A DNA stretch of 50,485 nucleotides, from IMG/VR virus record IMGVR_UViG_3300031566_000058, positions 1 to 50,485 of that record. One strand, 5' to 3'. The stretch is from a virus. Numbering within the stretch: position 1 is the first letter of the stretch; each line of letters begins with the position of its first letter. Made by a program: the position numbers and the translations under genes. Of the stretch, positions 1 to 50,485 are shown piece after piece. The notes below the pieces were generated by a model that saw only the letters and a program-made list of their open reading frames with translations, searched no databases and was not told the DNA's origin.

Positions 1-596
1 GCGCCGGCCGCCGTCGTTCCGAGCGTGCCAGCGTCGAAAATATTCGTTCCGGCGTTAAACGTTTCAGTTGTTGCTATCGTATCGCCCGCTACGCCCGTTG
101 CTATTGCGGTAACGATAGAATCGTCAGCAGCAAACGCCCCCATTCTGACCAGGGGGTGCGGCGATGTAGACCCTGCGAAATATTCCGTCCCTGCCGTACC
201 CGTCCCGTTGATTGTGGCCAAAATGTTTAGCTGTGTTGCGGCAGCAGTAGCACCAATTAGAATATCATTGACCAGGCTCGGCACGTCCTGGAACCTGTAC
301 GTAGTCGTGCCGATTGTCATGGTATCGACATTTACATCGACGGGATTTACATCCAATGTCAGCAGGCCCTGCGATGAATTGCCGCCCGTGCAGTTCGTAT
401 CGAGAGTCAGAGCGCCTTGGGCAGCCGATCCATCGACTTCAATGCTGGCAATATCAATCAAAAGCTCACAGTCAATAACGCCCTCACCGACATCGAGAAT
501 CTTGGCTACACCGCCCACAAGGGCGGCCGCCGATGCAGCAATGGCGCCTGCATCCTTCAAAACTAAAGCCGATTCGTAAGTAAAGTTGTGTCTCAT
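1..596 (-). CDS. Virion structural protein, 3'-truncated by window edge
   Basis: An open frame starts at ATG 596-594 and runs off the left edge without a stop (198 codons seen). The N-terminus (MRHNFTYESALVLKDAGAIA) resembles the N-terminus of the next gene upstream (685-1110), so the two look like paralogues. From about residue 90 it has a beta-rich module (TIGTTTYRF ... IATTETFNAGTNIFDAGTLG) that recurs in the tail tube protein at the right edge. Such modules are common in phage virion proteins. Position directly downstream of capsid genes supports a head decoration or tail role. It follows a terminator-like hairpin at 640-664. The exact function is unknown. Confidence 0.75.
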   Translation of the reverse strand, partial: MRHNFTYESALVLKDAGAIAASAAALVGGVAKILDVGEGVIDCELLIDIASIEVDGSAAQGALTLDTNCTGGNSSQGLLTLDVNPVDVNVDTMTIGTTTYRFQDVPSLVNDILIGATAAATQLNILATINGTGTAGTEYFAGSTSPHPLVRMGAFAADDSIVTAIATGVAGDTIATTETFNAGTNIFDAGTLGTTAAG

Positions 597-627
597 AATT
601 TTTACCCTTATGCCTGGATATTGAGAT

Positions 628-664
628 TAAAGAACAAAAGCTTGCCGGCAATAAACCGGCAAGC
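628..664 (-). terminator. Rho-independent terminator after the 685-1110 gene
   Basis: A perfect 9-bp stem (GCTTGCCGG / CCGGCAAGC, 640-648 and 656-664) is followed on the minus strand by the T-rich run TTTTGTTCTTT. It lies just beyond the stop of the small structural gene and just before the ATG at 596, so it would reduce transcription into the edge gene. Confidence 0.75.
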
Positions 665-684
665 CGACCTTATTTTTTACGTGA

Positions 685-1110
685 TTAGCCCGCTCTTTTT
701 GCCAGTCTTGCGGAGTAAGTAATGCTGTTCGTGGCCCCGACCGTAACGGTATAAAGTCGGACATACGGATATATCGTTCCGCAGTATTCATTATCGAACG
801 GCAGGATATATCGACCGATAGTATCATCCCTGTTGCAATCCGACCGCTTTGTCTCCATAGCACCTAAGCTTATGGCGCATCTGTCAACAAGGGTTGCCGG
901 CGTGCAGGCGAGATCCGGCGAAAGCTGAGCAATGATGTCATACATCTCATCATTGCCGACAATGTCCATAGCGGTGACGTCGATGATTATATCGCCCTGG
1001 ACCAGTCCTTCACCGATCAACGGAATAACTGTGGCGGCAGCAGAAGCGGCTATTGCCCCCGACGCCTTCAGGTTTAGCGTGGCATCGTCAACTGTGCGAT
1101 TTCTTAACAT
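685..1110 (-). CDS. Small virion protein, possible head decoration protein
   Basis: 141 aa, start ATG preceded by AAAGGAG. It lies 80 bp after the major capsid gene, where decoration proteins of HK97-fold phages usually sit. No catalytic motif. The segment GAIAASAAATVIPLIGEG is close to the N-terminus of the next gene (1-596), which suggests a shared fold and duplication. The rest is beta-rich with several Cys. Decoration function is inferred from position and size only. Confidence 0.6.
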   Translation of the reverse strand: MLRNRTVDDATLNLKASGAIAASAAATVIPLIGEGLVQGDIIIDVTAMDIVGNDEMYDIIAQLSPDLACTPATLVDRCAISLGAMETKRSDCNRDDTIGRYILPFDNEYCGTIYPYVRLYTVTVGATNSITYSARLAKRAG

Positions 1111-1190
1111 ATTAAACTCCTTTCAAGAGTTTACGTTTTGTATTAGTTGTATTTTCAAAAACAAATTCATTGCCGAAACTTCACTGCCGA

Positions 1191-2129
1191 TTACGCAACA
1201 GCTACGGCGTCGCTGATAGACCACAGCCTTGCAGCGGCCCTCGGGTGCTCGATGCAGATTCCGTTGTACCATTCGACGCGGGTCAGTTCGGTCACTGTGG
1301 CCGTCTGCTCGCCAACCATGCGAACGTCAATACTTCCGTTCTGAAGTCCCTCAATCATCCCATCGCCGACCGATATGCAATAGATCGAAGTGGCGGTGGC
1401 TGCGGCTCCAACATTGTTGGATACTTCAAGGAAGTTCAGAATATCGGCGCCGGTATGATCTCTGTCTGCGATAATAATCGGAAGCTCATCGTACAACATG
1501 ACCGCTTTGCCAAATTCATCTTTGGTCCAGGTAATATTCCCGCCTACAGCCGCCGTGCGCGCTGCAACACTAAGACGCCTGCGCATTTTCTTGTTCATAA
1601 TCAAATGCGTGGGATTATCGACCGAGTCAATCAATGTATCCAGGTTCAACAGCGATAAAGGATCGCCGCCATTTGTAGTGCCGTTGGCAGTCAACTGAGC
1701 GCCCGTCAATCTGACCTGCAAGCCGTCAAGAGAAGCCGGCGTTGTGACCGAGCTGCCCTTAATGAAAGCCAACGTCCATGCGTGGGCAAGCGCCTTGATC
1801 TTCATAATCTGGTGGCGTTCGCGGACTCCCTCGCCGCCCGTCTTGATTATGAACGGATCAATCGACAGATCGCCACCGGCAATTACAAGCGGCTCCACCT
1901 GGGGATTGATAATCCCGGTGCTGGCGGTATATCCCGCATTGACTCCGCGAAATCCGATGCCGGGCAATGTTTGCTCTTGGTTATATGCATAGGCGTTGCC
2001 GGCGATGTCCCTGAACGGCAACACCCTCAAGATGTCTGAGGACATGGCATACGTCTCAACAACCGCCGAACGCAGCACCTCTCCTCGATTGACCATAAGC
2101 TTTGAAGCTTCAATAAGTGTCAAACTCAT
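1191..2129 (-). CDS. Major capsid protein (HK97-fold)
   Basis: 312 aa, start ATG with AAAGGT upstream. The N-terminal region (LPFRDIAGNAYAYNQEQ, LPGIGFRGVNAGYTAS) and the C-terminal region (NGSIDVRMVGEQ ... VEWYNGICIEHPRAAARL) match the pattern of short HK97-type capsid proteins of siphoviruses, which lack a long N-terminal delta domain. This assembles the icosahedral shell. It lies immediately downstream of a coiled-coil scaffold gene and upstream of small decoration-like genes, the normal head order. The family assignment is by pattern and context. Confidence 0.88.
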   Translation of the reverse strand: MSLTLIEASKLMVNRGEVLRSAVVETYAMSSDILRVLPFRDIAGNAYAYNQEQTLPGIGFRGVNAGYTASTGIINPQVEPLVIAGGDLSIDPFIIKTGGEGVRERHQIMKIKALAHAWTLAFIKGSSVTTPASLDGLQVRLTGAQLTANGTTNGGDPLSLLNLDTLIDSVDNPTHLIMNKKMRRRLSVAARTAAVGGNITWTKDEFGKAVMLYDELPIIIADRDHTGADILNFLEVSNNVGAAATATSIYCISVGDGMIEGLQNGSIDVRMVGEQTATVTELTRVEWYNGICIEHPRAAARLWSISDAVAVA

Positions 2130-2152
2130 AACAGTTACCTTTCAAAATTCTT

Positions 2153-2938
2153 TTACTTTGTAATTCCCAACTCATGTGCTTTTTTAAGCCTTTCGGCGGG
2201 CGGCAGCTTTCCGAGTTCTTCGTTAGTGATCTTGCCGGTTTTCGTTGTACTCGATTGGACAGCGCCGCTTCCCGAGGCGCCTGTACCATCGAACAAAGGA
2301 GCATAGGCATCGTTGCTTTTCATTTCGACAACGAGTTCTGATATTGACATTGGTGAAGTAGAGCCTGAAGCCGGACTGATTCTCGGATTTCCATCGTTGC
2401 CTATAACCTCAACGATGAAATCGCCGCTGTCGGTTTTTCTCATTCGGGTCAATTCACGAATTGGATACAGCAATACGCTTGCCGATTTGGGGCTGCCTCC
2501 ATGTTCCGCTATTGCCTTGATGGCATCGGAATCAATCATCTTTTTTTGGAGCTGTTTCGTGAGCATGGAAACTTCATCTTCCTTCTTTGTGAGTTCCCCG
2601 CGATGCTTGTCCTCGATCTGTTGCTTCAAGACCGCTATCTGCTCTTTGACCTTGTCCTCGGGCTTCCAGTTCGCCATTTCCTCGACCTTACTGAGCGCAT
2701 CCCGCGCTTTGTCCACATCCAGACCCTCGAATGATTTGAGCTTATTTTCCGCCGCCTCCCGCGTGGTACGCTCTGAGCTTAATGCCGACTTGAGACCCTT
2801 GACGTCCTCCAATGCAAAACCTTCCACCGCCGTCACATCGAGCAGAAACGTCCCGTCACTCTGCTTTTTGTACTCCTTCTTGAGATCGTCCGACAAACCT
2901 GTGAAAACCTCTTCTTTGATAATCGCTGCCAGTGCCAT
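2153..2938 (-). CDS. Capsid scaffolding protein
   Basis: 261 aa, start ATG with GAAGGAG. Residues about 45-140 are strongly charged and heptad-like (coiled coil), flanked by a Gly/Ser-rich linker and a short C-terminal segment (LGKLPPAERLKKAHELGITK). This is the typical layout of phage scaffolds that template capsid assembly. It sits directly upstream of the capsid gene. There is no sign of a serine-protease domain, so shell maturation by a fused protease is not indicated. Confidence 0.75.
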   Translation of the reverse strand: MALAAIIKEEVFTGLSDDLKKEYKKQSDGTFLLDVTAVEGFALEDVKGLKSALSSERTTREAAENKLKSFEGLDVDKARDALSKVEEMANWKPEDKVKEQIAVLKQQIEDKHRGELTKKEDEVSMLTKQLQKKMIDSDAIKAIAEHGGSPKSASVLLYPIRELTRMRKTDSGDFIVEVIGNDGNPRISPASGSTSPMSISELVVEMKSNDAYAPLFDGTGASGSGAVQSSTTKTGKITNEELGKLPPAERLKKAHELGITK

Positions 2939-3057
2939 AATTGTTACTCCTTCGGCTTCCCGCCTTTAAGCAGCCTTCCCGGCCGCCGGGCATCCCGCCC
3001 TGACTTTTCGTATTCGCTGCGGGCTACACACCCGCTTGATTAGCTTCGTGCGGGCAA
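2939..3057 (-). other. Leader between terminator and scaffold gene
   Basis: A 120-base non-coding leader between the terminator at 3058-3102 and the scaffold start. It contains small GC-rich hairpins (for example GCGGGTGTGTAGCCCGC) and ends in GAAGGAG. I see no convincing -35/-10 pair, so scaffold and capsid expression may come from read-through or a non-consensus late promoter. Confidence 0.35.
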
Positions 3058-3102
3058 TAAAAAAACGGCAAGCAAAGAGAGTAAGGCTCCTTACTTGCCG
3101 TC
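3058..3102 (-). terminator. Intra-operon rho-independent terminator
   Basis: On the minus strand ACGGCAAG and CTTGCCGT pair around an inner AGTAAGG/CCTTACT-like hairpin, followed by TTTTTTTATT. It lies after the MuF-type gene (stop at 3170) and before scaffold and capsid, so it could separate the packaging/portal transcript from the capsid transcript. Confidence 0.75.
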
Positions 3103-3169
3103 GTTATATTCTTGCGTCTCACTGCGACTGGCCGGTCACAGCGAAAGCCCGCACATTTTATTCAATTGT

Positions 3170-4243
3170 CTAAACTGCTAACTTTTCAAGTTCCTTTAAC
3201 GTCAACGGCTTATTCCTTCGGTCGATGAAGTCGTTTAGCTTTAATTGGCCGGACCTGAACATTTTCGCACGCCCAACTCCAAGCGCTTCGTTCTGCACGT
3301 CTGCTGTCTGTTTTTTCAGCCAGGCTGGATAAGTCTGCGTTGCCGGTACCTGACCGTTCATCGAAGCCCTCGTGCCAGCAGGCAGTTCTTTCGCATCAAT
3401 GCCAAGCTCCTTCCAGGACTTCAACACCGGGGCGGTAGTGCATCTGCAACTGTAATGAAACGGGGGCCTCCGGCCCTCATCGACCTGGTAAACCTTGCCA
3501 TCAAGATTCATGCACTCAAGGCAAGTCCTCGTATCGAGCGTAGCAAGGATCTCAACGCCCTTAACGACGTCCGTATTGGCGGCATAAACCTCATCCCTTG
3601 CCGCGTGAGAAACGTTGCTTGTGGCCGTCCTGACAACGGAATTAAGATTGTGCCTGCTGGTATTCAGTATGCCGTCCGTGTATTGAGCTGCCCGCGTCCC
3701 CTTGATCCTCCGGACGATATCAGCAATACCCTGACCTTCAATCATGCCGTTTTGAATTGTCCTGTTTACATTGAAAGCCGTATCCCTTGCCAGCTTGCCG
3801 AACCACTCCTTAACCAAAGCCCCCTCCATCGGCTGCTGAGTCACAAGCGCTTTGAGCATATTGGCGTTCGGAGAAACAAAATCATAAGCGATCGGCATAA
3901 AATTCTGCATTGTCTTTATCAGCCAGGACGATTCCACCTTGGCGAAATCCCTTAGCTGACCATACATCTTGCTCTCCATCACAAGATATTCCGCCCTCAC
4001 CAGATCGCCGTTGTCTTTGAAAAGCGACTGGAGTTTCTTGCTGCTCATTGTCACCGTTCGCAGGCTCTTTTCGATCTTTGCCAAAAGCTCAGGCTCAAGC
4101 GTTTTGTTGAATTCGGCAAGAATATCGTTTGCAACCTGCGTCTTGTACCGCTCCAGATACAGGGCGTGACGGATTGCCCTGTCTGCGATTAGCTCGTTGA
4201 CGGTTGTTGGCAGATCGGGAAGTTTCGGCAGATTCTTAGGCAT
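3170..4243 (-). CDS. MuF-type phage head morphogenesis protein
   Basis: 357 aa. The C-terminal region has the hallmark of the SPP1 gp7 / Mu F family: DTRTCLECMNLDGKVY followed by PFHYSCRC (C241, C244, H263, C266, C268), thought to bind zinc. Such minor head proteins are packaged with the portal and act at early head assembly or DNA ejection. The gene abuts the zinc-ribbon gene at 4244 and follows the portal, the standard order. No toxin-like C-terminal extension is present; the protein ends about 90 residues after the motif. Confidence 0.85.
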   Translation of the reverse strand: MPKNLPKLPDLPTTVNELIADRAIRHALYLERYKTQVANDILAEFNKTLEPELLAKIEKSLRTVTMSSKKLQSLFKDNGDLVRAEYLVMESKMYGQLRDFAKVESSWLIKTMQNFMPIAYDFVSPNANMLKALVTQQPMEGALVKEWFGKLARDTAFNVNRTIQNGMIEGQGIADIVRRIKGTRAAQYTDGILNTSRHNLNSVVRTATSNVSHAARDEVYAANTDVVKGVEILATLDTRTCLECMNLDGKVYQVDEGRRPPFHYSCRCTTAPVLKSWKELGIDAKELPAGTRASMNGQVPATQTYPAWLKKQTADVQNEALGVGRAKMFRSGQLKLNDFIDRRNKPLTLKELEKLAV

Positions 4244-4528
4244 TTATTCTTCCCACCATTCCTTTGCATCAGCTTCCTGGGCGGTCATATTGCCGCAATT
4301 GCCACATTCGAGATTATCAAGATCGTCGGTCACGGCCGGCACAATGGCTGTTTGTTCGTGACTGCAAATACGACACTGTAAATCAATAACAATCCATTCC
4401 TCACTTATCCCCAAATCTCTCAATTCTTGTGTGACCACATTCAAGTCATCAACCATCTCATCCGACAAAGGGCTGTCAACATCTTTGTATGCCTCGATAA
4501 CTTCATTCTTGTTCTTGAAAAGAATCAT
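4244..4528 (-). CDS. Zinc-ribbon protein in head operon
   Basis: 94 aa, start ATG with AGGAG and an overlap with the portal stop. Two cysteine pairs (CRIC and CGNC, spaced about 25 residues) form a likely zinc ribbon; the N-terminal half is acidic and helical. Its place between portal and MuF genes is unusual for a regulator and might mean a small virion or assembly factor. Function unknown. Confidence 0.65.
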   Translation of the reverse strand: MILFKNKNEVIEAYKDVDSPLSDEMVDDLNVVTQELRDLGISEEWIVIDLQCRICSHEQTAIVPAVTDDLDNLECGNCGNMTAQEADAKEWWEE

Positions 4529-5943
4529 TATTCTGCTCCTAACCCAATCATCCCCAAAGCCGGCCCTTCCGCCTCGATAGCGGCAATTTCCTCGTCTATA
4601 TCCAGCGTCTCGGAAAGCAGGGCACGTCTCTTGACTTCTCTCAGGAACGTCTGTCTTGAAAGCTCGCGGGCTTGTCGCATTTTAATCAGCTCTGGTACAT
4701 CCTTCATCGCCCTTACCCAGATATCGAAGGTATTGAAAATATCGACCTTGAAATCTTCCGGCAGCTTGGCACCGATCCATTCGGCGGCTGTCTCGTAAGC
4801 CTGCCTCAGTAATCTCTCAAGAGACATTACCCACGCCTGGATATCGCAGTTGGCCCTGGACTCGTCTATCGACTGGCCCGTTGCCGTCTGGCTCGCTATC
4901 CTTCGCAGGAACGGCTGCAAGCCGAGAATCATCATCCTGTCCTCAAGCTTGTCTATGTCCTTTGCGCCCGCGTCAATAGCGGTACCGGAATGCTCCAGAA
5001 ATTTTACATCGCCCTCGGGATTTGAAGTTGAGATTATTTGATTCGGACCTAATGCAATCTTATCAGTCTCTTCCGTACTGAAGCCCTTTGCGAATAGTGT
5101 TATCGTCCGTGCCATGTGAAGGATGTTTCTCTGGTCGCTGTCGCTGCGGAAATGTGCCAGGTTCGTCTCGGCCAGCTCCCTCAGCGGCGGATCGGCAGTC
5201 AAAAAACCCGTCTGATTAGCGTATCCGGTCACAAGCGGAACCTTGCCGAGACTGTTGGGGCCTTCAGTTAAGAGTGCATATTCGTCCTTTTCTCCTTCGA
5301 CATATAGACGCCAATTATCGCGCTCGTAAACCCTGATATATTTGACCTGCTTTTCGCCCCATTCACCAACTGGCTCGGTCTGTGTTTCCGCAATCCTGAT
5401 TTGTGTCAATACGTTATTGCCGCTTGCATCTTTCTCCATGCGCCATCCTATAAGCTGCTCGGGCTTAATGTTTATAAACCTTGGCATTATCCTTGCGGAC
5501 CTTTCCTGTGCTCGATTCGGCGTAGTCCCGTCCTCGGCAACCGTACTCGGATAATCCACGAGAATATGACCGATTCCGCGATTGACGAACTGAAAGAATA
5601 TATCCTTTGCCAGTTGAGCAAGAGAATTGCCCTGGCCGTCAACATCGTTCTCTATTTCATCCAGCGGCACAGGCAGATCTCCGTATAGCTTCACCGGCTT
5701 GCTGAAAGGCTTGCCGCAAATACTCTTGACCGTATCGCCGTAAGCACTGAACAGGATCGAGTTGGTAACCCGCGAGTTGTAATGTTTCTGTTCTTCCTTG
5801 TCGAACTTCGGCAGGTAGTTAGTCGATCCCGCCTGCATAGCGGCAGTGCCGGCAATCAGATCGTCAATCAAAGTCCACTCCGAAGCCATCGCGTTATAAG
5901 CACTGCACGGGGTATTTGCCTTCGCTTCATTCGTCTTAGCCAT
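4528..5943 (-). CDS. Portal protein (DUF4055-like)
   Basis: 471 aa from ATG 5943; an alternative GTG five codons upstream exists. The sequence has features of DUF4055 portals: early AGSTNYLPKF, HYNSRVTNSILF, and FLEHSGTAIDAGAKDIDKLE followed by a helical region (ATGQSIDESRANCDIQAW). The portal forms the dodecameric ring at the packaging vertex. It lies downstream of terminase with two small genes between. The C-terminal tail (DIDEEIAAIEAEG) is acidic. Good confidence from pattern and synteny. Confidence 0.87.
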   Translation of the reverse strand: MAKTNEAKANTPCSAYNAMASEWTLIDDLIAGTAAMQAGSTNYLPKFDKEEQKHYNSRVTNSILFSAYGDTVKSICGKPFSKPVKLYGDLPVPLDEIENDVDGQGNSLAQLAKDIFFQFVNRGIGHILVDYPSTVAEDGTTPNRAQERSARIMPRFINIKPEQLIGWRMEKDASGNNVLTQIRIAETQTEPVGEWGEKQVKYIRVYERDNWRLYVEGEKDEYALLTEGPNSLGKVPLVTGYANQTGFLTADPPLRELAETNLAHFRSDSDQRNILHMARTITLFAKGFSTEETDKIALGPNQIISTSNPEGDVKFLEHSGTAIDAGAKDIDKLEDRMMILGLQPFLRRIASQTATGQSIDESRANCDIQAWVMSLERLLRQAYETAAEWIGAKLPEDFKVDIFNTFDIWVRAMKDVPELIKMRQARELSRQTFLREVKRRALLSETLDIDEEIAAIEAEGPALGMIGLGAE

Positions 5944-5954
5944 AATAATATTTC

Positions 5955-6149
5955 TCACACCAAAAGTTTCTCTGCATCTATTTTGCTTCTAACTTCGGCA
6001 ATCACGCCTTCTTTTAACAAATCCAGCAGCTTGCCGTCCTGCCTCCGGGCCAGTTGTGACTCAAGGTCTGCTTTGATGTTTTGAGTCAATAGCCTGCTGC
6101 CGATTTGTAATTGCAAATCCCTTGCCCTGTTTTTCTTTGCCTGTCCCAT
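5955..6149 (-). CDS. Small helical hypothetical protein
   Basis: 64 aa, basic N-terminus (MGQAKKNRARDLQLQ) and helical, charged remainder. It lies between the membrane protein gene and the portal in a tight operon. No recognised domain. Coding status rests on close packing and the absence of any alternative frame in the gap. Confidence 0.6.
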   Translation of the reverse strand: MGQAKKNRARDLQLQIGSRLLTQNIKADLESQLARRQDGKLLDLLKEGVIAEVRSKIDAEKLLV

Positions 6150-6151
6150 AT

Positions 6152-6442
6152 TTAGTTTTTAACCTCCCTGAGAATTTCGCGCTGCATCGTAATCATCTGC
6201 TGTTGTGCAACATCAATTCGGTCTATCTTCTCATCAAGTCTTTCAATGTCCTTGCCGATGCTCGTTACCGCTATGGTGTTTGAGTCAATTTTCGGCACGG
6301 ACTTTGATATTGTCTCTGTATTCATTTCGACGCTTTTGCAGATCCCCGCCGCGTTCCATATCCAAACCAATGAGGCAAGAAGCAAAGCCACCAATGTGCC
6401 TATAGTAACTTTCAAAAAAGTCCCGTTCTTTGTTTTGTCCAT
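6152..6442 (-). CDS. Small membrane-anchored coiled-coil protein
   Basis: 96 aa from ATG 6442, chosen because GGAAGGG sits just upstream; an ATG eight codons earlier has a poorer site. One transmembrane segment (VTIGTLVALLLASLVWIWNA) is followed by a periplasmic or cytoplasmic coiled coil (IERLDEKIDRIDVAQQQ). This layout resembles haemolysin XhlA-like or i-spanin-like small phage proteins, but the position between terminase and portal is not the usual lysis site. Function not assigned. Confidence 0.6.
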   Translation of the reverse strand: MDKTKNGTFLKVTIGTLVALLLASLVWIWNAAGICKSVEMNTETISKSVPKIDSNTIAVTSIGKDIERLDEKIDRIDVAQQQMITMQREILREVKN

Positions 6443-6462
6443 TTTATTTTTCCCTTCCGATT

Positions 6463-7887
6463 TCAACTCGCTTGTCTAACGCTAAGGCTGTAAGTTTTTG
6501 CCAAACATCTATATCTGACATCATCTGCAATATGGTCCTCGGCCTCAGTATCGACATCATCGGCCTTGTGTTTGTCTCTCGGAAGAACAGGGAATGTGCG
6601 TATGAACTGCCGGCACGTATCGAGTGCGTAAATCCCCGGACCTTCCCTGCTGATGGAGTTTTTCAAACGCTCCCTGAGAATCTCCCAGCCATTGATACGG
6701 CTACCGGGCGACTTGTTTGCCCGTGTCCATCTGATACCCATTCTTTCCATATCACTTGCGATACAATTACCGTTCTCTATTGTGTATATCGAAGAATCGG
6801 CTGGGCCGGGATTGATTGCCCTGCCGAGCTCCTTCTGATAATTAAGGACCTTGCGTGCAACTTCAACCGCAAGCTCCCTGGTCCCTTGGTTAGGCTTTCC
6901 CGTCCATCCGTACAATTCCGCAAACCGAAACAAATCGCCTCGCTGCGTAGCTCTAAGGGATCCGTCCGGCAACTTGACATCGCAGCCGTCGGACTCCGCC
7001 CAAAACCCGACCGAGTAAGGCTTACTGCTGCCCCAGTCGAAAGACCTGTCAAGCTTCCACGTCGCCGGTATCTCGAAGGGCGCAACAATATGAACCTTAC
7101 TGTCCCAAACATCGTCGAACATTCCGCCCGCGACGATGTCCCAGTCACCTTCGAGCCAGGCGGCACGCCTTGCCCCCGTCTGGGATCTCAGCATGTTCAC
7201 GTAAGCCGGATCGTTTTGCAGGACAATCAAATTCTCCCATATTGTGCCGTGTATCGTAACCCTTTCCATGCCATCTTCGTCCGGTATGACAATCCCTCTC
7301 GGTGCCGGATCGATAAACCTGCCCTTTACCCAGTTGTGACCGACTCCGTAAGGGTTGGCCGTGCATCGATAGTGACGTGGAACGTTGGGGTCGCTTGACC
7401 TGCAGACGGTTTTCATGGTAATATAAAGTTCATCGTTCGGCCACAAAGTCAATTCATCCCATCCGATCCAGGGGTATTCGTGGCCGTGATAATTCCAGTA
7501 GTCGTCTATGTTCCTGGCATAGCGAAACAGGAGCTGCTCGCCGTCCTGGAATATCCACCTGTGACTTGACCCGTTATATACGGCCCCCGGAAAGATTTGA
7601 TAAAAAAACCGCTTGGATTTGATCTCGATTTCTTCCAGGTCCGGATACTGCAAGCGAAACAAAACACCACGCCAGGCAGGACCGTAACCTCTGCCCACAA
7701 ACTGAGCAAAGTCTATCAATAGCGAATCTGTCTTGCCGGGACCTCTCGTCCCTTCGTACAGACATTCGAAGATTGGGCACGAAAGAAAGCGTTGCTGGCT
7801 GCCCGGAAGCGGCGACCAGACAACATTTACTTCTTTTTCTTTTCGGTCCCGTCCGGCTCTTCGCTTTTTGCGTTTTGTTTTAACCAT
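6463..7887 (-). CDS. terL: Terminase large subunit
   Basis: 474 aa. ATPase: Walker A-like EGTRGPGKTD (about 46-54) and Walker B WIGWDELT (D144, E145). Nuclease: SFDWGSSKP (D284), GPADSSIY (D364) and a C-terminal Asp-rich stretch (KADDVDTEAEDHIADD), matching the RNase H-like metal-binding site. It packages DNA into proheads with the portal. The start overlaps the small subunit gene by about 60 bases. The basic N-terminus (KTKRKKRRAGRDRKEK) is unusual and may be partly upstream of the true start. Confidence 0.93.
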   Translation of the reverse strand: MVKTKRKKRRAGRDRKEKEVNVVWSPLPGSQQRFLSCPIFECLYEGTRGPGKTDSLLIDFAQFVGRGYGPAWRGVLFRLQYPDLEEIEIKSKRFFYQIFPGAVYNGSSHRWIFQDGEQLLFRYARNIDDYWNYHGHEYPWIGWDELTLWPNDELYITMKTVCRSSDPNVPRHYRCTANPYGVGHNWVKGRFIDPAPRGIVIPDEDGMERVTIHGTIWENLIVLQNDPAYVNMLRSQTGARRAAWLEGDWDIVAGGMFDDVWDSKVHIVAPFEIPATWKLDRSFDWGSSKPYSVGFWAESDGCDVKLPDGSLRATQRGDLFRFAELYGWTGKPNQGTRELAVEVARKVLNYQKELGRAINPGPADSSIYTIENGNCIASDMERMGIRWTRANKSPGSRINGWEILRERLKNSISREGPGIYALDTCRQFIRTFPVLPRDKHKADDVDTEAEDHIADDVRYRCLAKTYSLSVRQAS

Positions 7888-8372
7888 TCTTCCTTGCTCA
7901 AAGGCGGCGCCACCACTAATACACCGGTGTTCTTTATCTCGCCGCTGTGCTTGATATTCTGAGTGTTCTTCCAGTTTGCGGGGTCGCGGTTTGTGGTCCA
8001 GTATATGCCCGCCGCCGTGTCCGGCGGCACATGCTTAGTAATTTTCTTTATCACCCTTCTTTGGGCGAGAGGCTGTCCTGCCTGCTTTTTTTGTGCCCCG
8101 GTATCCGTTATCTCCGTATGAATCTCGTCGTATTCGTAGCCGGTAGCCCTTTTGTGCAGGGCATTTACGACTAAAGCCGTGCTGTCAAATGCCGCCTTTT
8201 TTATAAGGTCTCGAAAGTCTACAAATAGAGCTTTGTATTTTTTCCACGTAGAGGCACCAATGCCCAAACTTTTTGCAATACTCTCCTCCGTATATCCGCT
8301 CCGCAGCTTTCCCTGAATGAACTCAAACCTGGGCTCGACGTGGGTATGATATTTTGACTTCCTGCCACTCAT
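7827..8372 (-). CDS. Terminase small subunit
   Basis: 181 aa, ATG overlapping the stop of the preceding small gene. An N-terminal helix-turn-helix (GYTEESIAKSLGIGASTWKK) is followed by a helical middle and a basic tail (EPDGTEKKKK). The order HTH protein then TerL is the classic packaging pair; the small subunit recognises pac or cos DNA. The DNA site itself cannot be identified here. Confidence 0.82.
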   Translation of the reverse strand: MSGRKSKYHTHVEPRFEFIQGKLRSGYTEESIAKSLGIGASTWKKYKALFVDFRDLIKKAAFDSTALVVNALHKRATGYEYDEIHTEITDTGAQKKQAGQPLAQRRVIKKITKHVPPDTAAGIYWTTNRDPANWKNTQNIKHSGEIKNTGVLVVAPPLSKEEWLKQNAKSEEPDGTEKKKK

Positions 8373-8572
8373 TCCTCAATCGCCCTCCGCAGTGCCAGCA
8401 GATTGCAGTCCTGCAGCTCCTTGAGGTCCTCGAGGCACATATCCCTAAGCTCAAGCTGCTGGTCATTCGTCGGTTCGATCTCCAGGAGCCTGTATATAGC
8501 CTGGTTGATTTCGTTCTCCACCGACTCCAGCGGGAACATGTTGATATTCGGATTGTTGCCGTTTTCTGCCAT
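8369..8572 (-). CDS. Small acidic hypothetical protein
   Basis: 67 aa, acidic and predicted helical (ENEINQAIYRLLEIEP). It overlaps the terminase small subunit by four bases (ATGA), indicating translational coupling. No known domain; conceivably a packaging accessory factor, by position only. Confidence 0.6.
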   Translation of the reverse strand: MAENGNNPNINMFPLESVENEINQAIYRLLEIEPTNDQQLELRDMCLEDLKELQDCNLLALRRAIEE

Positions 8573-8625
8573 ACAGCACAGAATAACGGCAAAAGAAGTG
8601 ATTTTACTTTAATTGGCGCTGGCGT

Positions 8626-8838
8626 TTAGCCTTCCATGACCCTGTCGTCATAATCTTCGTTTTCGTGGTTTTCCTCCAATTCTTTGCATAGTTGGTCCCA
8701 AGACTCTTTAGAAAGTGTGATATGACAATCTGTGCAGAGAACATCGATATGGACAAAACCAAAAGCTTTTTCAATTCTATCGCTTTTTATTTTTCGTCCA
8801 CAATTAGCACACTCAAATATTTGTTGTTCTCCGGCCAT
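8626..8838 (-). CDS. Zinc-ribbon protein
   Basis: 70 aa. CANC near the N-terminus and CTDC about 25 residues later form a treble-clef or zinc-ribbon site; the tail is very acidic. One of many small Cys-pair proteins in this genome. Function unknown. Confidence 0.65.
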   Translation of the reverse strand: MAGEQQIFECANCGRKIKSDRIEKAFGFVHIDVLCTDCHITLSKESWDQLCKELEENHENEDYDDRVMEG

Positions 8839-8883
8839 AACTCACCGTCTCTTTCTTAATTAAGACCTGTCGAATATACCATC

Positions 8884-9057
8884 TTAGCGATTATAGTACT
8901 CATTTGAAATATTTGCCTCTCCATCTGAATCGAACCAAGTTTTCATTTCTTTATTTGATTCAGTATCTATGTCTATAGAGTTAATTATTGTATCATCCGA
9001 GATGCCTTGTTTTTCTACATATTTTTTTAATTCGCCCCACTTTTTTATCTTTTCCAT
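8884..9057 (-). CDS. Small hypothetical protein, 57 aa
   Basis: Read directly from the sequence: ATG 9057-9055 preceded by AGAAGGTGAAAA, ending TAA at 8886-8884. The protein begins MEKIKKWGELKKYVEKQGIS and is acidic afterwards. It starts six bases after the stop of the 9061-9264 gene. Codon pattern and a good ribosome-binding site support it. No known family. Confidence 0.6.
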   Translation of the reverse strand: MEKIKKWGELKKYVEKQGISDDTIINSIDIDTESNKEMKTWFDSDGEANISNEYYNR

Positions 9058-9060
9058 TTT

Positions 9061-9264
9061 TCACCTTCTCTTTCTATCCCAATGCAGCCCCCGATTTCTA
9101 CCCATATACCCGGCAAGTATTATAAGAGGCCGTCGAGACAAAATCCAGCGGCAAGGCTTTTTTTCTTCTGCCGGCCAATACAGCAAACAATACCAATATT
9201 GCCCCGTATGTTCAAACCAACACCATCCGTAAACTCCGCCGAGCATTTCCAATAGTTCGTGCAT
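9061..9264 (-). CDS. Small Trp/Tyr-rich hypothetical protein
   Basis: 67 aa from ATG 9264 with AGGA seven bases upstream. A longer frame reaching 9366 runs back into a pentamer repeat array and is unlikely to be translated from there. The protein is rich in Trp and Tyr (GWCWFEHTGQYWYCLLYW) with a basic tail. Function unknown; moderate confidence. Confidence 0.5.
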   Translation of the reverse strand: MHELLEMLGGVYGWCWFEHTGQYWYCLLYWPAEEKKPCRWILSRRPLIILAGYMGRNRGLHWDRKRR

Positions 9265-9326
9265 ATCGAGAATCCTAAAAATGGAGAGCCGGATTGACCG
9301 ACTCCCCAAATTGAAAAAACTATTCT

Positions 9327-9515
9327 GTCTCGTCTCGTAGCGTCGCGTCTCATCGAATCTCATCATGTCCTGTCCAGTCAGGTCTTGTCTCGTTTATTTC
9401 GTTTTCTACGCCCTCAATAAAAAAAAGCTTGTCTTGTCATGTCGGGTCTTGTCGTATCGAGTCGCGTCCAGTCAGGTCCAGTCCTGTCCTGTCTCGTCAT
9501 GTCGGGTCCCGTCAA
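9327..9515. repeat. Degenerate pentanucleotide (GTCNN) element, copy 1
   Basis: Two arrays (9327-9395 and 9431-9515) in which almost every fifth triplet is GTC on the plus strand (GAC on the minus strand) and the next two bases vary freely. A 24-base block at 9381-9404 bridges the arrays and is repeated exactly at 10200-10223. The second array starts at the TGA stop of the 9512-10075 gene, the stop itself being part of the first TGAC. No CDS explains it. Confidence 0.9.
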
Positions 9516-10075
9516 GATTTATTCCATGACATTTCGACCACTTCGAATCGGCCAAAAAATCCATTATTCCGAGGTCTGGAAAATCCTATACCGATGAATT
9601 TCCCCGCCTGTTCCAGTACATACCTAAAAACATCTTTTGTGATAGTTTCGTCAAAAACGTAGAATGTCACAGTGGCTTCCCATTGCTGCGTGATAGGAAA
9701 GCACTTTTCTACTCGCTTAGACCCGCCACGCTTGCCGTCGGCAGGAACAAACAGCCATAGTGGTTGCATTTTGTCTATGTGAATTCCAAGAGGCACTATC
9801 TCAGAGACCATAACTCCGGCCTCAAAATGCTTTGTGTATGTGGCCTTACCTTTGCCTGGTATTTGAATTGAGAGATATTTAGCCGCCTCCGATAAGCAGT
9901 TCTTGAAAGCCGACGGTGGGATAAAGACCATCCCTTTGTCATCGGTATGGCAGCGGTTCTTCCATGTGCGTTTTTCGTAATCCGCCGCGCTTTCCTTTTC
10001 GAGCTTTTCCGTGTTATGATACCTGCTCTGCCCATACGGGCTTGCTGATTTGAGTTTTGCTTTTACTGTAATCAT
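9512..10075 (-). CDS. Hypothetical phage protein flanked by pentamer arrays
   Basis: 187 aa, ATG with GAAAGGAA upstream. Basic N-terminal half (KAKLKSASPYGQSRYH, KRTWKNRCHTDDKGM) and beta-rich C-terminal half (TVTFYVFDETITKDVFRYVL, IGIGFSRPRNNGFFGRFEV). The Gly-rich ending recalls RAMP-like or RNA-binding folds, but I do not assign it. The gene sits exactly between two copies of the GACNN repeat element, which may have moved or duplicated with it. Confidence 0.7.
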   Translation of the reverse strand: MITVKAKLKSASPYGQSRYHNTEKLEKESAADYEKRTWKNRCHTDDKGMVFIPPSAFKNCLSEAAKYLSIQIPGKGKATYTKHFEAGVMVSEIVPLGIHIDKMQPLWLFVPADGKRGGSKRVEKCFPITQQWEATVTFYVFDETITKDVFRYVLEQAGKFIGIGFSRPRNNGFFGRFEVVEMSWNKS

Positions 10076-10125
10076 TATTCTTTCCTTTCTTAAATAAAAA
10101 TGTGTTGTCTTGAATAAAAATTCCT

Positions 10126-10332
10126 GTCTTGTCTTGTCGGGTCGCGTCTCGTCAAGTCCCGTCTGGTCCCATCCTGTCTATTCAGGTCTAGTCTGGTTCG
10201 GTCTTGTCTCGTTTATTTCGTTTCACCTCCTAAACTCGTCTTGTCTTGTCGGGTCGCGTCTTGTCGGGTTATGTCAAGTCCTGTCAAATCCCGTCCAGTC
10301 GAGTCGGGTCGAGTCACGTCCTGTCAAGTTGT
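10126..10332. repeat. Degenerate pentanucleotide (GTCNN) element, copy 2
   Basis: Same design as copy 1: arrays 10126-10216 and 10238-10332 around the shared 24-base block at 10200-10223. On the minus strand the unit is GACNN. The array begins at the TGA stop of the 10324-10845 gene. The fifth-base periodicity is not codon-based (15-base reading cycle), so it is not a protein repeat. This is the largest content of the 10076-10323 gap. Confidence 0.9.
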
Positions 10333-10845
10333 CTTATGTCCGTTTTGAAACAATTTAAGTGTCTGCTGAGTTGGCAATTCCAGTATATTATGCTCCTGGA
10401 TATACGCGGTTAATTGTTTTGGTGTTTGGCGTCTTGTGAACAGGGCCGTCGCTCCCAGCTTACTGAGTTCCACGGCCAAAGGAAGTGTTTGTTCCGGCGT
10501 CAGTTCCTTTCCTGCAATCGCATTGAGAAGTCTCTTTCTGTGTTTTTGAGAGTGACGATGCAAGTGAGCATTTGTTTTTCCGCCAATGCCGGCGTAATCA
10601 GTAGTCACTCGAAGCCCTTCGTTCATTACGGCCTCAATCACAATCTGAAAATCCTTCTCAATTCTTTTGCGGGCCGTGCTTAATAATCCGCGAGCATCCA
10701 TTTGAACATTCCGCCCGATGCTTGCCGATAATTCCTCGTAGCTGATTTCGGTTTTCTTGTTCTTTATAAATTTACTTTCCAAGACATTGTAAAGAATTCT
10801 TGTGTCCGTGTGCATTTCAGCGATTGTAATTCGTCTTGTTTCCAT
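10324..10845 (-). CDS. Hypothetical protein with possible winged-helix N-terminus
   Basis: 173 aa, ATG preceded by AAAGGAA. Residues about 5-60 are helical and arranged like a winged helix (ISYEELSASIGRNVQMDARGLL). The middle is basic (HLHRHSQKHRKRLLNAI). It may bind DNA. It precedes the repeat element, whose array starts at its stop codon. No family recognised. Confidence 0.65.
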   Translation of the reverse strand: METRRITIAEMHTDTRILYNVLESKFIKNKKTEISYEELSASIGRNVQMDARGLLSTARKRIEKDFQIVIEAVMNEGLRVTTDYAGIGGKTNAHLHRHSQKHRKRLLNAIAGKELTPEQTLPLAVELSKLGATALFTRRQTPKQLTAYIQEHNILELPTQQTLKLFQNGHKTT

Positions 10846-10868
10846 AACTGATTCCTTTCTTAAATTTA

Positions 10869-11219
10869 TTAAATCGCTTCACGTTCAAGTCTTGTGAGAA
10901 TATCGCTCATATCAACGTCGCCGAAAACCTGCCGATCACTCCTGTTCATGTAATATTTAATCATCCTCGCGTGCCAGTCCTTTTTGTTTCTTTTTCTCAG
11001 CTTGTCTACGACCATTTGAGCGAACTTATGAGGCATGGACACGGCCACGACGGGCTCGTTTAAGTCGAGCCTGAATATTTCAACCAGAAGCTGGTGGTGA
11101 GTTTTGCACAGATTATTGATCCGTAACTGCAAAAAATCCTCCGCCTCTTTCCTGCCCTGGAGCCGGGCAGCAAGAACGTCCTCCGCCGTGTACGTCTTTT
11201 TAACATTAGCATTTGCCAA
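10869..11219 (-). CDS. Hypothetical protein
   Basis: 116 aa from a TTG at 11219 that has AGGGAAG in front and overlaps the upstream gene little; a GTG at 11252 would give 127 aa. Helical and basic (HKFAQMVVDKLRKRNKKDWHA), with an acidic end (FGDVDMSDILTRLEREAI). No known domain. Start uncertain. Confidence 0.6.
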   Translation of the reverse strand: MANANVKKTYTAEDVLAARLQGRKEAEDFLQLRINNLCKTHHQLLVEIFRLDLNEPVVAVSMPHKFAQMVVDKLRKRNKKDWHARMIKYYMNRSDRQVFGDVDMSDILTRLEREAI

Positions 11220-11568
11220 GAAGCACTTCCCTGTTAACGCCGCCCTTCGCACTCATTGCCATATCGACGGCCTTCTCGATCGCTTTGTGAATCCAGATGA
11301 AAGAATTCCTGTTGCCGTCGAGCACCAAAATCGAATTGAGCATAAATATCTGCTCCCAGGTCAGGTCCAGCAACGATATGGTTTTGCCTTTCCAGTCAAT
11401 TGCCCAATGACATGACAGTCGCAGCTCTGTTGCAATTTCTTCAACCGCACCTTTGCCTCGCAACCTGGCAAGGCTGATGAACTCTGCGAACTGCATAAAC
11501 TGGCCGAAGCTGAACCCGCAAAACGAAATAAGCTCAAGCTCATGTTCGTTGTCAACTTTCACTTGCAT
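11206..11568 (-). CDS. Hypothetical protein
   Basis: 120 aa, ATG with GGAGAAAAA upstream. Mixed alpha/beta composition with hydrophobic stretches (ELISFCGFSFGQFMQFAEF) but no clear transmembrane segment. Overlaps both neighbours slightly, so part of a coupled operon. Unknown function. Confidence 0.62.
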   Translation of the reverse strand: MQVKVDNEHELELISFCGFSFGQFMQFAEFISLARLRGKGAVEEIATELRLSCHWAIDWKGKTISLLDLTWEQIFMLNSILVLDGNRNSFIWIHKAIEKAVDMAMSAKGGVNREVLLGKC

Positions 11569-11941
11569 GATTTTTTTCTCCTTTCAGGGCTTCACTCACT
11601 ATACCCTTAATACCGTCTAAAACATGCCGCATGTTATCAGCAGAGATTGCGTCAAGAGTCATGCCTGAAGCTTTCAAAACCTCAGCAGCCTTCTTTAGAT
11701 CAGGCTTCGGGAAAATATCAAGAGGATAGGCTTGGGCCCAAGTGTCAATATGTTCTAATGCCTCTCTCAGCGTGGAAATCTCGGCTTGGAGTTTTTCCTT
11801 TGATCGTTCCATTTCGGTCTCAAGAAGCCCAAAGACTTTTGTAAACGATTCTTCAATCATCCTGCCGTAACCGAGCGGCTGCATCCGGTGTGTTTTTCTC
11901 ATATCATGCAGCAATTCAATCACTTCATGTACTCTGCTCAT
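11552..11941 (-). CDS. Coiled-coil hypothetical protein
   Basis: 129 aa, ATG with GAAAGGACG upstream. Residues about 38-65 (METEMERSKEKLQAEISTLR region) form a coiled coil; the C-terminal part is helical. First of three coupled small genes leading toward the repeat elements. No domain recognised. Confidence 0.62.
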   Translation of the reverse strand: MSRVHEVIELLHDMRKTHRMQPLGYGRMIEESFTKVFGLLETEMERSKEKLQAEISTLREALEHIDTWAQAYPLDIFPKPDLKKAAEVLKASGMTLDAISADNMRHVLDGIKGIVSEALKGEKNHASES

Positions 11942-11954
11942 TTGTCACGTCCTT

Positions 11955-12728
11955 TCAGTGAACCCTCGAACTCGGAATCAAAGGCTGCTTTCTGCGAACA
12001 TTAACACTAAGACCAATAACCGATTGTTTGCGTTTTACGCCCAGATACCTTCCCCACTTACGCTGCAAATAATCAAGGTCATCTTTATCGTTTCTCGCTG
12101 TTCTAAACTGAGTCAGCCCGCCCTTGTTGCCCCTTTTTTCCCCGACCCATACATAACGCTGATCTGACCAGATAATTCTGTGCCTCATTATGCTTGACAA
12201 GCACAAATCCAAATCCTCTTTGACGAACTGATGCTCATCGAAGCGAAGGTCGCGGCCAATTATCCCCCAACCCTGGTCAATCCACGTCACCATCCTGAAT
12301 GGATTGTTTTCATTGAATCCGACCGGCTTGTGATTCATTCCGAATCCAAACAATTTAGCCCCGGCGTCTCTTGCGCAGATATAAAGATTATCAATTATCT
12401 GCTCCACCAGGACCGGATCGAAAATAAACATGCCCTTCTCGTGAGTCATAACGTGGACAGATTCAAGATCATCATCCGCCATGAACAACGCTTCCTCGTC
12501 GAACCTGTCAAGTATCCAGTTTCTTATCTTTGGCATACCGAGAAGCGATGCGGGTATTTCAACTATTTCAGACACCAAGCCTTTCAGGTGGTCGTATTTT
12601 TCTCTTTCCTCATCTGTAACCACAAGCGTTGCGTTAGGTATCAGATTTGGCGTTGTGATCGTGTCCCACCTTCCCCGGCTCAGAATCACTTTTCTCATTG
12701 AAAAATTCTTGTAAAAAGCGTGCTCCAT
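11955..12728 (-). CDS. Glycosyltransferase-like protein (TET-associated type)
   Basis: 257 aa, ATG with GGGAG upstream inside the ParB-domain gene end. An N-terminal strand and loop (VILSRGRWDTITTPNLIPNA), then IRNWILDRFDEEALFMADDDLES with a DDD metal-binding motif at 85-87, fits GT-A-type glycosyltransferases known as TET-associated glycosyltransferases in phages, thought to glycosylate modified bases. No TET oxygenase is seen in this window, so a DNA substrate is an inference. It forms a unit with the ParB-domain gene, overlapping it by about 95 bases. Confidence 0.65.
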   Translation of the reverse strand: MEHAFYKNFSMRKVILSRGRWDTITTPNLIPNATLVVTDEEREKYDHLKGLVSEIVEIPASLLGMPKIRNWILDRFDEEALFMADDDLESVHVMTHEKGMFIFDPVLVEQIIDNLYICARDAGAKLFGFGMNHKPVGFNENNPFRMVTWIDQGWGIIGRDLRFDEHQFVKEDLDLCLSSIMRHRIIWSDQRYVWVGEKRGNKGGLTQFRTARNDKDDLDYLQRKWGRYLGVKRKQSVIGLSVNVRRKQPLIPSSRVH

Positions 12729-13353
12729 CGATTACTCTCCCAAGACCGATCTTCTTTTTTCCAACGACATTGCCATACTTCACGTCCGTTATTCCGAATT
12801 TCTGCAAGGCCTTAACCCAGTCATAATCATTCTTGAAAACAAGAACGATATAGTCGTAATGTTCATGAGGATATATCTCCATTTCAGGGATTTCATCCTC
12901 TTTTGTCACTTTGGGCAGATTAGCACTATTCAATATATCATGAAGGTCTTTCGGATTGTAGCCTGCCAGAATTGTATTTACATTTTTTGCTCTCAGCCTT
13001 TCCAGTATCGCTGCTTCCTTGTTTTTGTCCATGTGCGACAGCTCTGGTATTTTGTTGTCACCTAACAATTGCAGCAATTCATCTTCCTCGTTGTCGTAAT
13101 CCTGAAAATCAACCGGCACTGATTCAAGACCGAGACGTTTTGCCGCCAGCCACCTTGCATGGCCGGAAACGATAAACCCCGACCTGTTGCTGGATGTTAT
13201 AGGATATCTCCACCCGACCGATCGTATGAGGTCTGCCAGCATACTGACTTGAGTTTCGCTATGCTTGTTAGGATTGTCCGGGTGTGGGACAAGTGACTCC
13301 GTCAATACAATTTTGCTGTAAGAGCATTTTATTTTAAGTTCCGACATATCCAT
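12634..13353 (-). CDS. ParB N-terminal-domain protein
   Basis: 239 aa. Residues about 18-90 show the ParB/Srx fold signature: VPHPDNPNKHSETQVSMLAD, then SGFIVSGHARWLAAKRLGLE with the GHAR motif (about 64-67). This domain in phages acts as a nuclease or CTP/ATP-binding module and is often linked to DNA modification genes. The C-terminal half is not recognised. It overlaps the RarA-C-like gene by 20 bases and the glycosyltransferase-like gene downstream, all behind the promoter at 13940-13968. Confidence 0.8.
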   Translation of the reverse strand: MDMSELKIKCSYSKIVLTESLVPHPDNPNKHSETQVSMLADLIRSVGWRYPITSSNRSGFIVSGHARWLAAKRLGLESVPVDFQDYDNEEDELLQLLGDNKIPELSHMDKNKEAAILERLRAKNVNTILAGYNPKDLHDILNSANLPKVTKEDEIPEMEIYPHEHYDYIVLVFKNDYDWVKALQKFGITDVKYGNVVGKKKIGLGRVIDGARFLQEFFNEKSDSEPGKVGHDHNAKSDT

Positions 13354-13897
13354 CGAACAGACCTTTCTCTCTCGGGCTCAAAGCCTCGAACTCTTCCTTC
13401 AGAAAATCTTCTTTTGTCTTACCCATCGCCTTGCCCTTGATAGTATGGCAATCAAAAGCATATCCCGGTATTTCCTTTTTTTCGGCTTCCGTCAGCGACT
13501 TTATCATCTTTTCAACCTTCGCATTATTTATTTTGTTCCTGTCGTAAACGAAGATTATAAGATGATCCGAGTCCCTGCACTTCTTTGCCTGTGCCAACAG
13601 GATCGCAGCCTTAGCCAAAAACAATCTACCCTCCGGCTTGTCCAGTTTTTTTGCTCCCTGGTTGACGTGCATAAACGCCTTATGAAGTGCCATGACTTCC
13701 TGCGTGACACAGCCCGCTATATCTTCTGCCGATATTACCAGCAGTCGTTTCCAGCAGTATCTGACGTATCCGCTCGCCTCCAGCTCTAAAGCAAAATAAC
13801 CAGCCAGCTCAGCATCGCCCCTGCGGATTGATTTCTGCAAAGCCGACGCAACATCGAAAAGACTATAACCTCTTTTTGTGAACATTCTGTAACCCAT
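13334..13897 (-). CDS. Stand-alone RarA/MgsA C-terminal-domain protein
   Basis: 187 aa, ATG with AAGGAGC. Residues about 18-60 (SALQKSIRRGDAELAGYFAL, then RYCWKRLLVISAEDIAG) match the helical domain that follows the AAA+ module in RarA/MgsA clamp-loader-like ATPases, but no AAA+ module precedes it. The C-terminal part is Lys-rich. First gene after the promoter at 13940-13968. A clamp-loader-type N-terminal stump exists far away at 33499-33615. Role probably in replication or fork repair, by analogy. Confidence 0.7.
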   Translation of the reverse strand: MGYRMFTKRGYSLFDVASALQKSIRRGDAELAGYFALELEASGYVRYCWKRLLVISAEDIAGCVTQEVMALHKAFMHVNQGAKKLDKPEGRLFLAKAAILLAQAKKCRDSDHLIIFVYDRNKINNAKVEKMIKSLTEAEKKEIPGYAFDCHTIKGKAMGKTKEDFLKEEFEALSPREKGLFDGYVGT

Positions 13898-13939
13898 AAT
13901 TTAAGCTCCTTATAAATAATTATATTTATTTCTATTGTA

Positions 13940-13968
13940 AGTATAGCATTTGCAACCACTTACGTCAA
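13940..13968 (-). promoter_or_regulatory. Sigma70-type promoter for the 13897-to-left operon
   Basis: On the minus strand TTGACG (13968-13963), a 17-base spacer and TATACT (13945-13940). It lies in the AT-rich gap upstream of ATG 13897. Close to consensus and well placed, so probably the early promoter for the RarA-C, ParB and glycosyltransferase genes and those beyond. Confidence 0.75.
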
Positions 13969-14008
13969 GAATAAAATATAATTTTTTCATAATTTTTTAT
14001 GGGAATTT

Positions 14009-14203
14009 TTATGTTTCCAGCGTTTCAAACGAAAAATTGCAGCAATTCAGCGAGCACGCCATGCCGTTTTTATCCTCAACCATAACTATTCTGCTATTGG
14101 ACTCGATGCAAACAAACGGATATCCAACATGCTCTTTGCCCGGCTTATCGACTGATAAGAACGCACTGAATCTGTCATGTTTACGCGGTGTATATTTTTT
14201 CAT
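14009..14203 (-). CDS. Small hypothetical protein
   Basis: 64 aa, ATG with AAAGGAATTG upstream. Basic start, then beta-rich (YPFVCIESNSRIVMVEDKNG) with two Cys near the end. It reads toward the promoter region at 13940. No family recognised. Confidence 0.6.
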   Translation of the reverse strand: MKKYTPRKHDRFSAFLSVDKPGKEHVGYPFVCIESNSRIVMVEDKNGMACSLNCCNFSFETLET

Positions 14204-14289
14204 TTTTCAATTCCTTTTAGAATGGCCCGCCCGCGAAGGAGGGTGAGAAACGAGCGGGCCAACGCTTAAGATCATTCATTACTGCTCGG

Positions 14290-14505
14290 CTACTCAGGCT
14301 GTTCTGCTGTATCGCTCTCTTTTGCGCCAGCAGCTTTGTCCCAATTAGCTACAGATTCAGCCACCTGCAGGCGTGCCTGTTCGATTTCAGCATCGGTGAT
14401 TTCCTCACCGGCAAGCACCCGTTTCGCAATGTCGGCTATTTCTTTTGCGACACCAACGCCTTCGGCCACTAATTTCAAAATGAGTAAGATTGATATCGTG
14501 CTCAT
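14290..14505 (-). CDS. Small helical protein downstream of holin ORF
   Basis: 71 aa, ATG overlapping the holin ORF stop by four bases (ATGA). A hydrophobic N-terminal segment (ISILLILKLVAEGVGVAKEIA) could be a membrane anchor or signal; the rest is acidic and helical. Probably part of the lysis cassette by coupling. Function unknown. Confidence 0.6.
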   Translation of the reverse strand: MSTISILLILKLVAEGVGVAKEIADIAKRVLAGEEITDAEIEQARLQVAESVANWDKAAGAKESDTAEQPE

Positions 14506-15137
14506 AATCCACTTCCTTTCTGAATGTTGTAATCGATTAACTTTTCAAGGACCGTTTGAAACAAACCGATCACGCTCGGACTATCCCTGCCGGCCTTTAT
14601 CGCCGTTTCCCATTCAAGTAAACACTGTTGGCCCTGGTGTATCAGTATTGTCAACTGCTCTGTTTCTTCCGGGCTGAATTTTCCCGATATCTGCAATGCC
14701 GTCAGCGTGTCCACTGTTGCTGAAAACGTTTTCTGTGAAGCCAGCAGATCGGCTTTCGGATTCTCCGCCCAAATACAGCCGGAAGCCAGCAGGAGTAAAC
14801 ACAACAGCAGGACCATAGAATTATTAGTCACCTGCTTTCCGTTTCTCACGTTTGCCATGCCTTTGAACAGATCATAGCCGCCGCCGGCAGACAGTCCGAT
14901 CAACACACCAGCCATAAGCCAGCTCTCGATACCCGCCAACCAGAAGCTCATAACAGCCAGCCCTATCCCGAGCAGCGGGAAAAGGGGCTTCCTTACTTCC
15001 GGCGTGATAATCTTCCAATTCCCGATAATCGCCTTGATGAACTCGACGGCCAGGGCGATCGGCACGGCCATTGCCATCATCAACGGCGTAACAGTAATAT
15101 CCATTCCACCAAAACTCTGATTCATTTCCGCAAGCAT
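14502..15137 (-). CDS. Holin-like protein fused in frame to a lipoprotein
   Basis: 211 aa, ATG with AAGGAG. Residues 17-38, 52-72 and 74-88 are hydrophobic and fit a multi-span holin. From residue 103 a second unit starts: a GTG codon (14831) or ATG (14816), a hydrophobic run MVLLLCLLLLASGC with lipobox LASGC (C121) and a helical domain of about 85 residues, like a secreted lipoprotein or o-spanin. AGCAGGTGA before ATG 14816 could start it separately. Either one bifunctional protein or two products from one frame. Confidence 0.7.
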   Translation of the reverse strand: MLAEMNQSFGGMDITVTPLMMAMAVPIALAVEFIKAIIGNWKIITPEVRKPLFPLLGIGLAVMSFWLAGIESWLMAGVLIGLSAGGGYDLFKGMANVRNGKQVTNNSMVLLLCLLLLASGCIWAENPKADLLASQKTFSATVDTLTALQISGKFSPEETEQLTILIHQGQQCLLEWETAIKAGRDSPSVIGLFQTVLEKLIDYNIQKGSGL

Positions 15138-15176
15138 TTTGATTCTCCTTAAAAAAGTTTGGTTAGGTTTTTCTCC

Positions 15177-15506
15177 CTACTTTTTTCCAGACTTTATGTC
15201 TTCCAATAGTTTTTTGCCAATCCGTGAAGCTCTCGTGTTGTCGAAAACACCTTTCGGAGTTTCGCTCCAACACATAGAAGCTTCACCTATGGCTGTCATT
15301 ATCAGTTCTTCCCAGTCGTTTTGTATGTCTAAGGTCACACCATACCAAACCTCCCGTTTGTTGTTGGCAAGCTCAAAAGCGTCGAGACAAGCCATCATGA
15401 ACTCAGCAAGGAGAAAATCTGGAGTATTAGAATCATTCTCTCGGCTTTCGCCATTGATTAACTTCGCTATCCCTTTTTCTAATTCCGTTTTTTTCTCTAT
15501 TGTCAT
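15177..15506 (-). CDS. Hypothetical protein
   Basis: 109 aa from ATG 15506, which has AAGGAG in front; the frame continues upstream through a terminator-like structure and is not likely translated there. Mostly helical with acidic and aromatic residues (EVWYGVTLDIQNDWEELIMT). First gene after the leader at 15532-15660 and just upstream of the holin ORF. No domain recognised. Confidence 0.62.
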   Translation of the reverse strand: MTIEKKTELEKGIAKLINGESRENDSNTPDFLLAEFMMACLDAFELANNKREVWYGVTLDIQNDWEELIMTAIGEASMCWSETPKGVFDNTRASRIGKKLLEDIKSGKK

Positions 15507-15530
15507 TTCGTTTCTCCTTAAACGTTTCGT

Positions 15531-15660
15531 TAAAAAAAATGGCGGCAGGAACAATCCAGCGACAAGCCGGCATAGGGATTAACTTTACCAAGTAAAACTT
15601 TTTATAGCAGTGTCCCCACCGCCGAGGCCCTTAGTCCATTGGTTCACCTCCTTTCGTTAC
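15531..15660 (-). promoter_or_regulatory. Leader with minimal ORF and attenuator-like hairpin
   Basis: Minus strand: GAAAGGAGGTGA (15655-15644) is followed by ATG-GAC-TAA (15639-15631), a start-Asp-stop mini-ORF with a near-perfect ribosome-binding site. Then a long stem (GGCGG.GGGGAC with GTTCCT.CCGCC, 15541-15625) and eight Ts (15539-15532). The arrangement looks like an attenuator or terminator in front of the lysis genes. A GTG in another frame could encode about 20 residues. Function inferred from layout only. Confidence 0.6.
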
Positions 15661-15668
15661 AAAGCTGT

Positions 15669-16100
15669 CTATTCTGCATCTTCAACTTTTTCCTTGCCGT
15701 CAAAATCCAACTCCGGCTCGGCCTCAAGGAACGTTAGTGCGATCTGCTGCTCGCCCCTGATGTAGTTCGTCAACTGCTGGACCTGGCCGGACGAAAACTG
15801 GATGTTGATAATGTCGGGCGCATCGCAGGTCTTACTGATCTTGTAGCCCTTAAGCTTGCCCCTGACCTGAATAGGCGGGAAGTTATTGTCCAGCACTTCC
15901 AGGTTGATAGTGAGCAGGACGTCCCGTTCCTTCTTGACCATGTCGGTGATGATCTCATTCTCCTGCCCCGACAGCGACAGGCTCGTCAAAGAGATTTTGT
16001 CCTGGTGACACCCTATTGTGAGCTGGTTGATTATGGCCGTCGTGGCAATCGACTTGCCCGCGAACGGTAACGCTTGTTCTTGATTCTTCTTCCTTGCCAT
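15669..16100 (-). CDS. Hypothetical phage protein
   Basis: 143 aa, ATG with GAAAGGAAG upstream. Basic start, then alternating strands (LLTINLEVLDNNFPPIQVRG) and an acidic tail. It lies between the RusA gene and the attenuator leader. Composition fits a soluble alpha/beta protein; not recognised. Confidence 0.65.
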   Translation of the reverse strand: MARKKNQEQALPFAGKSIATTAIINQLTIGCHQDKISLTSLSLSGQENEIITDMVKKERDVLLTINLEVLDNNFPPIQVRGKLKGYKISKTCDAPDIINIQFSSGQVQQLTNYIRGEQQIALTFLEAEPELDFDGKEKVEDAE

Positions 16101-16140
16101 GTGACACTTCCTTTCTTTAATTTGGTAATTGGTTAATTAG

Positions 16141-16692
16141 CTATAGCGCTTCCGAAAAGGCGAACGTTGGGGTCTCTTGTTTTTTTGTCTCGGCCAATTG
16201 TCTATCGGCCTGAATATGTAGTTCATCTGCAACCTCGGACATAGTAGTAACTGTTATAAAAACACCGGGCTTTTCATCGCCCCGGCAGTAACGTTTCATG
16301 TTTAACTGCTGAACCACAATCGAGTCGTCTTTCCAGATTATGCCGGTCAGGGCATCTTCGACGCCGCGTAAAATTTTAGTCAGATCCGGTATTGTTGTTT
16401 TCTCATAGAACCTTGGTGCCGACGATTTGAGGCATCCGGCGTTTCGTCCGGATCCGTAGTGGTTTTTCGGCCTGCTGTATAGAAACACAAGCTCAAGCCT
16501 GACCGCTTCGTCCAGCAGTATCATCCGATTTGCCGCCTTCATTGCAAACCACTTGACGCTGTCCATCCAGTTTTTGGTTTTTTTGCAAGCGTGGGTGATA
16601 ATAATCTCGCCGGTTTTTGGATTATGAAAAGCATTCTTACTGCCGGCCGGCCTTGCTATTCCCGGGACGAAAAATGAAATCGGTAGAGCCAT
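16141..16692 (-). CDS. RusA-type Holliday junction resolvase
   Basis: 183 aa from ATG 16692 (TGATG overlap with the gene before). N-terminal SFFVPGIARPAGSKNAF and the core TIPDLTKILRGVEDALTGI, then WKDDSIV, contain the conserved Asp residues (about D103, D113, D122/123) and the typical Lys of RusA. It resolves junctions formed during phage recombination or replication, fitting the RecT/exonuclease module elsewhere. The 45-residue tail after the core is longer than usual and not recognised. Confidence 0.85.
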   Translation of the reverse strand: MALPISFFVPGIARPAGSKNAFHNPKTGEIIITHACKKTKNWMDSVKWFAMKAANRMILLDEAVRLELVFLYSRPKNHYGSGRNAGCLKSSAPRFYEKTTIPDLTKILRGVEDALTGIIWKDDSIVVQQLNMKRYCRGDEKPGVFITVTTMSEVADELHIQADRQLAETKKQETPTFAFSEAL

Positions 16693-17090
16693 CAATTCCC
16701 TTCTTTCAGGACTATTGTATCTTCTTTTATTTCATACTCTTTTATAAATGAGAACAATCGCTCGATCTTGTGCTCGCAATCTTCTTCTGGCGTTTCATTT
16801 TTATAACAACGGTCTATGGCCCTTTTTAATTCTGTATGAATTAAGATGGTGTCATTGCTTTTGTCCCATAAGCTATCTAAGAAATCCATAAACGAATCCA
16901 TTATGTCGAATTGTTCAAGATTTCCTGGAAAGTGACATTTGAAAGCCATCTCAGCTAACATCTCTCCAAAATCCCTTAGATACTCATTTTTTTCGCTTCC
17001 TGAATGTCTTCTAATTACAATTTTGTCATGGCACCATCCATCAGGATTGGAGGTTCTCTCAAAAGTAAGAGTGTTTATTATTTCAGGCAT
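16692..17090 (-). CDS. Hypothetical protein
   Basis: 132 aa, acidic, helical, with CYKNETPEEDCEHKIERLF near the end. Start codon overlaps the stop of the AP2 gene (TGATG) and its stop overlaps the RusA start, so it is translated as part of a tightly coupled set. No domain recognised. Confidence 0.65.
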   Translation of the reverse strand: MPEIINTLTFERTSNPDGWCHDKIVIRRHSGSEKNEYLRDFGEMLAEMAFKCHFPGNLEQFDIMDSFMDFLDSLWDKSNDTILIHTELKRAIDRCYKNETPEEDCEHKIERLFSFIKEYEIKEDTIVLKEGN

Positions 17091-17827
17091 CAGTCACCTT
17101 CTTTCTCAACCTCTCGAAAATCATCGCATTGACAGTGGATGCAGTGTGTTGGCTTGGTCTCCCACTTACTACCGCAACGCTTGCAGACGTAGACAGTAAC
17201 ACCCTTTTTCTTCTTGGCTTGGTGCGTCGGCCGGTTCGGGTTGTTCTCGGCCTGCTCTTTCATATTCGCCGCGTCTACATATTTGCCATCCTCTTGCTGC
17301 GCGGCCATATCTCGCAACTTCCGGGCCTCCTCTTTGTTGCCTTTGTAATCCTGGACGGCGGCGGCCGCCAGAAGCTCGTTATTAAATGTGCCAAACTTGA
17401 GATTCTTTTTCTGTTTGCCGTCCCAGACGTTCGCTCTGTATGTTATCGTGCCGTCTTTCTTTGGTTTGCCCCGCGTGACGCCCTTGTGCTGCGAAAACTG
17501 GTTCCGACGCCCGCGGAGTCCGGCGATATGTTTGGGCTTTGTCTTTTCAGCCACCCGCTTTTTATACGGGCCGCGGGCCTTCTTTGCGATCGGCTTATCA
17601 ACCAACTCTTTTGCCGTCTCCTGGTTTTGTATGAACGGCTCAAACGAAGCTTCTGTCGGCTCGAACTGTGAGCAGATATCGTCGCCGAGCAAAAGGTCCG
17701 ACTCCGATCCGTCCCTGGTGCAGATCAAAGAGACCAGCTTGACAGTCCGCACGTCCCTGACCAGATAACACTTACCATCCTTTCCCATGAAAAACTTGGT
17801 CTGCTTAATCATTTCTTCCGTGATCAT
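17090..17827 (-). CDS. AP2-domain DNA-binding protein with C-terminal zinc ribbon
   Basis: 245 aa. Residues about 114-162 (HKGVTRGKPKKDGTITYRAN, then KKNLKFGTFNNELLAAAAVQ) fit an AP2/ERF three-strand plus helix domain, found in phage homing endonucleases and integrases. A zinc ribbon follows (C215, C218, C229, C232). No HNH or GIY-YIG nuclease core is visible, so it may be a regulator or a remnant of a mobile endonuclease. It overlaps the replication gene by four bases (ATGA). Confidence 0.75.
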   Translation of the reverse strand: MITEEMIKQTKFFMGKDGKCYLVRDVRTVKLVSLICTRDGSESDLLLGDDICSQFEPTEASFEPFIQNQETAKELVDKPIAKKARGPYKKRVAEKTKPKHIAGLRGRRNQFSQHKGVTRGKPKKDGTITYRANVWDGKQKKNLKFGTFNNELLAAAAVQDYKGNKEEARKLRDMAAQQEDGKYVDAANMKEQAENNPNRPTHQAKKKKGVTVYVCKRCGSKWETKPTHCIHCQCDDFREVEKEGD

Positions 17828-18771
17828 TTTTGTTTCTCCTTAAATACTCTTGCCCTGTACCCGATTTCCTCATCCATCCTTGAAAAGAAAACGGCCAACG
17901 GATTTCGACCGCTTTTTGATTCATTCGCAATATCCGCCACCCGCCTAAACACACCATCATCGAACCTTTTCGCCAGCACCTGCAGGTTGAGCCAGTTGTT
18001 GAGATTCCTGATTGCCGACCTGTCAGACTTCGAGCGTGTTTTTAAGATACCCTCCAGTACCGAGACGAACCGAAGCGAAAACGAATTAGATTGAAAATCT
18101 CCGAAATTCGTCTCATCACCATTATTGCCTGCCTGTGAGTTTTGCTGTGAGCCTTGAGATTCCGGGAGTGTTTCGTTTCGTTCTGTTTCGTTCTGTTCGG
18201 TTTCGTTTCGTTTCGTTTCGTTATATAAGCCGCCGCTTTTTTCCTGATTTTCCAGGAATTTCACGGAGTTTTCAGGGGCATTTTCACAAGTGCTTGTATT
18301 ATCAGTGCTTACGGCTTTTGCCTCATTTTCGTTTCCTGATTTTCCAGGAATTTCCTGATTTTCCAGGAATTTCACGGAGTTTCTGGAATTTTCGGGAGAC
18401 ACCTTTTGTATCCACCCAACCCCTTCATCGACAAGAACATTTAATGCAAATTCAATGCTTTCTTCGGGGACAGATAGAATCAAGGCTAGATCTTTTATCG
18501 TGGCCGGTTTCCCTCGGGCATTAAGCAGTGATCCCCTGTTACCACCAACCTCGTCGCCCGCAATTTCCAGGAATTTATGGAAAAGCCCAAAAACCTCAAA
18601 CGCCCTATCACCTGCCCGCCGCTGCATGGCAGCAAATCCGGCACTGCGAGACCGGCCGTGCCGCTTTGACCGGATATACTCAAGCGGCCTGACACGGAGC
18701 TTGTCGCCCACCCTTGCCGGCTGCCCCTTATCATTGACTTCGTAGCGCTCAATCCATTCAGTTATGATATA
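17824..18771 (-). CDS. Replication initiation-type protein with internal repeats
   Basis: 315 aa from ATG 18771 (AGGGAAGCT upstream). Residues about 45-125 (HKFLEIAGDE ... ATIKDLALILSVPEESIEFA) resemble the winged-helix domain of phage replisome organisers. The middle (130-215) is low complexity: NSVKFLENQE occurs at 132-141 and 169-178, then NET(E/K) repeats at 186-202. The C-terminal domain is helical (SDRSAIRNLNNWLNLQVLAK). The repeats fall where many phages carry the origin. The function is inferred from domain style and repeats. Confidence 0.7.
   Translation of the reverse strand, partial: YIITEWIERYEVNDKGQPARVGDKLRVRPLEYIRSKRHGRSRSAGFAAMQRRAGDRAFEVFGLFHKFLEIAGDEVGGNRGSLLNARGKPATIKDLALILSVPEESIEFALNVLVDEGVGWIQKVSPENSRNSVKFLENQEIPGKSGNENEAKAVSTDNTSTCENAPENSVKFLENQEKSGGLYNETKRNETEQNETERNETLPESQGSQQNSQAGNNGDETNFGDFQSNSFSLRFVSVLEGILKTRSKSDRSAIRNLNNWLNLQVLAKRFDDGVFRRVADIANESKSGRNPLAVFFSRMDEEIGYRARVFKEKQK
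18170..18382. repeat. Iteron-like repeats and GTTNN pentamers inside the replication gene; candidate origin
   Basis: CCTGATTTTCCAGGAATTTC occurs at 18243-18262, 18335-18354 and 18354-18373; the copies at 18243 and 18354 extend as identical 29-mers. The core TTCCAGGAA is palindromic and recurs at 18564-18575. Next to it (18170-18225) is a run of GTTTC/GTTCT/GTTCG pentamers. Lambda-type phages place iterons inside the initiator gene, so this is a candidate replication origin. Confidence 0.5.
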
Positions 18772-18785
18772 CATAGCTTCCCTGC

Positions 18786-19673
18786 TTATTCGTTCATTGC
18801 TGCATAACGTCTCGCGTACTCGACTGGTTGTTCTATTTCCTCGAAAACCAGGTGCCCGCACTTCGGACAGGGCGGCCTGGGCGGAGACATTTCATAGCCG
18901 CAACCCCTACACTCGTACCATGAAATAACCGGACCTCTCAGCTTGATTATCTCTGCCTCTGCAATCCCCCGGTGCCTGCGGTCCTCGGCCTCCTGTTTTT
19001 CGTTTCTCTTTTTAAGTTTAAGCTGAAAGCGCTGCTTTTTTGCCCGCTCTAACCGATGGCGCCTGCAGGTCTTTTTGAGATTGCGGATTGCTTTCTTTCT
19101 GTGCTCCGGATTGTTCTTTCGCATCAGGTTAATAAGGCCGTGGCGGTCAATCAATATCAGGTTCTTTGGACGATCATCCATCGTGTCGCCGTTTGTGTGG
19201 GCTACAATTTTGCCGTCGGGGATGGGGCCGTTTTCCTTTTCCCAAAGATATCGGGCACAAGGTATCCATTTATGCTTTCCCTGTATGACCCCTGAGACCT
19301 TTATCCATCTGGATTGCTTGCCGCACTTATCGTTGCGGATAGAGATTGCTCCTGTGTGTTTATGATTTGTCGGCAAGTGGCCTTTGTGGAACTCGGTTGC
19401 CCGCGAAAGGTGCATCCCCTTCATGTTCTTATTCCACGTCTCGCGTCCCTTTTTGAATTGCGTTGACTCGCTGCCCTTAACTAATTTTCTTACAGCGATT
19501 TGCCTGTATTGCCCCTTCGACATCCGCGTATAGATAGCCCTCATAATCGTAGAGTACGCGCAATGATATTCTTGCGTGAGTGCGATTAAGGTAACATTGG
19601 TAGTTTCAAGCCGTTCGACGATCCTTTCGGCGTCCGCCATGACCACGTCTGCGTTTCCTCTATACGCTCCCAT
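18786..19673 (-). CDS. HNH endonuclease with C-terminal zinc ribbon
   Basis: 295 aa, ATG with AAGGAAGC. The N-terminal part has a helix-turn-helix (LIALTQEYHCAYSTIMRAIY). Residues about 120-195 carry an HNH_3-type core: RYLWEKENGPIPDGKIVAHT then MDDRPKNLILI. A basic linker leads to a zinc ribbon (CRGCGYE ... CPKCGH). Probably a free-standing homing-type nuclease or a phage HNH protein. It sits between the replication gene and zinc-binding genes. Confidence 0.82.
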   Translation of the reverse strand: MGAYRGNADVVMADAERIVERLETTNVTLIALTQEYHCAYSTIMRAIYTRMSKGQYRQIAVRKLVKGSESTQFKKGRETWNKNMKGMHLSRATEFHKGHLPTNHKHTGAISIRNDKCGKQSRWIKVSGVIQGKHKWIPCARYLWEKENGPIPDGKIVAHTNGDTMDDRPKNLILIDRHGLINLMRKNNPEHRKKAIRNLKKTCRRHRLERAKKQRFQLKLKKRNEKQEAEDRRHRGIAEAEIIKLRGPVISWYECRGCGYEMSPPRPPCPKCGHLVFEEIEQPVEYARRYAAMNE

Positions 19674-19688
19674 TGCTTCCTTGCTCTT

Positions 19689-20006
19689 TTAACGTCTTAT
19701 TATTTCAGAGAATCCTGAAACTGTTTTTCTTACCAAGTATTCTGCGGGGCTCATTGGTTTCGGACAAACCCGCATCTTGCCATCCTCAATAACAACCATG
19801 CAAAAATTATCATCGCGTTCGACAGGAACCGGAAACGGGGCAAACCAGAACCGCTCGAAACATTCGGCACAGTACCAACAGCGACAATCATGGCCGGAAT
19901 CGTTCGATATGGCCGTTATGATCTCGCCGAACACAAACCGCTTATCACAATAGATACACGGCTGCCATTCGTGCCCTGTCGCTATGATTTGCTTAAATAT
20001 TTTCAT
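19689..20006 (-). CDS. Cys-rich zinc-binding protein
   Basis: 105 aa, start overlapping the preceding gene by four bases. CIYC ... CRCWYCAEC gives three Cys pairs, fitting a zinc-binding treble clef. The rest contains a beta segment (DDNFCMVVIEDGKMRV). Function unknown. Confidence 0.65.
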   Translation of the reverse strand: MKIFKQIIATGHEWQPCIYCDKRFVFGEIITAISNDSGHDCRCWYCAECFERFWFAPFPVPVERDDNFCMVVIEDGKMRVCPKPMSPAEYLVRKTVSGFSEIIRR

Positions 20007-20512
20007 AAAATTTCAAACTCTTCATTGGGGAATATCTTCTTTAGCCCTTCTTTTGCTCTACATCTTTGCTCTTCGATTTGCTCATTTATACTAAGCCCGT
20101 AAACAGGTACGCCATTTTTAGCTGCCCGGTCCAGCTCCGCCTGATCGACCGGATTGACTGCCGATGATTTTAGTTTGTTCGGGAAAGGCAAATTCCAGTT
20201 ATCGATTATAGCCTGCCAGCCGATCTCGTCTGGCACGGCATCGCTGCATCTCGATTTCATAATCCCGGCGAATTGCTCCTGGATATGAGGAAAGGCCAAA
20301 CTCTTCGGCCCCGATTGGGCCAGAAGAAGATTCACAGGATACGTATTGCGAAGGAAATCGTGCACGGCACAATTTATACACAGCCCCTTCGGCGACTTGC
20401 CGCGCTTGAGCATTTCAGCCTTCGACCCGGCAACAGGATCGACCTTGCACCGGGCCCCGCACCGCGAGCAGTGACTTGTTTGCTCTGTATCAAAAAGATT
20501 AAGCTGATTCAT
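20003..20512 (-). CDS. Zinc-ribbon hypothetical protein
   Basis: 169 aa from ATG 20512, with GGAGTC upstream; an ATG at 20524 is also possible. N-terminal MNQLNLFDTEQ looks like a short clamp-binding or flexible tail (QLNLF resembles a beta-clamp motif, weakly). CSRCGARC and CINC form a zinc site. The rest is helical. Possibly a replication-linked small protein; not recognised. Confidence 0.65.
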   Translation of the reverse strand: MNQLNLFDTEQTSHCSRCGARCKVDPVAGSKAEMLKRGKSPKGLCINCAVHDFLRNTYPVNLLLAQSGPKSLAFPHIQEQFAGIMKSRCSDAVPDEIGWQAIIDNWNLPFPNKLKSSAVNPVDQAELDRAAKNGVPVYGLSINEQIEEQRCRAKEGLKKIFPNEEFEIL

Positions 20513-20579
20513 ATTTGACTCCACTCATTCGCCGCCTGCTTCAAAGCTCGGTTAAGCCCATCCATGAGCAAAGCCGGAA

Positions 20580-20783
20580 CTATTCATCAAAACCTAATGG
20601 AGAATTTGGTGGAGAAACACCGCCCACTGTACACTTTGCGTCTTTTACTACTGCTTTGCCGAGTTGTTCTGCAAGAAACTCAATGCTTCGTTTTATGGCA
20701 CAAACGTGGCCTCCGTTTACTGCGGAAGTATTGAAATTCTTTTCGGGGAACGAACCCATCATTTTGATACTAATCATGCCCAT
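20580..20783 (-). CDS. Small hypothetical protein
   Basis: 67 aa from ATG 20783; the AAAGGAG ribosome-binding site lies just upstream, inside a longer frame that could start at 20801, so the shorter start is preferred. No motif beyond two Cys and a Gly/Pro-rich end. Function unknown. Confidence 0.6.
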   Translation of the reverse strand: MGMISIKMMGSFPEKNFNTSAVNGGHVCAIKRSIEFLAEQLGKAVVKDAKCTVGGVSPPNSPLGFDE

Positions 20784-20952
20784 GTATGCAACTCCTTTCA
20801 ATATGTGATTATCCTTAAAAACCAGCTTGGGGCGGTGAGGATTTAGCTTTACTGTGACGAAATCAGCTCACTGGGATTGCATGCACCCACCGTACAGTCA
20901 ATACGGTATTCCGCTCTTCGCAATCTGCCGCCCCTTGCCGGTTATTCACTTG

Positions 20953-21194
20953 TCAACGAATTTCAGGTTTCTTAAAATGTGGACCAGAACAAGTCCAGCA
21001 AAACCAAAGCCTACAAAAATAACATTTATAAGCGTGCATAATACTTATCTTTCTGTCACACGATGCACAGGTCACTTTCACCAGAATTCTATGAGGATAT
21101 ATTTCTGAGTTTTGTAACCGTAATATTGCTCGTTTCTTTTCAATTTCGTCACACACGATTCTTTGGCAGCCTTTTTGAGTTGTTCAAAACCCAT
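20953..21194 (-). pseudogene. Zinc-finger gene apparently split by a frameshift
   Basis: An ATG at 21194 opens MGFEQLKKAAKES and runs to a stop after 38 residues. The overlapping frame, openable from GTG 21156 (67 aa) to 20953, gives CDEIEKKRAILRLQNSEIYP then a Cys-rich zinc finger (CASC, CYFC, CWTC). Removing one base near AAAGAATCGTGTG would join them as one protein of about 80 residues. Either a frameshift mutation, a sequencing error, or only the GTG-started part is used. Confidence 0.5.
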
Positions 21195-21211
21195 AATCCT
21201 TATTACTTTTC

Positions 21212-21258
21212 AAAAATAAGGCAGGGCGGCCATAAGCTGACACAAAAGACCGCCCGCC
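21212..21258 (-). terminator. Rho-independent terminator after the ATPase gene
   Basis: Minus strand GGCGGGCGG and CCGCCC(T)GCC form a strong stem (21220-21258) followed by TTATTTTTG. It sits 12 bases past the stop of the 21270-22949 ATPase gene and so ends the recombination operon transcript. Confidence 0.75.
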
Positions 21259-21269
21259 TATGGAGAAAA

Positions 21270-22949
21270 TCATGACGTCCTCGTGACTTTCCCCTTAACC
21301 ACCTGGAACACCCGCAGCCAGTCTGGCGTATTTGCCTCTGAATAATCTTTGTCATTACTGGCGAAAACCAGCACGTTCTTGATGTTGCACTCATTCACCG
21401 CCTCGAAGAAAGCATTTGCATTGTCTGAAACAAGAATCTCGAAGCCGTCCAGGGCCGCGATGCCAACGCCGGAAATCTCTGCCAGAGCCATAGCCATAAC
21501 GCAACCTGCCCTGTACTGCTCGGATGCACTTGCGTATTCGATGGAGACATGTTTTGAGACGCCCTCCGGTACCAGTGATATCTCTCCATTGTCACTCCAT
21601 GTCAGTGTCGGCATATTCCATAGCCTCAGCAGGTTTTCGTTGATCGGCAGCTTGCGTCCGCCCGCGGCTATCGCCGACTTGACAGGCCCGCCGTTTTTCA
21701 ACGCCTCATCGATGCGGTCGCATTCTTCAATCAGCTCATCAAGCTTCACCGCATTCTTCCCGGCCTGCTCAAACTCAGCTTCGGCCGTCTTGAACCTTCG
21801 GTAGTTTGCGATATTGGCTTGCAGGACGCCCCGCTGCTCTGTGAGATTTTTGAGCAGATCTTCCGAACCTTCTTTGTATTCAACCCCCTTGAACTTCTGA
21901 TTCAATTCCTTGCGGCGTTCTTCGAGTGTGGCCATCGCCGATTCGCAGGCCGCGTTCTGTCTTACGATCTCATCGCGGTCAATCAGCCTGCCGTGATATT
22001 TTTCGAGCCATTCTTCGAGCTGTTTGTGGCGAATTGTGAACGAATCCCGTTTCCTTGCCCCTTCACATAACGGGCACTTGATGTTAGCTCGCCCGTTTTC
22101 CTTTAGTAGAAGCGATTCGATAAGGTTGCAATACACGCTCGCCATCGTGATCTCGTCGGCGGAAATGCCCGGTGGCAAATTCGGCACCTTCTTGATTTGG
22201 CCTTTGAGTTCATCGATTTTCTTTTCCGTAACCATTAAGTCGGCTTTGATTTCGAGCTGCTTTTTGGCCTCTGCGATGATCTCGCCGCCTTTGGCGATCC
22301 TGTCTCCGAGAATTTTGATGGCTTTTTCGTCCTCGGCAACGGCGTAACCATTCTCAAGCCCATAGTCGCCGAGAAGCGGTTGCTTGTCGGGCAGCTCCTT
22401 CTTTGTCCTTTTGATCGCACGCCTGCTCTCGACAACCTCGTTCCTGAATGCGTCCACGTCGAGAACATCAACACCGCTCGCCTTTATCTCTGCAAGCAGC
22501 GATTCATTGATATCGCCGATCTGCAAAGCGATGGCCGTCCTGATAACATCTTTCAGTCCGCCGCCAAGAACCTCGGCGAGGACCTTGCCCCGCTCTTTGG
22601 CGGGCAACGCAATGAATTCGTGGGGATTCAGGCAGTATCGAAGCAATGACTTTGCATCAGATCCGCCCGGCGTGCTGATTGTTCGCCTGATCGAATTGAT
22701 TTCCCCCGTTTCCTTATCGACCATATCAAGCTCAACCAGCATGCCGTTGTCGCCACGAGACAGGTTGCGCGCCTCGTTGAATTTACTCATAGCGCGGCAC
22801 TTGCCTGTCAAAGCAAACTGTATAGCGTCACGGATAGACGATTTGCCCTGGTTGTTCTTTCCCACAAACAGGGACACCGGCCTGTCAAACTCAATGTCGG
22901 CTGCCGGCAGACCGACAAAGTTTTTGATTTTAAGATTTTTCAACTGCAT
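21270..22949 (-). CDS. Rad50/SbcC-like AAA ATPase
   Basis: 559 aa. Walker A GKNNQGKSS (30-38) follows an N-terminal LKNLKIKNFVGL strand typical of SMC/RecF-like ATPases. A long helical region follows, with CPLC at 292-295 resembling a zinc hook. The C-terminal part has a signature-like EYASASEQYRAGCVMAMALA and Walker B-like IAALDGFEIL (weak acidic pattern), ending with ASNDKD. Probably acts with nucleases in end processing, beside RecT and exonuclease genes. The nuclease partner (SbcD/Mre11) is not in the window. Confidence 0.82.
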   Translation of the reverse strand: MQLKNLKIKNFVGLPAADIEFDRPVSLFVGKNNQGKSSIRDAIQFALTGKCRAMSKFNEARNLSRGDNGMLVELDMVDKETGEINSIRRTISTPGGSDAKSLLRYCLNPHEFIALPAKERGKVLAEVLGGGLKDVIRTAIALQIGDINESLLAEIKASGVDVLDVDAFRNEVVESRRAIKRTKKELPDKQPLLGDYGLENGYAVAEDEKAIKILGDRIAKGGEIIAEAKKQLEIKADLMVTEKKIDELKGQIKKVPNLPPGISADEITMASVYCNLIESLLLKENGRANIKCPLCEGARKRDSFTIRHKQLEEWLEKYHGRLIDRDEIVRQNAACESAMATLEERRKELNQKFKGVEYKEGSEDLLKNLTEQRGVLQANIANYRRFKTAEAEFEQAGKNAVKLDELIEECDRIDEALKNGGPVKSAIAAGGRKLPINENLLRLWNMPTLTWSDNGEISLVPEGVSKHVSIEYASASEQYRAGCVMAMALAEISGVGIAALDGFEILVSDNANAFFEAVNECNIKNVLVFASNDKDYSEANTPDWLRVFQVVKGKVTRTS

Positions 22950-23085
22950 GATTTTCTCCTAATTCATTTTTAAGCACTTCCACAAAAACGTCGCGAACAC
23001 CAACCGTCCCCCCTGTTTCTTCTCGGTGCCGGGCATAAGCTGAGAGCAGTTTGTCTGCTAATTTTTCAAAGTTTTGCGTGCTCAT
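22930..23085 (-). CDS. Small hypothetical protein, 51 aa
   Basis: Read by eye: ATG 23085 with AAAGGAG upstream, stop 22932-22930. The sequence starts MSTQNFEKLADKLLSAYARH and is helical and charged. It overlaps the end of the HD-domain gene by 20 bases and the start of the ATPase gene by the same amount, a chain of coupled overlaps that supports translation. Confidence 0.62.
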   Translation of the reverse strand: MSTQNFEKLADKLLSAYARHREETGGTVGVRDVFVEVLKNELGENHAVEKS

Positions 23086-23992
23086 GATTTTCTCCTTTCA
23101 ACATTTCTGCTTTTTCCTCAAACGTAGCCAATTCGTCGGCGATAGACATCAATTTACATACAGGATTATGATAGTAAGCATTAGCCAAGGACTTACCGTA
23201 GCGCGATTTCTGGCTGGCGGCCTTTTGACCTTTTGTCATATCCTTTGGATCTTTCGAATGGTCTCCTCGAAGCGGGTATTCGCCATTTGGATCGTCCTTT
23301 TTGTCTTGGAACTCCTTGAGACCATAGATCCCCATGTGGAACTTAATCATCATTTCCTCAAGCTTCTCAAGCTCGATGAACTTTTTGATCCGGGCAATCG
23401 TTAGTTTTGCGTGCCCTTTTTCTTTATCGCGGTTGTTTGCCCATCCATCGTCGGCCTTGGTTCTTACATAGGCCCCAATCTTGCAGATGTCGTGCAACAA
23501 GCAGGCAATGATGATATTCTCCAGCTTTATCTTGATTGGCATTTGTCCATAACCTACTTTTTTGCTTGGACTAAACTTTGCGACAAATTCACAAACCAAC
23601 TCACAAACCCGTAAGCTGTGAAATGCCAGCCCTCCCGCATAGCTGCCGTGAAATCTTGTCGATGCAGGGGCTTCAAAAAAGCCCTCGTCTTTCAGATAAT
23701 CAATCAGCGATTCGATACCGTCACGGTGCGTGCTTCTCAGCAATTCAATAATTTTTGCTTGCGTATCATTCATTTTCTGATTTCCTTTCTGTTGAAAACT
23801 TAGTGCGTCTGGAAGGGTTGCCGCTGCTGTGTAATTTTGATAATCGTTCCAATTGTCGTCACAGTGATACACAACAAAAACAAACTTGTTATTCCAAGAT
23901 TTTATGCGGCCCTTTTGACGTTTTCCGAAAGCCGGGCAGTATTCAACCCACCGTCCGACGTCACTTTCTTTTAGGGATTCGATTTCAATCAT
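23066..23992 (-). CDS. HD-domain hydrolase fused to a small N-terminal domain
   Basis: 308 aa. Residues 10-45 (VGRWVEYCPAFGKRQKGRIK, FVFVVYHCDD) form a small SH3-like phage domain. Residues 110-290 form an HD phosphohydrolase: H125, H167-D168 (LLHDICK), H219, D286. HD proteins act on nucleotides or nucleic acids. At M74 (ATG 23773) there is GAAAGGAAATCAG in front, so the HD part may also be made alone; the linker looks like a translated ribosome-binding site. Confidence 0.8.
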   Translation of the reverse strand: MIEIESLKESDVGRWVEYCPAFGKRQKGRIKSWNNKFVFVVYHCDDNWNDYQNYTAAATLPDALSFQQKGNQKMNDTQAKIIELLRSTHRDGIESLIDYLKDEGFFEAPASTRFHGSYAGGLAFHSLRVCELVCEFVAKFSPSKKVGYGQMPIKIKLENIIIACLLHDICKIGAYVRTKADDGWANNRDKEKGHAKLTIARIKKFIELEKLEEMMIKFHMGIYGLKEFQDKKDDPNGEYPLRGDHSKDPKDMTKGQKAASQKSRYGKSLANAYYHNPVCKLMSIADELATFEEKAEMLKGENHEHAKL

Positions 23993-24100
23993 TCCGATAC
24001 CTTCTTATCCAAAAAGCGGGGCTGCCACCTGTCGTCCGTGACTATCGCTGGCGGCCCCTGGGCAAAATTAGATGTCTTAAAACAGGTTCGATTGCAGGCA

Positions 24101-24337
24101 TTAGTCCTCGTCCGGCTCCTCTTGCTCTGATTCCGGCTTGGGCTGAACTTCTGGCGACGCCGGTTGCGGCTTTTCTGGAGCCTTTTCTTTCGGTGGGCCA
24201 AACTTGACTTCCAGTCCACTGTAGCTCATATCCATAGCAGTGACTTCAAGGGGTATCTTAAACATGTCACTCAGATTCCGCGACATCATGAGCATTGCCG
24301 TTTCTTTTGAAAACTTAATTGTTGTATCTTCGAACAT
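24101..24337 (-). CDS. Small hypothetical protein with Pro/Glu-rich tail
   Basis: 78 aa from ATG 24337 (AGTGAGGAAC upstream); a longer frame to 24376 overlaps the previous gene and lacks a site. The first half is structured (FSKETAMLMMSRNLSDMFKI), the tail is Pro/Glu/Lys-rich and disordered. It lies just downstream of the RecT operon. Function unknown. Confidence 0.6.
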   Translation of the reverse strand: MFEDTTIKFSKETAMLMMSRNLSDMFKIPLEVTAMDMSYSGLEVKFGPPKEKAPEKPQPASPEVQPKPESEQEEPDED

Positions 24338-24359
24338 TTTGTTCCTCACTTTCTTTTCT

Positions 24360-24599
24360 TTAATTTTCAATGCCACTTGCTATTTTCCACGAACTTGAAT
24401 ACTCATCGGGATTGTCTAATGGTGAAGGTGGACTTGATACGCCAATATGCTTTCTATCCCCACATTCTTCACAGTAAAACCGTCTTGGCTTATTATTTTC
24501 ATCAAAAGGATTAGTCACTCTCATAGGTTCACCACAACTCCGACAATAGGCCCTAAAATACCTGCTCCCTTTTATTCTTTGTCCATGCAATTCATTCAA
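24360..24599 (-). CDS. Zinc-ribbon protein
   Basis: 79 aa. CRSC then CEEC about 25 residues later gives a zinc ribbon; basic N-terminus. The start overlaps the RecT stop by four bases, so it is translated with recT. Function unknown; might bind DNA ends with the recombinase. Confidence 0.65.
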   Translation of the reverse strand: MNELHGQRIKGSRYFRAYCRSCGEPMRVTNPFDENNKPRRFYCEECGDRKHIGVSSPPSPLDNPDEYSSSWKIASGIEN

Positions 24600-26506
24600 A
24601 ATAGGTTGCTCTTCGCGCCGGCGGTTTGGAGCCTTTCCTTTTGCTCGGCGACTTTCTTGTTTGTCTCTTCGTCTCGCAGCTCGGGATCGACCGGCTCGGG
24701 ATCGCCCTGGCCTTCGTTATCATCTTCGGCAGTTTCCGGTTCCGTTGGCTCAGTCTCAGGCTTAGAATCACCGTTACCGCCATTCTGTGCTTGCTGTCGT
24801 TCCTGCAGACGCTCTTTAAGTGCGTTGACGCCGGATTTTGTGTCTGTCTCGACTTCCCTGGACTCAACATTTCTGCTTAAATGAGCCTCAGCATCGATAT
24901 AATCATTACCGACCTCTTCCGGGAAAGCAGCCCTTAGCGCAGCCGCCTCCGCACAGTTGCCGCAGAGCATGGACAGTCCGCGACGTCTGACGACCAATAC
25001 TCCACTCGGGACACGACAACACCACACATATCCGTCTGTATTGTCGCGGATCAAAAGACCGCCCTTCAGTCGGCCCTGGCTTTGGCTGGTACGGAGCATC
25101 TTGATTTGCTCCTTGCTACTCACGGTGATGCACCAATTTGGACCGCCAATATCCGACGTGCGTTCCTTTCGGCTGCTCACTGAATAGCCCGCAATGCAGG
25201 CTGCAAGCTCGAATACCCCCAGCGTCTGCGGACTTGACGAATAAAAACGGCGCGCCGTTTTTGATGTGCAGCCATCAAATCCAATCATTGAATCGACAAG
25301 CAACCGCGCCTGGCGACGGCTCATTGTCAGAACGGCATCTCGGCTCAGGTCACCACTTTCAGTCGTCAACCCGCCGGTCGCACCGAACGAAAACCGGAAA
25401 ATCGTCTTATCGAATCGGGTGACAATGACCCGACCGGACGCTTCAACCGAATCTCCTGCGCACCGCCGGATTTGTTTTCCGTGGTGCATTCCCAGAGATT
25501 CAATCTCGGACACCTTCCGTTGACGACTGACGCCGATCTGGATTTCGTTTGCATGTCGATACCCATCACAAACGATCGCTGCTGCCAAAATAATCTGCTG
25601 GTCGCTGAATTCTGCATCCTCAGTGGAACCGGTGATCGACAGTGGAATCACGTGGCCGCCGGATGATGTGCTGCGCTCGAACACGTCCCGCGCCGAGATC
25701 TTTCCGATGGTCGTAATCATGTCGTGATTCGGCGTCACGCAGAAATTCAGCGCATTGCCGTCACAGACGATCATTTCGCCGTCATACTTCCGAGAAAATG
25801 GGACGACGTCCGTCGGCGTCAATCGACCTTCGACAACCTGCATGATCCGGCCCGTAACAAAACCGAATGGCTGAAAGCCCTGGTCCGTCAACACTTGGGT
25901 TTCGGAATCAAAACACTTGTCAATCTGGCCGCGAGGCCGTTTCTGCCACATACTATTCGGAGTGCCATTGCGGTCCTCGCCATAAGTTTCAAGCCAAAAA
26001 ACCTGCGGACCGGCATAAGCCACCCTGTGGCCCTTGAGCATCCGATAGAGGGTCACTTGCGCCCATTCAGGGAATGTCACTGTTTTCTTATAGGCGCCCT
26101 TCTTTTCGTCCACTCCCTCCCATGTTTGCGTCTGCATCGGGCCAAATTCTGTTTTGTCCCGACCTGCATAGTCTTTTGTCCGGTGGGCGGTGGTCCGAAC
26201 CTCGCCGATGCCCGGCCAAATGGTATCAATATAGCATCGTCTTTGTTTGTCCCAAATAGGAACGATATGGATGCAACGTTTGAAGGGGTCCAGTTTACGA
26301 GCCTTGCAGTAACTCAATGCCAGAACCACCGACTCAGTGGACTGCGCGTTTGGAAAGATTGCCTCGACCAATGCTTTCCATCCAGAGCGGTCAATTCCGA
26401 ACCTTTCCTCTATCGCCGGATGATAGGGCAAACGAGGCCCCGCGATAATAGGCAAATTATCCTGCTCTTTATCAGGAACATTGTTTGTTTGCTGTTTTTT
26501 AGACAT
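24596..26506 (-). CDS. RecT/Bet-family single-strand annealing protein interrupted by an intein
   Basis: 636 aa precursor. Exteins (1-197 and 518-636, about 316 aa together) match the Bet/RecT family: LALSYCKARKLDPFKRCIHI, then GPQVFWLETYGEDR and RPRGQIDK|CAEAAALRAAFPEE, the latter being a highly conserved RecT segment split exactly at the Cys. The intein occupies residues 198-517. After splicing the protein would anneal complementary strands at phage recombination with the exonuclease gene just upstream (26517-27452). The C-terminus is acidic and Gln-rich. Confidence 0.92.
   Translation of the reverse strand: MSKKQQTNNVPDKEQDNLPIIAGPRLPYHPAIEERFGIDRSGWKALVEAIFPNAQSTESVVLALSYCKARKLDPFKRCIHIVPIWDKQRRCYIDTIWPGIGEVRTTAHRTKDYAGRDKTEFGPMQTQTWEGVDEKKGAYKKTVTFPEWAQVTLYRMLKGHRVAYAGPQVFWLETYGEDRNGTPNSMWQKRPRGQIDKCFDSETQVLTDQGFQPFGFVTGRIMQVVEGRLTPTDVVPFSRKYDGEMIVCDGNALNFCVTPNHDMITTIGKISARDVFERSTSSGGHVIPLSITGSTEDAEFSDQQIILAAAIVCDGYRHANEIQIGVSRQRKVSEIESLGMHHGKQIRRCAGDSVEASGRVIVTRFDKTIFRFSFGATGGLTTESGDLSRDAVLTMSRRQARLLVDSMIGFDGCTSKTARRFYSSSPQTLGVFELAACIAGYSVSSRKERTSDIGGPNWCITVSSKEQIKMLRTSQSQGRLKGGLLIRDNTDGYVWCCRVPSGVLVVRRRGLSMLCGNCAEAAALRAAFPEEVGNDYIDAEAHLSRNVESREVETDTKSGVNALKERLQERQQAQNGGNGDSKPETEPTEPETAEDDNEGQGDPEPVDPELRDEETNKKVAEQKERLQTAGAKSNLF
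24956..25915 (-). mobile_element. Intein within RecT, with degenerate LAGLIDADG-type insert
   Basis: 320 residues (198-517 of the precursor). Block A CFDSETQVLTDQGFQPF begins with Cys1; block B has TPNHDM (TxxH); the end is GLSMLCGN followed by Cys518 (+1). The penultimate residue is Gly, not the usual His. Between the splicing blocks, ILAAAIVCDGY and LLVDSMIGFDGC resemble the two DOD/LAGLIDADG motifs, so a homing endonuclease or its remnant is present. Boundaries are set by the conserved flanking RecT sequence. Confidence 0.9.
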
Positions 26507-26516
26507 GATTTTCTCC

Positions 26517-27452
26517 TTACAATTTAATTGATGATAGGTTGTATTCTCTTTTAACTTTTTTCAGCCTCGTATCACGGCACTTCGATATCTTCGTGTACTT
26601 GGCTGCAATTTCCGGCAGTTCCTTTCGAAGTCTCTCTACATCAATGAGACGCGAGCATTGCTCGAAATAGGTGAGCATCATAGGCTTGCCATCCAAAGCA
26701 AACGTGCCGGCCTCGGCGTCACCCAACGCTGTGAGCATCGCAGACCTGGCATCCTCAAGAACGGCCTCTGCCCATTTAACTTTGCCCTTTGCATCCTCAT
26801 ATTCCTTGACCAGCTTGGCGTCAAGCTCAACGGTCTTATTGGGGACACGTTTGATTCGTTTAATAAACTCGGGGCTTGGCGTGATGTTTTCTGGCGGTGT
26901 ATCGTTTTCAACACAATCCCAAAAATCCAAAGCCGCCTCCAGAACCGCATCGTTGATAACCGGATCCCGTTTGACCTCGTACATATTGAAGCCCTTTCCT
27001 CCGAGGAAGGCGGGCACGTAACAGACGCTACGGTCGGTGCATATCATGTGGACGTGGCATTGAATTAGTATCCCGTCAGGCAAATGGTCCGAGCCGGCCT
27101 CACCCCATCCGTCAGTAAGCGGCCCGAACAGTCCCGACGTTTTAGCTTCGACCGGATCGTCCGTACTGATAATCTGGGCGTCAAGATGATCTATCAAGTG
27201 GAACTCTTCCAAAAACAGTTCGACGTTTCTTCGCAATGGGCCGAGCTGCTTTTCCGCCCAGTCAATCACTCCCGGCTCAAAAAGCGTCCCGGCCAGCATA
27301 GCTTCGTTAGGCTCGAAATCGCTCGTTCGATTTGTCTTGTCTAACCAAATGTCGTGGGCGTTCTTGTATTTGTCAAATCCAAGAATTGCGGCCATATCAG
27401 AAGAACCGATATAGCCCTTACGCTTCAATCGTTCTTCTTCTGTAATTGGCAT
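26517..27452 (-). CDS. YqaJ-type viral exonuclease/recombinase
   Basis: 311 aa, ATG with AGGAG. N-terminal IGSSDMAAILGFDKYKNAHD and AMLAGTLFEPGVIDWAEKQ, then VEAKTSG and LPDGILIQCHVHM, fit the YqaJ/lambda-exonuclease-like nuclease core (Glu/Asp/Lys in EAKTS, Gln in IQCH). It resects DNA 5' ends to make substrate for the RecT protein encoded immediately downstream. The C-terminal 100 residues are helical. Good confidence by motif and gene pair. Confidence 0.87.
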   Translation of the reverse strand: MPITEEERLKRKGYIGSSDMAAILGFDKYKNAHDIWLDKTNRTSDFEPNEAMLAGTLFEPGVIDWAEKQLGPLRRNVELFLEEFHLIDHLDAQIISTDDPVEAKTSGLFGPLTDGWGEAGSDHLPDGILIQCHVHMICTDRSVCYVPAFLGGKGFNMYEVKRDPVINDAVLEAALDFWDCVENDTPPENITPSPEFIKRIKRVPNKTVELDAKLVKEYEDAKGKVKWAEAVLEDARSAMLTALGDAEAGTFALDGKPMMLTYFEQCSRLIDVERLRKELPEIAAKYTKISKCRDTRLKKVKREYNLSSIKL

Positions 27453-27461
27453 GATCTACTC

Positions 27462-27773
27462 CTATGACAGTTTCTCTGTCGCCGCCCTCACAACCTCAAC
27501 CAACGTCGCTGGGCGATCACTCTCCGGCTCGGGCCTGCAAGCTTCGCAATACAGCAGCCCATCCTCCGGATCTTCCTTTACACAACCCTTGCAGCCTACG
27601 CATCCGCAGATGTCACAAACTTCAGCGCAGCCATGATGAATCCGCAAATCGCAAGACTCGCATTTATCAAGCTCGTAATCGTAAATCATCGAACCACAAG
27701 CATTGCAATCACCAACCTCATCAGGAGTTGTTGGATTATATCCGCATGCAAAACGATCTAAATTAACCGACAC
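27462..27773 (-). CDS. Cys-rich zinc-finger protein
   Basis: 103 aa from a GTG start with GGAGAGAG upstream. Multiple Cys pairs (CNAC, CESC, CDIC, CVGC, CKGC, CEAC) resemble a PHD or FYVE/B-box-like cross-brace zinc fold, rare in phage proteins. The acidic end leads into the exonuclease gene. Function unknown. Confidence 0.7.
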   Translation of the reverse strand: MSVNLDRFACGYNPTTPDEVGDCNACGSMIYDYELDKCESCDLRIHHGCAEVCDICGCVGCKGCVKEDPEDGLLYCEACRPEPESDRPATLVEVVRAATEKLS

Positions 27774-27785
27774 GACTCTCTCCTT

Positions 27786-28205
27786 TTAATTCTTCAAATA
27801 TAATCCCGAATCAGCAAGTTTTCTTTTTATTTCTCTAAGTCCCACCCCGCCAATGCCACGATAGCCGCCCAACTTCCGTGAACGTAGTTGGATCAATTGC
27901 CCAATAGTATTTATATGTTCCCTCTCAAGAACATTACTTACTCGTACAGAAAAACAAAAAGAGGACACGGGGCGTGAAAGCATTTCTTCGGGCGGGTCAT
28001 CTTTAGATTGAAATTCCCCACACCAATCGCTCTCCATTATCTGTGGCCATACAGCAAAATCAGGCCAATCATTTACGAGCATATCAGCATATCTTTGTGT
28101 ATCTTTTATGGCACACATACTCTCAATGATCCTTGGGCTATTTCTATGACATTGAAACCAGTCCTCGTCTTCTTTGTAACAATATTTACATTCAGAACAC
28201 TTCAT
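27786..28205 (-). CDS. Zinc-binding protein with RNA polymerase alpha-CTD-like domain
   Basis: 139 aa. Residues 1-68 have Cys motifs CSECKYC, CHRNSPRI and WPQIMESDWCGEF common in small phage zinc proteins. Residues 84-138 (SFCFSVRVSNVLEREHINTI, then RGIGGVGLREIKRKLADSGL) match the helix-hairpin-helix fold of RNA polymerase alpha C-terminal domains. It could bind DNA UP elements, activators or host polymerase. The fusion is notable. Start ATG with GGAG. Confidence 0.8.
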   Translation of the reverse strand: MKCSECKYCYKEDEDWFQCHRNSPRIIESMCAIKDTQRYADMLVNDWPDFAVWPQIMESDWCGEFQSKDDPPEEMLSRPVSSFCFSVRVSNVLEREHINTIGQLIQLRSRKLGGYRGIGGVGLREIKRKLADSGLYLKN

Positions 28206-28299
28206 GCTTTACTCCGTTTCGTTCGATTTCCGCCATGCCTTTGCGGGGCATAAAATACGCAATTATCATCCAAATCACTGCAACGATTATTCGTTTCAT
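28192..28299 (-). CDS. Very small membrane peptide
   Basis: 35 aa: MKRIIVAVIWMIIAYFMPRK and on to a TGA, with AGGGAG in front. One transmembrane segment. It overlaps the start of the alpha-CTD-like gene (28205) and the stop of the 3D-domain gene (28296). Short, so coding status is moderate. Confidence 0.5.
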   Translation of the reverse strand: MKRIIVAVIWMIIAYFMPRKGMAEIERNGVKHEVF

Positions 28300-28787
28300 G
28301 GCTTACTCCCTATTATGGTAACAACAACATTTCGAACGCCCCATTCAAGAGCGAGTTGATGTCCTGTTTTGCCCCCAGAATCGCCAAAGAAAACATCAAT
28401 TTTGCCGTCTTTGATAGCGCCACCGCGATCCAGTACCGGAACTCTGCCGTAGCCGGGTATGTCAATCATCGTGCCGAAAGGTATCGACTTGGGCGCCGCA
28501 CAGAACCTGTCGCCCGGACGGATAACATGACCTGATGCCGTGATTCTTTGCCCCTTGCTATTAACGCCTTTTGTGGCCCAGCTATTGCAGCATTTAGAAC
28601 AGGGACAGTAAGCAGTCACTCGCATTGTTTTTGCAATAAAAGACTCCGGCGAATTGACCACGCTGGCCAACGGAATTGTCTCGCCGGAATCCTTGGCATG
28701 AACGTTCTCAAGATACCAGACGTGAGACGCGAAACCGATTACAGTCCCACAGATTACCGTCAAGATGAATTCAATTGTGTCTTTCAT
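28296..28787 (-). CDS. 3D-domain cell-wall hydrolase with membrane anchor
   Basis: 163 aa, ATG with AGGAG. An N-terminal hydrophobic segment (FILTVICGTVIGFASHVWYL) is followed by a 3D domain: VTAYCPCSKCCNSWATKG, GTMIDIPGYG, and VLDRGGAIKDGKIDVFF with the three Asp (D120, D127, D131). 3D domains occur in lytic transglycosylase-like enzymes such as MltA and Sps proteins. Probably the endolysin or a peptidoglycan-cleaving accessory, far from the holin gene. The Cys cluster is unusual. Confidence 0.8.
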   Translation of the reverse strand: MKDTIEFILTVICGTVIGFASHVWYLENVHAKDSGETIPLASVVNSPESFIAKTMRVTAYCPCSKCCNSWATKGVNSKGQRITASGHVIRPGDRFCAAPKSIPFGTMIDIPGYGRVPVLDRGGAIKDGKIDVFFGDSGGKTGHQLALEWGVRNVVVTIIGSKP

Positions 28788-28808
28788 CTTTTATCTCCTA
28801 AGAAATTC

Positions 28809-28843
28809 CCAGTCCCCGCCCTTCTTATGGGCTAAGGGACTGA
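28809..28843 (-). terminator. Hairpin upstream of the 3D-domain gene
   Basis: AGTCCC-TTA-GCCC and GGGC-G-GGGACT pair over 28811-28841 on the minus strand, but the T-run after it is weak. Possibly a terminator of the 28932-29153 gene or a leader structure. The 28788-28931 gap otherwise shows nothing clear. Confidence 0.45.
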
Positions 28844-28931
28844 GATAAAAGATTCACAAGAAAATGGTGCCGGGGCCGTCCTTTGGCCCTTCCTTACGCT
28901 GCCTCCAACAGATTGCTGATCGGCACCTAAG

Positions 28932-29153
28932 CTATGCAGTTCGTATTTGCGCATTTGCCCACCCGACAAATTTTTTCGCAGGAAGCAAAACTCTCCTGCC
29001 GACTTTGCGAACCGGCATTCCCTTGCCCGGATGCCTCCGCCACTCATAAAGCATCCTTATCGGAAAACCGCTGATCTCCGATGCCAACTGGAAAGTAAGC
29101 ATACGGTTTGGGTTCATGCCTTCCGGCAGTTTGATAAGAATTTCTTTTCTCAT
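28932..29153 (-). CDS. Excisionase-like / MerR-type HTH protein
   Basis: 73 aa. A helix-turn-helix of the excisionase/MerR kind: ASEISGFPIRMLYEWRRHPG then GMPVRKVGRRVLLPAKKFVG. Such proteins direct phage excision or act as repressors. It follows the ribbon-helix-helix gene at 29155 and is controlled by the promoter at 29376-29403. Excisionase role is by fold and closeness to integrase. Confidence 0.72.
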   Translation of the reverse strand: MRKEILIKLPEGMNPNRMLTFQLASEISGFPIRMLYEWRRHPGKGMPVRKVGRRVLLPAKKFVGWANAQIRTA

Positions 29154-29154
29154 T

Positions 29155-29337
29155 TTATTCTTGACTTTCTACCGTCTGAGGTAGTACCCTATCCAGGATG
29201 GCACGGAGGGCCGCACTGATATTTCTATGGAGTTGATACTCTGGGCTTGCGTAAAATCGCTGCTCCAGGTCTGACTGTACGTTTGTTTGGAGTAGGGCTG
29301 TTTTGGGTTTACTTGGCTTTTGCTTTTTCTTTGCCAT
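29155..29337 (-). CDS. Small basic DNA-binding-like protein
   Basis: 60 aa; basic N-terminus (MAKKKQKPSKPKTALLQTNV) then a helical part (EYQLHRNISAALRAILDRVL) that could form a ribbon-helix-helix. First gene leftward from the promoter at 29376-29403; probable early regulator. Confidence 0.6.
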   Translation of the reverse strand: MAKKKQKPSKPKTALLQTNVQSDLEQRFYASPEYQLHRNISAALRAILDRVLPQTVESQE

Positions 29338-29375
29338 GATACACCTATAAAAGAATCATAAGATTTTATGAGTAA

Positions 29376-29403
29376 ATCATAACATATATCGGCATTGTGT
29401 CAA
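29376..29403 (-). promoter_or_regulatory. Consensus sigma70 promoter with operator-like palindrome
   Basis: Minus strand TTGACA (29403-29398), 16 bases, TATGAT (29381-29376). Just downstream, CATAAAATCTTATG (about 29357-29370) is a palindrome and CATAA/TTATG half-sites recur in the gap (29340-29474). This is likely the main leftward promoter with its operators, between divergent genes 29155-29337 and 29475-29882. Confidence 0.78.
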
Positions 29404-29474
29404 GGTTTATTTATGAAATATTTATATTATTTTCTGAAAATATCATAATTGTTTATTGGATATGAGGTTATAGA

Positions 29475-29882
29475 ATGAATATTATGAAAGAAAAATCAAA
29501 AAAAATGATCGCAAAAAAGAATGAGTATTGTTTTCAAGGACACGTTCCGAGAGATGTGCAGGAAGGGTTGGAGGCCTGCCGTGACCGCGGCATGGCGGTC
29601 GGCACAATAGCGAGAAAGCTCGCTTATTTATGGCTTAAACTGCCCCCCGAAAAGCAGGGTCAGCTTTATCTTAGCTTGATCGACGCGGATTTCGACCCCA
29701 AGGACAAGGGGATTGCTGATCTCCTGGCGGCTGTTGACGAGGTTCTTGCGAGGAACATTCTGGCTCTTTTGCCTCGAAGCGCTTTGGTTGCAGAGGCTTT
29801 AGCCGCTGCTCAACTGCCCACGCAAGCTCAACAGCATAAGCAGTCTCGCCGGCAGACAAAAGGGAAATCAGGGACTGGATAG
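29475..29882 (+). CDS. Plus-strand small protein, probable lysogeny regulator
   Basis: 135 aa, ATG with GAGG in front. One of few rightward genes and divergent from the early operon, the place of a lysogeny repressor. Basic N-terminus (MNIMKEKSKKMIAKKNEYCF); the middle (DRGMAVGTIARKLAYLWLKL) could be a DNA-binding helix pair, and the tail is Gln/Lys-rich. No known repressor motif is certain. Confidence 0.6.
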   Translation: MNIMKEKSKKMIAKKNEYCFQGHVPRDVQEGLEACRDRGMAVGTIARKLAYLWLKLPPEKQGQLYLSLIDADFDPKDKGIADLLAAVDEVLARNILALLPRSALVAEALAAAQLPTQAQQHKQSRRQTKGKSGTG

Positions 29883-30351
29883 CATTGTTTTTTTCTTTAG
29901 ATAAGTGGATCCCGTTGCTTTTCATCGGCCTTTCCAAATATAAGGCCCGCCAAGGCAGCAAGCAAGCTGTACGGCGGCCGAAACCGCCGCGCCTCGACGG
30001 GCGTTAATCGCAATATATGCCTGCTTGCTATTAGGCCAAGCGATTGCCAAACGAAAATGTTACCTATAAAAATAAAAATACGTATTTACCGAAGTTTCCT
30101 TGAAATGACGCTTTGGGCCGTGACATTCGGGTCGCGTCCGGGTCTCGTTTGTATCCAGAGCGATGGATTTAATGAACAACGTAAACGTGAATTCTCAGTC
30201 AATATGCCGTTTTTAAGCATGCGCTCGTAGCTCAGTAGGATAGAGCGTCGGTTTCCTAAACCGAGTTATTTGCTTTTAACTACAGGCCACAAAGAGACTT
30301 GCTGAAACTGGGGTGCCGTTTGGGTCACTTTTTTTTTATGAAGGGGCTAAA
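29883..30351. other. Integration-region gap with attachment site
   Basis: No convincing gene. It holds inverted repeats (GGCGG CCGAAA CCGCC near 29975), an AAATACGTATTT palindrome (30076-30087), the tRNA-derived sequence at 30221-30264 and the integrase ribosome-binding site. Some of the repeats may be integrase or excisionase arm sites. Confidence 0.6.
30221..30264 (+). other. Probable attP core: 5' half of a tRNA-Arg(CCU)
   Basis: The sequence has an acceptor strand GCGCTCG, TA, a D arm GCTC-AGTAGGATA-GAGC, and an anticodon arm TCGGT-TTCCTAA-ACCGA with anticodon CCT (30255-30257). The variable loop, T arm and 3' acceptor are absent. It sits 88 bases before the integrase start, so it is best read as the phage attachment site for a host tRNA-Arg(CCU) gene, with crossover likely in the anticodon arm. 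Confidence 0.72.
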
Positions 30352-31356
30352 ATGAAGAAAGTCAGAACCTTTCAACGCCCGGACCGTCCAGGCTGGCACG
30401 TTTCCTGGCGTGAAAACGGCAAGATCAAGAAACGCAGCTTTCCCAACAAGAAGCTTGCCGAGCATTACGCGCAATTCAAATACACCGAACTGAACACCGG
30501 AGTTTTTCATTCAATCGCCGATCTGCCCTGGCAGGATCTTGAAACCGAATATCTTCGAACATACGATGTGCGCCGGCTTACGCCGGCAGCAAAGTACGAA
30601 GCGGCCCTGACGCTGGGTCATTTCAAGAACCTGGTCGGTCCTGTAAGCTCACTAAACATCAGTCAGGGTGTAATTGATAGCTTCATTCTCGCTCGTGCGC
30701 AAGCCGTGACCGACTGGAGTTTAAATAAAGATATCAGCAACCTTCGTGCCTTCCTGCGATGGGGCAAGAAACATCGCTACATGGACGCCGAGCTTGAGGC
30801 AAACAAGGTCAAGGTCACGGACCGGCAGGTGATATCACTCACAGACAAACAGATCCGCAACCTGCTTATCTCCGCCAGGCAGAAAAGCGAATGCTGGTAT
30901 ATCCGGATCCTGCTGGCCATATCGACCGGACTGAGAAGCGGCGATATCGAGAGCCTGACGGTAAGCGACCTCGACTTCGAAAACAATTCCGTACATACTC
31001 ACAGCAAGAAAACTCGCAAGTCAATGGCGGCAAGGCCGCTGCACAGCGGGATCGTTCCGGAACTTACGAAGTATGTTGGCGAGCTGCCGGCCGGCCAGGT
31101 TAAGCTTATGGCCGAAACGAACACATTTAAGAAGTGGAAGAAAATCAGGCAGCGAGCCGGATTGCCCGATTTGAGGTTTCACGATCTGCGGTCGGTGTTT
31201 TCGAGCGTCTTGCAGTCGCGGGGCGTTTCGCTTAGTGCCGTCCAGACATTGCTTGAGCATAGCTCGCCAGAGATAACAGCTAAGCATTATACAAACGTCG
31301 GCTCAATGCTTGCTCCGGCCGTGGAACGTTTGCCGGTTAAGGAATGGCTGGACTGA
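30352..31356 (+). CDS. int: Tyrosine recombinase (phage integrase)
   Basis: 334 aa from ATG 30352, preceded by GAAGGGG; the frame also opens at 30313. N-terminal arm-binding segment (FQRPDRPGWHVSWRENGKIK), core-binding helices, then the catalytic domain with R195 (STGLRSGDI), H277-R280 (RFHDLRSV), H303 (LLEHSS) and nucleophile Y313 (AKHYTNV). Catalyses site-specific integration and excision at the tRNA-derived site upstream. Plus strand, opposite to most genes; it converges with the gene ending at 31337. Confidence 0.94.
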   Translation: MKKVRTFQRPDRPGWHVSWRENGKIKKRSFPNKKLAEHYAQFKYTELNTGVFHSIADLPWQDLETEYLRTYDVRRLTPAAKYEAALTLGHFKNLVGPVSSLNISQGVIDSFILARAQAVTDWSLNKDISNLRAFLRWGKKHRYMDAELEANKVKVTDRQVISLTDKQIRNLLISARQKSECWYIRILLAISTGLRSGDIESLTVSDLDFENNSVHTHSKKTRKSMAARPLHSGIVPELTKYVGELPAGQVKLMAETNTFKKWKKIRQRAGLPDLRFHDLRSVFSSVLQSRGVSLSAVQTLLEHSSPEITAKHYTNVGSMLAPAVERLPVKEWLD

Positions 31357-31627
31357 TTAAGAATTTATTGATCGTATCACTTATTACCCCGCCATTTTTA
31401 ATATCGGAGACAACCACACCCACGATCTTGTTTTCGTATTCCGAGTTCGATCCATGCGTTACCATCGTTACATCACCGTGTATAGTCACGCCGGAGACCG
31501 TGATTTCAATTGCGGATATCTCGATCTGTTGTGTTTCGTTCGCTTCATACAACTTGACATCAATCGGCGAATCGGGGTTGGCATTTTCGAGTTTGGCCAT
31601 CAATTCTTTTACGGTCACTTTTTCCAT
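31337..31627 (-). CDS. Hypothetical beta-rich protein
   Basis: 96 aa; starts MEKVTVKELMAKLENANPDS, a pattern often seen in small phage proteins of unknown function, then beta strands and a hydrophobic end. It overlaps the convergent integrase end by 20 bases. Function unknown. Confidence 0.62.
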   Translation of the reverse strand: MEKVTVKELMAKLENANPDSPIDVKLYEANETQQIEISAIEITVSGVTIHGDVTMVTHGSNSEYENKIVGVVVSDIKNGGVISDTINKFLISPAIP

Positions 31628-31657
31628 GTTATCCTTCTTTCTGCCTCTGACGGCGGG

Positions 31658-32425
31658 TTAAACCAATTCTGCTTTCAAAATATCTATCAGTACGTTTTCA
31701 GCTTTTGCATAGTCCGGCTTATTCGGTAATTTGCTCCGCACAAAAGCCTCATCAAGCAATACCTGCAACCTGCCGGCTTCCGTCCCTACCTGCGTCAGCG
31801 TCCACTGGCCTGATTTGATTTCTTTCAATTGTTTGGCATCGTGCCTCGACACGTTTATTTCGCCTGTCGTCAATGCCTCTATGCCCATTCTTAACAGCCT
31901 GATTAAGTGAGCCGCATTTTTGCAATCGTAACCAAACTTCTCAAATCGCTCCCGACGTCTCGCTCCCTGATATGCCTGATCCGTGCAACTGTGAGTCATT
32001 CGCTGCAACTGCCCGTAAGCATAGCCGCCAAAGCTTTTATACAGGGCTTTGCTCATAAATATCTGCCTGTTTTCTATAAGCCAGTGGCCCCAATCGGCCT
32101 GGACAATATAGAGATTTTGAGGCAACCACAAAAGCGATAGCACATTAGGATTTGATTTCAGGAGGAGCTTGAAATATTTGCGTATCTCAAACAACGCAAA
32201 GTCATATTTGTCGGCAACCCCAATCCGTTCTACATGCTCGAATTGATGAAGGCCGAAGTAATGATTAGGTGGAGCAATGAAAACGCCCACAATATCTACG
32301 TCGTCAATTATATCGCCGGCCGTCCCATGCGCTACGCTGCCACGATAACCAGCCAATTTTATTCTCGGCCAAGTCTCGTTAATCATTGCGTCGGATTCTA
32401 TCGCCGCTCTTAATTCGCCTGTCAT
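31658..32425 (-). CDS. RlaP-like nucleotidyltransferase
   Basis: 255 aa from ATG 32425 with AAAGGGGC. The Pol-beta-type nucleotidyltransferase motif is GYRGSVAHGTAG (GS at about 29-30) followed by DDVDIVGVF (D42, D44), then NPNVLSLLW. This matches YcgL/RlaP, linked to RNA repair or ligation systems. Phage copies may repair tRNA or damage host RNA. No RNA ligase is visible nearby. Substrate unproven. Confidence 0.8.
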   Translation of the reverse strand: MTGELRAAIESDAMINETWPRIKLAGYRGSVAHGTAGDIIDDVDIVGVFIAPPNHYFGLHQFEHVERIGVADKYDFALFEIRKYFKLLLKSNPNVLSLLWLPQNLYIVQADWGHWLIENRQIFMSKALYKSFGGYAYGQLQRMTHSCTDQAYQGARRRERFEKFGYDCKNAAHLIRLLRMGIEALTTGEINVSRHDAKQLKEIKSGQWTLTQVGTEAGRLQVLLDEAFVRSKLPNKPDYAKAENVLIDILKAELV

Positions 32426-32466
32426 TTTCAAGCCCCTTTCAACGCGTTATGATTATATCCTTCACC

Positions 32467-32640
32467 TTAACTCTTGTCAAGCCCCAACAGCTTGACCGCG
32501 GCGTCAATCAATTCCTCATAAACCTGCGTCAGGCTGATACGCTCTTTTCGCTTGCCGATCAAATGTGCCTGGGCAAGCAGGGCCTTCTCATGCGTAGAGC
32601 TACGCACTTTGATCGTCACTGTCTTTTTGTTCTTTTCCAT
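32467..32640 (-). CDS. Small ribbon-helix-helix-like protein, 57 aa
   Basis: Read by eye: ATG 32640 (AAAGGCG upstream), stop 32469-32467. MEKNKKTVTIKVRSSTHEKA then a helix (ISLTQVYEELIDAAVKLLGL) fits a ribbon-helix-helix DNA-binding fold. It overlaps the end of the 32600-32965 gene, as coupled genes do. Confidence 0.68.
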   Translation of the reverse strand: MEKNKKTVTIKVRSSTHEKALLAQAHLIGKRKERISLTQVYEELIDAAVKLLGLDKS

Positions 32641-32965
32641 CATTTTCGCCTTTCTGGTACGTTGCTATTCTTGTCAGGTTTTCAAGTACCTGCCTGCCGG
32701 CGCTTCTCGACATAGCCTTGAGCCGCCTTGAGAATTTTGCCAGCTCATCGGTTGACACGCTAAGCAACTCGATAAGCATCTCAATCGTTTTGTCCTTGTT
32801 CGACTCGACCGAAAACCATGCCGCATTGTCGCGTACCTTGTCACGGTAGCTTACGGCTTCGGCCTCAGTATCAAATTCCGCAAGCCAATCCGGCTCGCAA
32901 ACATCTCCGTAATGGTCTGTTTCCTCGTCGATTTCCTCAACGCTTATCCAAACTTTGTATTTCAT
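32600..32965 (-). CDS. Hypothetical acidic protein
   Basis: 121 aa. Begins MKYKVWISVEEIDEETDHYG, a pattern of small phage proteins sensing nothing known, then a helical middle and an acidic end (EQKDSDDQSA). Overlaps the small RHH-like gene. Function unknown. Confidence 0.62.
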   Translation of the reverse strand: MKYKVWISVEEIDEETDHYGDVCEPDWLAEFDTEAEAVSYRDKVRDNAAWFSVESNKDKTIEMLIELLSVSTDELAKFSRRLKAMSRSAGRQVLENLTRIATYQKGENDGKEQKDSDDQSA

Positions 32966-32997
32966 AACATTTCTCCCGCTTCAATCTTCATTAACAT

Positions 32998-33483
32998 TTA
33001 TTTTGTATGATGCAATTTCGCATGTTCGCCCTGCGTCATAACCTTCAAATTGCTTACATCGTTGTTATGATTGTCACCGTCGATATGATGGACAATCTCA
33101 CCTGGCCGCAATTTTCGTTTTAAATGTCTCTCCATAACCAAGCGGTGCTGATGCTGTCCGTTTTCTTTAATGTAACCGTTGCCTTTCCCCCGCGGAATAC
33201 CTCGCAAACGTTTGCCTCTCAGCTTCGCAGAGGCTCTTGACTTGAATGTGTTGGCACATTTTATTCCACAGAATCTCAGCTTTATACTTGGACAGTGTTC
33301 ATAGATTTTGCCGCAAAATTCGCATTTTGAATGTTTTCGACGCGACGCATACAGTAATTGATTTGCTCGGTAGAAACAACTGAGTGAACAGTATTTACGT
33401 TTACGACTAACTCTTTCGGTAAATCTTGTTCTGCAAATCAGGCAAAACTTCGTTTCGCGTGGGGCTGTTTTTTTTCTATCCAT
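32998..33483 (-). CDS. HNH homing-type endonuclease
   Basis: 161 aa, ATG with AAGGAGG. N-terminal zinc modules (CLICRTRF ... CSLSC, CEFCGKIY ... CGIKC) and a C-terminal HNH core: HRLVMERHLKRKLRPGEIVH, HIDGDNHNNDVSNL and HAKLHH. Typical of free-standing phage HNH nucleases that spread into neighbour genes. It lies directly after a truncated AAA+ gene start (33499-33615). Confidence 0.87.
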   Translation of the reverse strand: MDRKKTAPRETKFCLICRTRFTERVSRKRKYCSLSCFYRANQLLYASRRKHSKCEFCGKIYEHCPSIKLRFCGIKCANTFKSRASAKLRGKRLRGIPRGKGNGYIKENGQHQHRLVMERHLKRKLRPGEIVHHIDGDNHNNDVSNLKVMTQGEHAKLHHTK

Positions 33484-33498
33484 AATTAGAGTTCCTCC

Positions 33499-33615
33499 TT
33501 ACCAGGCCCGGCCGCCCCAACCGCGCTCGAGCACCTGCCGGATCTGCCTGACCGCCAAATCCTGGCCCTTAACATCTTCAAGAGTTTCGGGCCTGTATTT
33601 TTCAAAGAGCTTCAT
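33499..33615 (-). pseudogene. Truncated AAA+ clamp-loader-like N-terminus
   Basis: 38 aa: MKLFEKYRPETLEDVKGQDL and on to GWGGRAW then TAA. The YRPxTLxDVxGQ motif is the N-terminal box of RFC/RarA-type AAA+ ATPases, and the Gly-rich end lies where the Walker A loop would start. The frame stops before the P-loop and the next gene is an HNH nuclease. Looks like a remnant after deletion or HNH insertion; short translated peptide still possible. Confidence 0.6.
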
Positions 33616-33630
33616 TGAGATATTTCTCCT

Positions 33631-33783
33631 TTATCCAAGCGCGTGCTCCGGCAGATTAGCCTCGACCTGCTGCCCGCATTCGCCGCAAAAGTATTTATCT
33701 TTGTACTCGATTTCCAGGTTAAGGGTTTCGCAATAAGGACAAACCCACTCGTAGCCGCTTGAAATTACATCTACTTTTTCCAT
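33631..33783 (-). CDS. Small zinc-ribbon protein, 50 aa
   Basis: Read by eye: ATG 33783, stop 33633-33631. MEKVDVISSGYEWVCPYCET ... CGECGQQ gives two Cys pairs (zinc ribbon). The upstream site is modest. Function unknown. Confidence 0.58.
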   Translation of the reverse strand: MEKVDVISSGYEWVCPYCETLNLEIEYKDKYFCGECGQQVEANLPEHALG

Positions 33784-33792
33784 GATTCTACC

Positions 33793-33996
33793 TCACATTA
33801 CCTGCGTGAACGTTTTGCCCTTACTCGGATGCTTGCGAAGAGCGCCGTCTATGCAATGACGAACTCTCTCGTTAAGATCATCGTAAACCTGTGCCGCCAC
33901 ATAATCGAAACTCTACCCAGGGCGGATCTCCGCCTGCCTTCGCATTATGTATTGCCGCACGTGTGCCTTGTTCAATAACATATTTCCGTTTGCCAT
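33793..33996 (-). pseudogene. RPG(W)-type small basic protein interrupted by an amber codon
   Basis: ATG 33996 with AAAGGGGTAG upstream. The frame reads MANGNMLLNKAHVRQYIMRR..IRPG, TAG (33915-33913), then SFDYVAAQVYDDLNERVRHC ... HPSKGKTF and TGA. The pattern RPGW followed by a helix and HPxxGKT is known to me from small phage DNA-binding-like proteins, so TAG replaces Trp (TGG). Either a pseudogene, read-through, or an assembly error. Confidence 0.6.
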
Positions 33997-34130
33997 TCTG
34001 CTACCCCTTTCAATTAGTTAAATTGAATATTGATATAATTGCGCTCGTAGGAAGCTTTTTAAGACTTCAAAATTATGACGGGTATAGGATAGTAGCTTCA
34101 CGTTTGGCATTTTACGGCTTGAATAAAAGA

Positions 34131-34150
34131 GCGGGGCTTTATTGCCCCGC
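34131..34150 (-). terminator. Rho-independent terminator after the DUF932 gene
   Basis: GCGGGGC/GCCCCGC stem (34131-34150), six-base loop, then TCTTTTATTC on the minus strand. It lies 25 bases beyond the DUF932 stop at 34175. Confidence 0.8.
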
Positions 34151-34174
34151 CCTCACAACATTATACGCCCACGA

Positions 34175-35203
34175 TTATTTTGCCGTAAACTTTGCCGTTG
34201 TCGTTAGTAATTCCAACGCCTGTTTTTTGACCTGAGCCCCGCCGCCCCAGACCACGCTATTCATTCTGTTATCCTCGGGGCCGCCGTACTTGCCTTTTCC
34301 ATAATTCCGGTGATGGTCGATATACTCAGTGACGCTGTTAAGGGCAGCCCACCTTGTACCCCTGACACCCTTGACGTCGTTTCCGACTCCATGGCCAAAC
34401 AGCACAGCTATTTCATCCCTGACCTTGCTGCGGTCGATAAGCGTGCCATCGTCCTTTTTTTCGTCGGGCCACATCTGCCTTGAAAAATACTTGAACTCTT
34501 TCGTAATCATCGGTTTTTTCAGCAGTGCGTTGAACGTATCGCTTGCCTGTTTATGATAAGCATCGGAAAGCTCAAGCACTTTTTTTGCTTCCTGCAGCTT
34601 GTTCTTCCAGCCGCCCCGATGCAGTATGCTCATAGTGTCGGTTGCCCTGACGCGACCGCCGTAAATCTGGAACGCGGCCGAAACCGTATTCCAGCAGACC
34701 ACCCTGATCGGCGTCCACTTTATATGAAACTGCATACTGCTGTCATGCGAAGAACAGCCGACAAGATACATATCCACCTTGTCCGGGCCTACATCGATAC
34801 CCTTTGGCATTTTGCAAGTTATGAAAACTCGCTTGCCGCCGAACAGACTGCCGGCGCAATGAAACATCGTAACATTGTCACCGACCAGCGCTTCCATAAA
34901 CTGAAACATATCCTCATTTTGTATAGGCTCATACGCATCTGTTACGACCCCGAGCACCTTATTATCCTCTGCTCTTACGACCGCCTTGTGCGTGTCGATC
35001 TCGCTGTATCCGATAGCATCCTTCTCGATTGTCTGGGCGAACAGCGGTCTTTTCTCGACAATCCAATCAAGGCCCGCCAGCTTGATAGCGGCAGCCGCCG
35101 TCACTTCCTTATCGACCATGATGCCGAGCTTATGCCACGGCGCTTTGCCAGCATAGAACATGCGGGCCTCGCCGTTTTCTTTGATTTCTAATTCGTGTGC
35201 CAT
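34175..35203 (-). CDS. DUF932 phage/plasmid-like protein
   Basis: 342 aa, ATG with AAAGGAGC. It starts MAHELEIKENGEARMFYAGK and continues APWHKLGIMVDKEV, and has VVTDAYEPIQNEDMFQFMEA, the pattern of DUF932 (also called plasmid-like TIGR03299). The biochemical role is unknown; these genes occur in many phages and plasmids. Ended by the terminator at 34131-34150. It follows the small gene 35260-35436. Confidence 0.86.
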   Translation of the reverse strand: MAHELEIKENGEARMFYAGKAPWHKLGIMVDKEVTAAAAIKLAGLDWIVEKRPLFAQTIEKDAIGYSEIDTHKAVVRAEDNKVLGVVTDAYEPIQNEDMFQFMEALVGDNVTMFHCAGSLFGGKRVFITCKMPKGIDVGPDKVDMYLVGCSSHDSSMQFHIKWTPIRVVCWNTVSAAFQIYGGRVRATDTMSILHRGGWKNKLQEAKKVLELSDAYHKQASDTFNALLKKPMITKEFKYFSRQMWPDEKKDDGTLIDRSKVRDEIAVLFGHGVGNDVKGVRGTRWAALNSVTEYIDHHRNYGKGKYGGPEDNRMNSVVWGGGAQVKKQALELLTTTAKFTAK

Positions 35204-35259
35204 TTGACTTGCTCCTTTCTGAGCTATAATTTTACGATTGCCCCCGATTCCTCAAGCTT

Positions 35260-35436
35260 TTACGCCTTGACGCCCTTTACCTCGACCTCGATTTCCTTCG
35301 GACTGCCCAGGGCCTCATAAGCCGGCCTGAGCAAATAAATCGAACTGACCACCTTCGGCTCTTTTGACGGATCGTCATAGCGAACCGAATGCTTGCACTG
35401 CTTTACTTCTTTGAGCTTTGCTTTTTGTTCTGACAT
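35260..35436 (-). CDS. Small hypothetical protein, 58 aa
   Basis: 58 aa from ATG 35436 (AAGGAGAATATC upstream); a longer frame to 35529 has a poorer start. MSEQKAKLKEVKQCKHSVRY then beta-rich (VVSSIYLLRPAYEALG). Placed between the DUF2958 and DUF932 genes. Function unknown. Confidence 0.65.
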   Translation of the reverse strand: MSEQKAKLKEVKQCKHSVRYDDPSKEPKVVSSIYLLRPAYEALGSPKEIEVEVKGVKA

Positions 35437-35529
35437 GATATTCTCCTTTTTACAGGCGTTCTCTTTGGCCTCACCTGCGGAGGCTAAGGCGGTGGGCGGG
35501 ATTTGCGCCCGCCCTTTCAAGCCGGACAA

Positions 35530-36198
35530 TCAGCCGGCCTGACTCACACCGCCGCAATTGGCGCAATGCACATGGTGCTTGTGGATGCCACAGTGACATG
35601 CGCCGTCCTCAGGGTAGCAGAGGAATTTGCTTTTTTCACAATCACACCAGCCCGGCACAAGGAACGAACCGTACTTGGCAGTATCTTTTGTCGTCTCGCC
35701 GATCCTCAGCATGACCTTCTCGCCGTTCTCGGCAATAACTTCGGCTTCCCGGCCATTGAGCGTCCGAACCAAATCCCTGACAGCCTCAATCGTCTCGGCT
35801 TCCGAAGGTTCGGCCGGCTCGTACTCCAGAGGATACCCAGGATCAAGACTGTCCGGTTCGGGCGGCAAGCCTTCGATTGACCTTTTGATTTCCCGGACCG
35901 TCAAAGGCTTCCACCACATATCCCGTTCGATATGCAGCCCCATCGGTCCCGTTGCACTCTCAAGCTCGGACAAGACAAAGTAGCCGAGCTCCTGACAGTG
36001 ACCATCGACCAGACCGAAGAATTCAAAGTCGATTTCCTTGCCATCTTCGTCGATACATGGCTGGCCTTCCGTGACGTACCATGTCCAGCTCGAATCCGGC
36101 GTGAAGAACTTGACGTAAATTACAGCATCCTCGCCAAGATGCTCCTGACCGCGTATGGGCGGCAACGTCTTTTTGATTTCCTGCGTTAAGAGTTTCAT
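35530..36198 (-). CDS. DUF2958-domain protein with Cys/His-rich C-terminus
   Basis: 222 aa from ATG 36198 with AAGGAG. LLTQEIKKTLPPIRGQEH, then VKFFTPDSSWTWYVTEG and FGLVDGHCQELGYFVLSELE match DUF2958, common in mobile elements. The C-terminal 40 residues carry many Cys and His (CDCEKSKFLCYPEDGACHCG), likely zinc-binding, and are unusual for the family. Role unknown. Confidence 0.82.
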   Translation of the reverse strand: MKLLTQEIKKTLPPIRGQEHLGEDAVIYVKFFTPDSSWTWYVTEGQPCIDEDGKEIDFEFFGLVDGHCQELGYFVLSELESATGPMGLHIERDMWWKPLTVREIKRSIEGLPPEPDSLDPGYPLEYEPAEPSEAETIEAVRDLVRTLNGREAEVIAENGEKVMLRIGETTKDTAKYGSFLVPGWCDCEKSKFLCYPEDGACHCGIHKHHVHCANCGGVSQAG

Positions 36199-36389
36199 AG
36201 TTTTCTCCTTATTGGGTAAAACCCTTTGCATGATTCGGCTATACCATCGAAACGCCGATCTCTGTAATAATCAGTTAACCACGCAATAACCACACTGCCT
36301 TGTTTTTGGGCGTGACATATTTGAGAAACGCCGGACGGATGAACCTCGTAGTTTTCGCAGTTATCGCACAATATTTTATCATCTTTCAT
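36195..36389 (-). CDS. Small Cys-containing protein
   Basis: 64 aa. MKDDKILCDNCENYEVHPSG with CDNC and further Cys; resembles small phage zinc proteins. The stop overlaps the DUF2958 start (ATGA). Function unknown. Confidence 0.62.
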   Translation of the reverse strand: MKDDKILCDNCENYEVHPSGVSQICHAQKQGSVVIAWLTDYYRDRRFDGIAESCKGFYPIRRKL

Positions 36390-36763
36390 GGCCTTGCTCC
36401 TTCCAAAGCCTTCTCTCTTGCTTCTTCCTGCTCAACCCACCATTCTTCGATAACCTGATCGGATATGCTGATATGCTTGCTCTCCACTACAATGAACGTT
36501 GACATGAAACGCCTGTAATGCTTTTCTGCCTCGGCCCTGGCCTCTTCGTGCGAATACTTATAGCTCATAAACCAGTGAACGAGAATTGAGAAAGCCAGAT
36601 CTCCGGAACCGGCACAGCCGCGACCAAAACTAAAGCCGCTAACCGAGTGCTTTGCGATATGAGGCAGAGGGTGTCTATTCGTGACATCACTGCCGTTCTG
36701 CACGACCACAAAAGCCTTTACGCCTTCTTTTGTTCTGATTGCTTCGTAACTCCACTTTGCCAT
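36386..36763 (-). CDS. DUF6166-like phage protein
   Basis: 125 aa. FSFGRGCAGSGDLAFSILVH resembles the core of DUF6166, a phage family of unknown function. The C-terminus is helical. Overlaps neighbours by a few bases. Not further assigned. Confidence 0.6.
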   Translation of the reverse strand: MAKWSYEAIRTKEGVKAFVVVQNGSDVTNRHPLPHIAKHSVSGFSFGRGCAGSGDLAFSILVHWFMSYKYSHEEARAEAEKHYRRFMSTFIVVESKHISISDQVIEEWWVEQEEAREKALEGARP

Positions 36764-37197
36764 TATGCTACCCCTTTCTTGATTTGAGATTCTGGATTGT
36801 TTGCCTTTCGGTTAAAAGCCGTTGTCCCTGATGGATAAACGAACCTGCCTGTATATCCGCCGTAGTACCCGCGAACAACAATCGTCCTTACCGGATTGCC
36901 TTCCGAATCGTAGAAGTGACCCCGCTGCGAAAGGCCATAAACGTTTTGACCCTTACCATTCTCGCCAAGAAGTTTGGCCTTGATAAGTTTTCGCAGAACG
37001 GCGAGACTGTCTTTTCGATGATCCTCATAATCGGTAGCGCCCCAAGTTTGAATCGGGCTATAACAGCTTTCAACAAAAACGCCTTGTCCGTCATCATCAA
37101 GATCGTCTTTTTTTTGCTTATCCTGTTTTGTCCACGTCATCTGCGAGACAATTTTCCGCACTTCCTCTTTGCTCGGCCAATCATACATATCTAACAT
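36763..37197 (-). CDS. Hypothetical protein
   Basis: 144 aa. Acidic and basic stretches alternate (QDKQKKDDLDDDGQGVFVES); C-terminal GGYTGRFVYPSGTTAFNRK. First gene after the tRNA region when reading leftward. No domain recognised. Start may be the second Met (three codons in). Confidence 0.62.
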   Translation of the reverse strand: MLDMYDWPSKEEVRKIVSQMTWTKQDKQKKDDLDDDGQGVFVESCYSPIQTWGATDYEDHRKDSLAVLRKLIKAKLLGENGKGQNVYGLSQRGHFYDSEGNPVRTIVVRGYYGGYTGRFVYPSGTTAFNRKANNPESQIKKGVA

Positions 37198-37230
37198 CTT
37201 GCTACCCTTTCAATGAGCACAATTGCTCAA

Positions 37231-37305
37231 TGCCCCGAACGGGAGTCGAACCCGCCATCCTCTCTGCTTCTAAACAGAGCGCTCTATCCGTTAAGCTATC
37301 AGGGA
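37231..37305 (-). tRNA. tRNA with an eight-base anticodon loop
   Basis: A 75-base cloverleaf: acceptor TCCCTGA/TCGGGGC with one mismatch and one G-U, D arm GCTT-AACGGATA-GAGC, anticodon stem CTCTG/CAGAG, T arm GCGGG-TTCGACT-CCCGT, final A73. The anticodon loop is TTTAGAAG, eight bases instead of seven. The reading could be UAG or a four-base UAGA; the variable loop is short (not Leu or Ser). Identity is left open; it may be a frameshift-suppressor-like or decayed tRNA. Confidence 0.72.
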
Positions 37306-37307
37306 AA

Positions 37308-37357
37308 TGCTCCGGCAGGGAATCGAACCCCGCGTGACACCCAAATTCAACAGAGCA
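37308..37357 (-). ncRNA. tRNA-like minihelix, element A
   Basis: 50 bases: TGCTCTG pairs with CGGAGCA over seven bases like an acceptor stem, followed by a T arm CGGGG-TTCGATT-CCCTG. D and anticodon arms are not formed. It sits directly beside the tRNA at 37231-37305, and its inner segment matches element B. Probably a decayed tRNA; functional status unknown. Confidence 0.45.
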
Positions 37358-37364
37358 GCCAGTC

Positions 37365-37508
37365 TTATTGGGAAAGACGGATAATTTGAGAACGGATTTT
37401 GTTGGCCTGTTGCACCAAATCATAGGTGTCAACCTTGAGGTCACTTTGTGTGCGGGTCATATAACGCCGCAATCTCCACAATTTAATTTTGAGAATGAGT
37501 TTTTTCAT
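37365..37508 (-). CDS. Small basic hypothetical protein, 47 aa
   Basis: Read by eye: ATG 37508 with GAAAGGAG, ending TAA at 37367-37365. MKKLILKIKLWRLRRYMTRT is basic and helical. Located between tRNA-like elements A and B. The strong ribosome-binding site supports expression; function unknown. Confidence 0.6.
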   Translation of the reverse strand: MKKLILKIKLWRLRRYMTRTQSDLKVDTYDLVQQANKIRSQIIRLSQ

Positions 37509-37554
37509 TTCAATTCTCCTTTCAAAATTAGGTTTTATTTACTTGCCACTATAA

Positions 37555-37614
37555 AGCTCCGTACCGGACTCGAACCGGCCTTCACAAACAACGTGACGTC
37601 CAAATCACCAGAGC
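37555..37614 (-). ncRNA. tRNA-like element B
   Basis: GCTCTG pairs with CGGAGC; T arm GCCGG-TTCGAGT-CCGGT is perfect. Between them lies GTGATTTGGACGTCACG, close to the same segment of element A (TGAATTTGGGTGTCACG), plus a GTCAC-GTTGTTT-GTGAA hairpin that could act as an anticodon arm. No D arm. Interpreted as a truncated or minimal tRNA-like RNA. Confidence 0.45.
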
Positions 37615-37865
37615 AAAACGTCTATTCGATTACCGCTTGACCGTCACTGACCGACCCTCTATCGTCCACAGGCTCAAGCGTGGCCTGCCCGCATCGAGAG
37701 TCCCTAATTCGTATCAACCAGATTTCGTGGCTGTGATTTTTTTAAGAATCACTTCGGCTGAGCGGCTACCCCGCTCCCGGCGACTGCTGACCGCCGACCT
37801 CAAACTCTCAGGACATTGCCAACTTTGCTGCCCTGCATATTATGAACTTGTCAAAGGTAAAACTT
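37615..37865. other. Structured non-coding stretch
   Basis: No gene seen with a good start. It contains hairpins such as GAGCGG-GGTAG-CCGCTC and GTGATT ... AATCAC on the minus strand. It may be untranslated leader of the small tRNA-region transcripts. Confidence 0.4.
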
Positions 37866-38000
37866 TTAATTGAGAATCAGCCGGCCTTCGGCTGTTATTG
37901 GTTTTTTCAGCCATTCGATTTGACGATTGGTCTTTGGCTTGCGTGTGTAAATCGCTAACACATAGACGCTTACCAAAGTTACGAAGATTAAAGTTTCCAT
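37866..38000 (-). CDS. Small membrane protein, 44 aa
   Basis: Read by eye: ATG 38000 with CAGGGTAG upstream, TAA at 37868-37866. METLIFVTLVSVYVLAIYTR has one transmembrane segment, then a basic tail. First gene after the promoter at 38040-38068. Function unknown. Confidence 0.58.
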   Translation of the reverse strand: METLIFVTLVSVYVLAIYTRKPKTNRQIEWLKKPITAEGRLILN

Positions 38001-38327
38001 TTTAGCTACCCTGAAAAAATGATTAACTTTTATTATTATATTATACGCATGAGATTATGATATGTCAATAAAATAATATGAATTATTCATAAATATTTAT
38101 CTCTACGCCCTAAGACTTTTGATTATAGATAGTTATGAACGAAAAAATATTGACCTGAAACAAAGAATTATCTGCGTTTCCAAGCTCCCAGGGCCGATTT
38201 GTGATTTTTTGGACGGATTTCCATTGACATTTAATGACGGCTTTTGTTCCATGAATAGATAATTTCAACCTGCGTGTAATGTTGAGCCTTGTTAGGCTGA
38301 CAGTTAATATCTTCGGAGGATTTAAAA
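38001..38327. other. Divergent AT-rich promoter region
   Basis: Non-coding, AT-rich. It holds the leftward promoter at 38040-38068, the palindrome ATGAATTATTCAT (about 38079-38091) and other TCATAA/TTATGA half-sites. No equally clear rightward promoter for the 38328 gene is seen; TTGACA at about 38224 lacks a good -10 at usual spacing. Confidence 0.6.
38040..38068 (-). promoter_or_regulatory. Consensus sigma70 promoter
   Basis: Minus strand TTGACA (38068-38063), 17-base spacer, TATAAT (38045-38040): both boxes match consensus exactly. The spacer contains ATCATAATCTCATG, similar to the operator-like palindrome near 29357-29370. It would drive the leftward accessory and tRNA region. Confidence 0.82.
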
Positions 38328-38552
38328 ATGCGATGGATACTGTTTCTCTTGGCAGCCCTGGCTTTTCTTGGAGGCGCCGCCACTTATTTGATTTCAGGAC
38401 CGAACGGCTTTGTTATATTTGCGATACTTTTCTCGGGCGCCGCGATCGTGGATGCAATAGTGAGCTTACAAAAAGAGATTCGCAAGATAACCGGCCCCGC
38501 CGAAGAGCTTGAAAAGTTAAAGGATAAAATCAGAACGGGTCAAACCCAATAA
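38328..38552 (+). CDS. Small two-span membrane protein
   Basis: 74 aa, plus strand, ATG with GGAGGATT upstream. Two hydrophobic spans (LFLLAALAFLGGAATYLI and VIFAILFSGAAIVDAIV), then a charged helix. Could be a holin or a moron membrane protein. It is followed 15 bases later by the lipoprotein gene, forming a two-gene rightward operon against the general gene direction. Confidence 0.68.
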   Translation: MRWILFLLAALAFLGGAATYLISGPNGFVIFAILFSGAAIVDAIVSLQKEIRKITGPAEELEKLKDKIRTGQTQ

Positions 38553-38567
38553 TCAAAGGAGGTTAGA

Positions 38568-39023
38568 ATGAAAGTGAGAGCCCTGAATTTACTATTGTGC
38601 TTTACAATTCTCTTTGCAGGCTGTGCCGGCAGAGAGCCGAATCCGATATCTACCTACATGCCGGGCGATGAAAACAGGAATTGCCAGGCCCTCATGGCCG
38701 AAATTGCCAACTGCGAAAAAGAGATGGCGGCGCTCAAGCCCCAGACCAACAAGTTCGGCACCAACACATTGTGGGCAATCGGCGGGGTCTTGGTGCTATT
38801 CCCATTTTTCTTTATGGACTTCAAGGATGCCGAGAAGATCGAATACGATGCTTACCAGCGCCGGCTTGATCGCCTCAAAGTGCTTGCTGCCGAGCGCAAC
38901 TGCTATGCTTTGGATCCATCCGAGCGGGGAAAGAAAATCGTCGGGTACCGCGTGGACACGAGCCGCAGGGACGCAGCAGGCAACTTCGTTCGCATACCTA
39001 TAATCGAAGGTGAACAAAAGTAG
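38568..39023 (+). CDS. Lipoprotein with inner transmembrane segment
   Basis: 151 aa. Signal peptide with lipobox LLLCFTILFAGC, so lipid attachment at the Cys near residue 19. A helical section with Cys (NCQALMAEIANCEKEMAALK) precedes a second hydrophobic span (TLWAIGGVLVLFPFFFMDF). Similar lipoproteins occur in bacterial chromosomes and phage morons. As a plus-strand gene placed between tail and early modules it is likely expressed from the prophage. Confidence 0.7.
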   Translation: MKVRALNLLLCFTILFAGCAGREPNPISTYMPGDENRNCQALMAEIANCEKEMAALKPQTNKFGTNTLWAIGGVLVLFPFFFMDFKDAEKIEYDAYQRRLDRLKVLAAERNCYALDPSERGKKIVGYRVDTSRRDAAGNFVRIPIIEGEQK

Positions 39024-39097
39024 CTGAACCACGCGCCAGAATCAAATCCTAAGCACGCAGCAGCCTCCTGGCTGGGCGATCTCGGCCGAAGGTAGGT

Positions 39098-39135
39098 GTG
39101 GAGGGCGGACAGCGCCTCAAACTGCCCGCCCCCAC
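39098..39135. terminator. Bidirectional hairpin between convergent genes
   Basis: GTGG-GGGCGG-CAG pairs with CTG-CCGCCC-CCAC over 39098-39135, with single-base offsets. It lies between the rightward lipoprotein gene and the leftward tail operon end (39187). T-runs are short, so it may work with Rho or as a barrier in both directions. Confidence 0.6.
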
Positions 39136-39186
39136 CGGATAGAAAGGAATTTTAAGGTTTGAGAAGCCAGGATTGCCTGCTGAAAA

Positions 39187-39642
39187 TTATGGTTCAACAG
39201 CCTGCAGCTCGCAATCTTCAAGGGTAATCGAATGGGTATCAGTACACGATCTGTCCGTTACAAGATCCCACACGGCTATTACCTGCCGGTTCGCAATCGT
39301 TCCGTTGTCATCGGTCAATATTGCGTACCTCGCTCCATCGCCGGAATCCGGTATCGGCCCACCCGATGCCGTCCAGGCAAGGTCTTTTAGCTGGCACAAA
39401 GCCTTATCGCCGGTATCATCCTCAGTCATTGTGTCGAAGTCGGTATCATTCGGCGTTAATTGGTATCCGCCCGTTGTGTATCCGTTGCCGACGGCGATTT
39501 CCGTAAGCTCGCCTAGTGTATTTGTTTTAACCGTTGGAGCAACCGCGGCAGTTACCAAAGCCACATAAAGATTAGTAGGCATTGCAACTCTGGGAAACGC
39601 CCAAGCCAGCAGCAAAAACTTACCTCTGTTTGTCCAAATCAT
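39187..39642 (-). CDS. Tail fibre or tail-end protein
   Basis: 151 aa from ATG 39642 (AGGGAGG upstream). MIWTNRGKFLLLAWAFPRVA, then TNLYVALVTAAVAPTVKTNT matches small phage structural proteins with beta-rich domains that sit at the tail tip. It is the last gene of the tail operon. A receptor-binding role is plausible but unproven. Confidence 0.65.
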   Translation of the reverse strand: MIWTNRGKFLLLAWAFPRVAMPTNLYVALVTAAVAPTVKTNTLGELTEIAVGNGYTTGGYQLTPNDTDFDTMTEDDTGDKALCQLKDLAWTASGGPIPDSGDGARYAILTDDNGTIANRQVIAVWDLVTDRSCTDTHSITLEDCELQAVEP

Positions 39643-39656
39643 AATAAACCTCCCTG

Positions 39657-41228
39657 TCAAGTTATAACCACTGTCGGATCGACCCCGCTCAAAGCCACCT
39701 TCGCAACAAGATACTCATCGTCATATTCGGGATCGTCCACCGTATCGTCCCACCCTGTCGCCGGCGGCACACCGTACAGAGAATCCTTCATGCCGAATAT
39801 GTCTTCTGCGCAGTCGAACGAAACCTCACCGTCAGCCAGGGTACCGTAATGAGGCGCGATCACGCGAACAACCACCGAGACTATGCCCAGCGGCGGCCAT
39901 GCCAGCTTGAACACATCGCCCTTCATCAGGTGCGACATTGTCCGCTTGCCCTTGATTTTCATAGTCGCAGGGAAGGCCGATATCTGGTGCTGGTCCCGGG
40001 CCGCTAATTGCCCGGCCAGATCATCGTTGACGACGCCCGTGTAGCTGACGTTGTTCGGAATCAGCATTTCGTTCTGCGCACTGACCAGGGCCGTGTCATG
40101 GCTCGGTATCGAAACCGGCAAATTGTCGATCATGTTCCAGAATTTCGCATAAGTTACATCGGGAACTTTGTGGATCGTGCCTCGCGAAAAATCCTCGACG
40201 GTGTTAATGTCCGTTTTGTCGAATATTTCAAGGTCATCTATAACGAAATCGTCCCGAATAAGCTTTATTTCGAGCTGACCGGTCGAATGGTCCTCGCGAA
40301 TCACGGCGTTGATATACCGCAGGATATCCTTGACGTGGTCCTCAAGCGACTGATCGCCTTCCCATTTCGTACACAGCCCGAATCCTTCATCGTAAAGCGC
40401 GTCGGCAGCCGCCTTGAGCGTATCATCGTCGAAAACGTTCGTTGAATATCCAAGCCCCCACTCGGTATCGGTATAACACTCTCTGAGCCAGTGGATGGGA
40501 TTTATCTCGTAACTGCGAATAGTCGCCTTCGCCGGGTACCACTGCTCCTCGCCGCTCGTCAGGTGCGCCGTCCTCTTGACAAGGTACTTCCACTGCTTGG
40601 GCTGTGTCGACATGCCTACATATACCCGCCTCAATATCGCCGCGGTCAGGCCGCGATTGTATGACACATTCGCACCCTGCATGGTTTCGAGATAACTATT
40701 GAGCGTCTGGGCCGGCAGGCCGTACTGAAAATCGACCGTCCCCGTAATCCCGCCCTGGCCGATGATCATCGCATTGTGCTCTTTTATGCCGCCGTACAAT
40801 TCCGGCAAGTCGATCGGGGCAGAGGTCGCGGCGTCGGCGTTAAGAACCGTCTTGTCCGTACTGTCCGGCCAGACCACCAGATCGCCGACCTTGATCTGCA
40901 CGACACCGTCACAGAAACCCTGTGCCAAAATATGATGGGCGCCGTAATAATACCTGTTTATATAAACATATTGACCGTCCGTATCGGAAAGCCGGATTCC
41001 AATTGATTTGTTATGTATATCGCCGGACCAGGCGACAACCGGCGCCTCCTGCCAGCATGTGCCGGCTATAATAGGGAACTTAACACCTTCTTTTATTTCC
41101 GGAAAATCAAAAGTGTCCGGGTCGTACCTTATGTCTTTGGGGTCTTTTTTGGTGAGCTGGGCGATGCCGTATGATGCGCCCACCAATATTGCTACTTTAA
41201 CAAAATACCAAAAAATTGCTATAAACAT
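39657..41228 (-). CDS. Tail tip/hub protein (phage-tail-3-like)
   Basis: 523 aa. A hydrophobic N-terminal segment (FIAIFWYFVKVAILVGASYG) is followed by FDFPEIKEGVKFPIIAGTCW and a long beta-rich body typical of putative phage tail proteins placed after DUF2163-type genes. Regions such as DHVKDILRYINAVIREDHST resemble a hub domain of gpJ-like proteins. Probably forms the tail tip. Moderately supported by gene order. Confidence 0.72.
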   Translation of the reverse strand: MFIAIFWYFVKVAILVGASYGIAQLTKKDPKDIRYDPDTFDFPEIKEGVKFPIIAGTCWQEAPVVAWSGDIHNKSIGIRLSDTDGQYVYINRYYYGAHHILAQGFCDGVVQIKVGDLVVWPDSTDKTVLNADAATSAPIDLPELYGGIKEHNAMIIGQGGITGTVDFQYGLPAQTLNSYLETMQGANVSYNRGLTAAILRRVYVGMSTQPKQWKYLVKRTAHLTSGEEQWYPAKATIRSYEINPIHWLRECYTDTEWGLGYSTNVFDDDTLKAAADALYDEGFGLCTKWEGDQSLEDHVKDILRYINAVIREDHSTGQLEIKLIRDDFVIDDLEIFDKTDINTVEDFSRGTIHKVPDVTYAKFWNMIDNLPVSIPSHDTALVSAQNEMLIPNNVSYTGVVNDDLAGQLAARDQHQISAFPATMKIKGKRTMSHLMKGDVFKLAWPPLGIVSVVVRVIAPHYGTLADGEVSFDCAEDIFGMKDSLYGVPPATGWDDTVDDPEYDDEYLVAKVALSGVDPTVVIT

Positions 41229-41235
41229 AAAATTC

Positions 41236-42030
41236 TCAGTAAATCAGATTGCCGGCGTAAAGATTCTTCGCCGGCAGAAATTCCTGGCCGCCGTAATTTG
41301 GTTTGTTTGAATAAGCTTCACAAGCTGTCGGCGTATGCTCGCAGCCGGGGTACGCCGAAAACTCATCGCCCGCCGCAACGGCCGAGCCGAACGGCCGGTT
41401 AATCGTTATGGTAACCCCCGTATGCGAAATGATTGTCCGCCTGGCCGAGCCGACCACGATTTCGCCGCCGTGACCGAAATCATACGCGCTTGCCCCGAAC
41501 TCCGTCGCCGTAATAGTAATCCCATCTATCGTATCGATCGTATCGATGATCTTGTACGCTTCTTTGTTGAGTCCGCAGCGATAGCCGAACAGCTTATGAC
41601 CGCAGAGCCTCATGCACCGCCTGCGGCCGCCGACGAAAGGCAGGTCCGAACTTCTCGGCTCGAAATAACACGTGGGCACGGCGTTGCCGTCGAATTTCAC
41701 GTTAGTCAAAAACCCCCTGAAACAAGTTGTAAAAAATGTGCTGTGTCCCCTGTAGCTTGTCAGTGTAACTTCCTCTTCCGGAACGCCGGCGACGCATATA
41801 GCCCCGAGCGCGTGACCTTTCGGCAATTTTAACTCGACGCCGTCCTTCGGTATTTCGCCCGTCTGCTCTATTTCGCTTTGCTTGCATGTCACAAATTCGT
41901 AGGTATGGCCGAGAAATTCTTTGTCCTCGGGACCGCTGGTGATTCGCCAATGCGTAAGCCCCATAGCGATATCGAACAGCTCTACCGGCCTGCCTTCCGC
42001 TGCGGATTGTTCGTAATCTTCGTATGTCAT
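41236..42030 (-). CDS. Phage_BR0599/DUF2163-like tail protein
   Basis: 264 aa. The C-terminal signature CEHTPTACEAYSNKPNYGGQ, then a Cys pattern upstream (RRRCMRLCGHKLFGYRC) fit the DUF2163/BR0599 family found in tail tips between distal tail proteins and peptidase or hub genes. Start overlaps the previous stop (ATGA). In related phages an NlpC/P60 gene usually follows; here none is seen. Confidence 0.82.
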   Translation of the reverse strand: MTYEDYEQSAAEGRPVELFDIAMGLTHWRITSGPEDKEFLGHTYEFVTCKQSEIEQTGEIPKDGVELKLPKGHALGAICVAGVPEEEVTLTSYRGHSTFFTTCFRGFLTNVKFDGNAVPTCYFEPRSSDLPFVGGRRRCMRLCGHKLFGYRCGLNKEAYKIIDTIDTIDGITITATEFGASAYDFGHGGEIVVGSARRTIISHTGVTITINRPFGSAVAAGDEFSAYPGCEHTPTACEAYSNKPNYGGQEFLPAKNLYAGNLIY

Positions 42031-43709
42031 GCCTTCACCGCATGTAGCTGCGTATCGCAGACAAGCTCATGAGCCCCATTCCAAACAAACTCTACCTCAT
42101 CGCCCGCCCGCCTCAGCTTGTCCAGCCAGGATATCACGCAATCGCCCGGCTCCACCGCCATATCCAGATCGCTGTCGATTGATATGATCTCCACGGCCCC
42201 CGATTTGACTATCCCCGTGACCTCCCTGTAAAGCTGCGTGCCGTCCGGAAATATGAAGGCGATATCGGTCCGCAAATCATTGACGCCCATATTGTCGGCA
42301 AGCCCGATGTTCTCGATGTTAAAGCTCGTATCGGCCGCCCCGAACCCTTCCGCAAGGACCATATCTTCCTTGTGTGTCGCCACGTAAAACGTTCCCTGCT
42401 GCCCGAGCAGCGAATGAATGAATTTCCGGAAATCCCAGCAAGCGGCCTTCGTGTCCTTGTGAAACAAATGGGACTGAATGTAGATATTGAAATCGCTGTC
42501 CGAAAAGAAGTCGAAATCGCCCGCCTTATAGTCCTGCAGATAAGCATCGGCATCGGATGATTTGCTTTGAGTCGGATCGACGGCCGTTGCCTCGGTAAGA
42601 ACCGGCAGGCCCTTGTAGGTAGTCGCCGGCGTGAAGCCCGTCAGCAGAATATTGTCCTTGACCGCAAACGAAAAATCAGAGACGGCCAGCCCCGTCGAAT
42701 GTCCCTTGCGTTTGCTCGAAGCGTCCATCTGTGCGGTCCGTACAGGCATTATGAGCTTAGTGCCTGTAAACGTATTCTGTACCGGGTTCGACAGCGTAAG
42801 GCTTCCCTCGGCAACCGTATCGACCTGGACCACTTCGCAACTATCCTCGGACTGCCAGATGGCGGCCAGGCTGTCGTCTCTGAAGTCGGCATTTGTCGTA
42901 TCGACCGTGATAGCCATATCGGTAGCATTGATCGCCCCGGTATGCACAACCAGCTCAGGCCACACCGGAAGCCCGAAAGAACGTTTCTGCCACGAGAACA
43001 GCATGGCATCGAGTCTTGCCTGCTGCTTTTCGCTCTCCATCATAACGGAAAATCGGAAGCCCTGCCGCGGTATCGGCCGTATAGACATGCGCTGCTCCGA
43101 GCCGTCCCTGCCGACAAGCACGTCGGTCAGGAAAGCCAGGGTTTCTTTTAACGGCCGCTGAGGACGCCACGGAAACAATATCACCCTGGTCCCGGACAGC
43201 AAAACAATACAATCGTTCGCATCCGTAAACTCGAACGTGATCGAGCCTTCGAACGTAGGGCTGCCCCCCTCGAACGGAACCTCTATTGTGAACGTAGTGT
43301 ATTCGAGCGCATCAAGATTGAAAGGCGTCGCCAGTCCCGTCAAGTCCCATTCATCGCCGTTTACCTCAACGATATCCGAGCACGTTTTTTGAACGAAGTA
43401 AGCGTTCCAAACAATAATCTCATCGGTTATCAGGGTGACTATTGCTCCGAAATGCAGCGTAGCCGGCATGACATGGATTCGGTAATAGTAATCGTCAAGG
43501 AAGGAATCGACCTTCGTGCCCGTCCGGGCCCGCTCGATCTGCTCGACGGGCAGGTAGTTATGCCACGAAACTGATCCAAGTGGAATGACCGACTCCAGCA
43601 TACACACATCCACAGGGCTGACTACGGTATTGTCGATAATGGTTGCCGAGCAGCGCAAAGTGTCCTCGACAAAAATGGGCGGTGTCAATATTCCTGTCCA
43701 TGTGGCCAT
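42027..43709 (-). CDS. Distal tail or baseplate structural protein
   Basis: 560 aa; beta-rich throughout, with ERARTGTKVDSFLDDYYYRI, then FPWRPQRPLKETLAFLTDVL. Position between receptor-type proteins and the DUF2163 gene is that of the distal tail protein (DUF2460 family in other phages), but the sequence is too long for a simple DUF2460 and only the order supports this. Starts TAATGG against the next gene. Confidence 0.65.
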   Translation of the reverse strand: MATWTGILTPPIFVEDTLRCSATIIDNTVVSPVDVCMLESVIPLGSVSWHNYLPVEQIERARTGTKVDSFLDDYYYRIHVMPATLHFGAIVTLITDEIIVWNAYFVQKTCSDIVEVNGDEWDLTGLATPFNLDALEYTTFTIEVPFEGGSPTFEGSITFEFTDANDCIVLLSGTRVILFPWRPQRPLKETLAFLTDVLVGRDGSEQRMSIRPIPRQGFRFSVMMESEKQQARLDAMLFSWQKRSFGLPVWPELVVHTGAINATDMAITVDTTNADFRDDSLAAIWQSEDSCEVVQVDTVAEGSLTLSNPVQNTFTGTKLIMPVRTAQMDASSKRKGHSTGLAVSDFSFAVKDNILLTGFTPATTYKGLPVLTEATAVDPTQSKSSDADAYLQDYKAGDFDFFSDSDFNIYIQSHLFHKDTKAACWDFRKFIHSLLGQQGTFYVATHKEDMVLAEGFGAADTSFNIENIGLADNMGVNDLRTDIAFIFPDGTQLYREVTGIVKSGAVEIISIDSDLDMAVEPGDCVISWLDKLRRAGDEVEFVWNGAHELVCDTQLHAVKA

Positions 43710-44731
43710 TATTCATCTTTCAAAAACGCAAAACCAGAACCCACATTTACAGGGTCCGCTTCCAAGCTATCATCATGGAATGCGACCCACGTTTCGGCTC
43801 CGTACGTTATTTCCTCGCCAGAGTCATAGATAGTGACATTCAAATATCGCACACCTTCCGGCCAGCCTAACAGTGAGTAATTGTCGTCACTTCTTCTGAG
43901 AAGCGTATAAAGAGGACACATTGCAGACATCGCGTTATAAGCATCCGGGGAAAGCGAATAAAAGAATGAAGCTAATCCTCCTCTATGCTTTGTTGGTGAA
44001 TAATCACCAGCGCTTGGACATGGAAATATTATTTGATCATTCGCAGGAGCTACTCCGCCACGGCCCGATATTCTCCAACTTGCCACGCTATCAACGTTTA
44101 CATATACCGCTCCATTAAGTTCTCCTGTCTGTGAAGGCACGCTAACAAAGTACCTTGAATCATCGTAATTAAAAGTGCCCTGATAATCATACCAAGGTCT
44201 TCTGCTGCCCATCGAAGCCGTGAAGTATTGACCGCCGGTATAAGCTCCCTGTTTAACAAGCAAACCAAAACTCATAAACTGGAATTTTCCCGCTGTTATC
44301 TCGACCACGATATGGACCGACTCGCCGTTGAAAAAGAAATAATAAGCCGGAATCGCCGTTGTTGACATTGGCGACATTACATTGCCAAAAGATTTATCAC
44401 TTAAATCTGCATTTTCAGGATATCCCGGTTGAACATGCCAAAGTTCACCACCATCATACCCGGTCGATCCATTGACAATAAGACCTGTTACCGTACCATC
44501 CGCTCCTGAGTAATTATCTTCTGTGATTAAAGTCACTCCGGTTTCGGCAATGGCCGAACGAAAGTTGAAATACATAACAGTTGCGTCACCCGCTGTCTTA
44601 TGAACATGCAATCTATACCCGGCACCAACCGCTGAATGATCATCAACTGTCCAGCCCTCGGCCAGCAATGCAACCCGCAATTTATCCAACAGGTCATTCG
44701 GGCCCGTCGATGTTCCTGCGTAATATCCCAT
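43709..44731 (-). CDS. Tail structural protein, possible receptor-binding
   Basis: 340 aa. MGYYAGTSTGPNDLLDKLRV, then GWTVDD is a pattern seen at the start of several phage virion proteins in this tail location. Aromatic and Gly-rich beta body (YFFFNGESVHIVVEIT, RRPWYDYQGTFNYDD). The next gene has a similar beginning and ending, so they may be paralogues. Receptor binding is an inference. Confidence 0.62.
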   Translation of the reverse strand: MGYYAGTSTGPNDLLDKLRVALLAEGWTVDDHSAVGAGYRLHVHKTAGDATVMYFNFRSAIAETGVTLITEDNYSGADGTVTGLIVNGSTGYDGGELWHVQPGYPENADLSDKSFGNVMSPMSTTAIPAYYFFFNGESVHIVVEITAGKFQFMSFGLLVKQGAYTGGQYFTASMGSRRPWYDYQGTFNYDDSRYFVSVPSQTGELNGAVYVNVDSVASWRISGRGGVAPANDQIIFPCPSAGDYSPTKHRGGLASFFYSLSPDAYNAMSAMCPLYTLLRRSDDNYSLLGWPEGVRYLNVTIYDSGEEITYGAETWVAFHDDSLEADPVNVGSGFAFLKDE

Positions 44732-44737
44732 ATTTTA

Positions 44738-45985
44738 TTACTCCAGTAATAATGCCCAGAAATCGCTTCTGTCGGCGTTTGGCACTATAGGAAACGCCAC
44801 ATAGGTGTCACCGTCGATTATAAATGTATCCTCGGCCGCAATCCCGCCAAAGGCCGGTACTGCAAACACGCCTTGAAGTGGACCGAAAATATGTTTACTC
44901 GGATTGCCTATCATCGGTACCGCATTAAACACTGGATAACTTCCGTCGATGTTTTCTCGTAATTTAGTGCTGAATACATCCTGATAATATGATTCAAATT
45001 GATCTGAACAATTGTAAGGCCATACAATATTTGTATTCTGTAATGTGGAACCTGTTTTACCAAATATTTTTATCCAGCTTGTCCCCTGTAAAACCTTCAG
45101 TGTTGCGTAATCCTGAGTCGTATCAAATATTGACGCCGTACATACAGTCGCTGCGTTAGCGTAAGGATTAGCAAATCCGCGATGACTGGCATGAACTGAA
45201 CTATAACGATTATAAGCAACCGTTGCATCCGGACACGCCGCACCGCCAACAACCATCGGGTACGGAAACTGAGTCGGCAGGCCGTAAGGCAAAGCGAAGC
45301 CGAGATAACCGGCAGGATAAACCGTCGAGACTTTCGGCACAACAACGAATCGCCTGCCGTTGGCGACGAGCCAGTATTGAATCTTGCCCTGCCACAAAAG
45401 CAATCGGGCCATCCTGCCCTGAGTCAGTCCCGGCATGTACTGTAATTCAACATCCGAATAGCTCGTCATTCCGGCTATCCGCCAGTTGTAATAATCGTCA
45501 CCAGCCGATTCGACCGTCTGAATGGCCGAGTAAATCTCATCGGTCCCCGCCGTGCCCGGGCCCATCAGGATCAATTCGTAGCCGCCGGCGCCATCGTAAT
45601 CGGTATCGTACCGCATGGCCGTATATAACTCGGTCGCACCCAAACCATCGGCAACGTCGAACGTGAACGAATCGGTAGCGACAAACGCCGTATCGCCCGC
45701 GATTATTGTAAACGCAACTATCCCGTTATCGTAAGGCGTCCCGACCGTAGCCGCCGCCTGGGCCCCCGAAACAGATCCGGTGACAGTAAAGTTAGTAGCC
45801 GATGTCGCCGTAAGCGTCCAGGTCTCATCCACAGGGCTCGTACTGGCCCGCTCTGCCGAGACGTAGCCATCACCCGTATTGGCACCCGCTGCGATATCAT
45901 AGGCCATCTTGGCGTCGCACAGGAAGCCCTTGACCGCTATCAGTAAATTCTTATGACCGTCTGCATATCCGATTTTGAAAGCCAT
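44738..45985 (-). CDS. Tail structural protein, paralogue-like
   Basis: 415 aa, ATG with AGGTGAA. An N-terminal DGHKNLLIAVKGFLCDAKM is followed by a beta module (TLTATSATNFTVTGSVSGAQ) and a body like the neighbour (FVVVPKVSTVYPAGYLGFAL). The end (DTYVAFPIVPN) resembles the end of the 340-aa gene (ETWVAFHDDS). Likely a virion protein of the tail tip or fibre. Confidence 0.63.
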   Translation of the reverse strand: MAFKIGYADGHKNLLIAVKGFLCDAKMAYDIAAGANTGDGYVSAERASTSPVDETWTLTATSATNFTVTGSVSGAQAAATVGTPYDNGIVAFTIIAGDTAFVATDSFTFDVADGLGATELYTAMRYDTDYDGAGGYELILMGPGTAGTDEIYSAIQTVESAGDDYYNWRIAGMTSYSDVELQYMPGLTQGRMARLLLWQGKIQYWLVANGRRFVVVPKVSTVYPAGYLGFALPYGLPTQFPYPMVVGGAACPDATVAYNRYSSVHASHRGFANPYANAATVCTASIFDTTQDYATLKVLQGTSWIKIFGKTGSTLQNTNIVWPYNCSDQFESYYQDVFSTKLRENIDGSYPVFNAVPMIGNPSKHIFGPLQGVFAVPAFGGIAAEDTFIIDGDTYVAFPIVPNADRSDFWALLLE

Positions 45986-45992
45986 ATCAATT

Positions 45993-48518
45993 TCACCTTA
46001 ACAAATTCCGGTTACGGATTGCGTGTTGGATGAAAACTTTCTCGCCCTCTTTGCTTTTCATTTCCTCAATTATTGCTTGCCGTCGGTCATCCACGATAAT
46101 ACTTCTGACGTGAACCTCAATCGGCCGATCTGTTTTTTGTGTGCCCCCGGCCCCTTTCGGAATCACCCTTTCTCCTCTCTGCAGGATCGCCGGCACTTCA
46201 TCGGACCCTAAATGAAATCTCGGCGCGTTCGCGAACGTCCCGAACGGAACCGGCTTTCTGACACCGTCAATACCGGCTATACCGCCGCCGTGCAGAAAAT
46301 ACGGATTGCCTCCGCCCGCCGCCGATCCGCCTGCGGTTATCATACTACCGCCGCCAGGACCATAAAAGCCAAGCCCACTCAGAGTACCATACATTATTGA
46401 CTCAGCAAGCATCTGTGACGCCATCCTCGAAAAAGCTCTGCCAATATCCTGAGCAAAGCCTGTCATCGCATCCTTGAAGCTTGCACCTTCGGAAATCATT
46501 GAATCAAAAGAGTTGGCCATAGAATATTCAATGGACGCCGCCGCATCCGCCCACTTTTTCGGCATGTCACCCACTCTTTTTTCAAGATCGTCAAAATAGT
46601 CATCCAATGAATTTTTTTCATTCTGGTAAGAGTCTTCACTCAATTTTTCAAGCTGATCGTAGTACCAACTATTAAGCAGGGCTTTGTCGTCTATGAATTT
46701 AGAATATTCGTCATATTGCAGATCGATAAGTGCCTTCTGCGCATTGTAATAATCATCCCCAAACTCTCCCATGTCACGGTACATATCCGCCGTTATTCGT
46801 GTCCGTTGATATGCCAGATCGTTTGCGGCTTTTGTGGCCTCGTCATTTATCTGTATATCTTCTTTTGTAATATTACCAACTGCTTTTAAGGCTTCGCTAT
46901 ATCGTAAAGTTTCTCTCGTAATCCCCGGAAGCTTTTCGAGCCAATTGTCGGCATCCATCGCAAATTGCTGAAAAGGCGAAAGGTTTGTATAGTCCCTTGA
47001 TCCGGACTCCTGAAATATGCGGTCAATTTCATCTTTCGTCTGTTGCGTAATTTGCTTGAGCCTCGAAGTATCAGGCTTGTATTCTATAAGCGGATAAGCC
47101 TCTTCCAAAACAGGCTGAAAGTACCCGGTAGATAATTTTTCGGAAGCCTTCTGGGATGCTCTTTGACGTATAGCCGCCTCAGCTTCTTTGGTTATGCCTC
47201 CTGAATATTCCATCTGTGCGAGAAATTCATTTATGAGGCGTCTATGCTCTAAGCCCTGTGCTATTCCTCGCTTTACCCATATACTGATATTGCTGCCCAG
47301 AGGCAAAAAGATATCTTCTAACACAACCATCAATGACTTGCCAAAGCCCCTGAACAATTCAAGCGACACATCGAGGCCAAGCTTTATTCCAGCCTTCCAG
47401 TCATTCCGCATAAATTCAATGAATCCGCTCAGCTTATCCGCCGCCTTCTCAGCATATTCAATAATTTTTTCTTTATGCTTAAGAATGAGTTCGGTCAATT
47501 CAGTCATTTGACCGGCGAATTCCTCGCCAACCTCAACTGATACAATCTTTACGAGTTGCCAGAGACGTCGAAATCTTTGTGCGAGAATGTTCGTATTTTT
47601 TCCAAACGCCTCCTGCGTCATACCTGCGGATCTCATAGCTTGCTCATAATCATCGAGATATCCTTTCTGGTCTTGAATAAGTTTACTTATTGATGTTCTC
47701 GCTTCAACCTCAGTAAACATATCATTTATAGTCGATACGGAAAGTACGCTGAGCTCTTTCAGTACGCCAGAAAGGCCCTTGGCCGCCAGGGCTTCTGTTG
47801 ATAATACAATGCCGTGTTTAGCTGCTAATTCAACAGCTTGCTCCTGTTTTCCCTGTAGCGCAATAATGCCCTGCCTTAATCCCGTTATGGCTTCATCTGT
47901 GCTTATGCCGCCGCGTGTTATTGTGGCTAAGGCGGCAGATACTTCCTCAAGAGCCACACCCGCACCTGATGATATTGCAGTCACCCGGCCTATAGCTGGA
48001 GCCAATTGAGCAAAAGTTGTTTGTCCTTTGTAAACAGTGCTGAACAAAATATCAGAAACACGACTTGCCTTGTCGGCAGCAAGACCATAAGCATTTAAGA
48101 TTCCGGTTATTGCATAGGTCGCTGTCCCCGTATCTGTTATGCCGGCCTTCGCTGAACGGACTGCTACATCGAGAACCTCGATAGCCTTATCTGCTGAAAT
48201 TGAGGCCGAAAGAATGTTATACAGACCTTCGGATAGGGTTTTTGTCCCTTCTCCGAATTCTATAGCCATGCCCTTTATCGCCTTCGAATAAGCCGGCATG
48301 TATCTCATGGTCTGTTCGTTTAGCATGGTACTGACTTGTGCCATTTGCTCTTCGAAGCTGGAAAATGCCTTAATCGAAAGGCCCATATAAGCCGTTATGG
48401 CAAGCATGGCTCGCTTGGCGCTTCGCGATACTTTAGACATTGCCCTATCAAAATCCATAACGCCGGCATGAGCGCCGCTTGAATCAACCTTCAATCGTAA
48501 TGATGCTACATCTGCCAA
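45993..48518 (-). CDS. Tail tape measure protein
   Basis: 841 aa from a TTG start with AAGGG upstream. N-terminal TP901-type region (FSSFEEQMAQVSTMLNEQTM, ITDTGTATYAITGILNAYGL), long helical middle, and a C-terminal region with Gly-rich stretches (GGGSMITAGGSAAGGGNPYF) like the end of lambda-type tape measure proteins. It sets tail length (about 120 nm expected by the usual 0.15 nm per residue rule). Placed after the chaperone pair as normal. Confidence 0.9.
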   Translation of the reverse strand: MADVASLRLKVDSSGAHAGVMDFDRAMSKVSRSAKRAMLAITAYMGLSIKAFSSFEEQMAQVSTMLNEQTMRYMPAYSKAIKGMAIEFGEGTKTLSEGLYNILSASISADKAIEVLDVAVRSAKAGITDTGTATYAITGILNAYGLAADKASRVSDILFSTVYKGQTTFAQLAPAIGRVTAISSGAGVALEEVSAALATITRGGISTDEAITGLRQGIIALQGKQEQAVELAAKHGIVLSTEALAAKGLSGVLKELSVLSVSTINDMFTEVEARTSISKLIQDQKGYLDDYEQAMRSAGMTQEAFGKNTNILAQRFRRLWQLVKIVSVEVGEEFAGQMTELTELILKHKEKIIEYAEKAADKLSGFIEFMRNDWKAGIKLGLDVSLELFRGFGKSLMVVLEDIFLPLGSNISIWVKRGIAQGLEHRRLINEFLAQMEYSGGITKEAEAAIRQRASQKASEKLSTGYFQPVLEEAYPLIEYKPDTSRLKQITQQTKDEIDRIFQESGSRDYTNLSPFQQFAMDADNWLEKLPGITRETLRYSEALKAVGNITKEDIQINDEATKAANDLAYQRTRITADMYRDMGEFGDDYYNAQKALIDLQYDEYSKFIDDKALLNSWYYDQLEKLSEDSYQNEKNSLDDYFDDLEKRVGDMPKKWADAAASIEYSMANSFDSMISEGASFKDAMTGFAQDIGRAFSRMASQMLAESIMYGTLSGLGFYGPGGGSMITAGGSAAGGGNPYFLHGGGIAGIDGVRKPVPFGTFANAPRFHLGSDEVPAILQRGERVIPKGAGGTQKTDRPIEVHVRSIIVDDRRQAIIEEMKSKEGEKVFIQHAIRNRNLLR

Positions 48519-48522
48519 ATCA

Positions 48523-49241
48523 TTATCCCTTCTCGTTTTGCTCGCTTGCCCAATTCAACCATACCTTATCCATACTCTTTATCAGCTTGAGGTATTCAAG
48601 GCGGTCCGCAACAGCGATACCATAAAGCCCTGATATTTTGATAATCTCTCCGGCCAAAAGTGGACATGGGCCGAAACCGTATTGCCTGCATTCATTGATT
48701 TGCCAAAACGATTCCCACACATACTCAAGGTCCTCGTAAAGCTCCGGCATATTGTCGAGGGCCGGGGTCGATTTGCCCGCCTCGCTTCGAGCTTTCAGGA
48801 ATTCAATATCATTGCCCCAGGCTAACTGCCACCTGAGACAATCGCAGAGTTTTTTCCCGACGCCTTCTGAAACTCCTTGCGGAACCATTCTTTTTCATCT
48901 GCACTGCCCAAAACGAAAATAGGCATATCCGGAAGAAGTTCGAATATCCTTAAAGCTTCTTTGGGGCTGAAACTTAGCTGCTTACCGTTCTCTGTCAAGT
49001 TCTTCCACCCCTTAAGCAAATGCTTTGCTATGGCAGGCTTGATGATTTCGACACGCTCTGTAAACTCTATCCCTTTCGTCCTAATTTTCTGGCGATAGGG
49101 CTCTAATAAATCGGAACATGCCTTGCGAAATTCCTGAGAATTTGTATTGCCTATTAAGAGTTCGGTATCGAGATCATATTTAACCCATACGCCCTTATCC
49201 TGCTTATCGGGATCGAGCATTAGTTGCTGAATATCAGCCAT
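48523..49241 (-). CDS. Tail assembly chaperone frameshift product (G-GT type)
   Basis: The upstream frame is 49241-48822 (139 aa). In it the slippery heptamer A-AAA-AAC occurs (48855-48849, minus strand, zero-frame phasing ggA AAA AAC). A -1 slip there continues as CTC TGC GAT into the downstream frame ending at 48523. This would give a fused protein of 131 + 108 = 239 aa. Such fusions are the rule for tail chaperones just upstream of the tape measure gene. Confidence 0.85.
48822..49241 (-). CDS. Tail assembly chaperone, shorter (G-like)
   Basis: 139 aa, ATG with GAAAGGAAAGG. Helical after a short strand part (MADIQQLMLDPDKQDKGVWV). It ends SGKNSAIVSGGS, eight codons after the slippery site. 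Works with the frameshifted form to load the tape measure protein during tail assembly. Lies between tail tube and tape measure genes. Confidence 0.85.
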   Translation of the reverse strand: MADIQQLMLDPDKQDKGVWVKYDLDTELLIGNTNSQEFRKACSDLLEPYRQKIRTKGIEFTERVEIIKPAIAKHLLKGWKNLTENGKQLSFSPKEALRIFELLPDMPIFVLGSADEKEWFRKEFQKASGKNSAIVSGGS

Positions 49242-49316
49242 ACAAAAATCCTTTCCTTTCCACTGTTAACGAAACGCTGATAATTGCGCACACTGTTAAG
49301 TCGTTTCACAAATTGA

Positions 49317-50485
49317 CTATGCTGCGAACCGAACGATCCTAATCGTAATTTCTTCCGTTCCTTCCATGAACGCCTGGAACGTGCAAGGCACCTTGAAATC
49401 GTCGCCAATGCCGGCCCCGGAATGTCTCTGGCCGTCCGTTATCTTCAAGCCAGGCATATCGAACACGTAACCGTTGCCGTCGGCATCCTGAAACACCTTG
49501 GCAAGAGAAGTGTTGTCAAAATCCAGGTATTTGTCGTAAAGTGTCTTGCTCTCGTAATAGGCCGTGAATGAACCCGAGACGTTGATACTGTTCGCTCCGA
49601 AGCCAAACGGTCCAAGTGTCCCGACCTTCAGGCGTTCTCTCAGGTTGTTATTGATCGTCAAGGAGCAATCGAGCACGTCGATAGCTGCTGCGTTTTCGTA
49701 AACTCCCTGAACATGGTCGATGGAGTTCAGAACGTCGTTATCGTTCGGATCCTCGTACCCGTCCCCGCCGCTTGCCGTCTCGGACGTCTCTATCTGTCCC
49801 ATCACGCCGAAGCTGCCGGTGATAATACCGTTCGTCCCGACGGTGAGGGTCATCTGATTCAGCATACAGCCCTTGAATAATGCAAGCTCTTGTGTCAGGT
49901 CCGTATATGTACGCTCGAAGTTGAATGAGTTCTTTGCCACACCGTTGACGATAGAGCTGCCCTGCTTGATTGTGCGTGAGGCTCCTTCCGCTTCGGTAAC
50001 AAGAGTAGCGTAAACTATAACCTTCGCAGCCGTCGCCGATGCGACCTTAAAGTAGCCGTTATCTGCCGCTGCCGTAAAACCTGAAGCTCTGATCCATTGG
50101 TTTGCAACTATGCTCCCGAATCCGTTTCCCGAGTCATTGAAAGAACTGTCACCGCTTGCCACGCTGATCGTAGATGCAGTGACAGTGACCGGGGCCGTCC
50201 AGCCCGCCCCTGCCGTCGTCGTCCCGAGAGTCGCTGCGTCAAATTCGTTTGTGCCCGCTGCAAATGTTTCGGTAGTTGCAATGGCATTACCGACCAGTCC
50301 GGGCAACATCGCCGTCAAAACAGCAATGTCTGTGGCGAATGCGGCAATTGTAACCGTTGGGTGCGCCGTCATAAGGGCGGCATATCCGGTCCCGGGCGTC
50401 CCGCCCAGAACAAAGGCTTCCACTATGCTGGCCTGGGTGTTCGCCGTTGCCGCCCCGACCTCGATATGGCCGTCGATATTATCCA
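49317..50485 (-). CDS. Major tail tube protein, 5' end outside the window
   Basis: The open frame runs from stop 49317 to the right edge; a GTG at 50423 is unlikely to be the true start because homologous sequence (DNIDGHIEVGAATANTQASI) continues upstream. C-terminal half: NFERTYTDLTQELALFKGCM, then TVGTNGIITGSFGVMGQIET and NVSGSFTAYYESKTLYDKYL match phage tail tube proteins. The N-terminal half carries the IATTETFAAGTNEFDAATLG module also seen in the left-edge gene. It forms the tail tube around the tape measure protein. Confidence 0.82.
   Translation of the reverse strand, partial: DNIDGHIEVGAATANTQASIVEAFVLGGTPGTGYAALMTAHPTVTIAAFATDIAVLTAMLPGLVGNAIATTETFAAGTNEFDAATLGTTTAGAGWTAPVTVTASTISVASGDSSFNDSGNGFGSIVANQWIRASGFTAAADNGYFKVASATAAKVIVYATLVTEAEGASRTIKQGSSIVNGVAKNSFNFERTYTDLTQELALFKGCMLNQMTLTVGTNGIITGSFGVMGQIETSETASGGDGYEDPNDNDVLNSIDHVQGVYENAAAIDVLDCSLTINNNLRERLKVGTLGPFGFGANSINVSGSFTAYYESKTLYDKYLDFDNTSLAKVFQDADGNGYVFDMPGLKITDGQRHSGAGIGDDFKVPCTFQAFMEGTEEITIRIVRFAA

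What the first reader, a model, noticed from the sequence alone, without database searches (positions are those of the whole stretch)
24956..25915. Intein in a RecT/Bet single-strand annealing protein
The conserved RecT segment GQIDK|CAEAAALR is split exactly at its Cys by a 320-residue in-frame insert with Cys1, a block B TPNHDM, two DOD-like motifs (LAAAIVCDGY, VDSMIGFDGC) and a terminal GN before Cys+1. Inteins favour replication and recombination genes, but RecT is an uncommon host, and the penultimate Gly instead of His suggests either an atypical splicing route or a weakened intein.
Basis: partly seen in the sequence, partly recalled or inferred. Interest (0 to 1): 0.85.

Follow-up and report, generated by a model that had tools for sequence, protein, structure and literature searches.

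The report
Self-splicing intein in phage RecT gene
A phage's DNA-annealing recombination protein (RecT/Bet) carries a self-removing protein insert (an intein) exactly in its DNA-binding site, and the same insert sits at the same place in at least 21 other phage or prophage lineages, so it is a recurrent mobile element rather than a one-off or a broken one.

Summary
ORF 24596-26506 (-) is a Bet/RecT single-strand annealing protein interrupted between Lys197 and Cys by a 320-residue in-frame insert (24956-25915). The insert is a full-length class 1 intein with a LAGLIDADG endonuclease: its model (pLDDT 88) matches whole inteins (TliVMA, PI-SceI) in the PDB, and end-to-end homologues interrupt phage polymerase, RNR, NAMPT and PhoH genes, although Pfam and NCBIfam give no match. 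The same insertion is present in 21 further distinct RecT genes from three PHROG families. One occupied gene (L005) is 95% identical over 2.4 kb to an empty one (Aeromonas phage phiARM81mr), with a clean insertion. The site aligns between lambda Redbeta His153 and Lys154, two DNA-contacting residues, so unspliced protein should be inactive.

Gly is the norm in this phage-intein group (93 of 99; His in 1). A mycobacteriophage RDF intein with penultimate Gly splices to completion, and changing it to His slows splicing (PMC5050341).

Verdict: real; a new insertion site for a known kind of element; moderately interesting. Splicing itself is inferred, not shown.

The parts
24596..26506 (-). recT/bet precursor ORF, 636 aa, preceded by an AAGGAG Shine-Dalgarno-like sequence
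   Evidence: TIGR01913 E 1.4e-25, PF03837 E 4.4e-14, phrog_2449 E 9.3e-52
25916..26506 (-). N-extein, residues 1-197, ends ...RGQIDK
   Evidence: alignment; AF2 model has lambda Redbeta 7UJL as its only PDB hit below 1e-3
24956..25915 (-). intein, 320 aa, Cys1 to Asn320
25913..25915 (-). Cys1, first nucleophile (class 1)
   Evidence: invariant in alignment A1
25718..25735 (-). block B TPNHDM (residues 61-66; Thr B:7, His B:10)
   Evidence: invariant in alignment A1
25559..25588 (-). LAGLIDADG motif 1, LAAAIVCDGY, catalytic Asp117
   Evidence: D117-G118 invariant; I-DmoI fold matches
25268..25297 (-). LAGLIDADG motif 2, VDSMIGFDGC, catalytic Asp214
   Evidence: D214-G215 invariant
24956..25027 (-). 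blocks F and G, VWCCRVPSGVLVVRRRGLSMLCGN: Cys at F:4, Gly at the usual block-F His position, penultimate Gly, terminal Asn
24596..24955 (-). C-extein, begins with Cys+1 (CAEAAALRAAFPEE...), 119 aa and stop
26517..27452 (-). RecE-like exonuclease, partner gene immediately upstream
   Evidence: phrog_434 E 8.4e-57

Best explanation
It is a full-length class 1 intein with an embedded LAGLIDADG homing endonuclease, at an insertion site for which I found no earlier report (RecT/Bet, K|C, equivalent to lambda Redbeta 153|154). After translation, Cys1 attacks the Lys197-Cys1 bond, the N-extein moves to Cys+1, Asn320 cyclises (in an active site that manages without the penultimate His), and a 316-aa RecT is released. 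At the DNA level, the endonuclease cuts intein-free recT genes at the codons for the DNA-binding helix, and repair copies the intein in. Shown here: identity, fold, precise insertion at one site, near-identical empty and occupied alleles, intact catalytic residues, and some conflict between intein and host-gene trees. Inferred: splicing, cleavage and homing activity, and inactivity of the unspliced precursor.
For: Fold: AF2 model pLDDT 88 matches TliVMA, PhoVMA and PI-SceI inteins (best E 8e-11) and I-DmoI LAGLIDADG nucleases. Homology over residues 1-320 to inserts in phage NAMPT, DNA polymerase, RNR, thymidylate synthase and PhoH genes. 22 distinct RecT inteins, window included, at one column, in hosts matching phrog_2449, 2780 and 2760. 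L005 versus phiARM81mr: 95.1% DNA identity over 2,423 aligned columns with a clean insertion, and nine synonymous differences within -27..+21 of the junction next to 428 identical bases, as short co-conversion would leave. Intein data reject the host-gene clade L025/L026/L028 (AU p 0.004); host data reject the intein pair L007/L030 (p 7e-6). Nonsynonymous change is below synonymous change in both Hint and endonuclease parts. Penultimate-Gly precedent: PMC5050341.
Against: No Pfam or NCBIfam intein profile matches. No splicing or cleavage measured. Both assisting histidines (block F and penultimate) are absent in this copy. Synonymous sites are saturated, so the selection estimate is rough. Window, L012 and L029 group together in both trees, so recent movement is not shown for this copy itself. 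The clades for the AU tests were chosen after seeing the trees.
Confidence: 0.95

Rival explanations
1. A weakened or regulated intein: the missing penultimate and block-F histidines slow splicing, so RecT appears late or only on a trigger such as ssDNA or a redox change.
For: Both assisting His positions are Gly; Cys residues at 1, F:4, G:5 and +1 lie near the active site; a RadA intein that splices in response to ssDNA is known (Lennon 2016, as cited in PMC8987985).
Against: The same Gly/Gly/Cys-F:4 arrangement occurs in Mycobacterium phage Sumter gp48, whose 317-aa intein has R157 and G316 exactly as numbered for the Bethlehem RDF intein, and that intein splices completely at time zero (PMC5050341). 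All catalytic residues are intact here.
Confidence: 0.1
2. A class 3 intein that starts splicing from the block-F Cys.
For: Cys at F:4 (VWC) in this family.
Against: Cys1 is present and invariant, and the W and T of the WCT signature are absent here (Met at B:12, Cys at G:5) (definition in PMC5050341).
Confidence: 0.03
3. The insert is an ordinary extra domain of RecT that stays in the protein.
For: It is in frame and present in many RecT genes.
Against: It splits the DNA-binding helix at the Redbeta 153|154 position, has intein fold and nucleophiles, and close relatives lack it cleanly.
Confidence: 0.01

Closest known systems
Mycobacteriophage RDF (phosphoesterase) intein, Bethlehem gp51 / Sumter gp48
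   Same: class 1, about 320 aa with endonuclease, Cys at F:4, Gly at the block-F His position, penultimate Gly, homologous by tblastn (E 6e-6)
   Different: host gene is a phosphoesterase/RDF; +1 is Ser; about 23% identity
Phage inteins in RNR, DNA polymerase, NAMPT, PhoH and thymidylate synthase
   Same: end-to-end homologues, same Gly-Asn type of ending in relatives
   Different: 20-27% identity, different host genes and sites
Yeast PI-SceI and archaeal VMA inteins
   Same: same two-part Hint plus LAGLIDADG architecture
   Different: about 10-12% identity; penultimate His (general knowledge); ATPase hosts
RecA and RadA inteins
   Same: host is a recombination protein (general knowledge)
   Different: RecT/Bet is an unrelated annealase fold; the insertion sites are not homologous

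Membership tests
class 1 intein | nucleophile (Cys/Ser/Thr) at position 1 | tested here: met
   Cys1 invariant in RecT inteins
class 1 intein | block B TxxH | tested here: met
   TPNH, residues 61-64
class 1 intein | terminal Asn (or Gln) and Cys/Ser/Thr at +1 | tested here: met
   Asn320, Cys+1
class 1 intein | penultimate His (usual, not obligatory) | tested here: not met
   Gly; about 5% of functional inteins lack this His (PMC4031507) and Gly is the norm in this phage group
class 1 intein | Hint fold | tested here: met
   Foldseek to solved whole inteins, best E 8e-11, TM about 0.5, high rmsd because the two domains are placed differently
class 1 intein | precise in-frame insertion, host gene intact without it | tested here: met
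class 1 intein | protein splicing | not testable with these tools
   needs expression
class 3 intein | no nucleophile at position 1, WCT motif | tested here: not met
   Cys1 present; Met and Cys in place of W and T
LAGLIDADG homing endonuclease | two motifs with catalytic Asp and matching fold | tested here: met
   D117 and D214 invariant; I-DmoI matches
LAGLIDADG homing endonuclease | cleaves the empty allele | not testable with these tools
   indirect only: occupied/empty pair
RecT/Redbeta (Bet) annealing protein | family profile and fold | tested here: met
   TIGR01913 above cut-off, 7UJL match, hhalign to lambda Bet 97%

The most novel reading that the evidence does not exclude
The intein is a regulatory switch that holds the phage annealase inactive until ssDNA (or a redox signal) triggers splicing, coupling RecT activation, and possibly repair of the break its own endonuclease makes, to DNA damage.
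Probability: 0.07. Interest if true: 0.8.

Novelty: new member of a known kind. Interest (0 to 1): 0.45.

Why it matters
It adds phage RecT/Bet annealases, the enzymes behind recombineering, to the proteins invaded by inteins, and shows one site hit across three RecT families. A homing element living inside the gene whose product promotes recombination makes it testable whether the host annealase helps the intein's own spread. It also shows that Pfam misses this group of phage inteins, so RecT genes that carry them are easily misread, and it supplies natural active sites without the usual histidines for splicing chemistry.

Tried and rejected
Pfam on the insert alone and on six homologues: no usable hit. 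Sequence and profile searches of the PDB with intein or extein: nothing relevant; only folds matched. L016 in E. coli genomes and the L003 intein in plasmids: no match. A fixed DNA pattern at the junction: no hits; the site is conserved as protein more than as DNA. Papers with both 'intein' and 'RecT' or 'Redbeta': none that I read reports a RecT intein, but most subscription papers and the InBase list were not searchable. Bethlehem's own record was not held, so Sumter was used. L082 was left out of the trees because its C-extein is not RecT-like. A class 3 mechanism was considered and rejected (Cys1 present, no WCT).

Full report
What is there. ORF 24596-26506 on the minus strand encodes 636 aa. 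It matches Bet/RecT profiles (TIGR01913 E 1.4e-25, PF03837 E 4.4e-14, phrog_2449 E 9.3e-52) in two stretches separated by an unmatched 320 aa. The gene directly upstream is a RecE-like exonuclease (phrog_434), so this is a RecET-type recombination pair in a tailed phage with an integrase (integrase, terminase, portal, tape measure). The record is a 50,485-bp virus record.

The insert is an intein. Pfam-A finds nothing in the 320 aa and little in relatives, but tblastn against annotated phages aligns residues 1-320 to inserts in genes annotated as nicotinamide phosphoribosyltransferase, DNA polymerase, ribonucleotide reductase, thymidylate synthase and PhoH. An AlphaFold model (mean pLDDT 88) matches solved whole inteins (TliVMA, PhoVMA, PI-SceI; best E 8e-11) and the LAGLIDADG nuclease I-DmoI. 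Cys1, TPNH, both DG motifs and Cys+1 are in place; Asp117 and Asp214 are invariant in the first seven RecT inteins aligned.

One site, many phages. Scans of viral contigs and GTDB genomes gave 21 further distinct RecT genes with a homologous insert at the identical K|C column. Their N-exteins match phrog_2449, phrog_2780 or phrog_2760, and in the ten most divergent ones tested most end at the same profile position of their family. Intein-free RecT of Xanthomonas, Klebsiella, Aeromonas and Pasteurella phages reads straight through the site.

Mobility. With the flanks joined, L005 is 95.1% identical over 2,423 aligned columns to the intein-free Aeromonas phage phiARM81mr, and the insertion is clean. 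No mismatch lies between -498 and -69 of the junction, then nine mismatches, all synonymous and at third codon positions, fall between -27 and +21. That is what short co-conversion during homing would leave, though windows with as many mismatches make up about 4% of this region, so it is only suggestive. Intein and host trees partly disagree: the intein data reject the host clade L025/L026/L028 (p 0.004), and the host data reject the intein pair L007/L030 (p 7e-6). The window's own intein groups with L012 and L029 in both trees, so for this copy no recent transfer is shown.

Where it sits. Aligned without gaps from Trp187 to the Arg eight residues after Lys197 in the spliced protein, the family matches lambda Redbeta W143 to R161, and the insertion falls between H153 and K154. 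W143, H153, K154 and R161 hold the template strand (PMC9512822). The unspliced protein is therefore expected not to anneal DNA (inference). Lambda Bet has Lys where the intein needs Cys+1. The N-extein model's only PDB hit below 1e-3 is Redbeta 7UJL (low TM-score, so the match rests on local structure).

Penultimate Gly. Among 99 distinct relatives counted (RecT and other hosts), 93 have Gly and one has His. The RDF intein of mycobacteriophage Bethlehem has penultimate Gly and splices completely, while G316H needs more than 5 h for half completion (PMC5050341). Sumter gp48, a phosphoesterase as in that RDF family, carries a 317-aa intein with R157 and G316, the numbering used in that paper, and with Gly at the block-F His position and Cys at F:4, the same arrangement as here. 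That it is the same allele as Bethlehem's is an inference. About 5% of functional inteins lack the penultimate His (PMC4031507).

A side result. Three RecT inteins (L006, L025, L028) end in Gln. Across 99 inteins, 11 of 13 with terminal Gln have His at the block-F position against 19 of 86 with Asn (Fisher p 2e-5). Allowing for kinship, independent pairs go the expected way about 4 to 0, too few for significance. It suggests that Gln cyclisation leans on the block-F His; this is a lead, not a result.

Verdict. A genuine, probably active, class 1 homing intein at an insertion site for which I found no report. The kind of element is well known; the host and site are the new part. Splicing, cleavage and homing remain unmeasured.

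Noticed in passing
L006, L025, L028 (RecT inteins); L052, L100, L103, L106, L108, L111, L127, L157 (other hosts): Terminal Gln instead of Asn goes with His at the block-F position (11 of 13 versus 19 of 86 with Asn), suggesting a linked catalytic change.
   Followed up: partly
RecT inteins at large (window, L002, L005, L012, L016, L026, L028): The group is invisible to Pfam-A intein and LAGLIDADG models at normal cut-offs.
   Followed up: partly
L009:4704-7163: A gene resembling ribonucleotide reductase small subunit carries two intein-like inserts in one ORF.
   Followed up: no
L082:2475-3591: RecT N-half and intein followed by a C-part that is not RecT (CSYPDRREVY...), near a contig end; chimera, fragment or natural loss of the C-extein.
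   Followed up: no
window 11955-12728 (-): Protein similar to phrog_842, beta-glucosyl-HMC alpha-glucosyltransferase (E 1.9e-17), hinting at modified phage DNA.
   Followed up: no
window 18786-19673 (-): HNH endonuclease (phrog_1891, E 2.4e-24) overlapping the next ORF, 17824-18861, which has no PHROG match.
   Followed up: no
window 37230-37306 (-): ARAGORN reports a tRNA with a four-base anticodon (taga), type undetermined.
   Followed up: no
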